The notes below the pieces were generated by a model. It ran no database searches. It was not told the origin of the DNA and saw nothing but the letters and a program-made list of their open reading frames with translations. This document shows, one piece after another, positions 1-64,000 of a stretch of 64,000 bases of DNA. A program made the translations under genes and the position numbers. Source of the stretch: Pantoea cypripedii (GTDB taxonomy: Bacteria > Pseudomonadota > Gammaproteobacteria > Enterobacterales > Enterobacteriaceae); contig NZ_MLJI01000001.1 in the NCBI RefSeq assembly GCF_002095535.1, positions 1,973,832-2,037,831 on the forward strand. Direction: 5' to 3'. Numbering within the stretch: position 1 is the stretch's first letter; each line of letters begins with the position of its first letter.

Positions 1-1307
1 CGAAGTAATACATATCCTGCGGGTCCTCGTAATATCCAGGAATCAAGCTCCAATTTGGCATCATTTGCAGCCTGAGAATTATTCAATGTTAGCGCATAGG
101 TTGTCACGGTTGCTGCGGTATCAATGTCAAGAAGGTTACCTCTTGCTTTGAATGTTCTCAGGTCACGAAGCTCACCGAGAGCAACAGCGACAGAACCCTT
201 ATACCTGATTTCACAATTGTGCATTTCTCTATCCTGGCGGTCATAGAACAGAATTGTTCTGCCAGAGACTGATTCATAGATGCAACCACGCTGAATAATT
301 TTTGCTGAACCAGATGCGTTACTGGTTCGACTTCGGTGGCAGAAAAGTGAGTTTCCTGAAGTATCAAGGACGCGAACCCTGTTCCTCTCAAATATAAGGG
401 AACCATCCTGAATAAGATCCAGGCCTCCATATATCATTTCACCAGCGGCGTCAGTTAAGGCATTTGAGACTGCCGTCCCGGACCTGTCATTTGCCGTTGA
501 GTATCGGTCAACATTGTTATTGGCGAAAACAATGTTCCCCATAGTGATTGCCGCCGCAACCAAATCTGACTCGCTCCCTGTTGCGAAAATAGCAAGCTCA
601 CCATTTCGGCAGTTGGTTACATAATTGTTATAGACAAAACAATTTCTTCCACCTTCAATATCTATTCCTACATCAGCGCAATGAGATACGTAATTGTCAT
701 GGATGAAAATTTTCTGACCTACAGCACCCCAAATTCCACCACCGTTGTTAAGAGAGGGGTGCGAAACTTTAGTGATGATATTCGATGATATTTCGATGTT
801 GGTGGCTAGCCACCACATGATCCCATGACGAACGCCTTCAATATAATTATTCTGAGCTTTGCAATTTGAACACTTATAAAATTTAACAGGGATTCCTGAT
901 GTATTCAGGAACTGACAGTTGAGCACTTCGGCTCCTGTTTTTCCTGTAGGGATAAGAACACCAGCCCCATTGTAGAATATTTCTCTTACCCCATTGAAAA
1001 TAATGGAACTAATTTTGCTATTGCTCCCAGCTACAAGGCAATGTGACTCTGACCCGGTGATTGTTGTGCCTGTCACATCTGCTGTTAGGGTAATTTCACA
1101 ACCATTAATTGCCCTGAGACTGGCGTTGTCTGCAAGGATGCCTTCACCAGAAATACCAATTGAAACATCAAGAACTTTACTTCGAGGCTCCTGGCAAAAT
1201 AGCTTCCATTTTTCCGTCTCATCACCGATGCCTGTGAAGCCATAATCAGAAGCATATAGCTCTATTGAATTAACAAAATCCTTTGCAATCGTTACTTCAA
1301 CACTCAT
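1..1307 (-). CDS. Right-handed beta-helix (phage tailspike-like) protein, 3' end outside the window
   Basis: The reverse strand stays open from an ATG at 1307 to the left edge, giving at least 435 residues. A GGGGG-rich ribosome binding site lies just before the ATG. The protein is full of short Asn/Gly/Ile/Val turns (NNYIEG, SSNIITKV, HDNYVSH, YNNYVTN, ANNNVDRY), the pattern of parallel beta-helix (pectate-lyase-like) repeats found in phage tailspikes and polysaccharide lyases. No signal peptide and no obvious particle-binding head domain are seen at the N-terminus. The gene is preceded by a promoter with two LexA boxes, so it is probably SOS-induced. Fold call is from repeat pattern only; substrate is unknown. 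A tailspike or depolymerase from a prophage is most likely. Confidence 0.6.
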   Translation of the reverse strand, partial: MSVEVTIAKDFVNSIELYASDYGFTGIGDETEKWKLFCQEPRSKVLDVSIGISGEGILADNASLRAINGCEITLTADVTGTTITGSESHCLVAGSNSKISSIIFNGVREIFYNGAGVLIPTGKTGAEVLNCQFLNTSGIPVKFYKCSNCKAQNNYIEGVRHGIMWWLATNIEISSNIITKVSHPSLNNGGGIWGAVGQKIFIHDNYVSHCADVGIDIEGGRNCFVYNNYVTNCRNGELAIFATGSESDLVAAAITMGNIVFANNNVDRYSTANDRSGTAVSNALTDAAGEMIYGGLDLIQDGSLIFERNRVRVLDTSGNSLFCHRSRTSNASGSAKIIQRGCIYESVSGRTILFYDRQDREMHNCEIRYKGSVAVALGELRDLRTFKARGNLLDIDTAATVTTYALTLNNSQAANDAKLELDSWILRGPAGYVLL

Positions 1308-1325
1308 GCTTCCCCCTGGAATGTG

Positions 1326-1376
1326 AACTGTATGGATGTACAGCTAAGTTATATACTGTAAATTTATACAGTTCAA
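1326..1376 (-). promoter_or_regulatory. SOS promoter with two LexA boxes upstream of the beta-helix gene
   Basis: Two sites match the LexA CTG-N10-CAG rule: CTGTATGGATGTACAG at 1328-1343 and CTGTAAATTTATACAG at 1356-1371. On the reverse strand TTGAAC (1371-1376) and TATAAC (1348-1353) are 17 bp apart, a good sigma70 promoter. The second box fills its spacer and the first covers the expected start of transcription near 1341. I could not find an equally good promoter pointing the other way. Tandem LexA boxes are known from tightly repressed SOS genes such as colicins. Confidence 0.8.
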
Positions 1377-1394
1377 TATGCAGAGGTGAAAATC

Positions 1395-1574
1395 ATGGAC
1401 CTCCTGCGCCAGTTAAGTGACTACTTCGGGTGACGCATCGACCTGAACGAGATAATGAATGCCCGCTATGAAGGCACAATCACGGTGGAGACTGTTGGCG
1501 GTCGGGTAGTGGTGGACACATCAATCAGATCGGGGCAGGTCCGACGATATAATGTAGGTACCCCATTGCCGTGA
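1395..1574 (+). pseudogene. Small ORF interrupted by an in-frame TGA
   Basis: From ATG 1395 (AGAGGTG ribosome binding site at 1382-1388) the frame reads 12 codons, meets TGA at 1431-1433, then stays open for 46 more codons to TGA 1572-1574. The part after the stop (RIDLNEIMNARYEG, ITVETVGGRVVV) looks like real protein with good codon use, so a point mutation in a 59-residue gene is the simplest reading. Family not recognised. It lies divergent to the beta-helix gene just beyond the LexA boxes. Confidence 0.4.
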
Positions 1575-1605
1575 AATTCAATCAAACCGCTATTGTGCAT
1601 TTTTG

Positions 1606-1654
1606 CGATGATTTACTATGCAGGAAAGCTGTAAATTATCTTTGTAAATCATCG
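1606..1654. repeat. Inverted repeat, possible phage-type operator
   Basis: CGATGATTTAC (1606-1616) is the exact reverse complement of GTAAATCATCG (1644-1654). A third similar half-site, GTAAATTATC, begins near 1631 between them. Three related half-sites in the 265-bp gene-free stretch before the 113-aa gene suggest an operator for a local repressor. No repressor gene is visible in the window. A possible promoter, TTGCAG-N18-TATGCT, starts near 1697. Confidence 0.45.
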
Positions 1655-1839
1655 TACTATCTGACTTTCACAACCATCCGGATTGCGCACTAAAGCTTTG
1701 CAGGGATGCAAAGAGTTGTTGTATGCTCTGCGTTACCAGATTGGTGACACTTCATACAATTCCACTCTGTGACTTCACTGTCTGGTTGGTTTTTTTGACT
1801 CTTTATTGTGACCCCTTGAGCCGTGATCGGGAGGTTTGG

Positions 1840-2181
1840 ATGACAACTTTAGCGCGACGCTCTGTGCAAACGATTAAAAATCGCACGCAGTACGTTGACT
1901 CATTTATCGATTCTGAAACTTCAAATGAATTCACTGTGCTTCGTTTAAGTGAGCGCCAGTCCCCTCAGCGTCAACTTTTTATCGTTACACTGAATGACAC
2001 TCAGGCTGATGGTGAAGTTATTCCATTCGCTGAAATTGCCACGTCATCAACGAACAAACTCCGCTATGTCGTAAAACCTTCAGAACAGTATCCGCAACTG
2101 GCGGACGCTCATCTTCTCGACATGATAGAGACAGTTATTACAATCTTTATGAATAAACATTGGAATAATAATATTCACTAA
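1840..2181 (+). CDS. Unknown 113-aa protein of the prophage/island region
   Basis: I do not recognise this protein. The start chosen is ATG 1840, preceded by GGGAGG; an upstream in-frame extension to 1723 is Cys- and Leu-rich, lacks a ribosome binding site and looks non-coding. The product is soluble and mixed alpha/beta, with a basic N-terminus (ARRSVQTIKNR) and no membrane segment. The stop is 13 bases before the ATG of the next gene, so the two are probably co-transcribed. Both are AT-rich relative to the core genes to the right, which fits recent acquisition. Confidence 0.6.
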   Translation: MTTLARRSVQTIKNRTQYVDSFIDSETSNEFTVLRLSERQSPQRQLFIVTLNDTQADGEVIPFAEIATSSTNKLRYVVKPSEQYPQLADAHLLDMIETVITIFMNKHWNNNIH

Positions 2182-2194
2182 TAGGTTCGCAGAT

Positions 2195-2911
2195 ATGCCC
2201 CCAGACCTGATTGGTAACTACAATAAAGATATTCACATCGAGTTGGATGGCATAAAAAGTCATCTGGAAACGAATTATCTATTTACTCGTGAAGGTGGTC
2301 TTTTCCGGGTTGATGAATATGTTCTAAATGGTGGGGCATATCATTACTACCTGGATATTTATTCAATAGGCTGCTCTGAACCTGATTTTTATCTCGACTT
2401 CGGCACGGACCTTGATGATCAGGGAATGCGGCACGATGATATCGTTGAAAATCTTTTGTCTCTTAATATGGAAGATGAGCGACGTACCAAAAAAATCGGT
2501 CGGGTTGCTTATAAGGATATGTTACTACAGGATAATGGTTTCGTGCTTTCTGCCAAACAGATAAAAAGTGTTGTCATTGACGAAGATTACCGCGCAGCTG
2601 GCCTGGCAAGGAATATATACAAAACGTTGACGATGAAGCATGAATATATTGTTTGTGATAATACACAAAGTATCTCCGGCGGATCGTTATGGGCGAGCAG
2701 TATCTTAACTATTGGCGAAGTCAGAATTTATGATACGCGCCTGAATGCTTTTGTTGATGTGCTTGCCAAAGAGGGAAAGGCTATTGGAGGATTGATTCCC
2801 TGGAGTTGCCAGACGCTCACTGCACAACAAATCGTGGAGTGGGGGCGTTCTTTTAATCCAGACTCCTGCCATCATATCGTTAATGTGCTTAATAAAGATG
2901 CACTCTATTGA
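2195..2911 (+). CDS. Unknown 238-aa protein with a weak GNAT-like motif
   Basis: The middle of the protein (about residues 125-165) reads VVIDEDYRAAGLARNIYKTL. This resembles the beta-strand plus R/Q-x-x-G-x-G/A acetyl-CoA loop and following helix of GNAT acetyltransferases. The flanking parts match nothing I know. No signal peptide or membrane segment is seen. It follows the 113-aa gene closely, and a terminator lies 76 bases downstream. A phage-borne acetyltransferase-like protein is possible. An acetyltransferase toxin with a small upstream partner is another idea, but the partner lacks a recognisable antitoxin DNA-binding motif. Confidence 0.5.
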   Translation: MPPDLIGNYNKDIHIELDGIKSHLETNYLFTREGGLFRVDEYVLNGGAYHYYLDIYSIGCSEPDFYLDFGTDLDDQGMRHDDIVENLLSLNMEDERRTKKIGRVAYKDMLLQDNGFVLSAKQIKSVVIDEDYRAAGLARNIYKTLTMKHEYIVCDNTQSISGGSLWASSILTIGEVRIYDTRLNAFVDVLAKEGKAIGGLIPWSCQTLTAQQIVEWGRSFNPDSCHHIVNVLNKDALY

Positions 2912-2986
2912 TAAAAAACCACCACCCGGTTTTTCCTTCTCTTTGGGATTATTTTGAATAAGTTACGAGACTTATTAATAATTACT

Positions 2987-3008
2987 GACCCGCGATGCGG
3001 GTTTTTTT
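2987..3008 (+). terminator. Rho-independent terminator
   Basis: ACCCGC, loop GAT, GCGGGT, followed by a run of seven T. It ends the two-gene unit and marks the change from AT-rich island DNA to core-like sequence. Confidence 0.8.
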
Positions 3009-3157
3009 ATGCCCTTGTAACGCAATTTCTATAGCATGACGGGTTATTGCCAACGCTCAGGTTTAAAAATGTTTTTTCACCGCACCTCTGGCCTGGCTGT
3101 GCAGCTGAATTCCTGTCAGGCTAGCGTTTTTGTCCGAAACCATAGAAGGGAATGAAG

Positions 3158-4021
3158 ATGAGTCAGCAACCCGTAGTCGCGGTATTGGGGCTGGGCGCAA
3201 TGGGCCATGCCTTTGCCGCTAACCTGTTGAAGAAAGGCTTTGTGGTGCAGGGCTGGAACCGCACACGCGCCCGTGGCGAAGATTTAGTGTCTGCCGGACT
3301 GCTCCTGAGTGACAGCGCCGTCCAGGCGGTGGACGGGGCGGACGTGGTGATTGCCATGCTGTCTGACGGTGAGACGACGCTCCAGGTCATCAGTGAAGCG
3401 CAAGGTGCGTTCAATCAGGGTGCCACGCTGTGCCAGATGGGCACCATTGGGGTAGAGGCGACCGATGCGCTGATTGCGCAGCTGGCAGAAGCGCGTCCGG
3501 ATATGGTGTTTATCGATGCGCCGGTTTCCGGCACCAAAGCGCCAGCGGAAAACGCGCAGATTCTGGTGATGGCGAGCGGTGATCAGAGCAAAGCCCAGGC
3601 GGCAGAACAGGTGTTTGCGGCGATTGGCAAGGGCACCCAATGGTTAGGTGCTGCCGGGGCCAGCTCACGCATGAAGCTGGTGGTTAACAGCTGGCTGATT
3701 GGTCTGATGCAGAGCCTGGCGGAAAGTACCCGTCTGGCAGAGCAGTTCGGTTTCAGCACCGACGACCTGTGGAAAGTGCTGGACGGCGGTCCGCTGGCCG
3801 CACCTTACGCCAAAATGAAACTCGGTATGATCGCCAGCGGCGACTTCACTCCGCAAATGCATCTGATCTGGGCGTTGAAAGATGCGCGTCTGGCGCTGGA
3901 TGCCGCCGGTGAGGCAAAACTGCCCGCGCTGGAGAACATCGTGGATGTCTGGCAGCAGGCGGTGGACGCCGGTTATGGCGAACAGGATCTGGCAGCGGTT
4001 TATCAGTTCCTGAAGCCGTAA
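3158..4021 (+). CDS. NAD(P)-dependent oxidoreductase, 3-hydroxyisobutyrate dehydrogenase family
   Basis: The 287-aa protein starts with a Rossmann fold (VAVLGLGAMGHAFAANLLKKG, GxGxMG at residues 9-14). It then carries the family substrate loop (FIDAPVSGTKAPAENAQILVMASG) and the helical C-terminal domain with the catalytic lysine region (RMKLVVNSW). These are hallmarks of the beta-hydroxyacid dehydrogenase family (GarR, GlxR, MmsB and related imine reductases). ATG 3158 is chosen over ATG 3152 because GAAGGG lies 7 bases before it. The AraC gene starts 5 bases after the stop, so the pair may be one unit. Substrate cannot be assigned. Confidence 0.85.
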   Translation: MSQQPVVAVLGLGAMGHAFAANLLKKGFVVQGWNRTRARGEDLVSAGLLLSDSAVQAVDGADVVIAMLSDGETTLQVISEAQGAFNQGATLCQMGTIGVEATDALIAQLAEARPDMVFIDAPVSGTKAPAENAQILVMASGDQSKAQAAEQVFAAIGKGTQWLGAAGASSRMKLVVNSWLIGLMQSLAESTRLAEQFGFSTDDLWKVLDGGPLAAPYAKMKLGMIASGDFTPQMHLIWALKDARLALDAAGEAKLPALENIVDVWQQAVDAGYGEQDLAAVYQFLKP

Positions 4022-4025
4022 TGCG

Positions 4026-4808
4026 ATGACGGCGGTGCTGAACTTCGACTTCACCAGCCGTCCGCTGGTGCCCTATGCCCATGATTATGCCCACGGCGAT
4101 GCAGAGCCGTGGCATTACCATGACTGCGCCCAGCTGATCCACACCCTGAGCGGCGTGGTGAAAGTGGAGACACAGCACGGCAACTGGATTGTGCCGCCCA
4201 GTCGCGGTGTCTGGTTGCCCGCCGGTACGCGGCATGCGTTGCAGATTGTGGGTCAGGTGGCGGCGCGCACGTTGTTTATCGATCCGCTGGCAAGAGCCGA
4301 CCTGCCTGCCAGCTGCCAGGTGGTGCAGATCTCGCCGTTGCTACGTGAACTGATTGTCAGCGCGATTGCCTTGCCTGCAAGTTACTCAGCGGGCAGCCGT
4401 GCCGAGCGGATCTACGAACTGATTCTGGATGAAATCCGGGTGATGGATGTGCTGCCGTTCGGTTTCCCCTGGCCGGAAAGCGCCCGGCTTCTGGCGTTGT
4501 GCCAGCAGATCCAGCAACAACCCGGCGAAAATTGGACGCTGGTACGGGCCGCGGCAGAACTGTGTGTGGCGGAGCGCACCCTGGCGCGCCACTTCAGTCG
4601 CGAAACCGGTTTGCAGTTCAGCGACTGGGTGCGACGGGTGCGCATCAGTGTCGCTTTAACCCGCCTGGCGCAGGGCGACACGGTGCTGGCGGTGGCGCTG
4701 GACCTCGGTTATGACAGCCCCGACGCCTTCAGCGCGATGTTTCGCCGTCTGCTCGGGGTTACGCCAGCGAACTACTTTCCAGCGGCAGAAAAGCGTGGGC
4801 GGCGTTAA
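4026..4808 (+). CDS. AraC family regulator with N-terminal cupin
   Basis: The 260-aa protein has an N-terminal cupin (HYHDCAQLIHTLSG, then PPSRGVWLPAGTRH) and a C-terminal AraC double helix-turn-helix (about residues 160-255; AAAELCVAERTLARHF and ALDLGYDSPDAFSAMFRR). This layout matches AraC cupin regulators such as NimR. It sits 5 bases after the oxidoreductase, which it may control. Its last 50 bases overlap the 3' end of leuA on the other strand, an unusually deep convergent overlap. No strong ribosome binding site precedes the ATG, so translation may depend on the gene before it. Confidence 0.88.
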   Translation: MTAVLNFDFTSRPLVPYAHDYAHGDAEPWHYHDCAQLIHTLSGVVKVETQHGNWIVPPSRGVWLPAGTRHALQIVGQVAARTLFIDPLARADLPASCQVVQISPLLRELIVSAIALPASYSAGSRAERIYELILDEIRVMDVLPFGFPWPESARLLALCQQIQQQPGENWTLVRAAAELCVAERTLARHFSRETGLQFSDWVRRVRISVALTRLAQGDTVLAVALDLGYDSPDAFSAMFRRLLGVTPANYFPAAEKRGRR

Positions 4809-6444
4809 GCAGCGCCTGTAACGAGGCGCGCGCCACGTCATTGTCGATACCCACACCCCAGGCGCGCTCGCCACGACTATTCACACAACTGAGGTAGGTG
4901 ACGGAGCGACTGTCACTGCGTTTGCCCAGGGTGTGTTCATGATAATCCTCAATACTCAGCGTCAGGCCATAGCGCTGGCGTAAGGCGGTGACCGCTGCGG
5001 ACAGCAACCCGTTGCCTTTGCCTTCCAGACTGACCTGCTGTGTCCCTTGCTGCAGCCGGGCTTTCAGGCGCGTTTCCCCTTTCTCATCGCTATGACTTTC
5101 TGCTTCCAGCAATCGTCGCGCTGGTTGCGTCAGGCCGTAGTGTTCGCAAAACAGTTGCCACAACGCGTGGTGGGTCATCTCCTGACCATGCGCATCGGTC
5201 TGCTGCTGCACGATGCGGCTGAAGTCCTGTTGCAGGCCGCGCGGCAATTGCAGGCCGTGGTTCTGCTCCAGCAGCCAGGCGGCACCGCCTTTGCCGGATT
5301 GGCTGTTAACGCGGATCACTGCTTCATAGCTGCAACCGATATCCGCCGGATCGAGCGGCAGATACGGCATTTGCCAGATTGTTTCTTCACGTTCAGCACG
5401 CTCGGCAAACCCTTTGCGAATCGCATCCTGATGCGAGCCGGAGAACGCGGTAAACACCAGCTCACCGGCATAAGGGTGGCGTGGATGCACCGGCAACTGG
5501 TTACAGCGCGTCACCACTTCCAGCACTTGCTGGATATCGCTGAAATCGAGCTGCGGGGCCACTCCCTGGGTATAGAGATTCAGCGCCAGCGTGACGATGT
5601 CCACGTTACCGGTGCGTTCACCGTTACCGAACAGGCAGCCTTCAACCCGATTGGCACCGGCCAGCAAAGCCAGCTCGGCGCAGGCGATGCCGGTGCCGCG
5701 ATCGTTATGCGGATGCACGCTGATGCTCACCTGCGCGCGCTGGCTGAAGTGGCGGCAGAAATATTCAATCTGGTCGGCATAGACATTCGGCGTATTCACT
5801 TCAACGGTCGCGGGCAGGTTGATGATCATCGGGCGTTGCGCACCAGGTTGCCAGATGGCCGCCACCGCTTCACAAATCTCCAGCGCGAATTCCGGTTCGG
5901 TAAAGCAGAAGGTTTCCGGCGAATACTGGAAGGTCCATGCGGTGTCCGGCTGGCTTTCACAGCGGGCGCGGATCTGGCGTGCACCGGCGCAGGCCAGTTC
6001 AATAATCTCCGCTTTGCTCTGGCGAAACACGCGCTCACGAAACAGCGGGGCGGTGGCGTTGTACAGATGGACGATGGCACGCGGTGCGCCGCGCAGCGCG
6101 GCAAACGTCCGGTCGATCAGATCGGCGCGTGCCTGGGTCAGTACCTGAATCGCGACATCGTCAGGGATGTGGCGCTGTTCAATCAGCAGGCGCACAAAGT
6201 CGAAGTCAGTTTGCGAGGCGGCAGGAAAGGCCACTTCAATCTCTTTAAATCCGCAGCGCACCAGCAGTTGCCAGAACTCCAGTTTGCGTGCGCTGTCCAT
6301 CGGCGTCGCCAGGGCCTGATTGCCGTCGCGCAGATCAGTGGAAAGCCAGCGCGGTGCCTGGGTCAACTGGCGTGATGGCCACTGGCGTTCCGGCAGGTCA
6401 ATCACCGGGTAAGGACGATATTTTTCAGCGGGTTGGGTAAGCAT
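4759..6444 (-). CDS. leuA: 2-isopropylmalate synthase, long type
   Basis: LeuA condenses acetyl-CoA with 2-oxoisovalerate, the first step of leucine synthesis in the cytoplasm. The 561-aa protein carries the synthase signature LRDGNQA early (STDLRDGNQALATPMD), the HxH metal motif (SVHPHNDRGTG) and the GNGERTGNVD motif. A C-terminal LeuA allosteric domain is likely (GNGLLSAAVTALRQRYG, VTYLSCVNSRGERAWGVG). The N-terminus (KYRPYPVIDLPERQWPS) is that of the longer LeuA form known from actinobacteria, not the about 520-aa E. coli form. AAGGAG precedes ATG 6444. No leuBCD follows, and I see no leucine-codon leader peptide in the 130 bases upstream. Confidence 0.9.
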   Translation of the reverse strand: MLTQPAEKYRPYPVIDLPERQWPSRQLTQAPRWLSTDLRDGNQALATPMDSARKLEFWQLLVRCGFKEIEVAFPAASQTDFDFVRLLIEQRHIPDDVAIQVLTQARADLIDRTFAALRGAPRAIVHLYNATAPLFRERVFRQSKAEIIELACAGARQIRARCESQPDTAWTFQYSPETFCFTEPEFALEICEAVAAIWQPGAQRPMIINLPATVEVNTPNVYADQIEYFCRHFSQRAQVSISVHPHNDRGTGIACAELALLAGANRVEGCLFGNGERTGNVDIVTLALNLYTQGVAPQLDFSDIQQVLEVVTRCNQLPVHPRHPYAGELVFTAFSGSHQDAIRKGFAERAEREETIWQMPYLPLDPADIGCSYEAVIRVNSQSGKGGAAWLLEQNHGLQLPRGLQQDFSRIVQQQTDAHGQEMTHHALWQLFCEHYGLTQPARRLLEAESHSDEKGETRLKARLQQGTQQVSLEGKGNGLLSAAVTALRQRYGLTLSIEDYHEHTLGKRSDSRSVTYLSCVNSRGERAWGVGIDNDVARASLQALLNAAHAFLPLESSSLA

Positions 6445-6574
6445 AGGGGTTCTCCTTAGGGTCTGCTGTCAGTCTCGCTGAAGTCATCCCGCTGCGGCTC
6501 GCCCATTGCTGACAACCACCCGTGCAAAACTGACAATTAAGACGCCACAGCCACCCCGCTTATGCACCACCTGT

Positions 6575-7222
6575 TTATAATTTAGAACTGAACAAAATCG
6601 GACCGGTCGGTAGGCCGGTTGGCGACCCGCCTTTTGGCTCAAGACTGATGGCTATCGAAGCATTATTCAATGGATTCAAGCCGTTTAAAGCAAAGTCACT
6701 GGTGGCCTCGCTGTTCACTAAGCCCAGCGACACAGGTGCTTTGCCTGCCGGGATTAGCCAGAGCTGCAGGCTTCGGTCGGGTTCGACGTTAACCTGGCCG
6801 AGTGGAAAGAGGCTGATCCTGTCCTGGTGACTGTTGGTGCTCACAACCCATTGTCCGGTACGCTGGGCATTATCCAGCACCGTTAGCGGCGTCAGGGCGG
6901 GTTCTCTGTAGAGGTAAGCTGAGACCAGTACCGCAATGGAAATACCCGCAGCAGCAAGCCAGGGAAGGAAACGCCTCTGCGGTGTAACCTTGTTTCTGGC
7001 AGGAAGGGCAAGGGAAATTCTCTTCCATATGACGTCAGGCGGTTTGACAGGGATAAGATGGTTATCCATCCCGGCCAGCAGAGACTCCCATCGGAATACA
7101 CGCTCAGCCAGTTGAGCTTCATTCAACATCCTTCGCTGAAAGCGGATTCTGGCGCCCCCTTGCAATGTCCCCAGCGCATATTCTGCCGCCAGTGATTCAT
7201 CAAGTTTGTCTCGTTCGCTCAT
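6575..7222 (-). CDS. Anti-sigma factor, RskA/anti-sigma-K type, membrane-anchored
   Basis: The 215-aa protein starts at ATG 7222, which overlaps the stop of the sigma gene as ATGA, so the two are translationally coupled. The N-terminal part (about residues 1-80; EYALGTLQGGARIRFQRRM) resembles the cytoplasmic sigma-binding region of anti-sigma-K proteins. One membrane helix follows (FLPWLAAAGISIAVLVSAYLY split by the usual positive flank), then a periplasmic domain (QLWLIPAGKAPVSLGLV) typical of RskA. It should hold the sigma factor at the membrane until a signal releases it. No zinc-binding HxxxCxxC motif is seen, as expected for the RskA type. Confidence 0.85.
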   Translation of the reverse strand: MSERDKLDESLAAEYALGTLQGGARIRFQRRMLNEAQLAERVFRWESLLAGMDNHLIPVKPPDVIWKRISLALPARNKVTPQRRFLPWLAAAGISIAVLVSAYLYREPALTPLTVLDNAQRTGQWVVSTNSHQDRISLFPLGQVNVEPDRSLQLWLIPAGKAPVSLGLVNSEATSDFALNGLNPLNNASIAISLEPKGGSPTGLPTGPILFSSKL

Positions 7223-7773
7223 AACCCAACGCACTCCCGAAGGTGTTCCATGCCGCGACGAATCCAGCTTTTTACCGATCCGACAGGCTGCTGTAGCCAG
7301 TCGGCGATATCCGTATGCGACATGCCCTGATAATAGGCGAGTGATATGCTCTGACGCTGCTCACTGCTTAAATGTTTCAGGCAATGATGTAGCCGCGCAA
7401 CCCGCTCGGCATCCTGATTATCCTGATGTTCAGCAACCGCTGGCGTTATCTGATCTTCAACATATTCTTCGTCCGCACGGAACTGCCGGACATATCCACT
7501 TCGCAGCCAGTCAATACAGCGGTTGCGAACGATGTGCGTCATCCATGTCAGCGGCGAACTCAGGGTGCTATTAAAAGATGCCGCATTGTTCCAGACGGTG
7601 ATAAAGCAGTCATGCAGGACTTCTTCTGCCCAGGGACGGTGGCGCAGCATACGCAGTGCAATCGCGAACAGATGTGGTGAGGTGAGTCGGTAGAGCTGTT
7701 CAAAGGCAGAGCGGTCGCCATCCGCAACCGCCCTGAGTAACGTTTTTTGCTGCTCAGCCTGAATTGAATCCAT
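7219..7773 (-). CDS. ECF RNA polymerase sigma factor, SigK-like
   Basis: The protein has region 2 (SAFEQLYRLTSPHLFAIALR and AEEVLHDCFITVWNNA, then LTWMTHIVRNRCIDWLR) and region 4 (LSSEQRQSISLAYYQGMSHTDIADWL with helix-turn-helix VGSVKSWIRRGMEHLR). Together these make a typical ECF sigma of about 184 aa. ATG 7773 is preceded by GGAAAG; an in-frame GTG at 7794 is the alternative start. It lies 43 bases after the FAS1 gene and overlaps the anti-sigma gene by four bases, so all three form one operon. It probably drives its own operon. Confidence 0.88.
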   Translation of the reverse strand: MDSIQAEQQKTLLRAVADGDRSAFEQLYRLTSPHLFAIALRMLRHRPWAEEVLHDCFITVWNNAASFNSTLSSPLTWMTHIVRNRCIDWLRSGYVRQFRADEEYVEDQITPAVAEHQDNQDAERVARLHHCLKHLSSEQRQSISLAYYQGMSHTDIADWLQQPVGSVKSWIRRGMEHLRECVGL

Positions 7774-7816
7774 ATTCTTTCCGGATGGTTTCACTTCCCG
7801 TTCGGAGTATAGACAA

Positions 7817-8380
7817 TTACTTCGGCATCAGAACGTTATCAATCACATCAATCACGCCGTTTTTCTGGTTGACGTCATAGGTACTGATATTCGCGACATT
7901 ACCTTGTCCGTCCTTCAGCTGGATGTTATGCGGACCATTATTCATGATCCACACAGGCTGACCGTTCACGGTTTTTAGTTCAGCGTGACCACCGCCTTGT
8001 TTAATTTTTTGTTCCAGCGCCTTCATATCATATTTCCCGGCAACCACATGATAGGTCAACACGCTGGTCAGTTTGGCTTTGTTTTCGGGCTTGAGCAGGT
8101 TATCGACCGCTCCTGCGGGTAATTTGGCGAAGGCGGCATTTGTCGGCGCGAATACGGTGAACGGACCTTTGCCCTGTAACGTATCAACGAGGCCTGCGGC
8201 CTTCACTGCGGCGACGAGCGTGGTATGGTCTTTTGAATTTACAGCATTTTCAATGATGTTCTTTTGGGGATACATTGCAGCGCCTCCAACCATGACAGAG
8301 TCATTGTTCATTGCCGCGCTAACGCCCGTTGCAATGAAAAGTGCTGCGGATACGACGGTAAGGCTGATTAACTTTTTCAT
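7817..8380 (-). CDS. Exported fasciclin (FAS1) domain protein
   Basis: The 187-aa protein has a clear signal peptide (MKKLISLTVVSAALFIATG, cut after GVSA) and one FAS1 domain. The domain shows the H1 motif (GPFTVFAPTNAAFAKLPAG), the YH motif (LTSVLTYHVVAGKY) and the end motif (NGVIDVIDNVLMPK). FAS1 domains act in adhesion or matrix binding outside the cell. It is first in the operon with an ECF sigma and anti-sigma. ATG 8380 is chosen over ATG 8383 because GAGGG is better spaced. Confidence 0.9.
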   Translation of the reverse strand: MKKLISLTVVSAALFIATGVSAAMNNDSVMVGGAAMYPQKNIIENAVNSKDHTTLVAAVKAAGLVDTLQGKGPFTVFAPTNAAFAKLPAGAVDNLLKPENKAKLTSVLTYHVVAGKYDMKALEQKIKQGGGHAELKTVNGQPVWIMNNGPHNIQLKDGQGNVANISTYDVNQKNGVIDVIDNVLMPK

Positions 8381-8398
8381 CATATACCCTCATTGAAG

Positions 8399-8415
8399 GA
8401 GCAAAGAAGTTGCTC
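8399..8415. promoter_or_regulatory. Palindrome in the FAS1/dipeptidase intergenic region
   Basis: GAGCAA and TTGCTC are separated by five bases, a perfect 6-bp inverted repeat between the divergent FAS1 and dipeptidase genes, close upstream of the FAS1 start. On the reverse strand GCAACTT resembles an ECF -35 element. An operator or sigma site is possible but unproven. Confidence 0.3.
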
Positions 8416-8543
8416 ACGATCGGATATACGAGTGGGAAGGGGTAATGGATGCAGCTGAAAATGACTTTTTTGTGCGCCGCGATTTGGCGAAAGCGCGGCA
8501 GACGCGTAGCATAGCCCCTATGTTATCCCGTTGTTATCAGGCT

Positions 8544-9569
8544 ATGCCTCTTTCAATTTTCGATGGTCACAACGACCTGCTGCTTAACCTGTGGCTGCAT
8601 CATCGTGATGCGCCCGCTCAGGCATTTTTCTCCGGTATAGAAAATGGACACCTCGACTTCCCGCGTATGCAGCAGGGCAGTTTTGCCGGTGGCCTGTTTG
8701 CGCTGTTCGTCCCGCCGCAACGTTATATCGAGCAGGTTGCGCCCCAGCGGGCGCAGGAGCGCTGGTCGCCGCTGGAAATCCTCTGGCAGCAGCTGGCGAT
8801 CCTCAAAACGCTGGTGGCTGAATCGCAGGGCCGCGCCCGCTTATGTCTGACCCACGCCGATATCGCCGCCTGCCGGGCGCAAGGGGTGCTGGCGCTGGTG
8901 GCGCATATCGAAGGGGCCGATGGTTTTGATGGCGAAGGTGAAACGCTGGCCGCGTTTTATCAGGCTGGCGTACGCAGCATCGGACCGTTCTGGAATCTGC
9001 CCAACCGCTTTGGTGTGGGCGTCACCGGTAACTTCCCCGGCTCACCGGACAGCGGCCCCGGTTTAACCGCAGCGGGCGCAGCGTTGATTGCCGCTGCGAA
9101 TCAGCATCGCATGCTGATTGACGTTTCCCATATGAACGCTAACGCGTTTTGGGATACCGCGCGTTTATCCTCTGCGCCGCTGGTGGCGACGCATTCCAAT
9201 GCCCATGCGCTGTGCCCGCAGCCGCGCAATCTCACCGATGATCAGCTGCGCGCCATCCGCGACAGTGGCGGCGTGGTGGGGGTCAATTTTGGCAACGCTT
9301 TTCTGCGTGCCGATGGTAAACGCGACACCGACACGCCACTGATCGAAATTGTTAAACATGTTGATCATTTAATCGCGATAATGGGCCGCGATCATGTGGC
9401 CTTTGGCTCCGATTTCGATGGCATCAGCGCGCCAGAGGCGTTGAAAGATGTTTCCGGGTTGCCACAGCTTTGCGCCTTGTTGCGCGAAAATGGCTATGAT
9501 CAGGCGATACTTGAGCAAATTACCTGGGGCAACTGGCAGCGGGTGCTGAAACAGATTTGGGGGGAATAA
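8544..9569 (+). CDS. Membrane dipeptidase, peptidase family M19
   Basis: Zinc dipeptidase of the renal dipeptidase family. Metal ligands can be read in order: HND in IFDGHNDLL, Glu in AHIEGADG, His in IDVSHMN, His in ATHSNAHAL and the catalytic Asp in FGSDFDG. The frame opens earlier, with ATG at 8445 and 8520, but ATG 8544 is preferred because family members begin at this point and a likely promoter, TTGGCG-N17-TAGCAT, lies at about 8484-8512. It sits just before pqqA in the same direction. A role in trimming PQQ-related peptides is attractive but not shown by the sequence. Confidence 0.82.
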   Translation: MPLSIFDGHNDLLLNLWLHHRDAPAQAFFSGIENGHLDFPRMQQGSFAGGLFALFVPPQRYIEQVAPQRAQERWSPLEILWQQLAILKTLVAESQGRARLCLTHADIAACRAQGVLALVAHIEGADGFDGEGETLAAFYQAGVRSIGPFWNLPNRFGVGVTGNFPGSPDSGPGLTAAGAALIAAANQHRMLIDVSHMNANAFWDTARLSSAPLVATHSNAHALCPQPRNLTDDQLRAIRDSGGVVGVNFGNAFLRADGKRDTDTPLIEIVKHVDHLIAIMGRDHVAFGSDFDGISAPEALKDVSGLPQLCALLRENGYDQAILEQITWGNWQRVLKQIWGE

Positions 9570-9719
9570 CACAATTCCCTTACCTAATCGGGGTTGATCT
9601 GTTCGTCACATTGGCGCAACATCAGCCCGCGTTGTGTATTGCGATCGGGATCACAGATCCTGGCGCAAGCATTCCATGCAGAGTTCGCTCTGCGTTAAGA
9701 GACTTAGAGGAAGAATATT

Positions 9720-9791
9720 ATGTGGAAAAAACCTGAATTTGTTGACCTGCGTCTGGGCCTGGAAGTGACTCTGTACATCTCCAACCGCTAA
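9720..9791 (+). CDS. pqqA: PQQ precursor peptide PqqA
   Basis: This 23-residue gene is the substrate from which pyrroloquinoline quinone is built. The peptide keeps the Glu15-x-x-x-Tyr19 pair (LEVTLYISN), whose side chains are cross-linked by PqqE and become the cofactor skeleton. TAGAGGAAGA lies before the ATG. It is followed 55 bases later by pqqB. The start [13 protein letters not shown] matches enterobacterial PqqA. Confidence 0.97.
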
Positions 9792-9846
9792 GACTTCTGC
9801 CCGCCACCTGCGCGGGCATTTTGTTTTCCTTCTCCGGTCATTTCTC

Positions 9847-10773
9847 ATGTTTATTAAAGTTCTCGGTTCGGCGGCGGGCGGTGGTTTTCCGCAGTGGAAC
9901 TGTAACTGCGCCAATTGCAGCGGCCTGCGCAATGGCACGATCCAGGCTCAGGCACGCACGCAGTCATCGATTATTGTCAGCGATAACGGTGAAGATTGGG
10001 TGCTGTGTAACGCCTCTCCCGATATCAGCCAGCAGATTGCCCACACGCCAGAACTGAATAAAAAGGGCGTCCTGCGCGGCACGGCGATTGGCAGCATCAT
10101 TCTTACCGACAGCCAGATCGACCATACCACCGGCTTACTCAGCCTGCGTGAAGGTTGCCCGCATCAGGTCTGGTGCACCCCCGAAGTGCACGCCGATCTC
10201 ACCAGCGGCTTCCCGATTTTCACCATGCTGCAACACTGGAATGGTGGTTTGCAGCATCATGCGCTGACACCGCTGGAACCGTTCCGCGTTGATGTCTGCC
10301 GCAATCTTGAATTCACCGCCATCCCGATCCTGAGCAACGCGCCGCCGTATTCGCCATTCCGCGATCGTCCGCTGCCGGGCCATAACGTGGCGTTGTTTAT
10401 TACTAACCACGCCAATGGTCAGACGCTGCTGTATGCGCCGGGCCTCGGTGAACCGGATGCGGTAATTATGCCGTGGCTGCAAAAAGCCGATTGCCTGCTG
10501 ATTGACGGTACCGTCTGGCAGGATGACGAGCTGCTGACCACCGGCGTCGGTAAAAATACCGGCAAAGCCATGGGCCATTTAGCGCTTTCCTCAGCCCAGG
10601 GCATGATGGCGCTGCTGGGGTCATTACCGGCTAAACGCAAAATTTTGATTCATATTAACAACACCAATCCCATCCTGAACGAGCAGTCACCGCAGCGCCA
10701 GTTCCTGACGCAGCAGGGCATTGAAGTGAGCTGGGATGGAATGGCGATTCATCTGCAGGAGTCTTCATCGTGA
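9847..10773 (+). CDS. pqqB: PqqB, metallo-beta-lactamase fold PQQ synthesis protein
   Basis: The 308-aa protein starts with the PqqB signature [18 protein letters not shown], followed by the CNCANC zinc-binding cysteines. The later motifs [16 protein letters not shown] and [12 protein letters not shown] are typical. PqqB is a metal-dependent oxygenase-like enzyme that hydroxylates the diamino acid intermediate before PqqC. Its TGA overlaps the GTG start of pqqC by four bases. Confidence 0.96.
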
Positions 10774-11525
10774 TCATTACTGAAGCCCTGACGCCAGCCG
10801 CCTTTGAACAGGCACTGCGCGCCAAAGGTGCCTATTATCATATTCATCACCCGTACCATATCGCCATGCACAACGGCGAAGCGACGCCGGAGCAAATTAA
10901 AGGCTGGGTGGCGAACCGTTTTTATTACCAGACCAATATCCCGCTGAAAGATGCAGCGATCATGGCGAACTGCCCGGACCCGGCGACGCGACGTAAATGG
11001 GTGCAGCGTATTCTCGATCATGATGGCAGCAACGGTCATGAAGGCGGCATTGAAGCCTGGCTGCAACTGGGCGAAGCGGTAGGGCTGACGCGTGAAGAAT
11101 TGCTGTCTGAGCAGCATGTGCTGCCTGGCGTGCGTTTTGCGGTGGATGCTTACGTCAACTTTGCCCGCCGGGCCAACTGGCAGGAAGCGGCCTGTAGCTC
11201 GCTGACCGAGCTGTTTGCACCGCAGATCCACCAGTCGCGTCTCGACAGCTGGCCACAGCACTATCCGTGGATTAAAGAGGAAGGTTATTTCTACTTCCGC
11301 AGCCGCCTGAGCCAGGCGAATCGCGATGTGGAGCACGGTCTGGCGCTGGCGCTGGAGATTTTTACCAGCGCTGAGCAACAGAATCGGATGCTGGAGATTC
11401 TGCAATTTAAACTCGACATCCTGTGGACCATGCTTGATGCCATGACCATGGCCTATGCGTTGCAACGTCCGCCTTATCATACGGTCACCGACAAGGCGGC
11501 CTGGCACACCACCAGACTGGTATAA
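10770..11525 (+). CDS. pqqC: PqqC, pyrroloquinoline quinone synthase
   Basis: PqqC is a cofactor-free oxidase with a heme-oxygenase-like fold that carries out the last ring closure and eight-electron oxidation to PQQ. The 251-aa sequence shows [17 protein letters not shown] and the [19 protein letters not shown] segment with active-site His, Arg and Tyr residues. It starts with GTG in the overlap GTGA with pqqB, which indicates coupled translation. Confidence 0.96.
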
Positions 11526-11529
11526 CAAC

Positions 11530-11808
11530 ATGAAAGATAACCTGATCCCTGCTTTCCGTCGCGGCTATCGTCTGCAATGGGAACCCGCGCAGGAGAGCCA
11601 TGTGGTGCTCTATCCGGAAGGGATGGCGAAACTGAATGAAACCGCCACCGCTATTCTGGAGCTGGTAACGGGCAAACAGGATGTCGCCGCCATTATCGCT
11701 ACGCTGAATGCTCGCTTCCCGGAAGCGGGCGGCGTGGATGAAGACGTGAAAGCGTTTTTGCAGTCAGCCGTTGAACAAAAATGGATCCAGTGTCGTGAAC
11801 CCGAATAA
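11530..11808 (+). CDS. pqqD: PqqD, peptide chaperone for PqqA
   Basis: The 92-aa protein binds PqqA and presents it to PqqE. It contains the conserved [13 protein letters not shown] start, the [19 protein letters not shown] helix region and the final acidic helix. ATG 11530 lies 4 bases after the pqqC stop. Its 3' end overlaps the start of pqqE by 14 bases. Confidence 0.95.
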
Positions 11809-12937
11809 ACCAGGCATTACGCCGCCGCTGTGGCTGCTGGCCGAGCTAACCTATCGCTGCCCGTTGCAGTGTCCGTACTGCTCGAATCCGCTCGATTTTG
11901 CTCAGCAGGAAAAAGAGCTGACCACTGAACAGTGGATTGAGGTGTTCCGCCAGGCACGCGCCATGGGCAGCGTGCAGCTCGGTTTTTCCGGTGGCGAACC
12001 CCTGACGCGTAAAGATTTGCCGGAGTTGATCAAGGCCGCGCGCGATCTCGGTTTCTACACCAACCTGATCACCTCAGGCATTGGCCTGACACAGAACAAG
12101 CTTGATGCCTTTGCTGACGCCGGTCTGGATCATATCCAGATCAGCTTCCAGGCCAGCGATGAAACGCTGAACGCCGCGCTGGCTGGCTCGAAAAAAGCCT
12201 TCCAGCAGAAGCTGGAAATGGCAAAAGCGGTAAAAGCGCACGGCTATCCAATGGTGCTGAACTTCGTGCTGCATCGCCACAACATCGACCAAATCGATAA
12301 AATTATCGATCTGTGTATCGAACTGGAAGCGGATGACGTGGAACTGGCAACCTGTCAGTTTTATGGCTGGGCGCACATCAACCGTCAGGGCCTGCTGCCG
12401 ACGCGTGAGCAAATCGCGCGCGCCGAAGCCATCGTGGCGCAATATCGCCAGCGCATGGCGGCCAGCGGTAACCTCACCAATCTGCTGTTTGTCACGCCGG
12501 ATTATTACGAAGAGCGTCCGAAAGGCTGCATGGGTGGCTGGGGATCGATCTTCCTGAGCGTCACGCCGGAAGGCACGGCGCTGCCATGTCATAGTGCACG
12601 TCAGCTGCCGGTGGAATTCCCATCCGTGCTGGAGCGCAGCCTGGATGATATCTGGTATAACTCGTTCGGTTTTAACCGTTACCGGGGTTATGACTGGATG
12701 CCGGAGCCGTGCCGTTCCTGTGACGAGAAAGAGAAGGACTTCGGTGGTTGTCGTTGCCAGGCCTATATGCTGACTGGCAATGCCGACAACGCCGACCCGG
12801 TGTGCAGCAAGTCACCGCATCACGACAAAATTCTCGAAGCCCGGCGTGAAGCCAGCTGTAGCGATATCAAAATCGCCCAGCTGCAATTCCGCAACCGCAC
12901 CAATTCACAGCTGATCTACAAGCAGCGCATTCTGTGA
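11795..12937 (+). CDS. pqqE: PqqE, radical SAM enzyme for PqqA cross-linking
   Basis: PqqE forms the carbon-carbon bond between Glu15 and Tyr19 of PqqA. The radical SAM cluster motif is C22-x3-C26-x2-C29 ([10 protein letters not shown]). The C-terminal SPASM domain has [18 protein letters not shown]. The start chosen is GTG 11795, giving [20 protein letters not shown], which matches the usual start of the family; a TTG at 11771 is open but adds atypical residues. It overlaps pqqD by 14 bases and touches pqqF as TGATG. Confidence 0.95.
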
Positions 12938-15240
12938 TGACCACGCGCAGCCTGCGGCTGAAGAACGGCCTGTGCTGCCATTTGCATCATCAGCCCGATG
13001 CCCGCGCCGCCGCAGCGCTGCTGCGCGTGGAGGCGGGCAGCTTGCAGGAACCGGACCGCTGGCCGGGGCTGGCACATTTGCTGGAGCATCTGCTGTTTTG
13101 TGGCAGTGAGGGCATCACAGACGATCAGCGTCTGATGCCCTGGGTGCAGCAGCAGGGCGGTCAGGTTAATGCCACTACGCAGCTCAGTCAGAGCGCCTTT
13201 TTCTTTCAGGTTCCCGCCAGTGAACTGGAAGCAGGGGTGGCGCGGCTGGTGGCTATGTTGGCGGCACCGTTACTGACGCCCGCAGCGATTACGCAGGAAA
13301 GCGCGGTGATCGACGCCGAGTATCGCTTGTTGCAGCGTCATGCGGAAACCCTGAGCGAGGCAGCGTTGCTGGATATGCTGGTGGCGCCACGTGAATTTCA
13401 GCGTTTTCGCGTCGGCAGCCTGGCCGTGTTTGGTGACAATGTCACCAGGCTGCGCCAGGCGCTTTGCGCCTTCCATCAGCAGTTCTATGTCGCGGGCAAT
13501 ATGACGTTGTGGTTGCAGGGGCCGCAAACGCTGGATGAGCTGGCGACGCTGGCGGAACGTTATGGTCAGCAGCTGTTATCTGGCGCGTTACAGGCGTCAC
13601 CGGTATCCCCACAACCGGCCGCGCTGCGCCAGCGCCTGCTTCAGCTACCCGGCAGCGAAAGCTGCTGGCTGACGCTGCTGTTGCCGGGTGAGATGGCATC
13701 GTTGCGCGATGAAATCAGCCAGTTACGTCGTTTCTGGCTGGATGACGCGGCTGGCAGCCTGCTGGCACAATTACGTGCTGCGGGGCTGTGTGAAGATCTG
13801 AGTGTGCAGTGGCTGTGGCGCGATACGCAGCACAGCTGGCTGGCGCTCAAATTCAGCGGGCAAACCCTGACAACGCAGCAGGCACAGCATATTCAGCATC
13901 ACTTCCGCCAGCATCTGCACGCTCTGACGCAAAGCAGTCCGGCGCAACGTCAGCATTATCAACAGCTGGCGCGGGAGGATTTCAGCCAACTGTCGCCGCT
14001 GGAACAACTGCGCGGTCGCGCGCTGGGTTTTGCGCCGGACGCATCCTGTGACTTTTCCCGCGTGCTTAACGCCTTGCAACAGACGCCCCCGCTGGTGCTG
14101 TTGACGCAACGCCAGTTGGCGACTAAATCGCATCAAACCCAGGGATTCAGCTTATCGGTTGCTGACTGGCCGACAGAGGCCAGCCAGCACGTAGCAAGTT
14201 TACCGTTCTGGTTTTATCCGCAGGCAGAGGCGCAAGCTTCCCGTGCGCTGCCTGACCGTGTCTTTCCGTTACTGAACGTGGACCCGGTTCAGCCGCTGGA
14301 GACCTTGCTACTGCGTCCGGCGTTTTACCAGCCTTGCAGCGATGAAGATGGCGAGGCGCGTCAGCGTTTGCTGCGTCCGGTGCTGGCTGCGCTACGTCAT
14401 GCAGGCGGGCGTGGCAGTTGGCAGCTGATACAGGGCATCTGGCAACTGGTCATGCACCTCCCCAACGATGACGATGCTGCGCTTGCGGCGGTGACTCAGG
14501 TGGTGCAGGTGCTCAATATGCCCCTGGAACCTCAACCCGTCAGGGCTGCGGCAGGCATTGCGATTCGCCAGTTATTATCGGCATTGCCGCAGCAGTTGAT
14601 CACCCCGCGATCCTCAGTGGGCTGGCAGGCTGCCTGGTGCGGCCAAAGTACCGCGTTGCGTGCTGATGTCGCGCGGGTGCTGAGTGATCTCCCGCAGGGG
14701 GCGACCACCTCGGCAGCTCGCTTAAACCAGGGTGTGACGGCCATCCCGTGCACAGGCAGCGATCAGGCGCTGCTGGTGTTTATCCCGCTGAGCGAGGCTG
14801 ATGATGACGCGCTGGCGGCATTACGCGCGCTGGCGTTGATCTATGAACCGCGTTTTTTTCAGCAGTTACGCGTGGAGCAGCAGATCGGTTATGTGGTGAC
14901 GGCGCGTTATCAGCGTGTGGCAGATGTTGATGGCATCCTGCTGGCGTTGCAGTCGCCCGATATTCCCTGGCGCGAACTGCTTGGCCATTGCAAACGCTTT
15001 CTGCGCACGCTGGATATCTCTGCCGCGCCATTTGAAGCTTTGCAGCAGTCGCTGCTGCAATGTGTCGTGAGTGACAATGCGGATGCTGCACTGAGTGCGC
15101 TGCGTCAGCAGCAGGGTTTACCCGAACTGACCAGCACGGCGATCCGCCAGCTGGAAGGGGCGCAATTGCAGCACTTGCATCAGCGCCTGCTGCGGCAACG
15201 TCGGCGCTGGCGGATTTTATTGGCGATAGGCCAGCCATGA
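12937..15240 (+). CDS. pqqF: PqqF, M16 zinc protease of the PQQ operon
   Basis: The 767-aa pitrilysin-family peptidase has the inverted zinc motif HLLEH (HLLEHLLFCGSEG) near residue 50 and the downstream Glu in VIDAEYRLL. It also has the C-terminal inactive-domain signature RVEQQIGYVVTARYQ. PqqF, usually with PqqG, is thought to cut the linked Glu-Tyr out of modified PqqA; this 767-aa size matches the Klebsiella form. No separate pqqG is seen. The ATG overlaps the pqqE stop. Confidence 0.93.
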   Translation: MTTRSLRLKNGLCCHLHHQPDARAAAALLRVEAGSLQEPDRWPGLAHLLEHLLFCGSEGITDDQRLMPWVQQQGGQVNATTQLSQSAFFFQVPASELEAGVARLVAMLAAPLLTPAAITQESAVIDAEYRLLQRHAETLSEAALLDMLVAPREFQRFRVGSLAVFGDNVTRLRQALCAFHQQFYVAGNMTLWLQGPQTLDELATLAERYGQQLLSGALQASPVSPQPAALRQRLLQLPGSESCWLTLLLPGEMASLRDEISQLRRFWLDDAAGSLLAQLRAAGLCEDLSVQWLWRDTQHSWLALKFSGQTLTTQQAQHIQHHFRQHLHALTQSSPAQRQHYQQLAREDFSQLSPLEQLRGRALGFAPDASCDFSRVLNALQQTPPLVLLTQRQLATKSHQTQGFSLSVADWPTEASQHVASLPFWFYPQAEAQASRALPDRVFPLLNVDPVQPLETLLLRPAFYQPCSDEDGEARQRLLRPVLAALRHAGGRGSWQLIQGIWQLVMHLPNDDDAALAAVTQVVQVLNMPLEPQPVRAAAGIAIRQLLSALPQQLITPRSSVGWQAAWCGQSTALRADVARVLSDLPQGATTSAARLNQGVTAIPCTGSDQALLVFIPLSEADDDALAALRALALIYEPRFFQQLRVEQQIGYVVTARYQRVADVDGILLALQSPDIPWRELLGHCKRFLRTLDISAAPFEALQQSLLQCVVSDNADAALSALRQQQGLPELTSTAIRQLEGAQLQHLHQRLLRQRRRWRILLAIGQP

Positions 15241-15376
15241 AACTGTCGCTGGTGTGAATTGTTTCATATTGATATTGCTGAATTTTTTTGAAAATTTCGT
15301 CCAAAACTCTTCACTGTTCCCGCGCCGCATAATCCCGGACACTCTTCGGTATATTCTGAACCAAGAGGAACAACTG

Positions 15377-15961
15377 GTGAAAAACGTTACCCGCTTTGCG
15401 CTGCCCCTGCTGGCCGCTGCCACTCTGTATGCACCGCTGTCTCAGGCTGCTGCCATGCACTACGATCTGAACCCGGAACACACGTCAGTGATTGTGACCT
15501 GGACCCATTTCGGTTTCTCGCATCCGACTGCGGATATCCCGAACAGCAAAGGCACCCTGGTGTTTGATAAAGACCATCCGGATCAGTCACGCGTTGACGT
15601 TACGCTGCCAGTCAGCCAGATCGACACCCACGTCCCGGCACTGACCAAAGAATTCCTCGGCAAAGAGTATTTCGATACCGCGAAATATCCTTCAGCGGTA
15701 TTCCACAGCACCAAAGTGGTGGCGAAGGGCGACAACAAGTTTGATGTAGAAGGGAATCTGACCTTGAAAGGCATCACCAAACCGGTAACGCTGCACGCCA
15801 CGCTGAACCAGCAGGGCGAGCATCCGATGGTGAAGAAACAGGCGATTGGTTTTGATGCCACCGGCACCATCAAGCGCTCTGACTTTAAGCTGGATAAATA
15901 CGTGCCAGCAGTCAGCGACGATGTGACGCTGACCATTTCGACTGAAGCGTACGCGAAATAA
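15377..15961 (+). CDS. Periplasmic YceI family protein
   Basis: The 194-aa protein has a signal peptide (VTRFALPLLAAATLYAPLS, cut after QAAA) and a YceI lipocalin-like domain (YDLNPEHTSVIVTWTHFGFS, FDKDHPDQSRVDVTLP, KGITKPVTLHATL). YceI proteins bind isoprenoid lipids in the periplasm. The start is GTG 15377, preceded by AAGAGGAAC; the longer frame from 15254 has no ribosome binding site and would bury the signal peptide. Confidence 0.92.
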   Translation: MKNVTRFALPLLAAATLYAPLSQAAAMHYDLNPEHTSVIVTWTHFGFSHPTADIPNSKGTLVFDKDHPDQSRVDVTLPVSQIDTHVPALTKEFLGKEYFDTAKYPSAVFHSTKVVAKGDNKFDVEGNLTLKGITKPVTLHATLNQQGEHPMVKKQAIGFDATGTIKRSDFKLDKYVPAVSDDVTLTISTEAYAK

Positions 15962-15991
15962 TCGTCACTATCGCGCGGTGTTGTAAAACCC

Positions 15992-16013
15992 GCGCGATAA
16001 ATCGCGTCGCTAC
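15992..16013. repeat. REP-like palindrome (family A)
   Basis: One copy of the dispersed element whose core reads GTAGCGGCGCGATTTATCGC on one strand, here in reverse orientation with one change. It lies between the convergent yceI and dld genes. Confidence 0.85.
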
Positions 16014-16039
16014 CAGGCCGTGCAGGCCCGAGCCTTTAA

Positions 16040-17737
16040 TTATTCCGCCCAGAACTTCTTCTTACTGGTTTTGCCGATGCCTGGATTACAGGTGTTGGTG
16101 GGATCGAGCTGTTTCCAGTGCTCCACATGTTCGCAGGATGCGTGATATAAATGGCCGACGTTATGTTCTGCCGGATACTTCGCCCCGCGCTGCTCCAGAT
16201 ACACTTTCACCGCTTCTTTGAACGCCTTCGCATCCACACCCGCCTTCAGCACATAATCCTGATGATTGACGTAGCAAAAGAAATGCCCGCAGCAGGAGTC
16301 TACCTGTACCTGCTCAGCCAGATGGTCCGGCAGGGTTAAGCGCCATGCATCGTCATTACGGCGCAGCGCCACGTCGAATGCCACCAGACGCTCATTCGGG
16401 TTATAACCGAGGGCATCACAATAGGAGATGGTGCAGCCGCCCACGCCAAAACGCACCAGAAAGGCATCCGCCGCTTCGCGCGCATCGCAGTGGAAAAAGC
16501 CGCCGCTGTGGCTGGCGAAAAACGTCTCCAGCAAGGTCTGCAATTCAGCGGTTTGCGCCGATTCCACCTTAATCATCAGATGATGTTCATATTCGCTGCG
16601 GTAATCCATGATGCGCGGTGCCACGAAGCGCGGCGTGATCTGGTTGAAGAATTGCAGCACCCGATCAACAAAATTGCGTGGCAGAAATTTCAGATGGCTG
16701 ACGCGCACATCCCATTTGGCTTTATTCGCCATCAGGCGCGGCAGCGCCTGCGGACCGAGCTTACGAATCGCCAGATACATATGCTTGGCGTAGCGCACGG
16801 TGAGATCAAAGGCGTGGCGATGGATGTACTCCGCCTGCACCGGTAACTCGCTCATCTGCGTCAGCAGATAGCGGCGCAGGGCCACCAGCACCGCTTCATC
16901 ATTGGTGCCGATATAGAAGGTGTCGCTGCCTGCACTGGCTTCAAAGGTGGGGAGACGGACAGCAAATACCACCACTTTGCCTGCACTGCCGGAGCTGTCA
17001 TGCAGATAACGAATATCACCGTTAAAGCGGGAAGGGCTGTCGGCGGTGACGTCACGCAGGCGCTCGGCGTAATCCTCCGCCCAGATTTTGCCCTGCCAGT
17101 CCGGCTGCTCGCCGGTCTGATACTGCTGGCGGGTCAGATTGTCCAGCATGGCTTCCGGCGTGTCTCCGAGGTCAATACCCAGATGGTTGACCATCTCCAG
17201 TCGGCCATCGTCATGTATGCGGGCAAATAACGATTTCTCGGTAAATGCCGGGCCGCGACGAATCAGCGAACCGCCGGAGTTGTTGCAGATGCCGCCGACC
17301 ACGGACGCACCAATGCATGAAGAACCAATCACCGAGTGCGGTTCGCGCCCGAGCGGTTGCAGAGTCTGCTCCAGCTCCGTCAGGGTCGTACCAGGGAAAG
17401 CAATCACCTGACGAGCCTCGTCGATCACCTGCACACCTTTCAACTGGCGTGTGCTGACAATCACCACTTCACGATCATAATCGTTGCCATCCGGCGTAGA
17501 GCCGCCGGTCACGCCGGTATTCGACGCCTGCATCAGAATAATGGCGTTATGCGCCACGCATACCTGAAGAATTTGCCACAGTTGCGGCAATGTCTGGGGC
17601 AGCACCACGGCCAGCGCGTCACCGCGCCCAACGCGGAATCCTTTGGTGTACCAGGCTTTATCATCAGAATGGGTTAACAGCTGTTTTTCACCTACCACGT
17701 CACTCAGTTGACGCAACATTTCCTGCGGGGATGTCAT
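16040..17737 (-). CDS. dld: Quinone-dependent D-lactate dehydrogenase
   Basis: The 565-aa FAD enzyme oxidises D-lactate to pyruvate and passes electrons to quinone at the inner membrane. The FAD-binding type 4 domain shows NTGVTGGSTPDGNDYDREVV and SSCIGASVVGGICNNSGGSL. The C-terminal membrane-binding and cap domain ends with HNVGHLYHA and LDPTNTCNPGIG. Length and sequence match E. coli Dld (571 aa). It is a single gene with its promoter in the gap to the right. Confidence 0.95.
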   Translation of the reverse strand: MTSPQEMLRQLSDVVGEKQLLTHSDDKAWYTKGFRVGRGDALAVVLPQTLPQLWQILQVCVAHNAIILMQASNTGVTGGSTPDGNDYDREVVIVSTRQLKGVQVIDEARQVIAFPGTTLTELEQTLQPLGREPHSVIGSSCIGASVVGGICNNSGGSLIRRGPAFTEKSLFARIHDDGRLEMVNHLGIDLGDTPEAMLDNLTRQQYQTGEQPDWQGKIWAEDYAERLRDVTADSPSRFNGDIRYLHDSSGSAGKVVVFAVRLPTFEASAGSDTFYIGTNDEAVLVALRRYLLTQMSELPVQAEYIHRHAFDLTVRYAKHMYLAIRKLGPQALPRLMANKAKWDVRVSHLKFLPRNFVDRVLQFFNQITPRFVAPRIMDYRSEYEHHLMIKVESAQTAELQTLLETFFASHSGGFFHCDAREAADAFLVRFGVGGCTISYCDALGYNPNERLVAFDVALRRNDDAWRLTLPDHLAEQVQVDSCCGHFFCYVNHQDYVLKAGVDAKAFKEAVKVYLEQRGAKYPAEHNVGHLYHASCEHVEHWKQLDPTNTCNPGIGKTSKKKFWAE

Positions 17738-18017
17738 GTTTTCTCTTCTGTGTCATGTGTCTGCTGGGTTATTGGACAGGCGCAGACCGCGGAATGTCAA
17801 TGATTGATCGGCGCTGACGTTAAAATAACGCACGCAAGCATTATCCCTTTATCTTCTGCGAAAAAAACGCCGCGGACCGATAAAAATGCGCGAGGTATCA
17901 CAAAATAGATTTAAAGAAAAACGGCGAACAAGGAGTTAAATAGCCATGGAGGATTTGATGCCTGAAATAAATATAACCACATGAAAAATATAATAATTAC
18001 TTTCTGTTGGAATAATT

Positions 18018-18115
18018 TAGCATGTGATGAAAGTCACAAAAAAGGCTATGAGAACATCCTTGTCAATGATCGCAGCGAATAAATTAGTGATGAAAATGTG
18101 ATCTTCATTGCAAAT
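18018..18115 (+). promoter_or_regulatory. Two CRP sites upstream of the PTS operon
   Basis: The 436-bp gene-free stretch 17738-18173 is AT-rich and separates the divergent dld and PTS operons. It contains TGTGATGAAAGTCACA at 18023-18038, a perfect TGTGA-N6-TCACA CRP palindrome, and a weaker TGTGA-N6-TTGCA at 18097-18112 preceded by AAAA. Catabolite control of the sugar operon, and possibly of dld, is likely. Confidence 0.7.
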
Positions 18116-18173
18116 AGAAACCCTCTTCATCGGAAGAATGAATCACAGAAGCACAGCGTGAGGAGTGGGAACA

Positions 18174-19154
18174 ATGAGAATTGGCATGGTGATCAGTGGT
18201 GGTGATGTTACCGGCATCAATAACTTTATTTTTCAGATTTCTCGTTTAACGCAGGCCGAGATGGTGTTATTTAACGGCGGCATTCCGGGCCTGCTGGAAA
18301 ATAAACATCAGGAAATTTCCCAGCGTGATTTGGTGGATTACGCCATCGCGCCTATTCCGGTCATGCAATCCGGCAGACCAACGCGGAAACTCATTCGGCC
18401 AGAATATGAATCTATTGCCAAACAGCTTAAGTCGCTACGTATTGATGTGCTGATTATGGCGGGTGGTGATGGTTCGCTGCAATTTCTGCATACGCTGAGT
18501 GAATTTGGGGTGAATTGTTTTGGCGTCGGCATGACAATTGATAATGACGTATTTGGCAGCGATTACACCATTGGTTTTTCTACCGCCTGTGAACAGGTAT
18601 TAAAAGAAGTTACGAAGTTACGTAATACCGGTCGTGGTTTGCCGGGGCGGGTATTTATGGTGGAACTGCTGGGGGGCTACTGCGGTGAGTTAACGCTGCA
18701 ATCGGCGATCAAATCGAATGCGGATTTTGCCCTGATCCCGGAGTGCCAGATCCCCTTACAGGAGCTGGCGCAGCGCGTCTCGCAGCGTCTGGCGGAACAG
18801 AATAGCGTGGTGATTCTGTGCTCTGAAGCCTACACCCGCGAATACTCCCCAGGATTTCAGGGAGCGATTGATACCTTAATTAAACAACTGGAACCGATGA
18901 TTGCCGTGCGTATCCGTAAAACCATCATCGGTTATGGCCTGCGTAATGGCGATCCCACCTGTGAAGAAATTTACCAGGGCACCATTATGGCCAGTGAAGT
19001 CGCGCGTTGTATTCAGTCGGGAATGCGCAATAAAGCGGTCATTATTAATGGCAGCAACAAACCGATACCCATTGATTTAATAAGCATGAAAAAACGCCTG
19101 GTCGACACCGAAGGGCATCATTACAAACTCGCTAAACAACTGCATATTCTGTGA
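18174..19154 (+). CDS. 6-phosphofructokinase-family sugar kinase
   Basis: The 326-aa protein belongs to the PfkA family: ISGGDVTGINNFI (nucleotide loop, usual form SGGDAPGMN), GGDGS at 97-101 and TIDND at 121-125 with the catalytic aspartate. TIGFSTACEQV and FMVELLGGYCGELTL (usual MGRxxG region) follow. The changed loop and VEL(L)GG motif differ from housekeeping PfkA, which suggests a different sugar phosphate such as a ketohexose 6-phosphate. ATG 18174 follows GAGGAGTGGGAACA. It heads the PTS operon and would feed the aldolase encoded downstream. Confidence 0.82.
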   Translation: MRIGMVISGGDVTGINNFIFQISRLTQAEMVLFNGGIPGLLENKHQEISQRDLVDYAIAPIPVMQSGRPTRKLIRPEYESIAKQLKSLRIDVLIMAGGDGSLQFLHTLSEFGVNCFGVGMTIDNDVFGSDYTIGFSTACEQVLKEVTKLRNTGRGLPGRVFMVELLGGYCGELTLQSAIKSNADFALIPECQIPLQELAQRVSQRLAEQNSVVILCSEAYTREYSPGFQGAIDTLIKQLEPMIAVRIRKTIIGYGLRNGDPTCEEIYQGTIMASEVARCIQSGMRNKAVIINGSNKPIPIDLISMKKRLVDTEGHHYKLAKQLHIL

Positions 19155-19164
19155 GGAGATAGCC

Positions 19165-19479
19165 ATGCTGAAAATATTATGTGTATGCGGATGTGGTCTG
19201 GGATCCAGTTTCGCCATCGAAATGAGTGCCAAAGCGGTATTAAAGAAGCTGGAAATCGAGGCGGATATTGATCACACCACCATTTCCGAAGCCAACGCAT
19301 TTAAATCCGACATCATTTTAACCCAGAAGGCATTTGCCGATGTATTAAATGCCGATGCCAGCCCGGAGCAAATGAAACGGGTGATTATTCTCAACCGGTT
19401 GACGGATAAAGCGGAAATTGAGCAAAAAATCGTGGCATTTATGAAAGAGCACAACATGAAGGTTGCTAACCATGAATAG
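19165..19479 (+). CDS. PTS IIB component, ascorbate (Sga/Ula) type
   Basis: The 104-aa soluble IIB domain has the phosphocysteine loop CGCGLGSS, with Cys8 the likely phosphorylated residue. It passes phosphate from IIA to the sugar during uptake. The gene overlaps the IIC gene by eight bases. Sequence type is that of UlaB, but the neighbouring kinase and aldolase argue that ascorbate is not the substrate. Confidence 0.9.
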   Translation: MLKILCVCGCGLGSSFAIEMSAKAVLKKLEIEADIDHTTISEANAFKSDIILTQKAFADVLNADASPEQMKRVIILNRLTDKAEIEQKIVAFMKEHNMKVANHE

Positions 19480-20839
19480 TGTGATCAACTTCCTGGTAAA
19501 AGATCTGCTGGGGCAGGCATCGATTCTGATTGCCTTTATTGCCCTAGTCGGTTTGTTACTGCAAAAAAAATCAGCAGGCAAGGTGGTGGAAGGCACCTTT
19601 AAAACGCTGCTCGGTTTCTTAATTATGATGGCGGGTATCAACATTATTGTTGGCACGCTGACCTTCCTCAATACCATCTTTACCCACGGCTTTGGCATGC
19701 AGGGTTATATCACCGACGTTGCTGCGATTGCCGGGTTAGCGAACCGCGAGCTGGGTTCAGAAGTGGCGCTGACGCTGTTGGTGATCTTTATCGTCAACAT
19801 CATCATTGCCCGCCTGACACCGTTCAAATACATTTTCCTTACCGGACAGGCGCTGTTGTGGATGGCGACCATCGGTGCGGTGATCGGCTACAAAGCGGGG
19901 CTGACAGGCTTACCTCTGATCCTTACCGGCGGCATTTTTGGTGGCGTGATGGCGGTGGTGATGCCCGCGCTGGCACAACCGGTGGTGCGGCGCATTACCG
20001 ACTCGGACGACGTTGCCCTCGGCCACTTCTGCACCATTGGTTACCTGGTGACGGCGGCGGTGGCGAAAGTGGTCGGCAAAGGCTCGCGTTCTACCGAAGA
20101 CCTGAAGCTGCCGGATAACTTCAAATTTCTCCAGGACACCTATTTGTCGATGGCGGTGGTGATGGTGCCGATGTACCTGATCCCGGCGGTGGCAGCAGGC
20201 CCGGCATTTATCGCTCAGTACAGCAACGGCATGAATTACCTGATGTACGCCTTTATGCAATCGATTCAGTTCGTGGCCGGGGTGTTTGTGCTGTATAGCG
20301 GCGTGCGCCTGCTGCTGAATGAGCTGGTCCCGGCGTTTCGCGGTATCGCCATGCGCATCGTGCCGGATGCCAAACCGGCGCTCGATTGCCCGGTGATGTT
20401 CCCTTATGCGCCAAACGCGGTGATCGTCGGCTTCCTTGCCACCACCCTGGGTTCCGTCGTCGGCATGCTGGTGTTCCCGATGTTCGGTCTGGCGATGATT
20501 TTACCGGGGCTGCTCACCAACTTCTTTGCCGGTGGCACGGCCGGGGTGTTTGGTAACGCGCTCGGTGGCCGTCGTGGTGCGATGATCGGCGGTTTTGTCC
20601 ACGGCCTGTTTATTACGCTGCTGCCCGCGATTCTGGTGCCGATGCTGGAAAGCTACGGTTTCACCGGCGTGACCTTCAGCGATTCGGATGTCATCAGTAC
20701 CGGCCTGGTACTCGGTCATGCGTTCCAGAATAACTGGCTGTTCGTCGCCCTGTTTATTGTCTTCATTACCCTGATCGCCTGGTTTGTTAACGGAAAATCT
20801 ACGAAACCTCACGAGGAAAATGTTCATGAAACTTTATAA
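19472..20839 (+). CDS. PTS IIC permease, UlaA/SgaT type
   Basis: The 455-aa inner-membrane protein has about ten hydrophobic segments and UlaA-family features (LLGFLIMMAGINIIVGTL near the N-terminus, GGRRGAMIGGFVHGL near the C-terminus). It forms the transport channel. ATG 19472 is used; it lies inside the end of the IIB gene. The 3' end overlaps the aldolase start by 14 bases. Confidence 0.9.
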   Translation: MNSVINFLVKDLLGQASILIAFIALVGLLLQKKSAGKVVEGTFKTLLGFLIMMAGINIIVGTLTFLNTIFTHGFGMQGYITDVAAIAGLANRELGSEVALTLLVIFIVNIIIARLTPFKYIFLTGQALLWMATIGAVIGYKAGLTGLPLILTGGIFGGVMAVVMPALAQPVVRRITDSDDVALGHFCTIGYLVTAAVAKVVGKGSRSTEDLKLPDNFKFLQDTYLSMAVVMVPMYLIPAVAAGPAFIAQYSNGMNYLMYAFMQSIQFVAGVFVLYSGVRLLLNELVPAFRGIAMRIVPDAKPALDCPVMFPYAPNAVIVGFLATTLGSVVGMLVFPMFGLAMILPGLLTNFFAGGTAGVFGNALGGRRGAMIGGFVHGLFITLLPAILVPMLESYGFTGVTFSDSDVISTGLVLGHAFQNNWLFVALFIVFITLIAWFVNGKSTKPHEENVHETL

Positions 20840-21668
20840 CTTTACCGATCTGTTACAGGTGGCTAAACAACGTGAATTTAAAGCGCTCGGATCTTTTAAT
20901 TTGCACTGTCTGGAAATGTTACCGGCTTATTTTAAAGCGGCAGAAAAAACCAACAGCCCATTAATGATTCAGATCTCCACCGGTACGGCGAAATATCTCG
21001 GTCATAAATTGCTGGTCGATGCGATTTGCTCACTGGCAGAAAGTAAAAATGTACCCACCTGCCTGCATCTCGATCATTGTTCTGATCTTGATGCGATCCA
21101 GACAGCGCTGGATGCGGGTTTCAGTTCGGTGATGTATGACGGCTCGCATCTGTCGATTGAAGAGAATATTTCCAACACGCGTAAAGTGATTGATATGGCG
21201 CGCCCGTTACATGTGTCGGTCGAAGCGGAACTGGGGGCGATTGGCGGCTCAGAGGATGGTAAATCGGTGGAAATGAACGAAACTTCGTTCACCACGGTGG
21301 ACGATGCCAAACGCTTTGTGGATGAAACCGGGGTTGATATGTTAGCCATCTCCATCGGCACGGTGCACGGCCTTTACACCGGCAAAGCGCATATCCAGCA
21401 TCAGCGGCTGGCAGATATCACCGAAGCGACCCATACACCGCTGGTACTGCACGGTGGCACCGGCGTCAGCGATGAAGATATGCGTCTGGCGGTGCGCAGT
21501 GGCATTGAAAAAGTGAACGTCGGCACAGAAATGAACGTGCAATGGGTGGCGCGCTGTAAACAGACGTTCGAAAAGGGCAAAGTAAACGACAGCGTGCGCA
21601 ATTTTCTGGTGCCCGCTAACGATGCCGTTACCGATGTATTGGTCGAAAAAATTCAGTTGTTCCGCTAA
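20826..21668 (+). CDS. Class II fructose/tagatose-bisphosphate aldolase
   Basis: The 280-aa zinc aldolase resembles GatY/KbaY and FbaA. It has the LHLDHCSDLD motif with the catalytic Asp and zinc His, the SVMYDGSHL segment, VEAELGAIGG and the zinc ligands in GTVHGLY and LVLHGGTG. It would split a ketose 1,6-bisphosphate made by the kinase at the start of the operon into two triose phosphates. GAGGAAA precedes ATG 20826. Confidence 0.9.
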   Translation: MKLYNFTDLLQVAKQREFKALGSFNLHCLEMLPAYFKAAEKTNSPLMIQISTGTAKYLGHKLLVDAICSLAESKNVPTCLHLDHCSDLDAIQTALDAGFSSVMYDGSHLSIEENISNTRKVIDMARPLHVSVEAELGAIGGSEDGKSVEMNETSFTTVDDAKRFVDETGVDMLAISIGTVHGLYTGKAHIQHQRLADITEATHTPLVLHGGTGVSDEDMRLAVRSGIEKVNVGTEMNVQWVARCKQTFEKGKVNDSVRNFLVPANDAVTDVLVEKIQLFR

Positions 21669-21727
21669 GCATCTTTCATGACGTATTAACCTGAGGTGCC
21701 CTGGCGCCATTCGGGGCAGGAGACGCT

Positions 21728-21997
21728 ATGTTTGGATTCAGGAAAAAGGCCCCTGAGAATAAAGGGGCGGATGAGCAGGAAATAGATCGTCAGGCTGAAA
21801 GCATCAGCGAGAAAATAACCACGCTGGAGCAGGAACTGGCAAATAATCCGCGCGCAGGTGAAACGCAAAAACAATTAATGCTGGAATATAATCGGGCATT
21901 AAGTTTATTTGCCAAAAGCCGTCGTTTCCGTCAGGAGATTGATCCACTGTTCATCAAAATCGATGAACTGCGTAATACCATTCGCAAGTCGATATAA
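21728..21997 (+). CDS. Small charged coiled-coil protein of the PTS operon
   Basis: The 89-aa protein is not recognised. It is highly charged and helical, with a heptad-like stretch (ADEQEIDRQAESISEKITTL) and no membrane segment. A GGCAGGAGAC ribosome binding site precedes the ATG. It lies 60 bases after the aldolase and 9 bases before the IIA gene, so it belongs to the operon. It could be a partner or regulator of the PTS proteins, but nothing in the sequence proves this. Confidence 0.7.
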   Translation: MFGFRKKAPENKGADEQEIDRQAESISEKITTLEQELANNPRAGETQKQLMLEYNRALSLFAKSRRFRQEIDPLFIKIDELRNTIRKSI

Positions 21998-22006
21998 GGA
22001 GGAGGC

Positions 22007-22444
22007 ATGAGCATCAAACAACTGTTGCAGGAGGCGAATGCTATTCAGGTGGGCATTGACGCCCGCGACTGGCGCGAGGTGATTACGCTGGCTGCCCGGC
22101 CACTGGTCAGCGGGGGCTATGTCAAAGCCTCCTACCCGGAGGCGGTGATCGCCAACACCCTGACGCACGGCGCGTATTACGTGTTCGAAGAGGGCATCGC
22201 CATCCCCCACGCCCGACCGGAAACCGGTGTGCTGAAGGATTGTTTCAGCCTGATCCTGCTGGAGGAACCGATATCCTTTGCCGGGAGTGACAAGGCCGAT
22301 ATTGTCATCATGTTCGGTGCAAGCGATAGCAACGCGCATATTGAAGAGGGGATTCGTGCCATTGTCTCTCTGCTCGAAGACGAAGAAACGCTGGTGCGGT
22401 TGCGTAAGGCCGCCAGTGTCGCGGAGGTCATCGACATCCTATGA
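22007..22444 (+). CDS. PTS IIA component, fructose/ascorbate (UlaC-like) type
   Basis: The 145-aa IIA domain has the phosphohistidine motif EEGIAIPHARPE, His68, with the usual GSDKADIVIMFGA core. It takes phosphate from HPr and passes it to the IIB protein. AAGGAGGAGGC is a very strong ribosome binding site. The ATGA overlap with the next gene shows coupled translation. Confidence 0.92.
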   Translation: MSIKQLLQEANAIQVGIDARDWREVITLAARPLVSGGYVKASYPEAVIANTLTHGAYYVFEEGIAIPHARPETGVLKDCFSLILLEEPISFAGSDKADIVIMFGASDSNAHIEEGIRAIVSLLEDEETLVRLRKAASVAEVIDIL

Positions 22445-23019
22445 CAACGCTCACTGAAGAGAAATGCGTGGTGCTGGTCAACGGTATCCCGGCTTCCGGC
22501 AAAAGCACCCTGGCCCGCGCTGTGGCGCAGCGCTTTAGCTTACCGGTGCTGACGCTGGATAGCCTGAAAGAACCGTTTATGGCCAGCTTTGCACCGGTGG
22601 ATCGCCTGCGTAATCGTCAACTTGGCTGTGCGGCCTACCAGGCGATCTGGAAAATCGTCGCCCAGGCACCCGCCAGCTGTGTTTACCTGATTGATGCGTG
22701 GTTTGGTTTTCAGCCGAAAGCGGTGCTGGAGGAGGGGTTGCAAAACGCCGGAGTGACGCGGGTGCTGGAGCTATGGATGGCGATCTCACCGGATGAGGTG
22801 GTGGCGCGTTATCAGGCGCGCCTGGCACAGCGAATGCCGGGGCATCCGGGGGCAGAATACTTGCCCGAGCTGCGGCAACTGGCTGAACGGGCGCAACCGA
22901 TGGCGCTGGGTCCGGTGTTGCAGCTGGATGCCTGCGCACCGGACGAGGCCGCTGCACAGGCGTGGTTACAGCGTCAGTTGCAGCGTCAGCCTGCGCGTTC
23001 GCTATCGGTATCCGGGTGA
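22441..23019 (+). CDS. P-loop kinase-like ATP-binding protein
   Basis: The 192-aa protein begins with a Walker A loop (VLVNGIPASGKSTLARAVA) and has the short-kinase layout with LIDAWF as a likely Walker B and an Arg-rich lid region (RYQARLAQRMPG). It resembles small-molecule kinases of the gluconokinase or AAA_33 type. It is the last gene of the PTS operon and may act on a sugar intermediate. It overlaps the converging gene on the other strand by 34 bases. Confidence 0.75.
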   Translation: MTTLTEEKCVVLVNGIPASGKSTLARAVAQRFSLPVLTLDSLKEPFMASFAPVDRLRNRQLGCAAYQAIWKIVAQAPASCVYLIDAWFGFQPKAVLEEGLQNAGVTRVLELWMAISPDEVVARYQARLAQRMPGHPGAEYLPELRQLAERAQPMALGPVLQLDACAPDEAAAQAWLQRQLQRQPARSLSVSG

Positions 23020-23849
23020 AAAAAGGTTGCCAGCAGGGCGCTGAGTTGCTGATCACCTTTGCGATCCGCCGCCAGCTGGCGACAAATATCCCCCAGTGCC
23101 TGATAGAGGCGATCGGTTGCCAGTTCACCCTGGTTAAGCGTCGCGATCTCATCCATTTCAGCCGCCCAGCGCCAGGCTTTTGGCAGCATATCCGGGGCGG
23201 CTTTTTCCATCCTTTTCAGCATGGCTGCCTGGCTTTCTGCCATCTCCTCACGCAAGGCATCGGCTGCACCAACCCGGCTGGCGTTAATCAGCATCGCTGA
23301 CGTGAGCAGGGTGATGCCTTTATTGATCCCGGCATAGGACATCTTCAGCGCCGATGCCGCACCGTTTTCCGCTGACATGATACGCACCCGCAGGCCCAGA
23401 TCGCTCAGGGTTGCCAGCTGGCTGGCATGGGGACCAGAAAACCAGAAGCGTGGCCCGGTGGGATTGTTCTCTCCCGGTGGCAGACCAATGATTGCCCCAT
23501 CGACAAAAGGCGTGCCGGTGGCCTCAATCACCGCTGCCACCTGGTGCAGCGTTTCCGGGCTGATAGCGTTGCAATCGACATACAACGGCTTACGTGTGGC
23601 GGCGGCTAAGTGTGGTGCCATCTGCTGCGCCCAACTGAGGGCCGATTCCGGCGGCAGAATGGAAAAAATCATATCCGCCTCGCACAGCGCGGCTTCACTG
23701 GCATCGGTGATCTGTGCGGCATGCGCGCGTTGTTGGGAATCGGCAGAACGCTGGCTTAACGGGCTGATGACGCGCGCACCGTGCCGGGTCAGCACCGCTG
23801 CAACCGCCGCGCCCATCGCACCCGGTGCGGCAAAGGCAAGGGTTTTCAT
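22986..23849 (-). CDS. NAD(P)-binding dehydrogenase with DUF1932 C-terminal domain
   Basis: The 287-aa protein has a 6-phosphogluconate-dehydrogenase-like N-terminal Rossmann fold (FAAPGAMGAAVAAVLTRHG) with ILPPESAL and FVDGAIIGLPP. A DUF1932 helical C-terminal domain follows (LKMSYAGINKGITLLTSAML). Family members oxidise beta-hydroxyacids. The start ATG 23849 follows TAACTCCTGTGAGATCAC on the coding strand. It diverges from the SDR gene; its 3' end overlaps the kinase-like gene. Confidence 0.82.
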   Translation of the reverse strand: MKTLAFAAPGAMGAAVAAVLTRHGARVISPLSQRSADSQQRAHAAQITDASEAALCEADMIFSILPPESALSWAQQMAPHLAAATRKPLYVDCNAISPETLHQVAAVIEATGTPFVDGAIIGLPPGENNPTGPRFWFSGPHASQLATLSDLGLRVRIMSAENGAASALKMSYAGINKGITLLTSAMLINASRVGAADALREEMAESQAAMLKRMEKAAPDMLPKAWRWAAEMDEIATLNQGELATDRLYQALGDICRQLAADRKGDQQLSALLATFFHPDTDSERAG

Positions 23850-24010
23850 GATGTGATCTCACAGGAGTTAAAGAATTGAGTGTGGCTGTATTTTGTTCTG
23901 GCGAATTCCACTCTTTGGTTACAAAGCATGTTTCGTTAATGCAGATACGCCAGCATCCACCAGGCTTCTGTGATGCTGATCTCAATTTATCGTGAAACAT
24001 GGAGAATGTT

Positions 24011-24805
24011 ATGAAAATCGATCTACACGGCAAAACAGCGTTAATCACCGCATCCACCGGCGGCATTGGTTTCGCCATCGCTCAGGGGCTGGCTGCCAGC
24101 GGGGCGGAAGTGGTGCTGAACGGGCGCAGTGAAGCCTCGGTCAGCCTGGCGCGGGAAAAACTTAACGCGGCGGTTGTCGGGGCCAAAATTCACACGGTGA
24201 TTGCGGATTTGGGCAGTGCGCAGGGCGCGGATACCTTGCTGAAGGGGCTGCCCGCGATTGATATTCTGGTGAATAACGCCGGGATTTACGGTCCGAAGGA
24301 TTTTTTTGCCACCGAAGATGACACCTGGGAAGCGTACTGGCAGACCAACGTCATGTCCGGCGTGCGACTGTCGCGGGCGTTGCTGCCGGATATGGTGAAA
24401 AAAGGCTGGGGTCGCGTGGTATTTATCTCGTCAGAATCGGCACGCAATATTCCCGCCGATATGGTGCATTACGGCGTGAGTAAAACCGCACAGCTGTCGC
24501 TGGCGCGCGGGCTGGCGAAAGTGGTGGCGGGTTCCGGGGTGACGGTGAACAGCGTATTGCCTGGCCCGACTATTTCCGATGGCTTTGCCAGCATGATGGA
24601 AGCCGAGGTGAAACGTACCGGCAAATCGCTGGAAACGCTGGCAAAAGAGTTTGTGATGAGCCAGCGCCCGAGCTCGGTGATCCAGCGCGCCGCCACCGTT
24701 GAAGAGGTGGCGAATATGGTGGTGTATGTCTGCTCAACCCAGGCATCGGCGACGTCCGGCGCTGCGCTGCGCGTTGATGGCGGTGTGGTGGATGATATTG
24801 TGTAG
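24011..24805 (+). CDS. Short-chain dehydrogenase/reductase
   Basis: The 264-aa SDR has the cofactor loop TASTGGIGFA, NNAG, the catalytic Ser in VVFISSESA and YxxxK in MVHYGVSKTAQ, and the C-terminal GAALRVDGG. It is a classical SDR of the 3-oxoacyl reductase type; substrate unknown. ATG 24011 follows GGAGAATGTT. Its stop codon lies inside the first bases of a REP element. It does not closely resemble KduD although it neighbours uronate genes. Confidence 0.85.
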   Translation: MKIDLHGKTALITASTGGIGFAIAQGLAASGAEVVLNGRSEASVSLAREKLNAAVVGAKIHTVIADLGSAQGADTLLKGLPAIDILVNNAGIYGPKDFFATEDDTWEAYWQTNVMSGVRLSRALLPDMVKKGWGRVVFISSESARNIPADMVHYGVSKTAQLSLARGLAKVVAGSGVTVNSVLPGPTISDGFASMMEAEVKRTGKSLETLAKEFVMSQRPSSVIQRAATVEEVANMVVYVCSTQASATSGAALRVDGGVVDDIV

Positions 24806-24823
24806 CGGCGCGATTTATCGCGC
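24802..24823. repeat. REP-like palindrome (family A) at the SDR stop
   Basis: GTAGCGGCGCGATTTATCGC core copy. Its first bases contain the TAG stop codon of the SDR gene. Confidence 0.88.
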
Positions 24824-24835
24824 AATTCTGTACAC

Positions 24836-25162
24836 CTAATTAAGCAAAAAATCCTCACGCTGCGGGGTAAAGGTATCCAGCAGCGTGCCCGCCTCCAGAC
24901 AGACGCAGCCGTGCACCACATCGGGGGCTTTATACAGCGTATCCCCGGCGCTAACTTCTTTGGTGACGCCATTGATGGTGAAAGCAAAGCGACCAGAAAG
25001 TACGTAGGTCAGTTGCTCGTGCGGATGATGATGCAGCGGGCCGACGGCTTCTTTTGCAAAACTCACCTCAACTGCCATCATGCGGCCGCCGTGTGCCAGT
25101 ACCCGGCGGGTGACGCCGTTACCCAAATCTTCAAGCTGTGTGGCTTCGCGGTAAATAAACAT
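24836..25162 (-). CDS. kdgF: KdgF-like cupin, ketonisation of unsaturated uronates
   Basis: The 108-aa single-domain cupin has the metal motif HHHPHEQLTYVLSG and a second His in PDVVHG. It ends with GTLLDTFTPQREDFL, which is the family signature of KdgF. KdgF speeds the conversion of 4,5-unsaturated galacturonate to its linear keto form in pectin and alginate breakdown. The gene diverges from the RpiB-like isomerase across a KdgR-like box, which supports the role. The exact name rests on motif recall, so a close cupin relative remains possible. Confidence 0.72.
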   Translation of the reverse strand: MFIYREATQLEDLGNGVTRRVLAHGGRMMAVEVSFAKEAVGPLHHHPHEQLTYVLSGRFAFTINGVTKEVSAGDTLYKAPDVVHGCVCLEAGTLLDTFTPQREDFLLN

Positions 25163-25253
25163 GGTAGCTCCTCACCTGTTGTCTCGCCGTTGTGTGAGCG
25201 AACTCACAACTAAAAAGGGTTTTCACTGCTGCATTTTAGCGTCCTTTGATTAA

Positions 25254-25272
25254 AATGAAACAGTGTTTCAAT
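25254..25272. promoter_or_regulatory. KdgR-like box
   Basis: AATGAAACAGTGTTTCAAT matches the enterobacterial KdgR consensus AATRAAAYRNYGTTTCATT at 18 of 19 positions and contains the perfect palindrome TGAAACA-G-TGTTTCA. It is 19 bases before the start of the isomerase gene and also in the divergent kdgF promoter region. Confidence 0.8.
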
Positions 25273-25291
25273 TTAATATGAAGGATGGATC

Positions 25292-25930
25292 ATGAAAATC
25301 GCGTTAATGATGGAAAACAGCCAGGCAGCGAAAAACGCCACTGTACTGAAAGAACTGGAGTCCGTGGCACAGCCGCTGGGCCATCAGGTGTTTAACGTTG
25401 GCATGAGCGACGAGCAGGATCATCATCTTACTTATATTCATCTCGGCATCATGGCCAGCGCACTGCTGAACAGTGGCGCGGTGGATTTTGTTATCGCCGG
25501 TTGTGGCACCGGTCAGGGCGCACTGATGTCGCTGAATATCCATCCTGGCGTGGTGTGCGGCTACTGTATCGACCCGGCCGACGCGTATTTGTTTGCCCAA
25601 ATTAACAACGGCAATGCGTTGTCGCTGCCGTTCGCCAAAGGCTTTGGCTGGGGCGCGGAACTCAACCTGCGTTTCATCTTCGAAAAAGCCTTTACCGGTG
25701 CGAAAGGGCTGGGCTACCCGCCCGAACGCCGCGAGCCGCAGGTGCGTAACGCCGGGTTGCTGAACCAGGTAAAAGCGGCCGTGAACAAGGAAAATTATCT
25801 CGATACGCTGCGCGCCATTGACCCGGAACTGGTGAAAACTGCTCTGAGCGGTCCGCGTCTCCAGCACTGCCTGTTCGAACACGGGCAAAACGACGAGATC
25901 GTGCGTTTTGTCCGTGAGGTTGTGGCCTGA
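25292..25930 (+). CDS. RpiB/LacA/LacB family isomerase, probably DhuI-type
   Basis: The 212-aa protein has the RpiB fold core (FVIAGCGTGQGALMSLN, corresponding to the phosphate loop region, and GVVCGYCIDPADAYLFAQINNGNALSL). It is longer than ribose-5-phosphate isomerase B (about 150 aa). Its length and context match DhuI, which turns 4-deoxy-5-hexosulose uronate into the 2,5-diketo acid, the step done by KduI in E. coli. A KdgR-like box stands before it and a KdgF-like cupin is divergent. Assignment to DhuI is inference. Confidence 0.7.
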   Translation: MKIALMMENSQAAKNATVLKELESVAQPLGHQVFNVGMSDEQDHHLTYIHLGIMASALLNSGAVDFVIAGCGTGQGALMSLNIHPGVVCGYCIDPADAYLFAQINNGNALSLPFAKGFGWGAELNLRFIFEKAFTGAKGLGYPPERREPQVRNAGLLNQVKAAVNKENYLDTLRAIDPELVKTALSGPRLQHCLFEHGQNDEIVRFVREVVA

Positions 25931-25952
25931 TTCTGGTTTTTCCATAAACGAC

Positions 25953-26011
25953 GCGCGATAAATCGCGCCGCTACAACCTGTGCAGATCCGTAGCGGCGCG
26001 ATTTATCGCGC
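25953..26011. repeat. Inverted pair of REP-like elements (family A)
   Basis: Two family A copies in opposite orientation at 25953-25974 and 25990-26011 form a BIME-like unit in the gap between the converging isomerase gene and the ABC operon, where it could also act as a transcription end. Confidence 0.88.
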
Positions 26012-26017
26012 ATAGCC

Positions 26018-26788
26018 TCAGGCGATGGCAGAGCCCATCTGTGGATGTCGGCTCGCCTCCACCAGCATTTGGGTATAGGGCACCGTTGCCTGGCCCGCCA
26101 CCAGCGCATCCACTTCCAGCGTCTCCAGAACCTTGCCGTGCTGCATTACCGCCACGCGATGGCACAGATGCGCCACTACGCCCAAATCATGTGTCACCAT
26201 CAGGTAGGTCAGGTTTTGCTGTTGTTGCAGGTCACTCAATAAATTCAGGATTTCTGCCTGCACTGACACATCCAGCGCGGAGGTGGGTTCATCCAGCAAC
26301 AACACGCGAGGCTCCAGGATCAAGGCGCGGGCAATCGCCACGCGCTGGCGCTGTCCGCCAGACAGCTGGTGAGGGTAACGCGTCAGCCAGGCACGGTTCA
26401 GCCCCACTTTTTCCAGCATGGCAATCACGCGCTGCTGGCGCTGTCCGATACCGTGAATCTGTAGCGGTTCCTCCAGAATATCGCCGATGGTATGGCGGGG
26501 ATGCAGTGAACCGTAAGGATCCTGGAACACCATTTGTACCTTGCGACACAGGTTGCGTGCGATGCGATGGGGCAGCGGCTGGTCATCAATCATCAACTCG
26601 CCCTGCCAGTGAGTGAACAACCCGGCAAGGCATTTCAGTACCGTGGTTTTCCCGGAGCCGGATTCGCCCACCAGGCCAAAAATCTCCCCGGCACGCACCG
26701 CCAGGTTGACGTCGAACAGCACCTGATGGCGCTGCTCATCTTCGCCAAAACTGAGGTTGAGATTACGTACCCCGATCATCTGTTTCAT
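26018..26788 (-). CDS. ABC importer ATPase, DppF/OppF type
   Basis: The 256-aa ATPase has Walker A GESGSGKTT, signature LSGGQRQRVAIARAL, Walker B LLLDEPTSALD and the H-loop VTHDLG. It powers the importer with the ATPase encoded before it. AAGGAGAGAG precedes ATG 26788, 10 bases after the previous stop. Last gene of the operon that begins with the enolase-superfamily gene. Confidence 0.9.
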   Translation of the reverse strand: MKQMIGVRNLNLSFGEDEQRHQVLFDVNLAVRAGEIFGLVGESGSGKTTVLKCLAGLFTHWQGELMIDDQPLPHRIARNLCRKVQMVFQDPYGSLHPRHTIGDILEEPLQIHGIGQRQQRVIAMLEKVGLNRAWLTRYPHQLSGGQRQRVAIARALILEPRVLLLDEPTSALDVSVQAEILNLLSDLQQQQNLTYLMVTHDLGVVAHLCHRVAVMQHGKVLETLEVDALVAGQATVPYTQMLVEASRHPQMGSAIA

Positions 26789-26798
26789 GACTCTCTCC

Positions 26799-27665
26799 TT
26801 AAGGTTGCAGCCAGCTGTCCTGGCGTTGCAGCACCGGCAGACGCGGGCGACGCTGGTCCATATCGGGTAACGCCGCCAGCAGCCCCTGGGTATAGGGATG
26901 CTGAGCCTGGCCCAGCTCCGCAGCGGCTAATGACTCGACCACGCGACCGGCGTACATCACCAGCACCCGGTCACAAAAGTGGCGAACCAGGTTGATGTCG
27001 TGGCTGATAAAAATCAGCCCCAGTCCGCGCTGTTTCACCTGCTCATCCAGCAATGTCAGCACCTGCAAGCGCACCGACACATCCAGCGCCGAAGTCGGCT
27101 CATCGGCAATCACCAACTCGGGATCGGTGATCAGCATCATGGCGATCATTACGCGTTGCCCCTGGCCGCCGGAGATTTCATGGGGATAGAGCTGGTAAAC
27201 CCGTTCAGGATCGCGGATGCGCACCACATCGAGCATCGCCAGCGCCCGGTGTCGCGCTTCATCACGCTGTCCGGGGTGGTGGCTGCGCCACGCCTCGGCA
27301 ATCTGTTCGCCGATACGCACCACCGGATTGAGCGAATATTTCGGGTCCTGCATGATCATCGAAATACGTTTGCCCCGGATGGCGCGCATCTCCGCCGGGG
27401 TGGCGCGTAACAGGTCCATCCCGGCAAACTGCATACAGCGGGCGGTGACTTGCGCGCTACGCGGGTGCAGTTGCAGCAGGGCGCGGCCCACGGTGGATTT
27501 GCCGGATCCCGATTCGCCAACAATCGCCAGTTTTTCATGGCCGAGCTGAAAAGAGACGCCGCGGACCGCCGGAGTGCTGTGGCGTCCATTGACGAAGCTG
27601 ACCTGCAAATCCTGCACATCAAGCAAGGGTCGGGGGTTATTCGCTACGGGGATCGAGGATGTCAC
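26799..27665 (-). CDS. ABC importer ATPase, DppD/OppD type
   Basis: The ATPase has Walker A GESGSGKSTVGRAL, signature ISGGQGQRVMIAMML, Walker B LVIADEPTSALD and HDINLV. The GTG at 27665 is favoured because AGGAG lies 9 bases before it; an ATG at 27674 directly abuts AGGAG and seems too close. It lacks most of the C-terminal oligopeptide extension of OppD but keeps HPYTQGLLAALP. The 5' end overlaps the permease gene. Confidence 0.88.
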   Translation of the reverse strand: MTSSIPVANNPRPLLDVQDLQVSFVNGRHSTPAVRGVSFQLGHEKLAIVGESGSGKSTVGRALLQLHPRSAQVTARCMQFAGMDLLRATPAEMRAIRGKRISMIMQDPKYSLNPVVRIGEQIAEAWRSHHPGQRDEARHRALAMLDVVRIRDPERVYQLYPHEISGGQGQRVMIAMMLITDPELVIADEPTSALDVSVRLQVLTLLDEQVKQRGLGLIFISHDINLVRHFCDRVLVMYAGRVVESLAAAELGQAQHPYTQGLLAALPDMDQRRPRLPVLQRQDSWLQP

Positions 27666-28542
27666 GCAGGCCATCTCCTAAGAAGTTAAACGCCAGACTA
27701 TTCACCAGAATCGCCAGACCTGGCACCGTCACCACCCACCAGCACTCCAGCATGTAGCTGCGGCCGCTGGCGATCATCGCCCCCCATTCGGGATCCGGTG
27801 GCTGCGCCCCCAGACCGAGGAAGCCCAGCCCGGCAGCGGTCAGGATGATGCCCGCCATATTCATGGTGATGCGGATAATCACCGACGGCAGACACAGCGG
27901 GACGATATGCTTCCAGATTACGCGCACAGGGGAAGCACCCTGCAAACGTACGGCGGAGATAAAATCCGCCTGACGCAGCGACAGCGCCTCGGCCCTGGCC
28001 AGACGCGCAATCGGCGGCCAGGCGGTCAGGGTGATGGCGATGACCACATGCTCAAGGCCTGGACCGAGTGCCGCAACGAACGCCAGCGCCAGCACCAGGC
28101 TGGGGAAGGAGATAAAAATATCGGTGACGCGCATCAGCACGCTATCGACCTTGCCGCCGAAATACCCGGCAGTGACGCCGAGCAGCAGGCCAATCGGCCC
28201 CACGGTGACCGACACCAGCAGCACGATATACAGGGTGATACGCGCGCCCCACACCAGGCGGCTAAAGATATCGCGACCAAATTCATCGGTGCCAAACCAG
28301 TGCTGCGCGCTGGGCGGACTCAGCGCGTTATTCAGGTCCTGAATCAACGGATGATAAGGCGCAATCCACGGCGCAAACAGCGCCGTCACCAACAGCAGCA
28401 GGATGATCGCGCCACCGATGGCGGTCAGCGGGTTACAGGCCATGCACCAGAGAAACTGACCGGTGCGGGCCGCCAGACGCCGACAACGTTCCAGGCGCTC
28501 GCGTGTGGCGCTGGCGTAAGGTGTTTCCAGCGAAATCGTCAT
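27637..28542 (-). CDS. ABC importer permease, DppC type
   Basis: The 301-aa inner-membrane protein has an N-terminal hydrophobic helix, a periplasmic loop with the family motif HWFGTDEFGRDIFSRLVWGARI, and the coupling segment EALSLRQADFISAVRLQGAS. These mark the DppC/OppC/NikC group. It overlaps the DppB-type gene as ATGA. Confidence 0.92.
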   Translation of the reverse strand: MTISLETPYASATRERLERCRRLAARTGQFLWCMACNPLTAIGGAIILLLLVTALFAPWIAPYHPLIQDLNNALSPPSAQHWFGTDEFGRDIFSRLVWGARITLYIVLLVSVTVGPIGLLLGVTAGYFGGKVDSVLMRVTDIFISFPSLVLALAFVAALGPGLEHVVIAITLTAWPPIARLARAEALSLRQADFISAVRLQGASPVRVIWKHIVPLCLPSVIIRITMNMAGIILTAAGLGFLGLGAQPPDPEWGAMIASGRSYMLECWWVVTVPGLAILVNSLAFNFLGDGLRDILDPRSE

Positions 28543-29564
28543 ACCTTGGTCCTCGGGTCGAATACCTGATAAAGCAGATCAGAAACCAGGTTGAGCAGGA
28601 CAAAAATCAGGCCGACCACCAGCACGCAGCCCATCACTGCATTCATATCGCCCAGCATCAGGCTGCCGGTGAGATAGGAACCAAATCCCGGCCAGGAAAA
28701 CACCGTTTCGATCAGCACTGCGCCTTCCAGCAGTGAACCGTAAGCCAGCGCCACCACCGTCAGCAGCTGGACCAGAATGTTGCGGAAGGCGTGTTGCCAG
28801 ATAACCTGCCACTCGGTCAGCCCCTTAACACGCGCGGTCAGAATGAATTCCTGCGACAGTTGCGCCAGCATAAAGCTGCGTGTCATGCGGCTGATGTAAG
28901 CCAGCGAGTGGAAGCCGAGCAGCGAGGCGGGCAGAATCAGGTGATTCAGCGCGTTGGCGAATACCGTGCCATTACCGGCCAGCAAGGCATCCACCAGCAG
29001 CAAACCGGTACGGCGCGGCACCACGCCATCGAGACTGAAATCCACCCGTCCGGCCCCCCCGACCCAGCCGAGATGCGCATAAAACAGCAACAGGCCAATC
29101 ATGCCAACCCAGAAGATCGGCGTGGAATAACCGGCGAGGCTGATGATGCGCACCATATAATCCACCGGACCGTTGCGGCGTGCTGCCGCCCAGACGCCGA
29201 GTGGCACACCCAGCCCGGTACCGATGACAATCGCCAGTGTGGCCAGCTCCACCGTGGCCGGGAAGACACGCAGGATATCGTTGATCACCGGTTGACCGGT
29301 CAGCAGCGCCTGGCCGAGATTGCCGTGCAGCAGGCCGTTAAGGTAGATACCAAACTGCATCCACAGCGGTTTATCAAAGCCGAGCTGGTGATATACCTGC
29401 TGATAAGTGGCGTGGTCGGCGTCCGGGCCGACAATCGCCAGCACCGGATCGAGTGGCATCACCCGGCCAATAAAAAAAGTCAGCAACAGCAGCCCCGTGA
29501 GGGTGATCAACACCTGCCATCCACGGCTGCGCAGCTTGCGCCAGTGGCTTCGCGTCAGTTTCAT
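28539..29564 (-). CDS. ABC importer permease, DppB type
   Basis: The 341-aa permease begins with a charged stretch and a first helix (LITLTGLLLLTFFIGRVMPLDP) as in DppB/OppB. It has the coupling motif QEFILTARVKGLTEWQVIWQHAFRN and VLIETVFSWPGFGSYL. ATG 29564 overlaps the stop of the binding-protein gene as ATGA; an upstream in-frame ATG at 29600 lies inside that gene. It pairs with the DppC-type permease. Confidence 0.92.
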   Translation of the reverse strand: MKLTRSHWRKLRSRGWQVLITLTGLLLLTFFIGRVMPLDPVLAIVGPDADHATYQQVYHQLGFDKPLWMQFGIYLNGLLHGNLGQALLTGQPVINDILRVFPATVELATLAIVIGTGLGVPLGVWAAARRNGPVDYMVRIISLAGYSTPIFWVGMIGLLLFYAHLGWVGGAGRVDFSLDGVVPRRTGLLLVDALLAGNGTVFANALNHLILPASLLGFHSLAYISRMTRSFMLAQLSQEFILTARVKGLTEWQVIWQHAFRNILVQLLTVVALAYGSLLEGAVLIETVFSWPGFGSYLTGSLMLGDMNAVMGCVLVVGLIFVLLNLVSDLLYQVFDPRTKV

Positions 29565-31192
29565 TGCGCACCTCCCGCCAGGTTGTCCGGCGTTTTCCAT
29601 ACGTCACGTAAGAAGGTGGTCGCCGAGGGATGCGGCACATAATCCTGCACCCGGTTGTTAACCACCACCGAGTCGACCATCTGGGAAATCGGCATCAGAG
29701 CCGGGATCAATTGGTCATAACGGCGCTGGATAGCGAAGTAATCCTGCTGCTGCCGGGCGCTGTCGCGCTCCAGTAGCGCCTGGTCGATCATCTGATTCAG
29801 CTGCGCATCGTAGAAACTGGTGCGCCAGCCCTGAAAGTTGGTCAGTCGGGCGCTGTCAGCGTTATTCGGGTTGTACACCAGTGAACGCAGGCTGGAGTGG
29901 GGATGGGGTTCCACACCGCTGCCACCACGCCCGACCAGCAGGTTAAACTGCCGTTCGCGCATCGCCCCGTAGATCTGGTTACCGGTGCCGGTAATGATTT
30001 TGGCGCGGATACCGCCCTGCATCAGGGTGGATTGAATGGCGATGGCGATATTGAGAAACGGCTGATCAGCCAGCACGCGCAGCGTGGTATCAAAGCCGTG
30101 GGGATAACCCGCTTCCGCCAGTAAAGCTTTGGCGCGTGGGATATCCAGTTTGTAGCCGGGGTCGGGCAGAGTGGCGGGCATACCGGCCTGAATCGGGCGC
30201 TGATGCAGTTCGCCATAACCGGCCATCAGGGTGTGATTGATCCCCTGATAATCCACCAGATAACGCACCGCCTCACGCACTTTGGCGTTAGCGAAGTGGT
30301 CATCCTTCATACTCATCGCCAGATAATAAAGGGTGCCTTTTGGCACGGCATCGACGGTGAGATCCGGGTCGTGACGCAGCGCTTTGACATCGGGGATCGC
30401 CATATTGCTGGCAATATCGATATCGCCTTTTTCCATCATCAGCCGCAGGGTTTGCGATTCCTGTAAATGACGGAACACCACGCGCGACAGCTTCGGCGCA
30501 CCGCGCCAGTAGTTATCCGCGCGATTCATACGCAGCACGTCTTTCGCCTGCCAGACATCCAGGCGGAACGGGCCGGACCCGGCTTCGTGGGTGGTCAGCC
30601 AGCGATTGCCCCAGTCACCGTTGCTGGCATGGGCCTGCACGGTTTTGCTGTCGAGCACCACCATGCTGCCGAGTGCTGCCAGCGAATAAAGCACCAGTCG
30701 CGGATCGTTGGCTTTGGGCAGGCGAATCTGCACGGTACGTGCATCCGGGGCGCTAATCAGCTGGTCCACATTGTCTTTGCTGAAACCGTAGGATTTCCAC
30801 ACCGAGGCCTGCGCCAGATTCAGGTGCAGCACGCGGCGCATCGACCACACCACGTCGGCACTGGAGAGTGGGTTACCGGAATGAAAGGTGACATTGTCAC
30901 GCAGGTGGAAGGTGAGTTGCCTGTTATCCGGGCTGATCTCCCAGCTTTGCGCCAGCGCCGGACGCACGTCGGTTAGCTGACGTGGATCCAGCTCCACCAG
31001 CCCGTCATACAAATTGACCACGATACCCACCACTTCATTGCCGGTCATGGCGGCGGGATCGAGCGTCAGCAGGTTGTTCATATTCATCCCGACGATCAGT
31101 TGATCGTCGGGTGTGGCGGCCAATCCAGCGGGGCTGGCCGTCAGCAGCAGCAACGCGACGCAGCACGTTGTGCAACGGGTAAAGAGGTTCAT
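29561..31192 (-). CDS. Periplasmic substrate-binding protein, family 5
   Basis: The 543-aa protein has a signal peptide (CTTCCVALLLLTASPAGLAA) and the SBP_bac_5 layout (QLTFHLRDNVTFHSGNPLSSADVVWSMRRVL, VREAVRYLVDYQGINHTLM). Family 5 proteins bind peptides, nickel, opines and some oligosaccharides. ATG 31192 is used; a TTG two codons upstream is less likely. The gene follows the enolase-superfamily gene behind the same KdgR-like box, so a uronate-related ligand is a fair guess. Confidence 0.9.
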   Translation of the reverse strand: MNLFTRCTTCCVALLLLTASPAGLAATPDDQLIVGMNMNNLLTLDPAAMTGNEVVGIVVNLYDGLVELDPRQLTDVRPALAQSWEISPDNRQLTFHLRDNVTFHSGNPLSSADVVWSMRRVLHLNLAQASVWKSYGFSKDNVDQLISAPDARTVQIRLPKANDPRLVLYSLAALGSMVVLDSKTVQAHASNGDWGNRWLTTHEAGSGPFRLDVWQAKDVLRMNRADNYWRGAPKLSRVVFRHLQESQTLRLMMEKGDIDIASNMAIPDVKALRHDPDLTVDAVPKGTLYYLAMSMKDDHFANAKVREAVRYLVDYQGINHTLMAGYGELHQRPIQAGMPATLPDPGYKLDIPRAKALLAEAGYPHGFDTTLRVLADQPFLNIAIAIQSTLMQGGIRAKIITGTGNQIYGAMRERQFNLLVGRGGSGVEPHPHSSLRSLVYNPNNADSARLTNFQGWRTSFYDAQLNQMIDQALLERDSARQQQDYFAIQRRYDQLIPALMPISQMVDSVVVNNRVQDYVPHPSATTFLRDVWKTPDNLAGGAQ

Positions 31193-31251
31193 AAGCAAAG
31201 TCCAGCAGGTCAGAGGTTTATTGTTGTTTGCCGTACTGCTTGTGTCGGGTA

Positions 31252-32406
31252 TTACCAGCGATTCAGGGTATGGGTTTCAATCCAGCTAAAATTGATGTCT
31301 TCGCCCAGTCCGGGACGGGTCGGCAGATGGACAAAACCGTCGCTGTCCATCGGGTCGACCAGGCTGTGGAGATAGGCCGGGGGTTGTTCATAATCGAGGA
31401 AAGGATGCAGCAGGCCGCGCTCATACCAGCGACAGTTACGGATGGCACCCACCACGGCGAGGCTGGCGGCACCGTTGCCGTGCACTTCGCAATCCATACC
31501 GAAGGCTTCGGCCAGGCTGGCGACTTTCAGCGTGGCGGAAATCCCACCCACGCCGTTGGCCCCGGCGCGTAAAATGTCACAGGCACCGGCCTGCACCCAG
31601 TCGGCGCGGCTGTGGTGTTTGCCACCCAGGCTTTCCGGGCCGAGTACATCAATGCTCAGGTTATTCGCCAGCCAGGCATAGGACGCCATGCTTTCTTCTT
31701 CCATTGGCTCCTCAAACCAGGTGAAGTTGAGTTTTTCCAGCGCTTTGCCGATGGTGAGGGCGTCGCTGCGGCTATACCAGTGGTAGCCATCCAGCATCAG
31801 GGCGATATCCGGTCCCACCGCTTCACGCACGGCGGCGCAGGCTTTGATATCCATTGCCGGACTGGGGGCAAACGACACCGGTGGCATCCAGGTATGCAGC
31901 TTGATGGCGCGATAACCACGCGTCACCAGCTGTTCGGCAAAACGGGCGTAGTCGTCCGGAGTTGCCAGACCGCCTTCCAGTTCATCGCCACACATGGTGC
32001 TGCCATAGGCGGGAATTTTCTCGCGATAACCGCCCAGCAGCTTATGCACGGGTTGTTGCAGTTTACGACCGATCAGGTCCCACAGCGCCTGTTCCACCGC
32101 CGACAGCGCACGCTCCGTCAGTTGATGGGCGCTGCCGCGTTGCCAGTGCACCAAATCCTGCCACAGCCGTTCACGATCAAAGGCGTTTTGTCCGAGTAAA
32201 ACCTTACGAAAGAAAGCATTCACCACATGCGGGCGGATCACCTCGGCGGGCGCAAAAGCGTGGCCGCAGTGGCCGTCTTCGCTGGTCAGGGTCAGTAACG
32301 CCAGCTGAGCGTCACTTTCTGCGCCGGGATGCGAATGCCCGGCGCTATCGGATACGCGGCGTGTAGGGTAGGTAAACAGGGTGACATCAATGGCGCTGAT
32401 CTTCAC
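31252..32406 (-). CDS. Mandelate racemase/muconate lactonizing (enolase superfamily) enzyme
   Basis: The 384-aa protein has the enolase-superfamily barrel: Lys in YRAIKLHTW (KxH type base motif), metal ligands in LMLDGYHWY, TWFEEPM and LGPESLG, and a His in CEVHGNG. Enzymes of this family dehydrate or cycloisomerise sugar acids and their lactones. GTG 32406 is the start, with GGAGGAG 6 bases before it. It is first in an operon with a five-gene ABC importer, and a KdgR-like box lies 54-72 bases upstream. The substrate is not fixed by sequence; a pectin-derived sugar acid is my inference. Confidence 0.85.
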   Translation of the reverse strand: MKISAIDVTLFTYPTRRVSDSAGHSHPGAESDAQLALLTLTSEDGHCGHAFAPAEVIRPHVVNAFFRKVLLGQNAFDRERLWQDLVHWQRGSAHQLTERALSAVEQALWDLIGRKLQQPVHKLLGGYREKIPAYGSTMCGDELEGGLATPDDYARFAEQLVTRGYRAIKLHTWMPPVSFAPSPAMDIKACAAVREAVGPDIALMLDGYHWYSRSDALTIGKALEKLNFTWFEEPMEEESMASYAWLANNLSIDVLGPESLGGKHHSRADWVQAGACDILRAGANGVGGISATLKVASLAEAFGMDCEVHGNGAASLAVVGAIRNCRWYERGLLHPFLDYEQPPAYLHSLVDPMDSDGFVHLPTRPGLGEDINFSWIETHTLNRW

Positions 32407-32459
32407 GGCAACTCCTCCGGTAAACACATGTCCATGCCCATGACGGGCGTTATCAGGAA

Positions 32460-32478
32460 ATTAAAACGGTGTTTCATT
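32460..32478. promoter_or_regulatory. KdgR-like box of the enolase-family/ABC operon
   Basis: ATTAAAACGGTGTTTCATT matches the KdgR consensus AATRAAAYRNYGTTTCATT at 18 of 19 positions. It lies just upstream of the enolase-superfamily gene. Together with the box at 25254 it brackets the uronate region. Confidence 0.75.
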
Positions 32479-32688
32479 TCGTAATTTAGTCTTCACCTTT
32501 TGTTAACGCATTAGCCAAAGCGCGGATCATTCCGGCGATAAATTGGGCAATTGCCTGGCGGGCTGTGAGCGTTTTCACGAAAGGAGGGCGTTTTGTGAGC
32601 GGCGACACAGCGGGAGGAATGTAAAAAAATGTGTCGCCGGGGGCTTTTCATTTTGTTGCCGCCAGGTAATAGTGACGCCGCGAAATGC

Positions 32689-32707
32689 ATTAATAATAAT
32701 CATTATC
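32689..32707. promoter_or_regulatory. Fur box
   Basis: ATTAATAATAATCATTATC matches the Fur consensus GATAATGATAATCATTATC at 16 of 19 positions, 20 bases before the start of the binding-protein gene. Iron repression is expected. Confidence 0.85.
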
Positions 32708-32726
32708 ATTTGTAGGGTTAGATGAC

Positions 32727-33841
32727 ATGAAGAAATGGATGTTAGCGCTGGGGTTGCTGACGGTTGCCTGTGGTGCATCCGCCAAAGTCATTACCGATGT
32801 GGCCGGGCGGCAGGTCGAGGTGGCACAGGAGTCAAAACGTATCATTCTGGGTGAAGGGCGGCAGATGTACCTGCTGGCAGCCTTCGACACCCAGGCACCG
32901 TTCCAGCGTGTGGTTGGCTGGCGTGATGATTTCCACAAAGCGGATTATGACGGTTATATGGCGTATGAAAAACGTTATCCGCAGATTAAGCAGTTGCCGA
33001 CCTTTGGCGGAGCCAAAGATGGCACCTTTAATGTCGAGCAGGCGCTGACGCTGAAACCCGATTTGGTGCTGATGAACCTCGAATCAAAGCGGCGACTGAC
33101 GAAGGTAAATTGATCGAGAAGTTGCAGGCGGTGGGGATTCCGGTGGTGTTTATCGATTTCCGCGAGAAACCGATGGAACATGCCGAGCAAAGCATCCGCA
33201 TTATGGGCGAACTGGTTAACAATCCGCAGCGCGCAGAGGAGATTATTGCGTTTCGTCGTTCTGCCATTGCCAAAGTGACCGACCGCCTGAAAAATTTTAA
33301 CGGCAAGCAGCCAAAAGTGATGATTGATCGTGCCGGCGGTTATACCGATGAATGCTGCATGTCATTCGGTAACGAAAACTTCGGCCAGATGGTTGAGCTG
33401 GCGGGGGGAAGGAATATCGCGAAGGATCTGATCCCAGGTACCTTCGGTACCCTGAATCCGGAGCAGATTATTGCCAGCCAGCCGGATGTGGTGGTGGTCA
33501 CCGGCGCGAACTGGAAAAACTACAACACCGTCGGTAAATGGGTCGGCGTGGGACCGGGTGCCGATACCCAGGAGGCCGAAGCGCGCCTGCGTACCCTGAT
33601 GATGCGTGATGCGTTTAAAACCCTGCCGGTGGCGCATAACGGCAATGCCCACGCGATCTGGCATCAGTTCTACGACAGCCCGTATCAGTTTGTCGCCATT
33701 CAGGCGCTGGCAAAATGGCTGCACCCGGAATTGTTCGCTGATCTCGATCCGGATGCCACTTTCCGCGCGTTCCATGAAAAATTCCTGCCGCTGCCTTATC
33801 AGCCAGGTTACTGGGTGACACTGCCAGCGGATCGTTCCTGA
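32727..33841 (+). pseudogene. Iron-type ABC substrate-binding protein, frameshifted
   Basis: Two overlapping frames, 32727-33113 and 33110-33841, together encode one periplasmic binding protein (PF01497 type) of about 370 aa. The first has a signal peptide (KKWMLALGLLTVACGASA) and the start of the domain (ITDVAGRQVEV, PDLVLMNLES). The second carries the rest (IPVVFIDFREKP, NPEQIIASQPDVVVVTGA). Restoring one base near 33085-33089 (in GAATCAAAGCGGCG) rejoins them, reading ESKAATDEGKLIEKL. No permease or ATPase gene is next to it. A Fur box precedes it and a terminator follows. A true mutation or a sequencing error cannot be separated here. Confidence 0.8.
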
Positions 33842-33854
33842 TAAATCGCAGGCA

Positions 33855-33950
33855 ATAAAAAAGGATTTGGCAGCAACGCCAAATCCTTTTTTTCTGTTCA
33901 CACATCGGCTGGTAACCGGGTGTTGAACGGGGTGCTCAGCACTCCTCACA
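33855..33950 (-). ncRNA. istR: IstR-like antisense RNA (antitoxin of tisB)
   Basis: A reverse-strand promoter (TTGAAA-N17-TATGAT) predicts a start at about 33950 and the strong hairpin at 33861-33888 gives an end near 33855, about 96 nt. The RNA would begin with TGTGAGGAGTGCTGAGC, which is perfectly complementary over 17 nt to 34129-34145 in the leader of the 29-aa toxin gene. In E. coli, IstR-1 is transcribed divergently next to tisB, is made constitutively, and pairs through its 5' part with the tisB leader to block a ribosome standby site. The layout here is the same. The 5' and 3' ends are predictions. Confidence 0.8.
33857..33894. terminator. Bidirectional terminator
   Basis: AAGGATTTGGC (33861-33871), loop AGCAAC, GCCAAATCCTT (33878-33888): an 11-bp perfect stem with T runs on both strands. 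It ends the binding-protein gene from the left and the proposed istR RNA from the right. Confidence 0.92.
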
Positions 33951-33956
33951 AAACGA

Positions 33957-33985
33957 ATCATAAAATGTGCAGAGAAAGATTTCAA
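33957..33985 (-). promoter_or_regulatory. Sigma70 promoter of the istR-like RNA
   Basis: On the reverse strand TTGAAA (33980-33985) and TATGAT (33957-33962) are exactly 17 bp apart. No LexA box overlaps it, which fits constant synthesis of an antitoxin RNA. Confidence 0.75.
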
Positions 33986-33997
33986 GTTTGGCTCAAC

Positions 33998-34017
33998 TAC
34001 TGTATGGTTGTACAGGT
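33998..34017 (+). promoter_or_regulatory. LexA box of the tisB promoter
   Basis: CTGTATGGTTGTACAG at 34000-34015 follows the CTG-N10-CAG rule with a strong palindrome. It lies about 208 bases before the tisB start, as expected for a long regulatory leader, and should make toxin synthesis SOS-dependent. Confidence 0.85.
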
Positions 34018-34128
34018 GTTGAGTGTCGGGCGTCGCTTCATTGTTTTCTGATGACTCCCAGGGGCGCGGATTGTCAAATCCCGGCAGGTACCAGGTGGTG
34101 CTGGCCTGTGGCTTTCACAATGAGCGTC

Positions 34129-34145
34129 GCTCAGCACTCCTCACA
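34129..34145 (+). promoter_or_regulatory. IstR pairing site in the tisB leader
   Basis: GCTCAGCACTCCTCACA here is an exact copy of 33934-33950. Because the first copy lies in the divergently transcribed RNA, the two transcripts are complementary. It sits 80-96 nt before the tisB ATG, close to the standby site position known in E. coli. Confidence 0.8.
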
Positions 34146-34224
34146 GATGTGCTCAGGCGTTCGGCGGGTGGAGTCAAAGTCCCGGATGCCGGAAGGCGCG
34201 CTCCTGCAGAGGAGAAGGAAAGTG

Positions 34225-34314
34225 ATGGAACTGATTAGATTGCTGCTGGATTTAGTCCGCGTCATCTTGCAGATCATCGTTGCCCTTTTGCAACTGACCG
34301 GTCAGGCACACTGA
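34225..34314 (+). CDS. tisB: TisB-like SOS-induced membrane toxin peptide
   Basis: The 29-aa peptide MELIRLLLDLVRVILQIIVA, continuing LLQLTGQAH, is a hydrophobic amphipathic helix. E. coli TisB is also 29 aa and contains ILKLIVAALQL; here ILQIIVALLQL matches it at 8 of 11 positions. TisB inserts in the inner membrane, lowers the proton motive force and promotes persistence after DNA damage. GGAGAAGGAAAGTG is the ribosome binding site. A LexA box, a long leader with an antisense pairing site and a downstream terminator complete the unit. The gene is shorter than usual gene-finder limits. Confidence 0.82.
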   Translation: MELIRLLLDLVRVILQIIVALLQLTGQAH

Positions 34315-34328
34315 TCGGAACTTGAATC

Positions 34329-34357
34329 AAGGCGGAGCTAACCACTCCGCCTTTTTT
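34329..34357. terminator. Rho-independent terminator after tisB
   Basis: AAGGCGGAG, loop, CTCCGCCTT followed by six T in all. It ends tisB and, read from the other side, may also end the amidase operon. Confidence 0.9.
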
Positions 34358-34362
34358 CGTGG

Positions 34363-35628
34363 CTACGCCAGCAGGGCGGCGGCGGCCAGCAACCGGCGGT
34401 CGTCGCCTGCGGCAAATTGCAGTTCGATCCCGACCGGAATGCCATCCGGCGTTTGCGCCAGCGGCAGGCTGATACCCGGCAGGCCCACCACGGTTGCCGG
34501 TTCGCAATTGGCAATCAATTGACGAAACAGCGCGTTGGCCTGTGCAATCAGTGGTGGCAGCAACGGCACGCTGGGAAAGATCAGGCCATCGAGCTGATGC
34601 TGATGAAAAACCGCCTGATAGCGTGCGGTGAGCAACGGTTTCCAGTGGTTTACGGCTTCCTGATATTGTTCAGCGCTGACGGTGGCGGCATCCGCCAGCA
34701 ACGCCTGCACATCCGGGCTTTTCACCGCCTGCTTAAGTTGCTCAAAAGTAAACTGGCTGCCGCGCTGTTGCAGATAATGTGGCAGATCGCGCAGCATTTC
34801 ATAGGAAGCCATTGGATAGCCGGCTTTCACCGCCAGTTCCGCCACGTCGGCGATTTCCACCTCAATCAGCGTCACGCCGCGTTCGCGCAGGCGCTGCAAT
34901 ACCGGCTCCGCTGCCTGCACCACCGCAGTTTCACAACCGGACCAGAAATGCGCGCGCGGTATCCCCAGGCGCAAACCATCAAGCGCCACCGTGGGCAGTT
35001 CGGACTCACCGCTAATGGCGGCATCGAGCGCGATCACCTCGTCGATGTGTTGCGCCAGAATTCCAGCGGTATCGCGGCTGACCGAAATGGGCGCGATACC
35101 CTGTTGCGGATAACGCAACAGCGAAGGGCGAAAACCGATCAAACCACAAAATGAAGCGGGCAGCCGGACAGAGGCCCCGGTATCGGTGCCGATACTGGCA
35201 GGGACGATCCCCGCCGCCACGGCCGCCGCGCTGCCGCTGGAGGATCCCCCCACCACGCGTCCGCAGAGAAACGGATGCAGCACATCCCCCTGAGCCACGT
35301 TCAGCCCGCTGGTGCCGGAAGCCAGCTCATGCATACTGGCTTTACCGATAATAATGGCCCCAGCCTGTTGCAGGCGGGTGATGATTTCAGCATTACGGCC
35401 GACGATTTCTTCCGCCAGTAACGCGGTGCCGATGCTGGTCGGCATCCCCGCCACATCAATATTGTCTTTGACCACCAGAGGCAAACCGGCGAGCGGTGCT
35501 GTGCCGGTGCTTAACGCGGCAGCCGCTGCCAAAGCAGGCTCCGTCGCCAGCCAGCTCAGGCTATTAAGATGGCGTTGTTTATAAGCCTGCAACAACGCCC
35601 GATGCAGTCGTTCACCGGATTGCGCCAT
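34363..35628 (-). CDS. Amidase signature family hydrolase
   Basis: The 421-aa enzyme has the Ser-cisSer-Lys triad: Lys54 in PLVVKDNIDVAG, the Gly/Ser-rich stretch GGSSSGSAAA at 127-136 and nucleophile Ser153 in GTDTGASVRLPAS. It hydrolyses a carboxamide to acid and ammonia. It is the last gene of the left arm of the GntR island and follows the dioxygenase gene by 3 bases. Substrate unknown; GatA can be excluded because it is shorter and alone. Confidence 0.88.
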   Translation of the reverse strand: MAQSGERLHRALLQAYKQRHLNSLSWLATEPALAAAAALSTGTAPLAGLPLVVKDNIDVAGMPTSIGTALLAEEIVGRNAEIITRLQQAGAIIIGKASMHELASGTSGLNVAQGDVLHPFLCGRVVGGSSSGSAAAVAAGIVPASIGTDTGASVRLPASFCGLIGFRPSLLRYPQQGIAPISVSRDTAGILAQHIDEVIALDAAISGESELPTVALDGLRLGIPRAHFWSGCETAVVQAAEPVLQRLRERGVTLIEVEIADVAELAVKAGYPMASYEMLRDLPHYLQQRGSQFTFEQLKQAVKSPDVQALLADAATVSAEQYQEAVNHWKPLLTARYQAVFHQHQLDGLIFPSVPLLPPLIAQANALFRQLIANCEPATVVGLPGISLPLAQTPDGIPVGIELQFAAGDDRRLLAAAALLA

Positions 35629-35631
35629 GGT

Positions 35632-36486
35632 TTACCCCATCGCCTGCGGGCGTTCGCTGCCTTTTACCGTGGCGCGATGCATCACGCGGCGGTAAGCAAC
35701 ATCATCGTAAGGGGTGGCCTGATGCATGGTGCAACGGTTATCCCAGATCAGCAGGTCATGGGCCTGCCATTTATGGCGATAGGTAAAGGTTTCACTGATG
35801 GCGTGGGCGTTAAGGCGTGCCAGCAATGCTTCGCTCTCCTCCGGCTCCAGGCCGACGATCTCTTTCACGATATCCTGGCCGACAAACAGCGACGGACGCC
35901 CTGTTTCCTGATGGCGGCGCACCAGCGGGTGGACGACATCCGGCGTTGCCGCTTTTTGCTCGGCGCTGAGCGGTTCGCGGTCGGCAAAGGCTTTGGCGTA
36001 GTAGGTAGAATAGGAATGCACGGCGCTCAGCGGCTGAATCAGGCGTTTGGTGTCGTCATCCAGCGCATCATAAGCAGCAAACATTGAGGAAAACAGCGTA
36101 TCAGCCCCCACCGGCGGCACTTCCACCGCGTGCAGCACCGAGCCAAAGCAGGGCACTTCGTAGTAGGACCAGTCAGAGTGCCAGTTCCAGCCTTCTTTAT
36201 GGTTGCCAATCGGCTTGCCGTCCTGTTTCACATTCGACAGCACATACAACTCGGGGTACGGCGTGGTCAGAAACTGGCTCAGTACATGGACCTGAAGCTC
36301 ACCGAATTCACGCGCAAACGCGACATGCTGTGCTTCAGTCACTGGCTGGTGACGTAACAGCAGCACGGAGTGGGTATTGAGCGCGGTGCGAAGTTCAGCA
36401 AATGTCGCCGGATCAATGGGTTGTGTCGCATCGATGTTCAGCACTTCCATGCCGATATGATCTGTTAACGGGCGTAACTCTAACAT
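35632..36486 (-). CDS. TauD/TfdA family Fe(II)/2-oxoglutarate dioxygenase
   Basis: The 284-aa dioxygenase has the facial triad His103-x-Asp105 (NWHSDWSY) and distal His270 (RRVMHRAT), plus an Arg near the end of the cosubstrate site. Members hydroxylate small molecules such as taurine or aryloxyacids with 2-oxoglutarate and oxygen. It lies between the aldolase and amidase genes in an ABC importer operon, so it probably opens or trims the imported compound. Confidence 0.88.
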   Translation of the reverse strand: MLELRPLTDHIGMEVLNIDATQPIDPATFAELRTALNTHSVLLLRHQPVTEAQHVAFAREFGELQVHVLSQFLTTPYPELYVLSNVKQDGKPIGNHKEGWNWHSDWSYYEVPCFGSVLHAVEVPPVGADTLFSSMFAAYDALDDDTKRLIQPLSAVHSYSTYYAKAFADREPLSAEQKAATPDVVHPLVRRHQETGRPSLFVGQDIVKEIVGLEPEESEALLARLNAHAISETFTYRHKWQAHDLLIWDNRCTMHQATPYDDVAYRRVMHRATVKGSERPQAMG

Positions 36487-36504
36487 CGGTAACCTCCTGA
36501 ATGT

Positions 36505-37242
36505 TTACTGACGATAGCTGGGATCGAGTTTGTCCAGCAGACGGATAAAAGCGGGCCACTCGCGCTCACCACGCAGGCGGATATCCCCTTCACATTGATT
36601 AAATTGACGGGCGGCTTTCTCGGAGACCGCTTCCGGTGGCAGCAGCAATTTGCTGCCGCTGCCCTGCGCCATCAGCTGAATGCGCGCAGCGCGTTCAAAG
36701 TAGTAAGCGAGCATAAAGGCTTCCGGAATGGTGCGACCGGCCGCCAGGATGCCGTGGTTGCGCAGCACCATTACCTGGTGCGGACCCAGATCGCGTACCA
36801 GCCGGGCGCGTTCATCGGTGTCCAGCGCCACGCCTTCATAGGCGTGATAACCGAGGCGATTCCAGAAATGCATCGCGAACTGGCTCACCGGCTGTAAGCC
36901 TTCTTCCAGCGCGGAAACCGCCGTGGCGGCATCGGAGTGGGTATGCAATACGCAGATGGCGTCTTCACGGGCCGCGTGGATGGCGCTGTGGATGACAAAC
37001 CCGGCGCGGTTCACCTCATAGTCACTCGGTTCCAGTGCATTACCTTCCAGATCAATTTTGATCAGGCTGGAAGCGGTGATCTCAGGGAAAAACAGGCCAT
37101 ACGGGTTGATCAGAAAGTGGTGTTCCGGCCCCGGCAGGCGTACAGAAATGTGGTTGTAAATCAGGTCATCCATGCCGAAATGCGCCACCAGCCGATAACA
37201 GGCGGCAAGCTGAATACGAAGTTGCTGTTCGGTTTGCGTCAT
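36505..37242 (-). CDS. Class II aldolase/adducin family protein
   Basis: The 245-aa protein has the fold signature YNHISVRLPG, LHTHSDAATAV with zinc histidines and VMLRNHGILAAG. Such enzymes cleave or decarboxylate, or act as epimerases on, small oxygenated compounds. ATG 37242 lies 2 bases after the permease stop, with TGGAAA as ribosome binding site; a longer frame from 37335 would run through the permease gene. Confidence 0.86.
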   Translation of the reverse strand: MTQTEQQLRIQLAACYRLVAHFGMDDLIYNHISVRLPGPEHHFLINPYGLFFPEITASSLIKIDLEGNALEPSDYEVNRAGFVIHSAIHAAREDAICVLHTHSDAATAVSALEEGLQPVSQFAMHFWNRLGYHAYEGVALDTDERARLVRDLGPHQVMVLRNHGILAAGRTIPEAFMLAYYFERAARIQLMAQGSGSKLLLPPEAVSEKAARQFNQCEGDIRLRGEREWPAFIRLLDKLDPSYRQ

Positions 37243-37244
37243 GA

Positions 37245-38000
37245 TTATTTCCACCAGATAAAAGTTGTGTCGATCCAGGCCAGCAGGCCATACAGCGCGA
37301 TGCTGACCAGTGAAGAAACCACCACGGCCGCCCACACCGTGAGCAGATCCACCTGCTGGGTGGACTGGAAGATGGTCCAGCCGATGCCCTGATACGCCCC
37401 CAACATCTCAGCAACGATGGCCACGATGATGCTGCGCACCAGGCCAACACGCAGCCCGCTGACAATGTTGGGCAAGGCGGCAGGCAGTTGCAGCTTGCGC
37501 ATGATGGTGACGCGGCTGGCACCGAAGCTGCGCATCAGGTTGATCATCTGCGGGTCAGCTTGTTTCAGCCCATGCAGGCTGTTGACCAGAATCACAAAGC
37601 TGACGGCCAACACCACCAGCACGATTTTTGACATGGCCCCCATGCCAAACCAGATCAGCGCCAGCGGGATCCAGGCCACGGTGGGCACCGAGTTAATTGC
37701 CACCGCCAGCGGCATCAGGATGGCTTCCAGTGGACGAAACACGGTCATCAGCATCGCCAGCAGCAACCCGGCCAGCAGGCCCAGCGCGAAGCCACTAAGT
37801 GCCTCCAGCAGGGTCCAGCCCATCGATAACCACAGGCTGCTGCCGCTGCTGATGATCGCCAGCACGATGCTGTGCAGCGAAGGCAAAACAAACGGAGGAA
37901 TATCAAACAGCCAGATACTGCCTTCCCACAGCAGGATCAGGCTCAGCACGCCGCAAATCGGCGGCAGAAGTTGGCGTATCACGGCTATTTTCCCCACCAT
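37245..38000 (-). CDS. ABC importer permease, SsuC/TauC type (second)
   Basis: The 251-aa permease has about six membrane helices and the coupling loop DPQMINLMRSFGASRVTIMRKLQLP. It belongs to the nitrate/sulfonate/taurine group. Its start overlaps the other permease gene by 16 bases. Two different permeases suggest a heterodimeric channel. Confidence 0.9.
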   Translation of the reverse strand: MVGKIAVIRQLLPPICGVLSLILLWEGSIWLFDIPPFVLPSLHSIVLAIISSGSSLWLSMGWTLLEALSGFALGLLAGLLLAMLMTVFRPLEAILMPLAVAINSVPTVAWIPLALIWFGMGAMSKIVLVVLAVSFVILVNSLHGLKQADPQMINLMRSFGASRVTIMRKLQLPAALPNIVSGLRVGLVRSIIVAIVAEMLGAYQGIGWTIFQSTQQVDLLTVWAAVVVSSLVSIALYGLLAWIDTTFIWWK

Positions 38001-38731
38001 GCTAATTTCCTCTCACAGCGCTCCACCACGGCATACAGCAGCGCCCCCGTTAACCCGCAAATGACGATTAACGTCCACATACGCACCACATCTTCGTTGT
38101 ACATCGACTGGATCAGCAGCACGCCCAGCCCAACGGTGTCGCCAAACCACTCGCCGACAATCGCGCCGACCAGGCTCAGGGAAATGCCCAACTTAAGGGC
38201 GACGAAAATCGAGGGGGCGGCAGCGGGGAAGTGCAAAACCAGAAAACGCTTCATCCCGCTGGCGCCAAAACTGCGCAGCAGGCTGATATGCAGCGGGTCC
38301 ACCATTTGCAGCCCGCGTTTGGTATTGAGCGTGACCGGCAGAAACGTCAGGTAAAAAGCAATCATCACCTTGGCAAACAGCGTATTGCCGAACCAGATCA
38401 CCACCAGCGCGCCAAAGGCGATCACCGGCACGGTTTGCGAAACGACAAACAGCGGAAACCAGGCGCGATCGATCCAGCTGACGTAGAAAAACAGGATGCC
38501 GCAAGCCACGCCAAATGCGGTGCCGAGCGCAAAGCCCAGCAGCGTCTCCAGCGCGGTGCGTCCGGTGCTGGCCAGCAGCTGCGCCGCATTTGCCTGGATA
38601 TCCTGCGCCACCATCATGATTGACGGCAGGTAGCGCGGGCTGATGGAGAACAGCGTGACGCTGCCCTGCCAGAACAGCAGCACCAGTAGCACCGTGACCA
38701 GCAGTGGATGAGTCAGCAGGCGCTTCGTCAT
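37985..38731 (-). CDS. ABC importer permease, SsuC/TauC type (first)
   Basis: The 248-aa permease is related to the gene that follows it; coupling loop DPLHISLLRSFGASGMKRFLVLHFP. Its ATG overlaps the ATPase stop. With the second permease it would form the transmembrane pore. Confidence 0.9.
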   Translation of the reverse strand: MTKRLLTHPLLVTVLLVLLFWQGSVTLFSISPRYLPSIMMVAQDIQANAAQLLASTGRTALETLLGFALGTAFGVACGILFFYVSWIDRAWFPLFVVSQTVPVIAFGALVVIWFGNTLFAKVMIAFYLTFLPVTLNTKRGLQMVDPLHISLLRSFGASGMKRFLVLHFPAAAPSIFVALKLGISLSLVGAIVGEWFGDTVGLGVLLIQSMYNEDVVRMWTLIVICGLTGALLYAVVERCERKLAWWGK

Positions 38732-39558
38732 GATTGCCCCTCAAGCTGGGTAAAGCGGAACGACTTCATGCTTTCTTCTTCGATCGCATCGAGCAGGCGC
38801 TTTTTGATGGCGATAAATTCAGCAGAAGTCACGATATCCGCGGTACGCGGCCGGGGCAGGTCAATCGGTTCGATACATTTGATGGTGCCAGGGCGCGCGC
38901 TCATCACCACCACTTTGCTGCCAAGAAAAATCGCTTCGTCAATGTCGTGGGTGATAAACAAAATGGTGCGGCGATGCTGTTCCCACAGCTGGAGCAGCCA
39001 GCGCTGCATCAGCGTACGCGTTAGCGCATCCAGCGCGCCAAAAGGTTCATCCAGCAGCATCAGATCGCGCTGAAACAGGAAGGTGCGCATCAGGGCGACA
39101 CGTTGTCGCATGCCGCCGGACAACTGATGGGGGTAGCTCTGTTCAAAACCGCTCAGACCGAAGCTGGGAAACAGCGCCTCGGCCCGTTTGCGCGCGTCCT
39201 TGCGCGCAATGCCTTCACATTCCAGTGCCAGAATGGCGTTATCCATAATGGTGCGCCACGGCAGCAGCAGATCGCGCTGCGGCATAAACGACACTTTGCC
39301 CAGCAACTCGCCATCCTGCTGTGACAGGCCTTTAAACAGGATGGCACCGTCGTTATCCGGATTGATCAGGCCAGCGATCATGTTAAACAGCGTCGATTTG
39401 CCGCAACCGGAAGGACCCACCAGCGTGACAAACTCCCCTTCATTCACCGTCAGGTTGACGCCAGAGACGGCGACCACCGGCTTCTGCGCATCGCCAAAGC
39501 GTTTCCATAAATTATCCAGCTGCAACAGGGGCAGTGAGTTTTTGGGTGCAACGGTCAT
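38728..39558 (-). CDS. ABC importer ATPase, SsuB/TauB type
   Basis: The 276-aa ATPase has Walker A GPSGCGKSTLFNM, signature LSGGMRQRVALMR, Walker B LMLLDEPFGALD and switch His in ITHDIDEA. Typical of nitrate, sulfonate and taurine importers. The gene lies 20 bases after the binding-protein stop. Confidence 0.93.
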   Translation of the reverse strand: MTVAPKNSLPLLQLDNLWKRFGDAQKPVVAVSGVNLTVNEGEFVTLVGPSGCGKSTLFNMIAGLINPDNDGAILFKGLSQQDGELLGKVSFMPQRDLLLPWRTIMDNAILALECEGIARKDARKRAEALFPSFGLSGFEQSYPHQLSGGMRQRVALMRTFLFQRDLMLLDEPFGALDALTRTLMQRWLLQLWEQHRRTILFITHDIDEAIFLGSKVVVMSARPGTIKCIEPIDLPRPRTADIVTSAEFIAIKKRLLDAIEEESMKSFRFTQLEGQS

Positions 39559-39578
39559 CAGGCTTCTCCGCGCGGGCT

Positions 39579-40589
39579 TTAGTTGAGGGTTTTGTCTGCT
39601 GCCGGGACTTTCTGCCAGAAACTCAGATCAAAGGTTTGATTCACGTCCACCGGCTGTTTCAGCGCGCCGTATTGCACCAGCAGCTTCATCATCTTCTCTG
39701 CCTTCGGCATATCGACGTAGCCCAGCCCCGGTGAACCCTGCGGATACATCAGCGTGGCGATGGTATCGAGCATCGCCACCTGGTGTTTACGGTCGAGGCT
39801 CGGGTTGGTTTTCATCAGGATATCGATGGTTTCAGCGCGGTGGGTAAGGGCGTATTTCCAGCCTTCCAGCGTGGCATCCACAAACGCCTGAACTTTTGCC
39901 GGATCTTTTTCCACCATGGCTTTCGAGGTGATCAGCGCATCCTGCTGCGTGGTGACGCCGACATCGTCCGGCGAGATCAGCTTCAGATTGGTCACGCCTT
40001 TCTCTTTCAGCGTGTTGTATTCGTTGTACAGGGTGACGGTCGCGACATCGACCTGCTTATCAATAAACGGGTTAAGCGACACCGATTGCGGCAGCAGGGT
40101 GATATCGTCTTTCTTCAGGCCCGCAGCACCCAGCGAGGCCAGCAGGGGATACTGCACCCCGGTAAACCACACTGACACCTTCTTACCTTTAAAATCTTTG
40201 AAACTGTTGATACCGGAATCGGCATAGGTGACAAAGGCAAACGGGGTGCGCTGCTGCGACATGGCCAGCGCCACAATCGGCAGGCCTTTTTCCCGTGCTG
40301 CCAGCACGCTCTCCATGCCGCCCGCCAGGCCGAAGGTATCGGCACCGGAAGCGACTAAAGTCTCAACGTTGATGTTCGGGCCACCGGGATTGATAGTGAC
40401 ATCCAGCCCATGTTGTTGATAAAAGCCTTTTTCTTTTGCGACATAAAAACCGGCGAACTGCGCCTGGGCCAGCCATTTCAGGCGGACTGAAACTTTCTCC
40501 GTGGCAGCCTGCGCGGCACTGGCGAGCAATGCGGTGCAGAGTAATCCAGTCAGACAACGGCGGACGAACGGTGAGGTGAATCCTGGCAT
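39579..40589 (-). CDS. Periplasmic NMT1/THI5-like substrate-binding protein
   Basis: The 336-aa protein has a signal peptide (LTGLLCTALLASAAQA) and the NMT1 domain start VSVRLKWLAQAQFAGFYVAKE, as in ThiY-type proteins that bind pyrimidine precursors. It is first in the left arm of the GntR island. A pyrimidine or other heterocyclic ligand is suggested by family, but no TPP riboswitch and no thiamine gene lies nearby. Confidence 0.88.
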   Translation of the reverse strand: MPGFTSPFVRRCLTGLLCTALLASAAQAATEKVSVRLKWLAQAQFAGFYVAKEKGFYQQHGLDVTINPGGPNINVETLVASGADTFGLAGGMESVLAAREKGLPIVALAMSQQRTPFAFVTYADSGINSFKDFKGKKVSVWFTGVQYPLLASLGAAGLKKDDITLLPQSVSLNPFIDKQVDVATVTLYNEYNTLKEKGVTNLKLISPDDVGVTTQQDALITSKAMVEKDPAKVQAFVDATLEGWKYALTHRAETIDILMKTNPSLDRKHQVAMLDTIATLMYPQGSPGLGYVDMPKAEKMMKLLVQYGALKQPVDVNQTFDLSFWQKVPAADKTLN

Positions 40590-40648
40590 TGGTTTATCCT
40601 CTGGTTTCGGGTGTCAAATAGCCTGGTAATGTCTTACGTACTCAATTT

Positions 40649-40791
40649 ATGTATACATCTCATCGCTTCTGAAATAACGGTGATGCATTACCGGACTTGC
40701 AGGATATGTGCCAGCTTCGATAAAGGGCATTGACCCGCGCCAGAAATCAGCGACAATACGCATTAGGTAGTGATGCAATGGATGTATACCT
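40649..40791. promoter_or_regulatory. GTATAC operators in the gntR upstream region
   Basis: ATGTATACAT (40649-40658) is a perfect palindrome and ATGTATACCT (40782-40791) a near copy. A third, TTGTATACCT, lies at 41567-41576 just before the SDR. These fit binding sites of FadR-type GntR regulators. Their positions allow the regulator to control both arms and itself. The rest of the 263-bp gap holds the two divergent promoters, not resolved further. Confidence 0.65.
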
Positions 40792-40852
40792 AAAGTAATT
40801 TAAGGTATGCAAAAAGGATCATATCAGTGCAACCTGACGAGCAAAAAGCACC

Positions 40853-41530
40853 ATGAGTGAGCAAAAAAGTCTCTCCCGCCTGGCGGGAACATCGCTGGCG
40901 GATGGCCTGAAGCAGAGCCTGGAAAAAGAGATCGCCAGCGGTGTGCTGGAACCCGGTAAACGTCTGGACGAAAAGGAAATTGCCGCACGCTTTGATGTCT
41001 CACGCACCCCGGTACGTGAGGCTTTTCGCCTGCTGGCAGCGGATGGGCTGGTGGATCTGAATGGCCGCCAGGGCGTGATGGTCCGGGCGCTTGGCATGAA
41101 TACGTTGCTGGAAATGTTTCAGGTGATGGCCGAGCTGGAGGGACTCTGCGCCCGGCTGGCAGCGCGGCGGATCGCGCCGGATCAGTTGCACCAGCTACGC
41201 CAGATCCATCAACAGATGGCAGATCAGGGCACCTCGATCTCACCCGCCGCGTTCTATGACATGAACCTCAGCTTTCATGAGGCAATCTATGCCTTTGCCC
41301 GTAATGAGTTTTTAGCCGAGGAGACGCGGGCGCTGCGTAATCGTGTGGGCGTGTATCGCCGTCGAGTCACCTTTCATCCGGGTCGGGTCAATAAAACGCT
41401 GGAGGAGCACGGCGCGATTGTCGAAGCCATCGCCCGTAACGATGCTGATGCCGCACACGATGCGATGCGTAAGCATCTGACTTTACTGGGTGACGATCTG
41501 GTGGATTTTATCGCGGGTTTCGCCGGATAA
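40853..41530 (+). CDS. GntR family regulator, FadR subfamily
   Basis: The 225-aa protein has an N-terminal winged helix (AARFDVSRTPVREAFRLLAADGLV, about residues 40-65) and an all-helical FCD ligand domain (DMNLSFHEAIYAFARNEFL, HGAIVEAIARNDADAAHDAM). FCD domains bind small organic acids. It sits between the two arms of the catabolic island, with GTATAC sites on both sides, and is the probable local switch. Confidence 0.9.
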   Translation: MSEQKSLSRLAGTSLADGLKQSLEKEIASGVLEPGKRLDEKEIAARFDVSRTPVREAFRLLAADGLVDLNGRQGVMVRALGMNTLLEMFQVMAELEGLCARLAARRIAPDQLHQLRQIHQQMADQGTSISPAAFYDMNLSFHEAIYAFARNEFLAEETRALRNRVGVYRRRVTFHPGRVNKTLEEHGAIVEAIARNDADAAHDAMRKHLTLLGDDLVDFIAGFAG

Positions 41531-41593
41531 ATAAATTTGCTTTCCTGGTATGCAAATTGCTTTGTTTTGTATACCTAACACGGAGAGCACAAC

Positions 41594-42376
41594 ATGAAAC
41601 TGAATCTGAATGGCAAAAGCGCGCTGATCACGGGCGCATCAAAAGGGATTGGTGAAGCGACAGCACGGGTGCTGGCTGCGGAAGGTTGCACCTTACATCT
41701 GGCGGCGCGCAATGGCGCGGCGATGCGCGATTTGCAGCAGGCGTTAATCGCGGAATATGGCGTCAGCGTCTCGGTTTATGAAAAAGATCTCAGCTCCACG
41801 GCGGCGATGGAGTCGCTGGCGGCGGAAGTAGGGGCCATCGATATTCTGGTCAACAACGCCGGGGATATTCCTGCGGGATCACTGGATATCGTCGATGATC
41901 AGGCCTGGCGCGCCGGTTTCGATCTGAAAGTCTTCGGCTATATCTCGCTGTGCCGTCTTTATTATCCGCAAATGAAAGCCGCCAAAAGTGGCGTGATCAT
42001 CAATGTCATCGGCAATTCCGGCGAGAACTGGGACGCCAGCTACATTGCTGGCAGCACCGGCAACGCGGCGCTGATGTCGTTCACCAAAGCGCTGGGGGGC
42101 CGCAGTCTCGATGACGGTATCCGCGTTATCGGCATCAACCCTGGCCCGGTAGCGACCGATCGCATGCTGAAAATCATGAAGCGCAAAGCGATTGATATGC
42201 TGGGTGACGAAGCGCGCTGGGAGGAGCTGTTCGCGCTCTATCCGGGCAAGCGTCCGGCGACGTCAGAAGAAGTGGCGGACCTGGTGGCGTTTATGTCTTC
42301 CGATCGCGCCGGTTATATCAGCGGCACCAATATCACTATCGACGGCGGCATTGCTGCGCGTGGATCGGTCATCTAA
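41594..42376 (+). CDS. Short-chain dehydrogenase/reductase
   Basis: The 260-aa SDR has GASKGIGEATARVLA, NNAGDIPAG and a GGI-type end. The usual YxxxK region reads SYIAGSTGNAALM, so the catalytic Tyr and Lys are not in normal positions (a Tyr is present but the Lys four residues on is Ser/Thr). It may use a variant mechanism or have altered activity. It starts the right arm after gntR with GGAGAGC as ribosome binding site. Confidence 0.82.
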   Translation: MKLNLNGKSALITGASKGIGEATARVLAAEGCTLHLAARNGAAMRDLQQALIAEYGVSVSVYEKDLSSTAAMESLAAEVGAIDILVNNAGDIPAGSLDIVDDQAWRAGFDLKVFGYISLCRLYYPQMKAAKSGVIINVIGNSGENWDASYIAGSTGNAALMSFTKALGGRSLDDGIRVIGINPGPVATDRMLKIMKRKAIDMLGDEARWEELFALYPGKRPATSEEVADLVAFMSSDRAGYISGTNITIDGGIAARGSVI

Positions 42377-42389
42377 CCGGGAGCGCAGC

Positions 42390-43523
42390 ATGTCAGATAT
42401 CTATACCCGTAACGCCTGGTTTGATCAGCTATTTGCCACCGAAGGGCTGATCTGGATGGGGCAAAATACCAACCATTTACCTGCACACCCGGCGGTGCTG
42501 GCGGCGCTACAAGCGTCGGTGGCTGCCGCCGAGTTTAACGCCTATGCGCCGCCGCTCGGTTTTGAATCGCTGCGCCGTGCCATCGTTAATGACATTGGCG
42601 TCGCTGGTGTCGAAGCGATGGTAACCGATGGCGGCGTGAATGCGCTGGCGACGTTGTGCCGGGCACGCTGCCGTCCCGGCACCACCTTCGTCACCACCGA
42701 TCCCAGCTGGAAATGGCCATGCCAGTTTGCGCAGCAGATGGGATCGCAGGTGATTCAAATCCCTATCTGGAATGAGGTTTGTCATTATCGCCTGACCCCG
42801 GAAGCACTGGCGGCGGCGGTGGATGACAACACCGCCCTGATTTACCTCGTCGATCCGAATAACCCGCTGGGTATTCACTACAGCCGTGAAGAGTTGCAGG
42901 CGTTTATCGCCATTGCCCGTCGCCACAATGCGTTGCTGATTCATGACTGCACCTATCGCGATTTCGCCCCGGACCATGTTGCTGCGCTGGGACTGGATAG
43001 CGAGCAGGTGGTGATGTCGGTGAGCTTTTCGAAATGGCTGGGACTGGCAGGGTTGCGCGTCGGCGCGTTGATCGCCGCCCCGCAATTGCTGGCAGAACTG
43101 GCGCCGTACAACGGTGGCGTGCTGGGGGCCAGCGTACCGGCACAGCGTGCGGCCGAAGCCGGGCTTCAGGTGAAAGAGGAATGGATGGCCCGCTTACTGG
43201 CGGCCGATCACCACAATAAGGCGTTGATTGCTGAAGCGGTCCGGGCAGTACCCGGTTTGTCTTTGCCGGTATATCCCTCTGGCGGAAACTTCCTGGTGAT
43301 CGATGTCACTGGCGCAGACATTCGCCCGGAAGCGCTGGTGGAGTGCTATCTGCAACAGGGCATTCAGATCCGTCATGGCGGTTATCACACCGCAACCTTC
43401 GGCGATCGTTTTATCAAAGTCAGCACCACGGTTCCCGCTGCCTGGGCAGAGAAGTTTGCTGCACTGCTGCCGGAAATGGTGGCGCAGGCCGCGCAACAGC
43501 AGGAATTCCGTCAACCCTTCTGA
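42390..43523 (+). CDS. Class I/II PLP-dependent aminotransferase
   Basis: The 377-aa protein has the fold-type I layout: YLVDPNNPLGI, LIHDCTYRDF with the PLP Asp, and the PLP lysine in SVSFSKWLGLAGLRVG. It resembles HisC/AspC-type aminotransferases. ATG 42390 follows GGGAGCG. It probably moves an amino group to or from an intermediate of the island pathway. Confidence 0.87.
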   Translation: MSDIYTRNAWFDQLFATEGLIWMGQNTNHLPAHPAVLAALQASVAAAEFNAYAPPLGFESLRRAIVNDIGVAGVEAMVTDGGVNALATLCRARCRPGTTFVTTDPSWKWPCQFAQQMGSQVIQIPIWNEVCHYRLTPEALAAAVDDNTALIYLVDPNNPLGIHYSREELQAFIAIARRHNALLIHDCTYRDFAPDHVAALGLDSEQVVMSVSFSKWLGLAGLRVGALIAAPQLLAELAPYNGGVLGASVPAQRAAEAGLQVKEEWMARLLAADHHNKALIAEAVRAVPGLSLPVYPSGGNFLVIDVTGADIRPEALVECYLQQGIQIRHGGYHTATFGDRFIKVSTTVPAAWAEKFAALLPEMVAQAAQQQEFRQPF

Positions 43524-43533
43524 GGATCGAACC

Positions 43534-44412
43534 ATGTTTATCACCACCAATGATGATGTGCAGCTGTGGGTCGAAAGCACCGGTACTGGCCTGCCGATTC
43601 TTTTTATCCACGAATTTGGCGGCAACTACGATAGCTGGCAGCCGCAAATTCATGCCTTCAGCCGTCGTTATCAGTGCATCACTTATGCGGCACGTGGCTA
43701 TCCGCCCTCTTCGGTGCCGACGCAGTTAGAAGCCTACTCACAACAACGTGCGGTGGAAGATGCGCTGGCGGTGCTGGATGGTCTGGGTATTGAGCAGGCA
43801 CACATTGTCGGTTTATCGATGGGCGGGTTTGCTGCATTGCATTTTGGCCTGAATGCGCCTGAGCGTGCGCTGTCGCTGACCATAGCCGGGGCGGGTTACG
43901 GCTGCGAGCCGGAAACCGAAGCCTATTTTCGTCAGGTCTCGCTCCAGGTGGGGGAAAACTTTGCCAGCCAGGGCGCTAAAAAGTTTGCGCCGACCTATGC
44001 GCTGGGTGCCAGCCGTGTGCAGTTCCAGAATAAAGATCCGCTGGGCTGGCAGCGTTTTGCCGATCGGCTGGCAGAGCATGACTCGCTCGGGGCATCACTC
44101 ACCATGCGCGGGGTGCAGGCGCGTCGTCCGGCCTTTTATCAGCTGGAGCCACAGATTCAGGCGTTGCAGTTGCCCGTGCTGATTATGGTGGGGGACGAGG
44201 ACGATCACTGCCTGCAACCGGGCCTGTACCTGAAAAAGCATCTGCCCGCTGCCGGGCTGGCGATCCTGCCGAAAACCGGCCACACCCTCAACCTGGAAGA
44301 ACCGCAGCTGTTTAATCAACTGCTGGCGGAGTTTTATGCCCAGGTGGAGAGCGGCAACTGGGGCGAGCGCGATCCGCGCGCCAATCCGGCGCAGATTATG
44401 CGTACCGACTGA
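43534..44412 (+). CDS. Alpha/beta hydrolase
   Basis: The 292-aa hydrolase has the nucleophile elbow GLSMGGFAAL, an acid in VGDEDDHCL and His in PKTGHTLNLE. The early HEFGG is the oxyanion region. It hydrolyses an ester, lactone or amide. GAGGATCG precedes the ATG, 10 bases after the aminotransferase stop. Only the general activity can be stated. Confidence 0.88.
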   Translation: MFITTNDDVQLWVESTGTGLPILFIHEFGGNYDSWQPQIHAFSRRYQCITYAARGYPPSSVPTQLEAYSQQRAVEDALAVLDGLGIEQAHIVGLSMGGFAALHFGLNAPERALSLTIAGAGYGCEPETEAYFRQVSLQVGENFASQGAKKFAPTYALGASRVQFQNKDPLGWQRFADRLAEHDSLGASLTMRGVQARRPAFYQLEPQIQALQLPVLIMVGDEDDHCLQPGLYLKKHLPAAGLAILPKTGHTLNLEEPQLFNQLLAEFYAQVESGNWGERDPRANPAQIMRTD

Positions 44413-44430
44413 TACCAGCGAGCAGGAGAT

Positions 44431-45657
44431 ATGATGAAAATTGCGGGTGAACGCCTGTGGCAGCGGTTGATGCAAATGGCACAAATCGGTGCCATTCCCG
44501 GTGAGGGTGTTAATCGCCAGGCATTGAGTCGGGAAGAGGAGGAGAGCTGGCAGCTGATGCAGCACTGGGCGCAGGAAAGCCAGCTGGAAACCTGCGGCGA
44601 TGCGGCAGGAAATTTGTTTGTGATTTTACCGGGGCTTGACCGCCAGGCAGCGCCTTTGCTGCTGGGCAGCCATCTCGATAGCCAGCCCACGGGTGGACGC
44701 TTTGATGGCGTTTACGGCGTGCTGGCCGCGCTGGAAGTGTTGACGGTGCTGCGCGAGAGCGGCCTGCAACCTGGCTGCGATGTGGTCGCCGTCTCCTGGA
44801 TGAATGAGGAAGGATCGCGCTTTGCACCCGGTATGATGGGTTCCTCCTGGTTCGCCGGGGCGCGTGATCTGGCGGCGATTCACGCCGTCGCCGACGCCGG
44901 TGGGGTGACGGTGGGTGAGGCGCTGGCAGCCATCCGACAAAGGATGCCGTTGCCGGTTTGGCGCGGCAGCTGGCCTCCGGCGGCTTATCTCGAAGCGCAT
45001 ATCGAGCAGGCAACCGTGCTGGAAAAAAGCGGAGCGACCATCGGGGTGGTGAGCGGGATTCAGGGGAAAGTCACCTGGCAGGTGACGCTGCACGGCGAAC
45101 GCGGCCATGCGGGCACCGTCCCGATGAAAGAACGGCGCGATGTGCTGCGCAGTTTTACCCGCATTGCTCAGCAACTTTATCAGGTCACTGGCGACGCCGA
45201 TCCTCAGGTGATGTTTACCATCGGGCGGGTGGAGATGCAGCCCAATGCGCCTTCGGTGATCCCGGATGAACTGACGTTTCGTATCGACCTGCGTCATCCA
45301 CAGGAACCGAGGCTGACAGCGTTGGCAGCGCAAATCGAACAGATCATCAATGCGCTGGCGGCACCCTGCCAGGTGGAAATCTCCCGGCTGAGCGAAGCTG
45401 CACCAAATGCCTTTGATCCCCGCCTGCAGCAGATGATCGCCGGGTCTGCCCGCGAGCGGGGTTATCCGGCTATTTCGCTGCTTTCAGCGGCCGGTCATGA
45501 TGCGCGCTATCTGGCAGCCATTTGTCCTGCGGCGATGATCTTTATTCCCTGCCGGGCGGGGATCAGTCATGCTCCCGAGGAGTGGTCTGAGCCAGAACAG
45601 GTGTGTGCCGGGGCACAAGTGTTACTGGATGTGGCGGTGAAGTGGTTGGGGGGATAA
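44431..45657 (+). CDS. M20-type Zn hydrolase, N-carbamoyl-L-amino acid hydrolase/allantoate amidohydrolase family
   Basis: The 408-aa protein has the metal motifs GSHLDSQPTGGRFDG and MNEEGSRF, the LEAHIEQ motif and AAGHDARYLA. These mark the hydantoinase/carbamoylase group (AllC, beta-ureidopropionase). It removes a carbamoyl group, giving ammonia and carbon dioxide. AGGAGAT precedes ATG 44431. Its presence suggests that the island breaks down a ureide or carbamoyl compound. Confidence 0.9.
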   Translation: MMKIAGERLWQRLMQMAQIGAIPGEGVNRQALSREEEESWQLMQHWAQESQLETCGDAAGNLFVILPGLDRQAAPLLLGSHLDSQPTGGRFDGVYGVLAALEVLTVLRESGLQPGCDVVAVSWMNEEGSRFAPGMMGSSWFAGARDLAAIHAVADAGGVTVGEALAAIRQRMPLPVWRGSWPPAAYLEAHIEQATVLEKSGATIGVVSGIQGKVTWQVTLHGERGHAGTVPMKERRDVLRSFTRIAQQLYQVTGDADPQVMFTIGRVEMQPNAPSVIPDELTFRIDLRHPQEPRLTALAAQIEQIINALAAPCQVEISRLSEAAPNAFDPRLQQMIAGSARERGYPAISLLSAAGHDARYLAAICPAAMIFIPCRAGISHAPEEWSEPEQVCAGAQVLLDVAVKWLGG

Positions 45658-45682
45658 CACCGGCCACTTACCGCACGGACCG

Positions 45683-45753
45683 GTAGCGGCGCGATTTATC
45701 GCGCAGTTTTTGTGGCTGCATCTTGAAAAGAGCGCGATAAATCGCGCCGCTAC
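45683..45753. repeat. Inverted pair of REP-like elements (family A)
   Basis: Copies at 45683-45704 and 45732-45753 in opposite orientation, BIME-like, between the amidohydrolase gene and the MFS gene. Confidence 0.88.
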
Positions 45754-45808
45754 GGCTATCCTGTGGATTCTTCACGCAATTTGTTACCTGAAACAGGATG
45801 CCACAGGA

Positions 45809-47215
45809 ATGTCTCACCCCTCGTCGCAAACCCCCTCAGCAGCAGGCAGTCCGCTCTGGCTGGCGCTGCTGGTAGCGCTGACCTTTTTTATGGAAAACCT
45901 CGATGCCACGGTGATTGTCACCGCGATACCGCAAATGGCGCATGAGTTTGCCGTTGGCCCGGTGGCGCTCAACGTCGGCATCAGCGCCTATTTGTTAGCG
46001 GTGGCAATATTTATCCCGATCAGTGGCTGGCTGGCGGGACGCATTGGGGCGCGCAACCTGTTTGCCGCCGCCATTCTGTTGTTTACCCTGGCATCGGTGT
46101 TGTGCGGCGTCAGCGACAATCTGCCATTTTTCACCTTTAGCCGGGTGTTGCAGGGGATTGGCGGAGCCTTGATGGTGCCGGTGGGGCGAATGGTGGTGCT
46201 GGGCGTCACGGCGAAAAAACATATGGTGAAAACCATCGCGGTGATTACCTGGCCTGGCTTGATTGCACCGGTGCTGGGGCCGCCGCTGGGTGGTTTTATC
46301 GTCACTTATGGTCATTGGTCGTGGATCTTCTGGCTGAATATCCCGTTAGGCATACTGGCGCTGCTGGCCACCTTCAGACTGGTACCGAAAACCCATAACA
46401 CCTCAGCGCGGCCGTTTGATGGCCTCGGCTTTGTTTACACCGCCTTAGCCTGTGTCGCGCTGGTCACCGGGCTGGAATTGCTGGGACACAGCGAGTTGAC
46501 CAGCGGATTGTTGCTGATGGCGGTGGGCATCGTCAGTGCGGTACTGACCTACCGCCACAGTCTGCACCATCCGGCACCGTTGTTGCCTTTCGGCACGCTG
46601 TCGATCCCAACCTTCCGCAGTACGGCGATTGCCGGATCGTATTTCCGTGCCTCCATCAATGCGATTCCTTTCCTGCTGCCGCTGTTGTTTCAGCTCAGTT
46701 TTGGCTGGAGCGCGGTGCAGGCGGGATCGATGGTGTTGTGGGTGTTTGCCGGTAATCTGGCAATGAAACCTGCCACCACCTGGCTGATGAATCGTTTTGG
46801 ATTCCGCCGCATCCTGCTGTGGAATGGCTTGATTAGTCTGCTGGCGATTCTCAGTTGCGTGCTGCTCAGCCCCTCACTCAGCTATTTCGCCATCGCCACT
46901 ATTCTGTTTATTGGTGGTCTGACGCGCTCGCTGCAGTTCAGTTGCTATAACAGCCTCGGATTCGCCGATGTACCGCAGGAAAAGATGGCGGATGCGTCGG
47001 TCATTTTCAGTATCTTCTTCCAGTTCAGCATGAGTGCCGGGATCGCGATTGCTGCGCTGCTGATGCGTATCTCGATGGGATGGCGCGAGAGTACCGTGCC
47101 AGGCCAGGCGGATGTGAACGTGGCATTTATCGGTGTGTCATTGCTGGTGGCTTGTTCGCTGATCAATGTCTATCGGCTGGAAAAGAATGCCGGGCAGCAA
47201 CTGCTGAAGCAGTGA
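45809..47215 (+). CDS. MFS drug/solute exporter, DHA2 (EmrB-like) type
   Basis: The 468-aa inner-membrane protein has many hydrophobic helices, the DHA2 start FFMENLDATVIVTAIPQMA and motif C-like GLIAPVLGPPLGGFI. Such proteins export drugs or metabolites with protons. ATG 45809 is chosen; an open frame to 45710 runs through a REP element. Confidence 0.88.
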   Translation: MSHPSSQTPSAAGSPLWLALLVALTFFMENLDATVIVTAIPQMAHEFAVGPVALNVGISAYLLAVAIFIPISGWLAGRIGARNLFAAAILLFTLASVLCGVSDNLPFFTFSRVLQGIGGALMVPVGRMVVLGVTAKKHMVKTIAVITWPGLIAPVLGPPLGGFIVTYGHWSWIFWLNIPLGILALLATFRLVPKTHNTSARPFDGLGFVYTALACVALVTGLELLGHSELTSGLLLMAVGIVSAVLTYRHSLHHPAPLLPFGTLSIPTFRSTAIAGSYFRASINAIPFLLPLLFQLSFGWSAVQAGSMVLWVFAGNLAMKPATTWLMNRFGFRRILLWNGLISLLAILSCVLLSPSLSYFAIATILFIGGLTRSLQFSCYNSLGFADVPQEKMADASVIFSIFFQFSMSAGIAIAALLMRISMGWRESTVPGQADVNVAFIGVSLLVACSLINVYRLEKNAGQQLLKQ

Positions 47216-47333
47216 ATGAATACGCTATGTGACTTGCCATCTGGCTGTCATCCAGGCCGGTTAAATTGATGTCTCGTCGCTGCCCTGTGGCAGCCAGGTT
47301 ATCCAGACATCTGACCACTACGGAGTTTTCGCT

Positions 47334-47966
47334 ATGGCACTCGCTGCTGTGCAACCGGCCAAATTACAACATACCGTTATCGATCCCAGCGTGCGTATGC
47401 GTGAGACCAGCATTGGTCAGCAGTGTGAGATCCTCGCACACAGTTACCTTGAATACTGCGAGCTGGGGGATTTCTCTTACGTAGGTGAGCATTGTTGTAT
47501 TGCTGATGCGCACATTGGTCGCTTTACGGCTATCGCTAATCAGGTACGCATTGGCGCACCGAATCATCCGATGGATCGGGCTTCCCAGCATCGTTTTACC
47601 TATTGCCCGGAATATTATGATAACCAGGCACAACGTGATGCCTCCTTCTTTGCCGATCGCCGTGCTGATCGGGTGATCATTGGTCACGATGTGTGGATTG
47701 GTCATGGGGTGATTGTGCTGCCCGGCGTCACGGTGGGTGATGGGGCGGTGCTGGCGGCGGGGGCTGTGGTGAGCAAAGATGTGCCACCTTACACTATCGT
47801 CGGCGGCGTACCGGCCAGGCCAATTCGTGTGCGTTTTACGCCAGCCATCGCTGCGCAGCTTCAGGCGATCGCCTGGTGGCACTGGCCGCTGGAGAAGATC
47901 ATGGCACATCTGGCGGATTTTCAGTCCGGCGACATTGACGCATTTTGTCAGCGCCACGGTCAGTAA
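47334..47966 (+). CDS. Left-handed beta-helix (hexapeptide) acyltransferase, phosphonate-metabolism type
   Basis: The 210-aa protein has hexapeptide repeats ([60 protein letters not shown]) ending with the acetyltransferase cap PARPIRVRF. Its length and [13 protein letters not shown] insert resemble the transferase often found beside phosphonate genes. No phn genes are in the window, so the name is tentative. Confidence 0.82.
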
Positions 47967-48047
47967 ATCCGTCGGACTTGTTTGTGGTTTGCCCCACCCG
48001 GTTATCTCAAGTAAACTCAAAATGACCCATTTTTGAGATTGCTTGCG

Positions 48048-49343
48048 ATGAAGATACGCCGTCCACCCACTACGTTGGTTGAAACCATGAGCGCCGCAGA
48101 GATGACGGCGCTACTTGAGGTGCACGCCGAGTGGGACGAACGCTACCTGCATTATGATGAACTTTATCGCAGGCTGAGTAATCGTACAGCACGTGATGCG
48201 GTCTGGACCGCCTTAAAATTTAAACGGCGGAGTACCGCACAGGTATTTTCGCTGGCGGCTCAGCCCGTCATGTTCAATCTGACGCATAAAATCAATACCG
48301 CGATTTCAACCGTCGATCGGCTTACCTTTGCGCGCAATGGGGCGCCTTCGGACGAGGATGCCGCATCTTACCTGATGTCACAACTGGTGATGGAGGAAGC
48401 GATTTCCTCCAGTCAGCTGGAGGGGGCGGCAACCACCTCGCGCGTGGCGATGGAATTGCTGGCTATCGGACGCGCCCCGCGCAACGAAGACGAAAGCATG
48501 ATCATGGGTAACTGGCGTCTGATGCAACATATCGTCGCGTTGGGCGATGCACCGCTGACGCGCAGCGATATCCTGGCTATTCATCGTATTGCCTGTGCGG
48601 ATATTAATGACGGGAAATATCATCCGGGTGAAGTGCGGCGTAACAATGATATTTTTGTTGCCGGACGGGATGGCGAAATCATTCATCAGCCGCCTGATTT
48701 TCAGCAGCTGGATGCCATGCTGGATGCGTTGTGTGAGGAAGTACAGCAACTGGAAGCAAAGGGCACGCATCCACTGCTGGTCGCCTGTGTGCTGCATTTT
48801 GCCATTGGCTACATCCATCCCTTTAGCGACGGGAATGGCCGCACCGCACGCGGGTTGTTTTATCATCATCTGATTCGTCGGGGTTATAGCGCTTTCCGCT
48901 ATATTTCGATCAGTAAATTACTCAAAGCGGCGGCGGTGAAATACGGCATCTCTTACCTGTATAGCGAAACTGATGACATGGATCTGACTTATTTCATTCA
49001 GTTTCAATGTGATGTGGTAGTACGTGCCGTGAATGCTTTTACCCAACAGTTGGCGACCCTGCACCAGGAGCGTGAACGGCTGACGCAGTGGGTCGAGACG
49101 CATTTAACCCTGAGCAAAGGCGAGCTGGATATCATGGCGATGGCGCTGAATGCGCCTGGCTCGTTACTCAGTGCCTCGGGCGTAAAAGCCCGGCTGGGGA
49201 TTGCGGATAATACCGCACGCAGCCGCCTCACCGCGCTGGCAGAACAGGGGATTCTGCGCCCGCTGAAAGAGGGGAAAGGGACGGTATATCAGGCGCCGGT
49301 GTCATTGCGCAAACTTAAGGAATGGCTGGCGAAGTCAGGCTGA
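48048..49343 (+). CDS. Fic domain protein with N-terminal inhibitory helix and C-terminal winged helix
   Basis: The 431-aa protein has the Fic catalytic motif HPFSDGNGRTAR with His257. The motif SSSQLEGA at about 120-126 fits the (S/T)xxxE(G/N) inhibitory helix placed N-terminal to the Fic core (class II), which keeps AMP transfer off. A C-terminal DNA-binding-like part (VKARLGIADNTARSRLTALAEQGIL) is typical of this group. Fic enzymes AMPylate target proteins. It stands alone, with ATG 48048 favoured over 48033. Confidence 0.9.
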   Translation: MKIRRPPTTLVETMSAAEMTALLEVHAEWDERYLHYDELYRRLSNRTARDAVWTALKFKRRSTAQVFSLAAQPVMFNLTHKINTAISTVDRLTFARNGAPSDEDAASYLMSQLVMEEAISSSQLEGAATTSRVAMELLAIGRAPRNEDESMIMGNWRLMQHIVALGDAPLTRSDILAIHRIACADINDGKYHPGEVRRNNDIFVAGRDGEIIHQPPDFQQLDAMLDALCEEVQQLEAKGTHPLLVACVLHFAIGYIHPFSDGNGRTARGLFYHHLIRRGYSAFRYISISKLLKAAAVKYGISYLYSETDDMDLTYFIQFQCDVVVRAVNAFTQQLATLHQERERLTQWVETHLTLSKGELDIMAMALNAPGSLLSASGVKARLGIADNTARSRLTALAEQGILRPLKEGKGTVYQAPVSLRKLKEWLAKSG

Positions 49344-49356
49344 CGTTGCCAGCCAT

Positions 49357-50327
49357 TCACATTATCTTCTGACGCAGCGGTTGGGCTGTTGGCACCGCTT
49401 CCGGTTTCAATCCCACATGCAACAGAATTTGACTGCGATAATTTTCATCATTGTCGCGAACCTCATCGCTGAGTAACACGCCAGCTTCATTAACATTTTT
49501 TCCGGCCACTTTCACTTTGTCGCGTGCCGCGCTGCGCATCCACTCATACTCAATATCGATATGGCCGCTGTCGATGCAGCGAATGCCTTGTTGACTGAGA
49601 TCATAGGCCAGCACTGTCGCGGTAGGACCAAGTGAAATCAGTACCAGGTCGAAATCACGCCCGTGTGCCAGCACGGCGCTGTAAAGATCGTTGTAGAGTG
49701 AAAAAGCATTACGATTCAGCGTGGTGATACGTTTAATTTCTGCCGCCCCCGCCAGCAGATCATTACCCATACCTAAACGCGTGCCACTGCCTTCCACAAT
49801 TAAAATTTTTTATTTTCAAACAGCTGTTTAAATTTGGTAAACATCACGGCGGATAACGCCTTGTCTTTATAATCATGGTACGGTCTGGTGACTGAGGTAT
49901 TACCATACAGATATTTTCTACTTAATAATGGCTCATAACGCAGAAAGCAAAATGATTTATGGAAAAACCAGAACAGGGCCGAACCGAACCGCATATTCCC
50001 GGTGCCACGAAATGCATCGGGCATACAGATCAGACAACTGGGGTTGTTATTAACGCCTCGCCGCATGATCTCTTTTAAACGAATGGAAAGGCGTTCATCA
50101 AATGCCTGAAAACCAATGTTTTTGAATAACGTCATTTCCAGCTCACCATCGCCATAGCGGCTGATGGAGAGGTGATCGTTTTTCAGCAGCAGGTCAATGG
50201 TTTGCTCGGGTGAGAGTACCTTATATTGTTTAACACGCGCATTGGCCCGCGGGTATTTGAAAGCGGCATGGGTAAGTTTAAACGGAAAGCGTAATTTGCG
50301 ATAAAGTGAATTAGCGCTGATCATCAT
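49357..50327 (-). pseudogene. GT-D fold glycosyltransferase, frameshifted at a poly-A run
   Basis: Reading leftward, 50327-49800 encodes the first 175 residues (HLSISRYGDGELEM, CLICMPDAFRG) and 49797-49357 the rest (VEGSGTRLGMGNDLLAGA, LVLISLGPTATVLAYDLSQQG). Family members continue directly as ILIVEGxGTRLGxGNDL, and adding one A to the run of six (49806-49811, T on the top strand) restores it. The intact protein would be about 322 aa and act on surface polysaccharide. A mutation, phase variation by slippage or a sequencing error are all possible. Confidence 0.75.
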
Positions 50328-50630
50328 TAACCTTCTGTTATAGGCGGGCTTGCCGCAGGGCAGTCGCGTGACTTATATCACGGCATGTTGTTTATTGGCG
50401 TCTGAGGAAACTCTCAAATTAACTTCCTTGCAGAATTACTTATCATTGAGAAATAAAAACCCTGCGGAAGAAAAATAAAAAACCTATAAAATCGTGAGGT
50501 TCTATTATTTTACCCAGGATAATCCTTATCGCCCTATTTACCACTGGTTAAATAAATTCATTTGATGAATGAGGGTAATTGCTGCGCGTGGGCACCGTTC
50601 TCCGGGCGTCCCGCTCGGGTTATCGCGTCG
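50328..50630. other. AT-rich intergenic stretch without a gene
   Basis: 303 bases of low-complexity AT-rich DNA between two reverse-strand genes. It should hold the glycosyltransferase promoter. No open frame with a ribosome binding site and no clear RNA was seen. Confidence 0.5.
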
Positions 50631-51260
50631 TTAAGATAATCCCAGCAATTTCAGCAGCAGCTGCACGAAGTTTTGCAGGGCAAAAATCACCAGCACCGCA
50701 CCCCCCACCACATTAATGAAGTAACCGATTTTCTGGATGTTGATGAGTTTGGCCGAAGTCAGCAGGGCGCAACATACCACCACCAGCCACAGACTCATAA
50801 TCAGGATATGTACCGTGGCTAACAGCAGAAAGTGACTCAACGCCGCCTGTTTACCGGCAAACTGCGACACCACGGTGAGATAAAGCATCACCGCTTTAGG
50901 GTTCAGCACATTGGCCAGCCAGGCATCAATGATGGTGGTTTGTCGGGGACGACGGGAAACATAAGGCGACGCCACATTGCGCCCCCGTTTAATCAGCTGT
51001 AACCCGAGCCAGAAGAGATAGATGGCTCCGGCGAAACTGAGCAGGGTAAAAATAGCCGGGGAGCGTATTAGCAGGGCGCTGATCCCGGAGCCAATCAACA
51101 GCGCATGGGTATAGATACCCAATGTGGTCCCGATAATAATCGCTGCCAGGCCACGGTAACCCGACGTCAGGGTATTGTTAATCGCCAGCGTGAAGCTGGC
51201 TCCCGGTGACAAGGCGATTGGCAGGATGGCGATAATAAACGCAACGAGATTCGAATCCAT
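50631..51260 (-). CDS. LysE/RhtB family amino-acid exporter
   Basis: The 209-aa protein has five to six membrane helices and the family start LPIALSPGASFTLAINN with VLNPKAVMLYLTVV. It exports amino acids or related compounds. ATG 51260 gives the usual N-terminus; the frame extends to 51296 without a ribosome binding site. Confidence 0.9.
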   Translation of the reverse strand: MDSNLVAFIIAILPIALSPGASFTLAINNTLTSGYRGLAAIIIGTTLGIYTHALLIGSGISALLIRSPAIFTLLSFAGAIYLFWLGLQLIKRGRNVASPYVSRRPRQTTIIDAWLANVLNPKAVMLYLTVVSQFAGKQAALSHFLLLATVHILIMSLWLVVVCCALLTSAKLINIQKIGYFINVVGGAVLVIFALQNFVQLLLKLLGLS

Positions 51261-51390
51261 AATGGCAAGCGACGGGCGATAAGCTGCTGATGGCAATGTG
51301 AAATAATTCTGATGAAAATTCGTGACTAATGCAATGTGGCTAAGCAGGATAGTGATAAGTATCCGCTAATAATCACAGAAAGGATTTGCT

Positions 51391-52035
51391 ATGACCCTCG
51401 CCTGTTTACATACCGCTGCCAGCAATATCGCTATTTTTGATCAGGCCGCCGCCAGCCTCGGCATGCCACCCACGGCCTTAAACCATCTGGTGATGCCACA
51501 TCTGCTGGCCGAAGCCGAGTTGAGTGGCGGCATGACGGGCGAGCAGCAGGCGCATCTGACCGCGTTGCTGCATAGCCTGACACCGTGGTTTGATGCGATT
51601 CTGATTACCTGTTCTACCCTGGGGCCGGTAGCGGATAGTTTCCACAACGATGCCAACGGCTGCGTTGTCTGGCGCACTGACGGCATGCTGGCCGATGAAG
51701 TTCACCGCCGGGAGGGGAAGTCCGTAGTGTTATGTGCGGCGGAATCGACGCTGGCAGCAACCACCGCCTTGTTTTGCCCGCCTGCATGGAGCGGGCAACA
51801 GCCTGAAGTGCGCCTGATTCCCGATGCCTGGGCCACGTTTAAAGCCGGTGATCAACTGGGGTATCGGCGGCTGATTAAGCAAGCGGTGGAGAAAGCCCGT
51901 GAGCAGGGCGCGGTGAATGTGGCACTGGCGCAAGTGTCGATGGCGATTGCGGCGCAGGATTTCAGCGAAGAACAACGCCCGTTAACCAGCCCGCAGCTGG
52001 CATTGCGTTGCGCGATAAATCGCTCGTTTTCGTAG
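51391..52035 (+). CDS. Aspartate/glutamate racemase-like protein
   Basis: The 214-aa protein resembles Asp/Glu/hydantoin racemases: first Cys early (MTLACLHTA) and the second in ILITCSTLGPVAD, with VNVALAQVSMA near the end. AAAGGA precedes the ATG. The last residues (LRCAINRSFS) are coded by a degenerate REP element, so the original C-terminus has probably been replaced. Confidence 0.8.
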   Translation: MTLACLHTAASNIAIFDQAAASLGMPPTALNHLVMPHLLAEAELSGGMTGEQQAHLTALLHSLTPWFDAILITCSTLGPVADSFHNDANGCVVWRTDGMLADEVHRREGKSVVLCAAESTLAATTALFCPPAWSGQQPEVRLIPDAWATFKAGDQLGYRRLIKQAVEKAREQGAVNVALAQVSMAIAAQDFSEEQRPLTSPQLALRCAINRSFS

Positions 52036-52209
52036 CTACCTACCGTCTTGAGCGTCAATCCCTGGTGCGAATAAATTCGCACCCTACGCCTGTAGGGGCA
52101 GCATTAATGCCAACCAGGTCAATAACCGCACGGAGCCGTAGCGGCGCGATTTATCGCGCAATTCTGTGCACCGTGCCGGTAAACCCCGCGCAATAAATTG
52201 CGCCGCAAC
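52010..52209. repeat. Cluster of REP-like elements, families A and B
   Basis: A degenerate family A copy at 52010-52038 overlaps the end of the racemase-like gene. A family B inverted pair follows (52064-52087 GGTGCGAATAAATTCGCACC; 52092-52111 GTAGGGGCAGCATTAATGCC). Then come family A at 52138-52159 and a diverged inverse copy at 52188-52209. This fills most of the 338-bp gap before the efflux operon. Confidence 0.82.
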
Positions 52210-52349
52210 AATCCGGTGCGATATTTCACTGCGGAGTTCAATTATCGCCCCGCAATCCCGCAAAGGTGCCGATCATGCGGCATGTTCGATCTTTTCACTT
52301 TACTTACATACACCATCAACGGTTGTTTGTTAGACTCCCGCGCTGAGAA

Positions 52350-52359
52350 TGAACGTTCA
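52350..52359. promoter_or_regulatory. Palindrome in the RND operon promoter region
   Basis: TGAACGTTCA is a perfect 10-bp palindrome 14 bases before the adaptor ATG. A TTACATACACC stretch near 52310 resembles AcrR-type half-sites. Either could bind one of the two TetR proteins encoded after the operon. Confidence 0.4.
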
Positions 52360-52373
52360 CTATAGGGTTAACC

Positions 52374-53534
52374 ATGATGGTTTTTCAGCGATATGTCATT
52401 GCGGGTCTGGCGTTTCTCATTGTCGCCTGCGACCAGAGTGCAGAGAACAAACCCGGGGCAATGGTCACGGAAGTTGGCGTAAAAACGCTGCAAACAGAAC
52501 CGGTGACACTGACCAGTCAATTGACAGGGCGGGTCACCGGCACCATGACGTCAGATGTACGTCCGCAGGTGGGAGGGATTATCCAGAAACGCCTGTTTAC
52601 CGAAGGGGATGAGGTTAAAGCCGGTCAGGTGCTTTACCAGATTGACCCGGCCAGTTATCAGGCCAGTTATGACGAAGCGGTCGGGCAACTCAAAAATGCC
52701 ATCGCGGTGGTGAAAAGCAGCAAACTGAAAGCCGAACGTTATGCGGCGCTGGTGAAAGAGAACGGTGTTTCCCGTCAGGATGCCGATGATGCGGAAGCCA
52801 CTTACCAGCAGAATATTGCTTCGGTTGCGCAGTACAAAGCGGCGGTAGAAAGTGCGCGTATCAACCTGAATTATACCCAGATCAAAGCGCCGATCAGCGG
52901 CCGTATTGGCATTTCATCGGTGACACCCGGTGCGCTGGTGACGTCCGAGCAGACCACGGCACTGGCGACGATTCGCGCCCTCGATCCGATTTATGTCGAT
53001 CTGACCCAGTCCAGCGTGCAATTGCTGAAGCTGAAACGCCAGCAGGCGTCACTGAACCAGAACAGCGATGAGGTGCCGGTGACGGTGCAGCTGGAAGACG
53101 GCTCTACTTATGATCGCACCGGTAAGCTGGAACTGACTGAAGTCTCGGTGGATGAATCGACCGGTACCGTCACGCTGCGCGCCATCTTCCCCAACCCGGA
53201 TCACCAACTGCTGCCTGGCATGTATGTCCGAGCCAGTGTCACCAATGGTGTGAAAAACGATGCGATCCTGGCGCCGCAGCAGGGGATTACCCGTGATGCG
53301 AAAGGCAATGCCACCGCGCTGGTGGTGGATAAAGACAACAAAGTGGCAAGCCGTGAAGTGGTGACCGATCGGGTGATTGGCAACAAATGGCTGATCGACA
53401 GTGGCCTGCAAAGCGGCGACAAGCTGATTGTCGAAGGGACTGGCAAAGTGCAGCCAGGCCAGACCGTGAAAGCGGTAGAAACGGGCACCACCACCACGAC
53501 TGACACCAGCGCGAATACCGCCGGAGGAAACTGA
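52374..53534 (+). CDS. RND efflux periplasmic adaptor (AcrA/MexE-like lipoprotein)
   Basis: The 386-aa protein has a lipobox (AFLIVACD), the biotinyl-lipoyl part (VRPQVGGIIQKRLFTEGDEVKAG), a helical hairpin (about 95-160) and a beta-barrel (INLNYTQIKAPISGRIG). It links the inner-membrane pump to the outer-membrane channel. The gene lies 2 bases before the pump gene. Confidence 0.93.
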   Translation: MMVFQRYVIAGLAFLIVACDQSAENKPGAMVTEVGVKTLQTEPVTLTSQLTGRVTGTMTSDVRPQVGGIIQKRLFTEGDEVKAGQVLYQIDPASYQASYDEAVGQLKNAIAVVKSSKLKAERYAALVKENGVSRQDADDAEATYQQNIASVAQYKAAVESARINLNYTQIKAPISGRIGISSVTPGALVTSEQTTALATIRALDPIYVDLTQSSVQLLKLKRQQASLNQNSDEVPVTVQLEDGSTYDRTGKLELTEVSVDESTGTVTLRAIFPNPDHQLLPGMYVRASVTNGVKNDAILAPQQGITRDAKGNATALVVDKDNKVASREVVTDRVIGNKWLIDSGLQSGDKLIVEGTGKVQPGQTVKAVETGTTTTTDTSANTAGGN

Positions 53535-53536
53535 TT

Positions 53537-56500
53537 ATGTTGGCTCAGTTCTTTATCCGCCGACCGGTGTTTGCCTGGGTGATTGCCATCTGCATCATGA
53601 TGTTCGGTATCCTCAGCATCAAAAACCTGCCGATTGCGCAATACCCTGATGTGGCACCGCCGCAAATCAGTATTCAGGCAACCTATACCGGTGCGTCAGC
53701 GGAAACGCTGGAAAGCAGCGTGACCCAGGTGATTGAGCAGCAACTGACCGGTCTTGATGGTTTGTTGTACTTCTCGTCTACCAGTACCGCGTCAACCGGC
53801 CAGGTCAAAATCACCGTCACCTTCGAACAGGGCACTGACCCTGATATTGCCCAGGTCCAGGTGCAAAACAAGGTGCAGCAGGCGGAAAGCCGTTTGCCGG
53901 ACGCGGTGACCCAGCAGGGTGTGACCGTCGAGAAGGCACAGAGTGACTTCCTGCTGATCATGGCGCTGTACGACAAAAACAACAAAAGCACCTCTGCGGA
54001 CGTGGCTGACTACCTGGTCAGTAACATGCAAGACACCTTGGCTCGTCTGCCGGGCGTCGGTAGCGTGCAGGTGTTTGGTGCGGAATACGCGATGCGTATC
54101 TGGCTGGACCCGGCGAAACTGGCTTCCTATTCATTGATGCCTTCTGACGTGGAAACCGCGCTGGAAGCGCAGAACACCCAGGTCTCATCCGGTCAGTTGG
54201 GGGCACAACCCGCCAGTAAAGAGCAGCAACTGGTCGCCACTGTGCGTTCCCGTTCGCGTCTGCAAACGCCAGAGCAGTTCCGCAATATCGTACTGAAAAG
54301 CCAGACAGATGGTTCAGTGGTACGGTTGAGCGATGTGGCGCGAGTGGAAATGGGGGATGATGACTACAGCGCCAACGTGCTGGCCAATGGTCATCCGGCC
54401 TCGGGTATCGCGATTCAGCTGGCGTCCGGTGCCAACGCACTGTCCACCGCCGAGGTCGTTAAATCCACGGTCGATGAGTTCCGTAGCAGCCTGCCAACCG
54501 GTTATGACATCGCCTATCCGCTCGACAGCACCGACTTCGTTAAAATCTCGATTGAAGAGGTGGTCAAAACTCTCGTTGAGGCGATTGTGCTGGTGGTGAT
54601 CGTGATGTTTGTGTTCCTGCAAAACATCCGTACCACGTTAATCCCGGCGATTGCCGTTCCGGTGGTGTTGCTCGGCACCTTTGGCGTGCTGGCGGTGTTC
54701 AACTACTCGATCAACACCCTGACGATGTTCGGGATGGTGCTTGCCATCGGGCTATTGGTGGATGACGCCATCGTGGTGGTAGAAAACGTTGAGCGCGTGA
54801 TGCGTGAAGAACATCTGCCGCCACGGGAAGCGACCGAAAAATCGATGAAGGAGATCACCGGTGCGCTGATCGGTATTGCGCTGGTGTTGTCGGCGGTGTT
54901 CCTGCCCATGACTTTCTTCAGCGGTTCAACCGGCGTTATCTATCGCCAGTTCTCCATCACCATTGTGTCTTCGATGGTGCTGTCGGTGATCGTCGCCCTG
55001 ACGCTGACCCCGGCGTTGTGCGCCACCATGCTGAAACCGCACGATCATGAAAGCGGGCAGAAAGGCTTTTTCGGCTGGTTTAACCGCAGCTACGAGAAAA
55101 TCCAGGCGCGTTATCACGATAAAGTCGGGCATGTGATTCACAGCTCGGTGCGTTACCTGCTGCTGTACGCGGTGCTGCTGATTGGTTGTGCCTTTATGTA
55201 TCTGCGTCTGCCGACCGGCTTCCTGCCGACTGAAGACCAGGGTTATATCATGGTGCAATACACGCTGGCTCCGGGTGCCACGGAAAACCGTACCAGCGAA
55301 GTCCGTCGTCAGATCCAGCAATACTTCGCCACCAAAGAGAAAGATAACGTCAACGTCAGCATGCTGGTGAACGGCTTCAGCTTTGCCGGTAGCGGGCAGA
55401 ACGCCGGTGTGGGCTTTATCTCGTTGAAAAACTGGAGCGAACGTAAGGGCGCGGCCAATACCGCTGATGCCATTGCCGGACGCGCCATGATGAACCTGTC
55501 CGCTATCCGTGATGCGCAGGTGTTTGTCCTGTCGCCGCCGTCCATCTCAGGTTTGGGTCAGTCGAATGGCTTTACCTTCGAATTACAGGGACGCGGCGCC
55601 ACCGATCGTGACCAGTTGCTGAAGCTACGCAACCAGTTGATTGCCGATGCCAATCAGGACCCGGTGCTCAGCAGCGTTCGTGCCAATACCTTGCCAGATC
55701 TGCCGCAGTTGCAGGTGGATATCGATGACGAGAAAGCCCAGTCGCTTGGCCTGACCATCAGCAATATCAACAGCACGCTAAGTGCGGCGATTGGCGGCAC
55801 GTACGTCAATGACTTCACCGATCGCGGCAGGGTGAAAAAGGTCTACATGCAGGGTGATGAAGAGTTCCGCAGTAAACCAGAGGATATCGATAAATGGTTT
55901 GTGACGGGTACCGATAGCGACGGTGACACCACGATGGTGCCGTTCTCGTCATTCTCTACCTCGCACTGGACTTATGGCCCGGATGTGCTGTCTCGCTACA
56001 ACGGTCTGTCGTCCTATGAGATTCAGGGGGCGTCGGCAAGCGGCAAAAGTTCCGGTGATGCCATGACGGCGATGGAGAAGCTGGCGAGTAAATTGCCACA
56101 AGGCACCACCTTTGCGTGGAGCGGTTTGTCCTACCAGGAGCGACTGGCCGGTAACCAGGCGGTATCGCTGTATGCCATCTCGCTGATGGTGGTGTTCCTG
56201 TGTCTGGCGGCGCTGTATGAAAGCTGGTCGGTGCCGTTCTCGGTAATGATGGTGGTGCCACTGGGTGTGTTTGGCTCCCTGCTGGCGATTACGCTGCGCG
56301 GTCTGGAAAACGATGTTTATTTCCAGGTGGCACTGCTGACCATCATCGGTCTGTCGACCAAGAACGCCATCCTGATCGTGGAATTCGCTGAGGATAACTA
56401 CCGCCGAGGGGAAAACCTGGTGAAAGCGGCGATGCACGCGGCATCGATGCGCTTGCGTCCGATCATTATGACCTCGCTGGCGTTTACTGCCGGGGTATTG

Positions 56501-56698
56501 CCGCTGGCAATATCGACCGGTGCGGGTGCTAACAGCCGTATCGCCATCGGTACCGGCATTATCGGCGGTACCATTTCCGCCACGTTGTTAGCCATCTTCT
56601 TAGTTCCGCTGTTCTTTGTGCTGGTCCGTCGCGTATTCCCTGGGATGCCGCATAGCCATGCGAGCCACACTGCAATTGCTGAGAAAACGGGGGAATAA
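53537..56698 (+). CDS. RND multidrug efflux pump (AcrB family)
   Basis: The 1053-aa inner-membrane proton antiporter has the HAE1 features FFIRRPVFAWVIAI, the proton relay Asp pair in GLLVDDAIVVVENVERVM and the Lys in GLSTKNAILIVEFAEDN. It has two large periplasmic loops. It should export hydrophobic drugs together with the adaptor and outer-membrane protein. Length is normal and the frame intact. Confidence 0.95.
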   Translation: MLAQFFIRRPVFAWVIAICIMMFGILSIKNLPIAQYPDVAPPQISIQATYTGASAETLESSVTQVIEQQLTGLDGLLYFSSTSTASTGQVKITVTFEQGTDPDIAQVQVQNKVQQAESRLPDAVTQQGVTVEKAQSDFLLIMALYDKNNKSTSADVADYLVSNMQDTLARLPGVGSVQVFGAEYAMRIWLDPAKLASYSLMPSDVETALEAQNTQVSSGQLGAQPASKEQQLVATVRSRSRLQTPEQFRNIVLKSQTDGSVVRLSDVARVEMGDDDYSANVLANGHPASGIAIQLASGANALSTAEVVKSTVDEFRSSLPTGYDIAYPLDSTDFVKISIEEVVKTLVEAIVLVVIVMFVFLQNIRTTLIPAIAVPVVLLGTFGVLAVFNYSINTLTMFGMVLAIGLLVDDAIVVVENVERVMREEHLPPREATEKSMKEITGALIGIALVLSAVFLPMTFFSGSTGVIYRQFSITIVSSMVLSVIVALTLTPALCATMLKPHDHESGQKGFFGWFNRSYEKIQARYHDKVGHVIHSSVRYLLLYAVLLIGCAFMYLRLPTGFLPTEDQGYIMVQYTLAPGATENRTSEVRRQIQQYFATKEKDNVNVSMLVNGFSFAGSGQNAGVGFISLKNWSERKGAANTADAIAGRAMMNLSAIRDAQVFVLSPPSISGLGQSNGFTFELQGRGATDRDQLLKLRNQLIADANQDPVLSSVRANTLPDLPQLQVDIDDEKAQSLGLTISNINSTLSAAIGGTYVNDFTDRGRVKKVYMQGDEEFRSKPEDIDKWFVTGTDSDGDTTMVPFSSFSTSHWTYGPDVLSRYNGLSSYEIQGASASGKSSGDAMTAMEKLASKLPQGTTFAWSGLSYQERLAGNQAVSLYAISLMVVFLCLAALYESWSVPFSVMMVVPLGVFGSLLAITLRGLENDVYFQVALLTIIGLSTKNAILIVEFAEDNYRRGENLVKAAMHAASMRLRPIIMTSLAFTAGVLPLAISTGAGANSRIAIGTGIIGGTISATLLAIFLVPLFFVLVRRVFPGMPHSHASHTAIAEKTGE

Positions 56699-56699
56699 C

Positions 56700-58127
56700 A
56701 TGTCAGCAAAACTTTTAGTGATCTTTTTACCCTGTTTCCTGGCGGGCTGTGTCTCACTGGACCCGGACTATAAACGACCAGAAGCCCCGGTGAGCAAAAC
56801 CATGCCTTCCGGCGAGGCCTATCGTTCATTGCAGGGCGCTCAGGCGGCTAATTATCGTGATATCGGCTGGCAGGAATATATTCTCGATCCGCAACTGCGT
56901 CAGGTGGTGGCGATGGCGCTGGATAGCAGTCGCGATCTGCGTGAAGCAGTCGCCAGTGTCAAAGCCGCCCATGCGCAGTACGGTGAGGAACGGTCGGAGT
57001 TATTCCCAACCATCAATGCGGGTGTCAGTGGCACCCGTTCACGAGCCCTGACGGGCGAAGGCAACCAGACTGCGATCAGCAACAGTTATGAAGCCGAGGG
57101 CAGCGTCAGTTCATTCGAGCTGGATTTGTTTGGCAAGAACCAGAGCCTGACGCGCGAGCAATATGAAACTTATCTCGGCACGCTGGAGGGGGCACGCAGT
57201 ACGCGCCTGACGGTGTTGTACAACACCGCAGATTACTGGTTACAGCTGGCGGCCGATCGCAGCAATCTGGCGATCGCCAAAGATACGGCGGAAAGCGCCC
57301 GTCAGTCGATGGAAGTGACGCGCAAGCAGATGGAACATGGCACCGCCTCAATGGTGGATCTCTCCTCTGCTGAAACCACTTATCACTCGGCGATGGCGGA
57401 TGTGGCCAGTTACACCACGGATGTGGCGCAGGATAAAAACGCGCTGGATTTGGTGGTGGGACGCAGCGTGCCGGATAACCTGTTGCCACAGGGTATTGAT
57501 GCGCTGGGGCAGGCATTCCGCGAGGTGCCAGCCGGTGTTTCGTCGGATGCGCTGTTGAATCGTCCGGATGTACTGGAAGCGGAACATAACCTGAAGTCAG
57601 CCAATGCCAGTATTGGCGCGGCGCGCGCCAACTTCTTCCCCACCATCTCGCTGACCACCAGCGGTGGCGTGGGCAGTTCTGACCTTTCTTCACTGTTTAA
57701 AAACGGTGCCGGGATTTGGTCGTTTGCGCCGAGCATCTCGCTGCCGATTTTCACCGGTGGTTACAATATTTCGCAGCTGAAATACACCAAAGCGGAGAAG
57801 GAATACTACGTCGCGGCGTATGAGAAAGCGGTGCAAACGGCGTTCCAGGAAGTGGCGGATGCGCTGGCACGGCGTGGCACCATCAACGACGAGTTAACCA
57901 GCCAGCGTAATAACGTGACGGCCTCGCAGACCTACTACCATCTGGCAGATCTGCGTTATCGCAACGGCATTGATACCTACCTGGATGCACTGACCGCGCA
58001 GCGCACGCTGTATAGCGCGCGCACCAGCCTGGTGACCACCCAACAGGCCTATTACCTGAATCTCATCACTTTCTACAAAGTGATGGGTGGCGGGACCGCA
58101 TTGAAAGAGTCGGAACTCAAGCTGTAA
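56700..58127 (+). CDS. Outer-membrane efflux lipoprotein, NodT family
   Basis: The 475-aa protein has a lipobox (FLAGCVSLDPDYKRPEAPV) and two outer-membrane-efflux repeats, the second with LNRPDVLEAEHNLKSANASIGAAR. It forms the TolC-like channel for the pump. ATG 56700 lies 1 base after the pump stop. Confidence 0.94.
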   Translation: MSAKLLVIFLPCFLAGCVSLDPDYKRPEAPVSKTMPSGEAYRSLQGAQAANYRDIGWQEYILDPQLRQVVAMALDSSRDLREAVASVKAAHAQYGEERSELFPTINAGVSGTRSRALTGEGNQTAISNSYEAEGSVSSFELDLFGKNQSLTREQYETYLGTLEGARSTRLTVLYNTADYWLQLAADRSNLAIAKDTAESARQSMEVTRKQMEHGTASMVDLSSAETTYHSAMADVASYTTDVAQDKNALDLVVGRSVPDNLLPQGIDALGQAFREVPAGVSSDALLNRPDVLEAEHNLKSANASIGAARANFFPTISLTTSGGVGSSDLSSLFKNGAGIWSFAPSISLPIFTGGYNISQLKYTKAEKEYYVAAYEKAVQTAFQEVADALARRGTINDELTSQRNNVTASQTYYHLADLRYRNGIDTYLDALTAQRTLYSARTSLVTTQQAYYLNLITFYKVMGGGTALKESELKL

Positions 58128-58133
58128 AATCCC

Positions 58134-58158
58134 GTGGGCCGATTAAATATCGGCCCAC
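58134..58158. terminator. Hairpin after the efflux genes
   Basis: GTGGGCCGAT and ATCGGCCCAC form a perfect 10-bp stem, but no T run follows at once. It may be a weak terminator or a processing stem before the TetR gene. Confidence 0.5.
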
Positions 58159-58197
58159 GACGACGAATTCGTACATTTTTTTTGATGAGGTTTCAAA

Positions 58198-58779
58198 TTG
58201 ACCAGGAAAGACTTTGAAGATTTTACGCTCCAGCGCAAACAGCTGATTATTAGTGCGGCGAAAGTCTGTTTCAGTCGTTCTGGTTTTCATGGTGCCAGCA
58301 TGGCAGAGATGAGTGCTGAAAGTGGGCTGGGTGCGGCACAGATATATCGTTACTTCAGCAGCAAAGAATTATTGGTGATTGAAACGGTAAAGGTCATCGC
58401 GACAGAATGGCGCACCTTTCTGGAAAATAAACTCAGTCAGCAACCGCAGATGGCAGATATTATTGCCAGAGATTCGGTATTCTGGCAGGGATGGTCAATT
58501 AAGGACCAGTGTTTATTGCTGGAAGTCTATTCTGAGGCTTCACGTAATGCCAGTGTGCGTGACATTCTCGCTGAGCAAGAGCAACAATTAATTGCCATGC
58601 TGGATAATGTATTTCAGCAGCGGGAACCCCAGGCGACGGCGGAGCAACGTTTTAATCAGATCCATTTTTTGTTACTGCTGATTGATGGTGTGGCCTGTCG
58701 TACTTTTGTTGACGATGGTTTAGATCAACAGGAACTGGCGCGTCTGAGCACGATTCTCAGCGAGCATTTATTGCCTTAA
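58198..58779 (+). CDS. TetR family regulator (downstream of the RND operon)
   Basis: The 193-aa protein has the TetR helix-turn-helix (AAKVCFSRSGFHGASMAEMS, GLGAAQIYRYFSSKELL). The start is a TTG at 58198, preceded by GAGG. It lies 70 bases after the channel gene in the same direction, so it may share transcripts and control the pump. Confidence 0.88.
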   Translation: MTRKDFEDFTLQRKQLIISAAKVCFSRSGFHGASMAEMSAESGLGAAQIYRYFSSKELLVIETVKVIATEWRTFLENKLSQQPQMADIIARDSVFWQGWSIKDQCLLLEVYSEASRNASVRDILAEQEQQLIAMLDNVFQQREPQATAEQRFNQIHFLLLLIDGVACRTFVDDGLDQQELARLSTILSEHLLP

Positions 58780-58780
58780 T

Positions 58781-59356
58781 TTATTGTTTAACCACGGTAT
58801 TGTTCACGTCGTTGATAATGCCGTCAAAAAATGGCACAAAGGACGGTGCAATGTCGCGTTGTTTCATACTGCGGCGGATAATAATGCCGTCAATAATCAG
58901 TGACAGCACATATAAGCGGGTATGGATAACATTGCTGTCTTTCTCAGGATGCAGTGCCTGTTCTTTAGCAATAAAATTATCTTTCAGATTTTGCCAGGCA
59001 TTGGTCATGATTTGCATAATGCGCGGGTTACGCATCGATTCAGACGATATTTCCATTAATAACACAATATCATTTTCCACTTCACGCGGTACCAGCCCGG
59101 CGGAAAACAACGGCAGGCGTGCCTGACCCCCTGATTTGGCAATTTTTTCCAGATCATCATTTAAGCGATCTTTTAAACGTTGCGTGATGTTTAACACCAG
59201 CGCTTCGATAATCGACTCTTTATTGGTGAAATATTTATAAATCAAACCCACGCTGATATTTGCCTCACGGGCAATATTCTGGATTGAAGTCTGGTGAAAG
59301 CCTTTAAGCCGCATGCATTGTTCTGCTGCGGCAAGAATTTGCTCTGTCCGATTCAT
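58781..59356 (-). CDS. TetR family regulator (convergent)
   Basis: The 191-aa protein has the TetR N-terminus (AAEQCMRLKGFHQTSIQNIAR, NISVGLIYKYFTNKESI) and a variable ligand domain. Its end meets the first TetR gene tail to tail, one base apart. Its target is uncertain: its own promoter, the pirin gene or the pump. Confidence 0.88.
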   Translation of the reverse strand: MNRTEQILAAAEQCMRLKGFHQTSIQNIAREANISVGLIYKYFTNKESIIEALVLNITQRLKDRLNDDLEKIAKSGGQARLPLFSAGLVPREVENDIVLLMEISSESMRNPRIMQIMTNAWQNLKDNFIAKEQALHPEKDSNVIHTRLYVLSLIIDGIIIRRSMKQRDIAPSFVPFFDGIINDVNNTVVKQ

Positions 59357-59522
59357 TTTGTATGGCCTGCGGAAAGTAAGCGCTTATTTTACGTAATTTC
59401 CGCAACGATGGCGAATGATCAATTGTCAAAAAATTTGATTTAACCGAGCAAATCCCCCTACTGGTGTGCAATTTTCCAGTCACTATCATGGTTGCCATAA
59501 ACTGATTTTGTGGAGGCTGAAA

Positions 59523-60227
59523 ATGAACGTGTTACGTGCACAGCGCGACCAGCTGTTTGAATATGGTCCTTTTACCATTCGCCGCCAGCGTCCTGGCGAG
59601 GCGTTTGGCCCGCTGGCGATTGTGGATCAGATGACGCTGAAAACCGGCGCGCGCGTACCGATGCACAGCCATCAGAATGATGAGATCTTCACTTACGTCT
59701 GGCGCGGTTCCTCCCAGCATCAGCATGAAGATGGCGAACGCACGCCGCTTAACGCCAAACGCGTGATGGTGGTGAATGCTGGTGACGGTTTGCGTCATGA
59801 GGAATCGGCACCGCTGATCGAAACCGAAATGTTGCAGGCGTATATCCGGCCCGCCAGCGCGGGTGGCGAAGGGCGGGTGCAGCAATTCACGCGTGGCGAG
59901 GGCGCAGCGATAAATGCCTGGACGCTGTTGGCCGGACCTGAAGGCAGTGATGCACCGCTGACGTTACGTCAGGCGGTGTATGCCTGGGATCTGAAACTGG
60001 AAAGAGACCAGCAAATTCAGGTGCCGCAGCGTGAGGGCTTTGCCGTCTGGATCACCCTGCTGGAGGGTGTGGTGCGTATCGGTGAGCAGCGGTTGCATAA
60101 AGGTGATGCGGTCAGCGATGCGGCATCACTGCCGGATATTCGCGGAGAACGTGATGCCACGCTGATCTGTTTCCTGGTGAAAGCCGATGCGCCCGCGGTG
60201 CTGAGTGGTACGGTCAGCGGGCAATAA
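59523..60227 (+). CDS. Pirin family protein
   Basis: The 234-aa bicupin has the pirin signature FGPLAIVDQMTLKTGARVPMHSHQNDEIFTYV with metal His residues and MVVNAGDGLRHEES. Bacterial pirins include quercetinases and redox regulators. ATG 59523 follows GGAGGCTGAAA; the longer frame is not used. It is divergent to the TetR gene. Confidence 0.9.
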   Translation: MNVLRAQRDQLFEYGPFTIRRQRPGEAFGPLAIVDQMTLKTGARVPMHSHQNDEIFTYVWRGSSQHQHEDGERTPLNAKRVMVVNAGDGLRHEESAPLIETEMLQAYIRPASAGGEGRVQQFTRGEGAAINAWTLLAGPEGSDAPLTLRQAVYAWDLKLERDQQIQVPQREGFAVWITLLEGVVRIGEQRLHKGDAVSDAASLPDIRGERDATLICFLVKADAPAVLSGTVSGQ

Positions 60228-60447
60228 TCATCGCGCGCTGAGTGCGGTTGTAGGCAAGAATGCTGATAACCGCACATTCCCCCCCCGATCAAAACACTTC
60301 TCATTTTCACATCCTGTTAACGATCCGTGACCCGCCTCTTAGTTTTGCAGCGTCGAGCCGTGCAATATTCTGACATATCGCAATACTAGATATATCTAAT
60401 TATTCGTTATCGCACCGTCATCCACGTCATCAATGCAGGGAGAAATC

Positions 60448-61230
60448 ATGGATCTGGGCATACGCAATAAAATCGCTTTTGTCTGCGCGTCGTCACAGGG
60501 GCTGGGGCTGGCGTGTGCGCAGGCACTGGCGGCAGAAGGGGTGCGCGTCACGCTGAACGGGCGTTATGAAGCCAAATTGCAGGACGCTGCTCAGCGGTTG
60601 CGTGAGGAAAATCCAGCGGCGGAAATCAGCTACATCTGCGCGGATTTAACCAGCGAGGCCGGGCGTAGCAGCATCATCAGCGCTTTACCGCAGGTTGATA
60701 TCCTCGTTACCAACAATGCCGGGCCACAGCCTGGGGCATTAACGGACTGGGAAGCGAGCGCGTTGCGTGAGGCGATGGAAGCCAACTTTATTCCTGCGAT
60801 TCAGCTGATCCGCGCCTGGCTGCCTGCCATGCAGACACAGGGCTTTGGCCGCATTATCAATATCACTTCGGCGATGGTGAAAACGCCACATTACATGATG
60901 GGGCTCTCCACCTCGGCGCGTGCGGCGTTAACCGCGATGTGCAAAGCGATCAGCCAGGACGTGGTGCGTGACAACGTCACCATAAATAACCTGCTGCCGG
61001 AGCGGATCGATACACCACGCCAGGAATTTATGCTGCAACGCCTGATAGCCAAAGAGGGCATCAGCCGCGAAGAGGCACGCCAGAGGAATGTGCAATCCAT
61101 TGCCGCCAGACGCTACGGCACACCGGCTGAATTTGGTGCCGCCTGTGCGTTTCTGTGCAGCCAGCAGGCCGGGTTTATTTCGGGTCAGAACCTGCAACTG
61201 GATGGCGGCTCCTATCCGGGGTTGATCTGA
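60448..61230 (+). CDS. Short-chain dehydrogenase/reductase
   Basis: The 260-aa SDR has a cofactor loop variant CASSQGLGLACA, TNNAGPQPG and INITSAMVK with Ser. The usual Tyr of YxxxK is replaced: the segment reads HYMMGLSTSARAALTAM, and LSTSARAALTA is the altered site. This divergence is typical of a group of SDRs found with FAH hydrolases. GCAGGGAGAA precedes ATG 60448. It begins a four-gene unit. Confidence 0.82.
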   Translation: MDLGIRNKIAFVCASSQGLGLACAQALAAEGVRVTLNGRYEAKLQDAAQRLREENPAAEISYICADLTSEAGRSSIISALPQVDILVTNNAGPQPGALTDWEASALREAMEANFIPAIQLIRAWLPAMQTQGFGRIINITSAMVKTPHYMMGLSTSARAALTAMCKAISQDVVRDNVTINNLLPERIDTPRQEFMLQRLIAKEGISREEARQRNVQSIAARRYGTPAEFGAACAFLCSQQAGFISGQNLQLDGGSYPGLI

Positions 61231-61607
61231 TGACTGAGCTGATTCATCAATTGCTGGCGTTTGAACAGCAGCGGCAGCGCGCGCTTATCGAAGCGGATTT
61301 AACCGCGCTGGAAAACATGCTGGCAGCGGATCTTATCCATATCCACAGTACCGGCATGGTGCATAACAAAGCGCAGTTTCTGGCGCATGTGAAACGGATG
61401 GGGGGATTTGTGGCTATCCAGCGTGACCCTCCGGAAATTCGTATCGAAGGTGATATCGCCATCCTGACGGGCAACACCCGTAACCGGGTGCGGCGGCTGG
61501 AAACCGGTGAAGAAGCAGAGCGTTACGGCTTCTCGACGCTGGTACTGCGCCGTATCGCCGGTGGCTGGCAAATTCTGCTCTCGCAGTTAACCCCTCATCA
61601 GGTCTGA
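61230..61607 (+). CDS. NTF2-like (SnoaL/DUF4440) protein
   Basis: The 125-aa protein has the cone-shaped NTF2 fold pattern (ALENMLAADLIHIHSTGMVHNKAQFLAH, FSTLVLRRIAGGWQILLSQ). Such proteins are isomerases, dehydratases or binding proteins. The ATG overlaps the SDR stop as TGATG, showing coupling. The longer frame from 61155 is rejected. Confidence 0.85.
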   Translation: MTELIHQLLAFEQQRQRALIEADLTALENMLAADLIHIHSTGMVHNKAQFLAHVKRMGGFVAIQRDPPEIRIEGDIAILTGNTRNRVRRLETGEEAERYGFSTLVLRRIAGGWQILLSQLTPHQV

Positions 61608-61624
61608 CAGCAAAGGAAAACAGC

Positions 61625-62485
61625 ATGAAACTGGTACGTTTTACCGAACAGGGCCGCACCCGCATTGGCAAAGTGGTGGGGGATCAGGTGATTGATCTCT
61701 CTGGTGTACCTGGTGTGGGGGATTCCATGCGCCAGCTGCTGGCAGGATTAACGCCGCTGCGCCCGCGCCTCGCAGCAGCAGGTTCTCCGGCCTTCGCGTT
61801 AAGTGCGGTACAGCTGGAAGCGCCAATTCAGGACGCGCAGAAATTTCTCGGCATTGGCATGAATTACCGCAAACATGCGGAAGAAGCGCGTCAGGCGGGC
61901 ATTCCGATTCCGCAAAGCCAGCTGTGGTTTAACAAACAGGTTTCCTGCATCAACGGGCCGTTCGCACCGGTGGTGAAACCCGATGCCAGCAACAAAATGG
62001 ATTACGAAATCGAACTTGGCGTGGTGATCGGCAAACGCTGTCGTCACGTTAAAGCCAGTGAGGCGGCAGGCGTGATTGCCGGTTATCTGATCGTCAACGA
62101 TGTCTCGGCGCGTGACTGGCTGCACAAGTCACCGACCTTCACACTGGGTAAATCCTTCGATACCCATGGTCCGATCGGGCCGTGGATCACCACTGCCGAT
62201 GAAATCCCCGATCCCCTGCGGCTGGAGATGAAGTTGTTCGTCAATGGCGAACTGCGTCAGCATGCCGACAGCGGCGACATGATTTACGACATCTATGAGC
62301 AAATTGCCTATCTCTCGACGGTGATGACGCTGGAGCCGGGCGACATTCTGGCGACTGGTACGCCCTCCGGCATCGGTGCGCCGACCGGACGCTTTTTACA
62401 ACCCGGTGATGTGATGCGGCTGGAGATTGCAGGCCTCGGTCATATCGAGAATCCGGTGGTTGCCGAAACCTGCCAGGAGGCATGA
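61625..62485 (+). CDS. Fumarylacetoacetate hydrolase family protein
   Basis: The 286-aa protein has the FAH metal site: GMNYRKHAEE, DYEIELGVVIGKR, the GYLIVNDVSARDW segment and the end motif GDILATGTPSGIG. These enzymes split or decarboxylate oxo acids or hydrate dienoates. The TGA overlaps the next ATG. It is probably the carbon-carbon cleavage step of the cluster. Confidence 0.92.
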   Translation: MKLVRFTEQGRTRIGKVVGDQVIDLSGVPGVGDSMRQLLAGLTPLRPRLAAAGSPAFALSAVQLEAPIQDAQKFLGIGMNYRKHAEEARQAGIPIPQSQLWFNKQVSCINGPFAPVVKPDASNKMDYEIELGVVIGKRCRHVKASEAAGVIAGYLIVNDVSARDWLHKSPTFTLGKSFDTHGPIGPWITTADEIPDPLRLEMKLFVNGELRQHADSGDMIYDIYEQIAYLSTVMTLEPGDILATGTPSGIGAPTGRFLQPGDVMRLEIAGLGHIENPVVAETCQEA

Positions 62486-63708
62486 TGACCCGTGACAACT
62501 TTCGTGATTACCTGATGCCTGCGGATGCCGAACGTATCGGGCTGGCGCGCGGTGTCGATCTGCAAACCTATGGTGCGCGGATGCTGGCTACCGACAAAGC
62601 GCAAAAACTCAGGGCGCACTGGCAGGCGATGCTGGATGAAACTTTTCGCGGTATCACCAGCAATGGCGAAGTGCAGCCGGATCTGTTTGCCCTGCGCGAT
62701 GAAGGGTTTGCGGTGGAGGAGGCGGTCAGGGCGGCACAGGCATTATTGTCCACGCTGGATAGCGCGCAACAGCAGCAGGTGAGTTATGCCATCGACGCCA
62801 AACAGTGGCGTGCCTGGTACAACCCGGAAATTCCTTTCAATGATTATGGTGTCCGGCTGGATGAAACCGCCGCGCCAACCCGTGAAGCTTTCTGGTCCTT
62901 ACTGCAAAGCTGCACCAGCGCACGCGGTTTCCGCAAAGTGCAGCAGGTGATGGATGCCAACCATTTTCTCGGTGAACTCTACGATCTCACCCACATCATG
63001 AACCGCTGGAGCTTCCATTTTCTGCTGTTTGGCACCCCCTCGACCACGCAGCCGTGGGGTTGGTCGATCTACGGTCATCATGTGGCGTTTTGTTGCTTTA
63101 TCAGCGGCAGGCAACTGGTGATTGCGCCGACCTTTTTTGGCGTTGAACCCAATGTGATCGAACGGGGTGATGCCAGCGATTGCGTGCTGTTCCGTGAAGA
63201 GGAGCAGCTCGGTCTGGCGTTGATGCAATCCCTTAGCAGCGATCAACAACAACGCGCCACCATTTATGCGTTGATGGAAGACCCGTTGATGCCTGCCGAA
63301 CGCTTTAATTTTGCCGATCAACGCCATCTCGGTGGCGCGTTTCAGGATAACCGGGTGATCCCGCTGGAAGGGGTATGCGTGGCGGAGTTTACCCCGGCGC
63401 AGCGCGCCAGCCTGATGGCGCTGGTGGCGGTATTTGTCGATTTTCTGCCGGATGGCCCGCGAGCCTGGCGTCTGCGCCAAATCGAAGACCATCTGGATGA
63501 CAGCTGGTGGAGCTGGATTGGCGGCCACGGTGATGACGATGTGTTTTATTACCGCCTGCAAAGCCCGGTGGTGATGCTGGAGTTTGATCATCACAGCGGC
63601 ATGTGGCTGACCAATGAGCAACCGGCGCGTTTCCACATTCACACCATCACCCGCATACCCAACGGCAACGACTACGGCAAGGCATTGCTGTCGCAGTTGC
63701 AGAAGTAA
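62485..63708 (+). CDS. DUF3500 protein
   Basis: The 407-aa protein resembles DUF3500 members, with the conserved segments NRWSFHFLLFGTPSTTQPWGW and QSPVVMLEFDHHSGM near the end. Function is not known. AGGAGG lies before ATG 62485 (62482 also possible). It is last in the SDR/NTF2/FAH unit and may take part in the same catabolism. Confidence 0.78.
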   Translation: MTRDNFRDYLMPADAERIGLARGVDLQTYGARMLATDKAQKLRAHWQAMLDETFRGITSNGEVQPDLFALRDEGFAVEEAVRAAQALLSTLDSAQQQQVSYAIDAKQWRAWYNPEIPFNDYGVRLDETAAPTREAFWSLLQSCTSARGFRKVQQVMDANHFLGELYDLTHIMNRWSFHFLLFGTPSTTQPWGWSIYGHHVAFCCFISGRQLVIAPTFFGVEPNVIERGDASDCVLFREEEQLGLALMQSLSSDQQQRATIYALMEDPLMPAERFNFADQRHLGGAFQDNRVIPLEGVCVAEFTPAQRASLMALVAVFVDFLPDGPRAWRLRQIEDHLDDSWWSWIGGHGDDDVFYYRLQSPVVMLEFDHHSGMWLTNEQPARFHIHTITRIPNGNDYGKALLSQLQK

Positions 63709-63828
63709 TCTCAGGCTGCAAAGCCTGAACTCCTGTCGTACCGGGTGACGTCGTTTTGCCCGGGTAACCCAAAGTGTCAATTGACCGTTCCCTCACGGGA
63801 CGCGGATGGTTTCGCTGTGCCTAAAAAA

Positions 63829-63882
63829 GGTCGGCATTAATGCCGACCCTACAAGGACGTAGGGTGCGCATTGATGCGCACC
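63829..63882. repeat. Inverted pair of REP-like elements (family B)
   Basis: GGTCGGCATTAATGCCGACC (63829-63848) with CTAC, and GTAGGGTGCGCATTGATGCG (63859 onward): two palindromes facing each other. Same family as the pair at 52064-52111. Confidence 0.8.
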
Positions 63883-63918
63883 TGCAAACCCTACACATTA
63901 TTACGAGGTTATCAGGCA

Positions 63919-64000
63919 ATGCATGTTCAGAAAAAAACCAAAATTGCTGCATTAACCGTAGTGCCTCTGGCGTTGTTCTGCGGTAACTGCTTTGCGGAGG
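63919..64000 (+). CDS. Start of an exported protein, cut by the window edge
   Basis: From ATG 63919, with ACGAGG upstream, the frame reads a typical signal peptide (MHVQKKTKIAALTVVPLALF then CGNCFAE). Twenty-seven codons are visible. A TonB receptor, porin or other exported protein would fit after a FAH/DUF3500 cluster, but the family cannot be told. Confidence 0.6.
   Translation, partial: MHVQKKTKIAALTVVPLALFCGNCFAE

Follow-up and report, generated by a model that had tools for sequence, protein, structure and literature searches.

The closest described relative of the locus analysed here is tisB/istR-1 of Escherichia coli K-12 (L061), which lies between ivbL and emrD and combines a LexA box, a 29-aa peptide, a long leader and a sequestered SD with an sRNA whose 5' end pairs far upstream on the toxin mRNA; it supplies our model of mechanism (PMC7708055 and PMC4147584, from their available text). 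A second SOS system, dinQ/agrB (L062), likewise joins a LexA-controlled short membrane peptide to a divergent antitoxin RNA (PMC4147584, same portion of text), but shows weaker peptide similarity and has two tandem antitoxin genes, agrA/agrB. Far-upstream antitoxin pairing and a predicted pseudoknot also occur, by description, in shoB/ohsC and zor/orz, which the available part of PMC7708055 nonetheless describes as non-homologous.

Here we describe a segment of the Pantoea cypripedii genome that is very probably a chromosomal type I toxin-antitoxin locus of the TisB/IstR kind. It shares with tisB/istR-1 the elements listed above as well as the register of stem 2 in the leader and the CGGTTACCAGCCG body of the sRNA. 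It differs in lying elsewhere, in its shorter interpromoter region and different seed, and in a peptide that has Gln for K12, ends in another C-terminus and is missed by Pfam and Rfam.

Locus layout and conservation in Pantoea

The window, a 64,000-nucleotide stretch of contig NZ_MLJI01000001.1, holds the locus at 33855-34357 (Table 1). The 207-nt leader length given by a first, sequence-only reading depends on the inferred start site, and the 29-aa peptide is listed among the open reading frames as the end of longer frames, its ATG having been read from the sequence.

Table 1. Features of the Pantoea locus, in window coordinates.
Feature	Position	Strand	Basis
Antitoxin RNA intrinsic terminator	33857..33886	-	9-bp stem, T run on minus strand; stem in 50/50 distinct rows
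IstR-like antitoxin sRNA, about 94-97 nt	33857..33950	-	has CGGTTACCAGCCG; 5' end inferred from promoter
Antitoxin seed, about first 17 nt of sRNA	33934..33950	-	exact complement of 34129-34145; covaries in 55 genomes
Antitoxin sigma70-type promoter TTGAAA-N17-TATGAT	33957..33985	-	pattern scan and 55 copies
LexA box CTGTATGGTTGTACAG over inferred toxin promoter	34000..34015	.	strict pattern CTGTATNNNNNTACAG and conservation
Toxin mRNA leader, inferred start	34020..34224	+	sequence and analogy with E. coli tisB
Standby 5' structure	34078..34109	+	compensatory changes, 28 distinct sequences, E. coli to plasmids
Upstream CCC, able to pair with GGUGG loop (pseudoknot)	34080-34082	+	part of standby 5' structure
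Helix A	34085-34089/34104-34108	+	part of standby 5' structure
Inner helix	34092-34094/34101-34103	+	part of standby 5' structure
Antitoxin target, 80-96 nt before ATG	34129..34145	+	exact match to seed, covariation
SD-sequestering hairpin CTCCT-GCAG-AGGAG	34201..34214	+	RNAalifold consensus fold
TisB-like 29-aa membrane peptide MELIRLLLDLVRVILQIIVALLQLTGQAH	34225..34314	+	ORF list, ATG by direct reading
Toxin mRNA terminator	34329..34358	+	pattern scan (not above chance); conserved in 55-copy alignment

The search for relatives that the sequence-only reading had proposed recovered the segment, at the DNA level and among 147 genomes, from 55 of 61 Pantoea genomes and from 0 of 86 genomes outside the genus. 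Four of the six Pantoea genomes without the locus are small (1.4-2.9 Mb, one only 74% complete) and two are normal-sized, and none of the six gives a peptide match by profile either. A further genome scan gave 36 loci. Pantoea accounts for nearly all of them; a few carry the label Erwinia, Enterobacter or Enterobacteriaceae bacterium, and one is from Chimaeribacter. The last of these (L145) is a further locus of intermediate appearance.

Across the alignment of 55 copies the sRNA, LexA box, leader and toxin frame are highly conserved, and conservation drops at both terminators. Of the 55 copies, 7 were found to have the periplasmic binding protein gene upstream and 4 the amidase gene downstream, both of them lower bounds because 30 loci had 1.5-kb flanks and 25 only 0.5 kb; on these counts the segment has been retained and the genes around it mostly have not. 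That reading had also staked itself on the antitoxin complementarity and the peptide frame lasting in close relatives, and both are kept in Pantoea. Judged by these comparisons, the segment is a real, selected and diverged branch of the TisB/IstR kind. In the window itself, the gene upstream, for the periplasmic binding protein, takes the form of two overlapping frames (32727-33113 and 33110-33841), as if split by a frameshift, and only the second matches Peripla_BP_2.

The putative antitoxin RNA and its pairing with the leader

The 17-nt complementarity between the sRNA 5' end and the leader, claimed in the earlier reading, is exact and lies beyond the longest repeat, 14 nt, found in 1000 dinucleotide shuffles of 33855-34357; the duplex energy that the same reading proposed to calculate comes to a predicted -36.9 kcal/mol. 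Over these 17 positions in 55 genomes, 912 of 933 cells hold standard pairs, 902 being Watson-Crick; none of 173 control placements exceeds a paired fraction of 0.66. Changes on both sides of a pair are seen at 33941 (1 genome), 33942 (2 genomes), 33945 (three pair types, in 26, 26 and 3 genomes) and 33946 (29 versus 26 genomes), these being counts of genomes and not of independent events on a tree; the mid-duplex pair 33941/34136 is mismatched in 20 of the 55. Cognate seeds and targets pair at a mean of 16.6/17 positions and non-cognate ones at 15.9/17, an almost equal value within the genus because Pantoea seeds differ little. By this comparison the sRNA-target pairing is under selection, and as in TisB/IstR systems the 5' end of the putative sRNA can pair with the leader far upstream of the ribosome binding site.

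The minus-strand promoter reported from the sequence alone is the sole promoter-like site in 33500-34800 and is kept in relatives. The pattern on its own is weak, since shuffles hold 0.5 such sites on average; across the 55 copies its -35 is TTGAAA in 51, and its -10 takes the forms TATGAT, TACAAT, TAGAAT, TATTAT, TATCAT and TACACT, all six of which we judge promoter-like. The earlier reading also named two terminators. The toxin terminator was the one site found by the pattern scan, which alone proves nothing because shuffles average 1.5 terminator-like sites, and the sRNA terminator went unlisted by the scan, its stem being kept throughout (Table 1). For promoter and terminators alike the patterns are near chance alone, and it is conservation that counts. 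The body of the sRNA provides a link to E. coli: CGGTTACCAGCCG is an exact 13-mer common to the Pantoea sRNA and IstR-1, a match reached in 0 of 1000 shuffles, and variants of it were seen by eye in most of the 25 sRNAs listed, though L063, L087 and L089 lack it. By sequence and conservation, the locus carries a putative divergent sRNA gene with a promoter and terminator of its own, in keeping with the TisB/IstR plan.

Predicted structure of the toxin mRNA leader

Leader positions are numbered relative to a GGTGG motif, the anchor, which is at 34094 in the window. Compensatory mutations back stem 2 of the tisB pseudoknot in E. coli according to the available text of PMC7708055, which gives it as 53-57 with 73-77; the mutants described there fit 54-58 with 73-77, the register used here. 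Positions -9..-5 and +10..+14 from the anchor correspond to this stem, whose arms read GCUGA/UCAGC in E. coli, CAGGY/RCCUG in Pantoea, and CCGGA/UCCGG, UCAGA/UCUGA or UUGGA/UCCGA on plasmids. The anchor is present in 87 of 89 loci, and stem 2 forms 5/5 pairs in 79, 4/5 in five and 3/5 in one; in L091 and L092 it forms 5/5 only in a 2-nt shorter register, which is our own reading of those sequences, and RNAfold gives one 8-bp hairpin in both. The stem-2 and duplex sets leave out two of the 89 loci, L003 (one changed anchor base) and L069 (decayed). The standby hairpin of L091 and L092 is without the 2-nt bulge.

Sliding the partner arm by 1-3 nt lowers the standard pairs of stem 2 from 96% to 14-48% (20 distinct sequences). 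Arms swapped between lineages form a mean of 3.1/5 pairs, with 13 of 110 swaps reaching 5/5, against 3-5 for cognate arms; the arms alone are short, so the case rests on the fixed register too. Taken together, the comparison indicates that compensatory changes have preserved stem 2 of the tisB pseudoknot without shifting its register.

Inside stem 2, an inner helix of -2/+9, -1/+8 and 0/+7 is possible in 28 of 28 distinct sequences, with -1/+8 being A-U in 15 and G-C in 13. The published stem 1, represented in the test by four inner pairs, is kept only in part: among the inner pairs derived for the E. coli model, -11/-1 is standard in 9 of 28 sequences and -10/-2 in 22 of 28. Upstream, pairing of CC(C/U) (-14..-12) with the GGUGG loop is possible in 28, 27 and 28 of 28 sequences at the three successive positions, and farther out -15 and -16 pair in 20 and 23 of 28. 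These 28-row counts exclude L091 and L092 for their shorter register and include L003 and L145, added by hand, and the invariant pairs of the standby element carry no evidence by themselves. On comparative grounds we propose to refine the published structure: the pseudoknot would combine an extended hairpin with a helix between its loop and the upstream segment. As a set, the loci amount to natural compensatory variation for a standby structure that has been studied by mutation in E. coli (PMC7708055, available text).

Closer to the toxin start, CTCCT (34201-34205) pairs with AGGAG (34210-34214) in 47-48 of 48 distinct rows at each of the five positions (RNAalifold), and a like SD hairpin can be seen by eye in E. 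coli and in several plasmid leaders. The strong ribosome binding site of the sequence-only reading needs correcting: the AGGAG is present but is predicted to be paired. The toxin ribosome binding site would be sequestered, as is reported for the SD of E. coli tisB in the accessible part of PMC7708055. When the window leader is folded alone, most target bases are also predicted to be paired, a result at odds with an open standby site, the E. coli site being reported as single-stranded. Sequence similarity between the Pantoea and E. coli leaders is no greater than that of shuffles, so homology is argued from position, from pairing, from the core of the peptide and from the 13-mer in the sRNA.

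LexA box and predicted SOS control

The LexA box named in the earlier reading is in place and kept in relatives. In the 6.55-Mb genome of the strain, matches to the strict pattern CTGTATNNNNNTACAG (9 plus-strand and 7 minus-strand) fall at 11 places, versus 1 for a reversed-pattern control, and the core of the box is 8/8 in 42 of 55 Pantoea copies and 7/8 in 13, two of which reach that value only by gap placement. Its spacing is also shared: the box precedes the standby element by 93-95 nt in the four Pantoea copies checked and by 98 nt in E. coli, and in all 13 chromosomal loci examined, that of E. coli among them, a box with an 8/8 core precedes the anchor by 93-100 nt. None was found in the 12 plasmid loci examined, where the closest match lying between seed and anchor reaches 4-7/8, at scattered places; this distance comparison covers 25 of 87 loci, of which 13 are chromosomal and 12 on plasmids, and the remaining 51 Pantoea copies are covered by alignment. 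The box lies over the putative toxin promoter, and from it we infer SOS induction.

Elsewhere in the window two LexA-like boxes lie 12 bases apart, at 1328-1343 and 1356-1371. Next to them are a very short frame on the plus strand and the start of one on the minus strand that continues from 1307 (MSVEVTIAKDF...) and looks phage-tail-like by eye.

Relatives on plasmids

Secondary matches on other contigs of five same-genus genomes led to a family of loci on plasmids. Among 72,556 plasmid records, 30 match at E <= 1e-5, six of them over 80% of the query; they come from Providencia (11), Pantoea (6), Klebsiella (4), Erwinia (3) and Serratia (2), with one each from Mixta, Proteus, Citrobacter and Escherichia. 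A peptide query returned 27 plasmid records at E <= 1, and 0 of 50,697 phages match either query. The plasmid loci taken were 13 of the 30 records and the five same-genus contigs, four of which were taken as plasmid-like without proof; the weakest plasmid match (L075, 14% of the query) was left out of the 89 loci.

These relatives (Rts1, L063; Klebsiella, L064 and L071; and those of Pantoea, Mixta, Serratia and Erwinia) resemble the chromosomal locus in an IIVx..QLT-type peptide core (IIV...QLT in the loci read), the standby element with its anchor, the SD hairpin, a terminator and a divergent sRNA gene whose seed fits its own target. They differ in their 31-aa peptide, which starts with GTG wherever it was read, in having no LexA box in the 12 examined and in their other seeds. 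One plasmid peptide is like the Pantoea peptide at a score reached by 0 of 2000 shuffles; aligned directly with E. coli TisB, the same plasmid-type peptide has a score that 5% of shuffles reach, which is not significant. In six plasmid loci (L056, L058, L060, L064, L065 and L066) a TTGACG-N4-6-CGTCAA-like palindrome lies between the divergent promoters, in the stretch that the LexA box occupies on chromosomes; it is imperfect in L056, and one half is possibly the antitoxin -35. The Rts1 match overlaps a hypothetical-protein CDS beside a plasmid SOS inhibition protein A gene. This CDS (WP_172691630.1, 2977-3231 of L063) overlaps leader and toxin on the same strand in another frame and is possibly not a real product.

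About ten seed classes can be told apart, some of them partly alike, and each seed matches its own target best or nearly so. In 17 representative loci, and with accessibility ignored throughout, cognate antitoxin-target duplexes are predicted at -30.1 to -50.6 kcal/mol and those between seed classes at -4.3 to -31.0 kcal/mol. The strongest cross pair is the Rts1 antitoxin on a class-A plasmid target (-31.0 kcal/mol); next come class A on class B, with values up to -29.1, and L091 on L092, with -28.2, so the orthogonality of the seeds is graded, not absolute. Where one genome holds both a chromosomal and a plasmid-type copy (five genomes), cognate pairs come to -32 to -53 and cross pairs to -9 to -23, and on that account no effective silencing of the plasmid toxin by the host antitoxin is predicted. 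L091 and L092 are themselves second TisB matches, in genomes G463 and G329, each on the same contig as the first and with its own seed and target.

Decay is seen in places. A query of the Rts1 type finds a relative in 10 of 5,426 E. coli genomes, and the two copies read, in chromosomal islands of SE11 (L107, about 5990-6280) and elppa5 (L108, about 3990-4280), have the target, the SD hairpin and a shortened peptide; we regard these two as relics of the plasmid-type toxin since they are without the antitoxin repeat and the full standby element. A locus on a plasmid of Erwinia sp. HDF1-3R (L069, 1500-1800) has lost the standby element and toxin start and looks decayed. It is unlikely, however, that the plasmid relatives at large are passengers or decaying copies in the manner of these three: 16 of 17 plasmid or plasmid-like loci keep the anchor and their own matching seed and target, and most show compensation in stem 2, five loci having 4/5 pairs and one 3/5.

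The most likely arrangement, judged from the loci compared, is a diverged, SOS-controlled TisB/IstR branch together with a LexA-free plasmid branch. It is an even call whether TisB/IstR, rather than an oddity of E. coli-type chromosomes, is one arm of a mobile, seed-switching family in which chromosomal copies are under LexA, plasmid copies have no LexA box and carry seeds that resident antitoxins read poorly or not at all, and each new copy is an orthogonal addiction unit; in this family the 5' pseudoknot would be the extended hairpin (helix A and inner C-G, R-Y and G-C pairs) with its GGUGG loop on the upstream CCC, and not the E. coli stem 1. The LexA-free copies, the poorly cross-reading seeds and the compensatory evidence on the standby structure add to the interest of the family, and its matched series of seeds and targets allows a test of how antitoxin specificity can change without killing the host.

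The putative toxin peptide and the identity of the locus

Of the peptide core, 8 of 11 residues are those of TisB (ILQIIVALLQL against ILKLIVAALQL), just as the sequence-only reading had it, and the score of 46 between the Pantoea peptide and TisB is reached in 0 of 2000 shuffles. The hydrophobic 29-aa frame of that reading likewise endures, its 29 codons running without gap or stop through 55 of 55 copies; the start is ATG in 54 and ATT in L021, and the peptide of L039 has lost its stop and runs 9 residues further. With a pN/pS of 0.31 (34 distinct sequences), the peptide is by this measure under purifying selection. From its sequence it would be a short, hydrophobic, amphipathic peptide with the core of TisB. 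Downstream of the intact locus in L005, at 2056-2146, the toxin frame is repeated in tandem for its 3' half, together with the terminator; this copy looks like a 3' fragment left by duplication, and BLAST gives the same tandem-copy match in L004 (1402-1312).

One residue calls for caution. TisB K12 is essential in E. coli, where K12L abolishes growth inhibition, the evidence in the available text of PMC11449926 being for K12L and not K12Q; its column holds Gln (Q16) in 55 of 55 Pantoea copies, which is our reason for caution about toxicity, and the aligned plasmid peptides have no Lys there. This could mean that the RNA regulation is real and the Pantoea peptide is a mild membrane stress peptide rather than a growth-arresting toxin. 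We consider that improbable, slightly more so than the idea of plasmid passengers, for TisB Q19, also essential in E. coli, is kept as Q23 in 55 of 55 copies, as are E2, R/K5, D/E9 and R12, the last lying one helical turn before the K12 column, and a maintained antitoxin pairing would be pointless for a harmless product.

Far less probable is a locus of the DinQ/AgrB type. DinQ too is a LexA-controlled short membrane peptide with divergent sRNAs (PMC4147584, available text), a 12-residue stretch of the Pantoea peptide resembles it with a score of 36, and the two E. coli peptides, TisB and DinQ, reach 46 against each other, so peptides alone separate the two poorly. The DinQ score, however, is reached in 4.7% of shuffles and the TisB score in 0 of 2000, and the IstR-1 13-mer and stem-2 register match tisB/istR, in a comparison where that was the only E. 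coli system. Just as remote is the thought that the 17-nt repeats are alike by chance or by gene conversion, which can homogenise short direct repeats, since the repeat flanks differ, G-U replaces Watson-Crick pairs in 10 cells, and other loci have other seeds (about ten classes), each fitting its own target best or nearly so. The TisB/IstR identity is preferred, and the plan first read from the sequence is borne out by seed/target covariation, LexA spacing, stem 2, the sequestered ribosome binding site and the IstR-1 13-mer.

Under this TisB/IstR reading, LexA would repress transcription from the toxin promoter and DNA damage would release it. With the SD of the toxin mRNA locked in its hairpin, ribosomes would first bind a far-upstream standby site, which adjoins the conserved pseudoknot-like structure; that structure is drawn from comparison, its function from E. 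coli. The first 17 nt of the divergent sRNA, whose pairing is backed by covariation, would anneal just downstream of the standby structure and, if the E. coli model holds, block standby and hence translation, RNase III probably cleaving the sRNA/mRNA duplex. Upon damage the mRNA would rise above the sRNA and the 29-aa amphipathic peptide would be made, enter the inner membrane, depolarise it and arrest growth, and may in this way serve persistence. The plasmid relatives, with the same RNA machinery, no LexA box and other seeds, would fit plasmid-maintenance modules immune to the host antitoxin.

Detection and taxonomic range

Open-licence literature yielded no tisB/istR in Pantoea and no TisB-like plasmid type I toxin-antitoxin, an earlier report elsewhere being possible in either case; in the passages of one paper that names both TisB and Pantoea, the mentions are unrelated. 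Such loci are easily missed, as the sequence-only reading remarked, because the peptide has 29-31 aa and Pfam, NCBIfam and Rfam are all blind to the locus in the window. Rfam istR (RF01400) finds nothing in the window, where permissive E-values brought up only chance-like matches to unrelated sRNAs. Among the loci submitted it matches E. coli L061, L079 and L083 only, missing three Pantoea and five plasmid loci and also the enterobacterial tisB loci L087, L089, L091 and L092. Pfam TisB (PF13939) gives 0 matches for the window peptide, no match for the four plasmid peptides submitted and, at best, 12 bits against a cut-off of 25 for three other Pantoea peptides.

TisB was stated in 2024 to be found only in Enterobacteriaceae (PMC11449926, available text). 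A genus-wide relative in Pantoea, Erwiniaceae by record taxonomy, would widen that range, and the plasmid relatives reach Proteus/Providencia, Serratia and Klebsiella. Across the genomes of the order, PF13939 matches 15 of 394, 14 of them over the cut-off and in 8 of 114 genera, with none of the four own-genus genomes among the 394 and 0 of 14 control genomes matching. A profile built from the Pantoea and plasmid peptides together with TisB matches 14 of the 394, including all four of the own genus.
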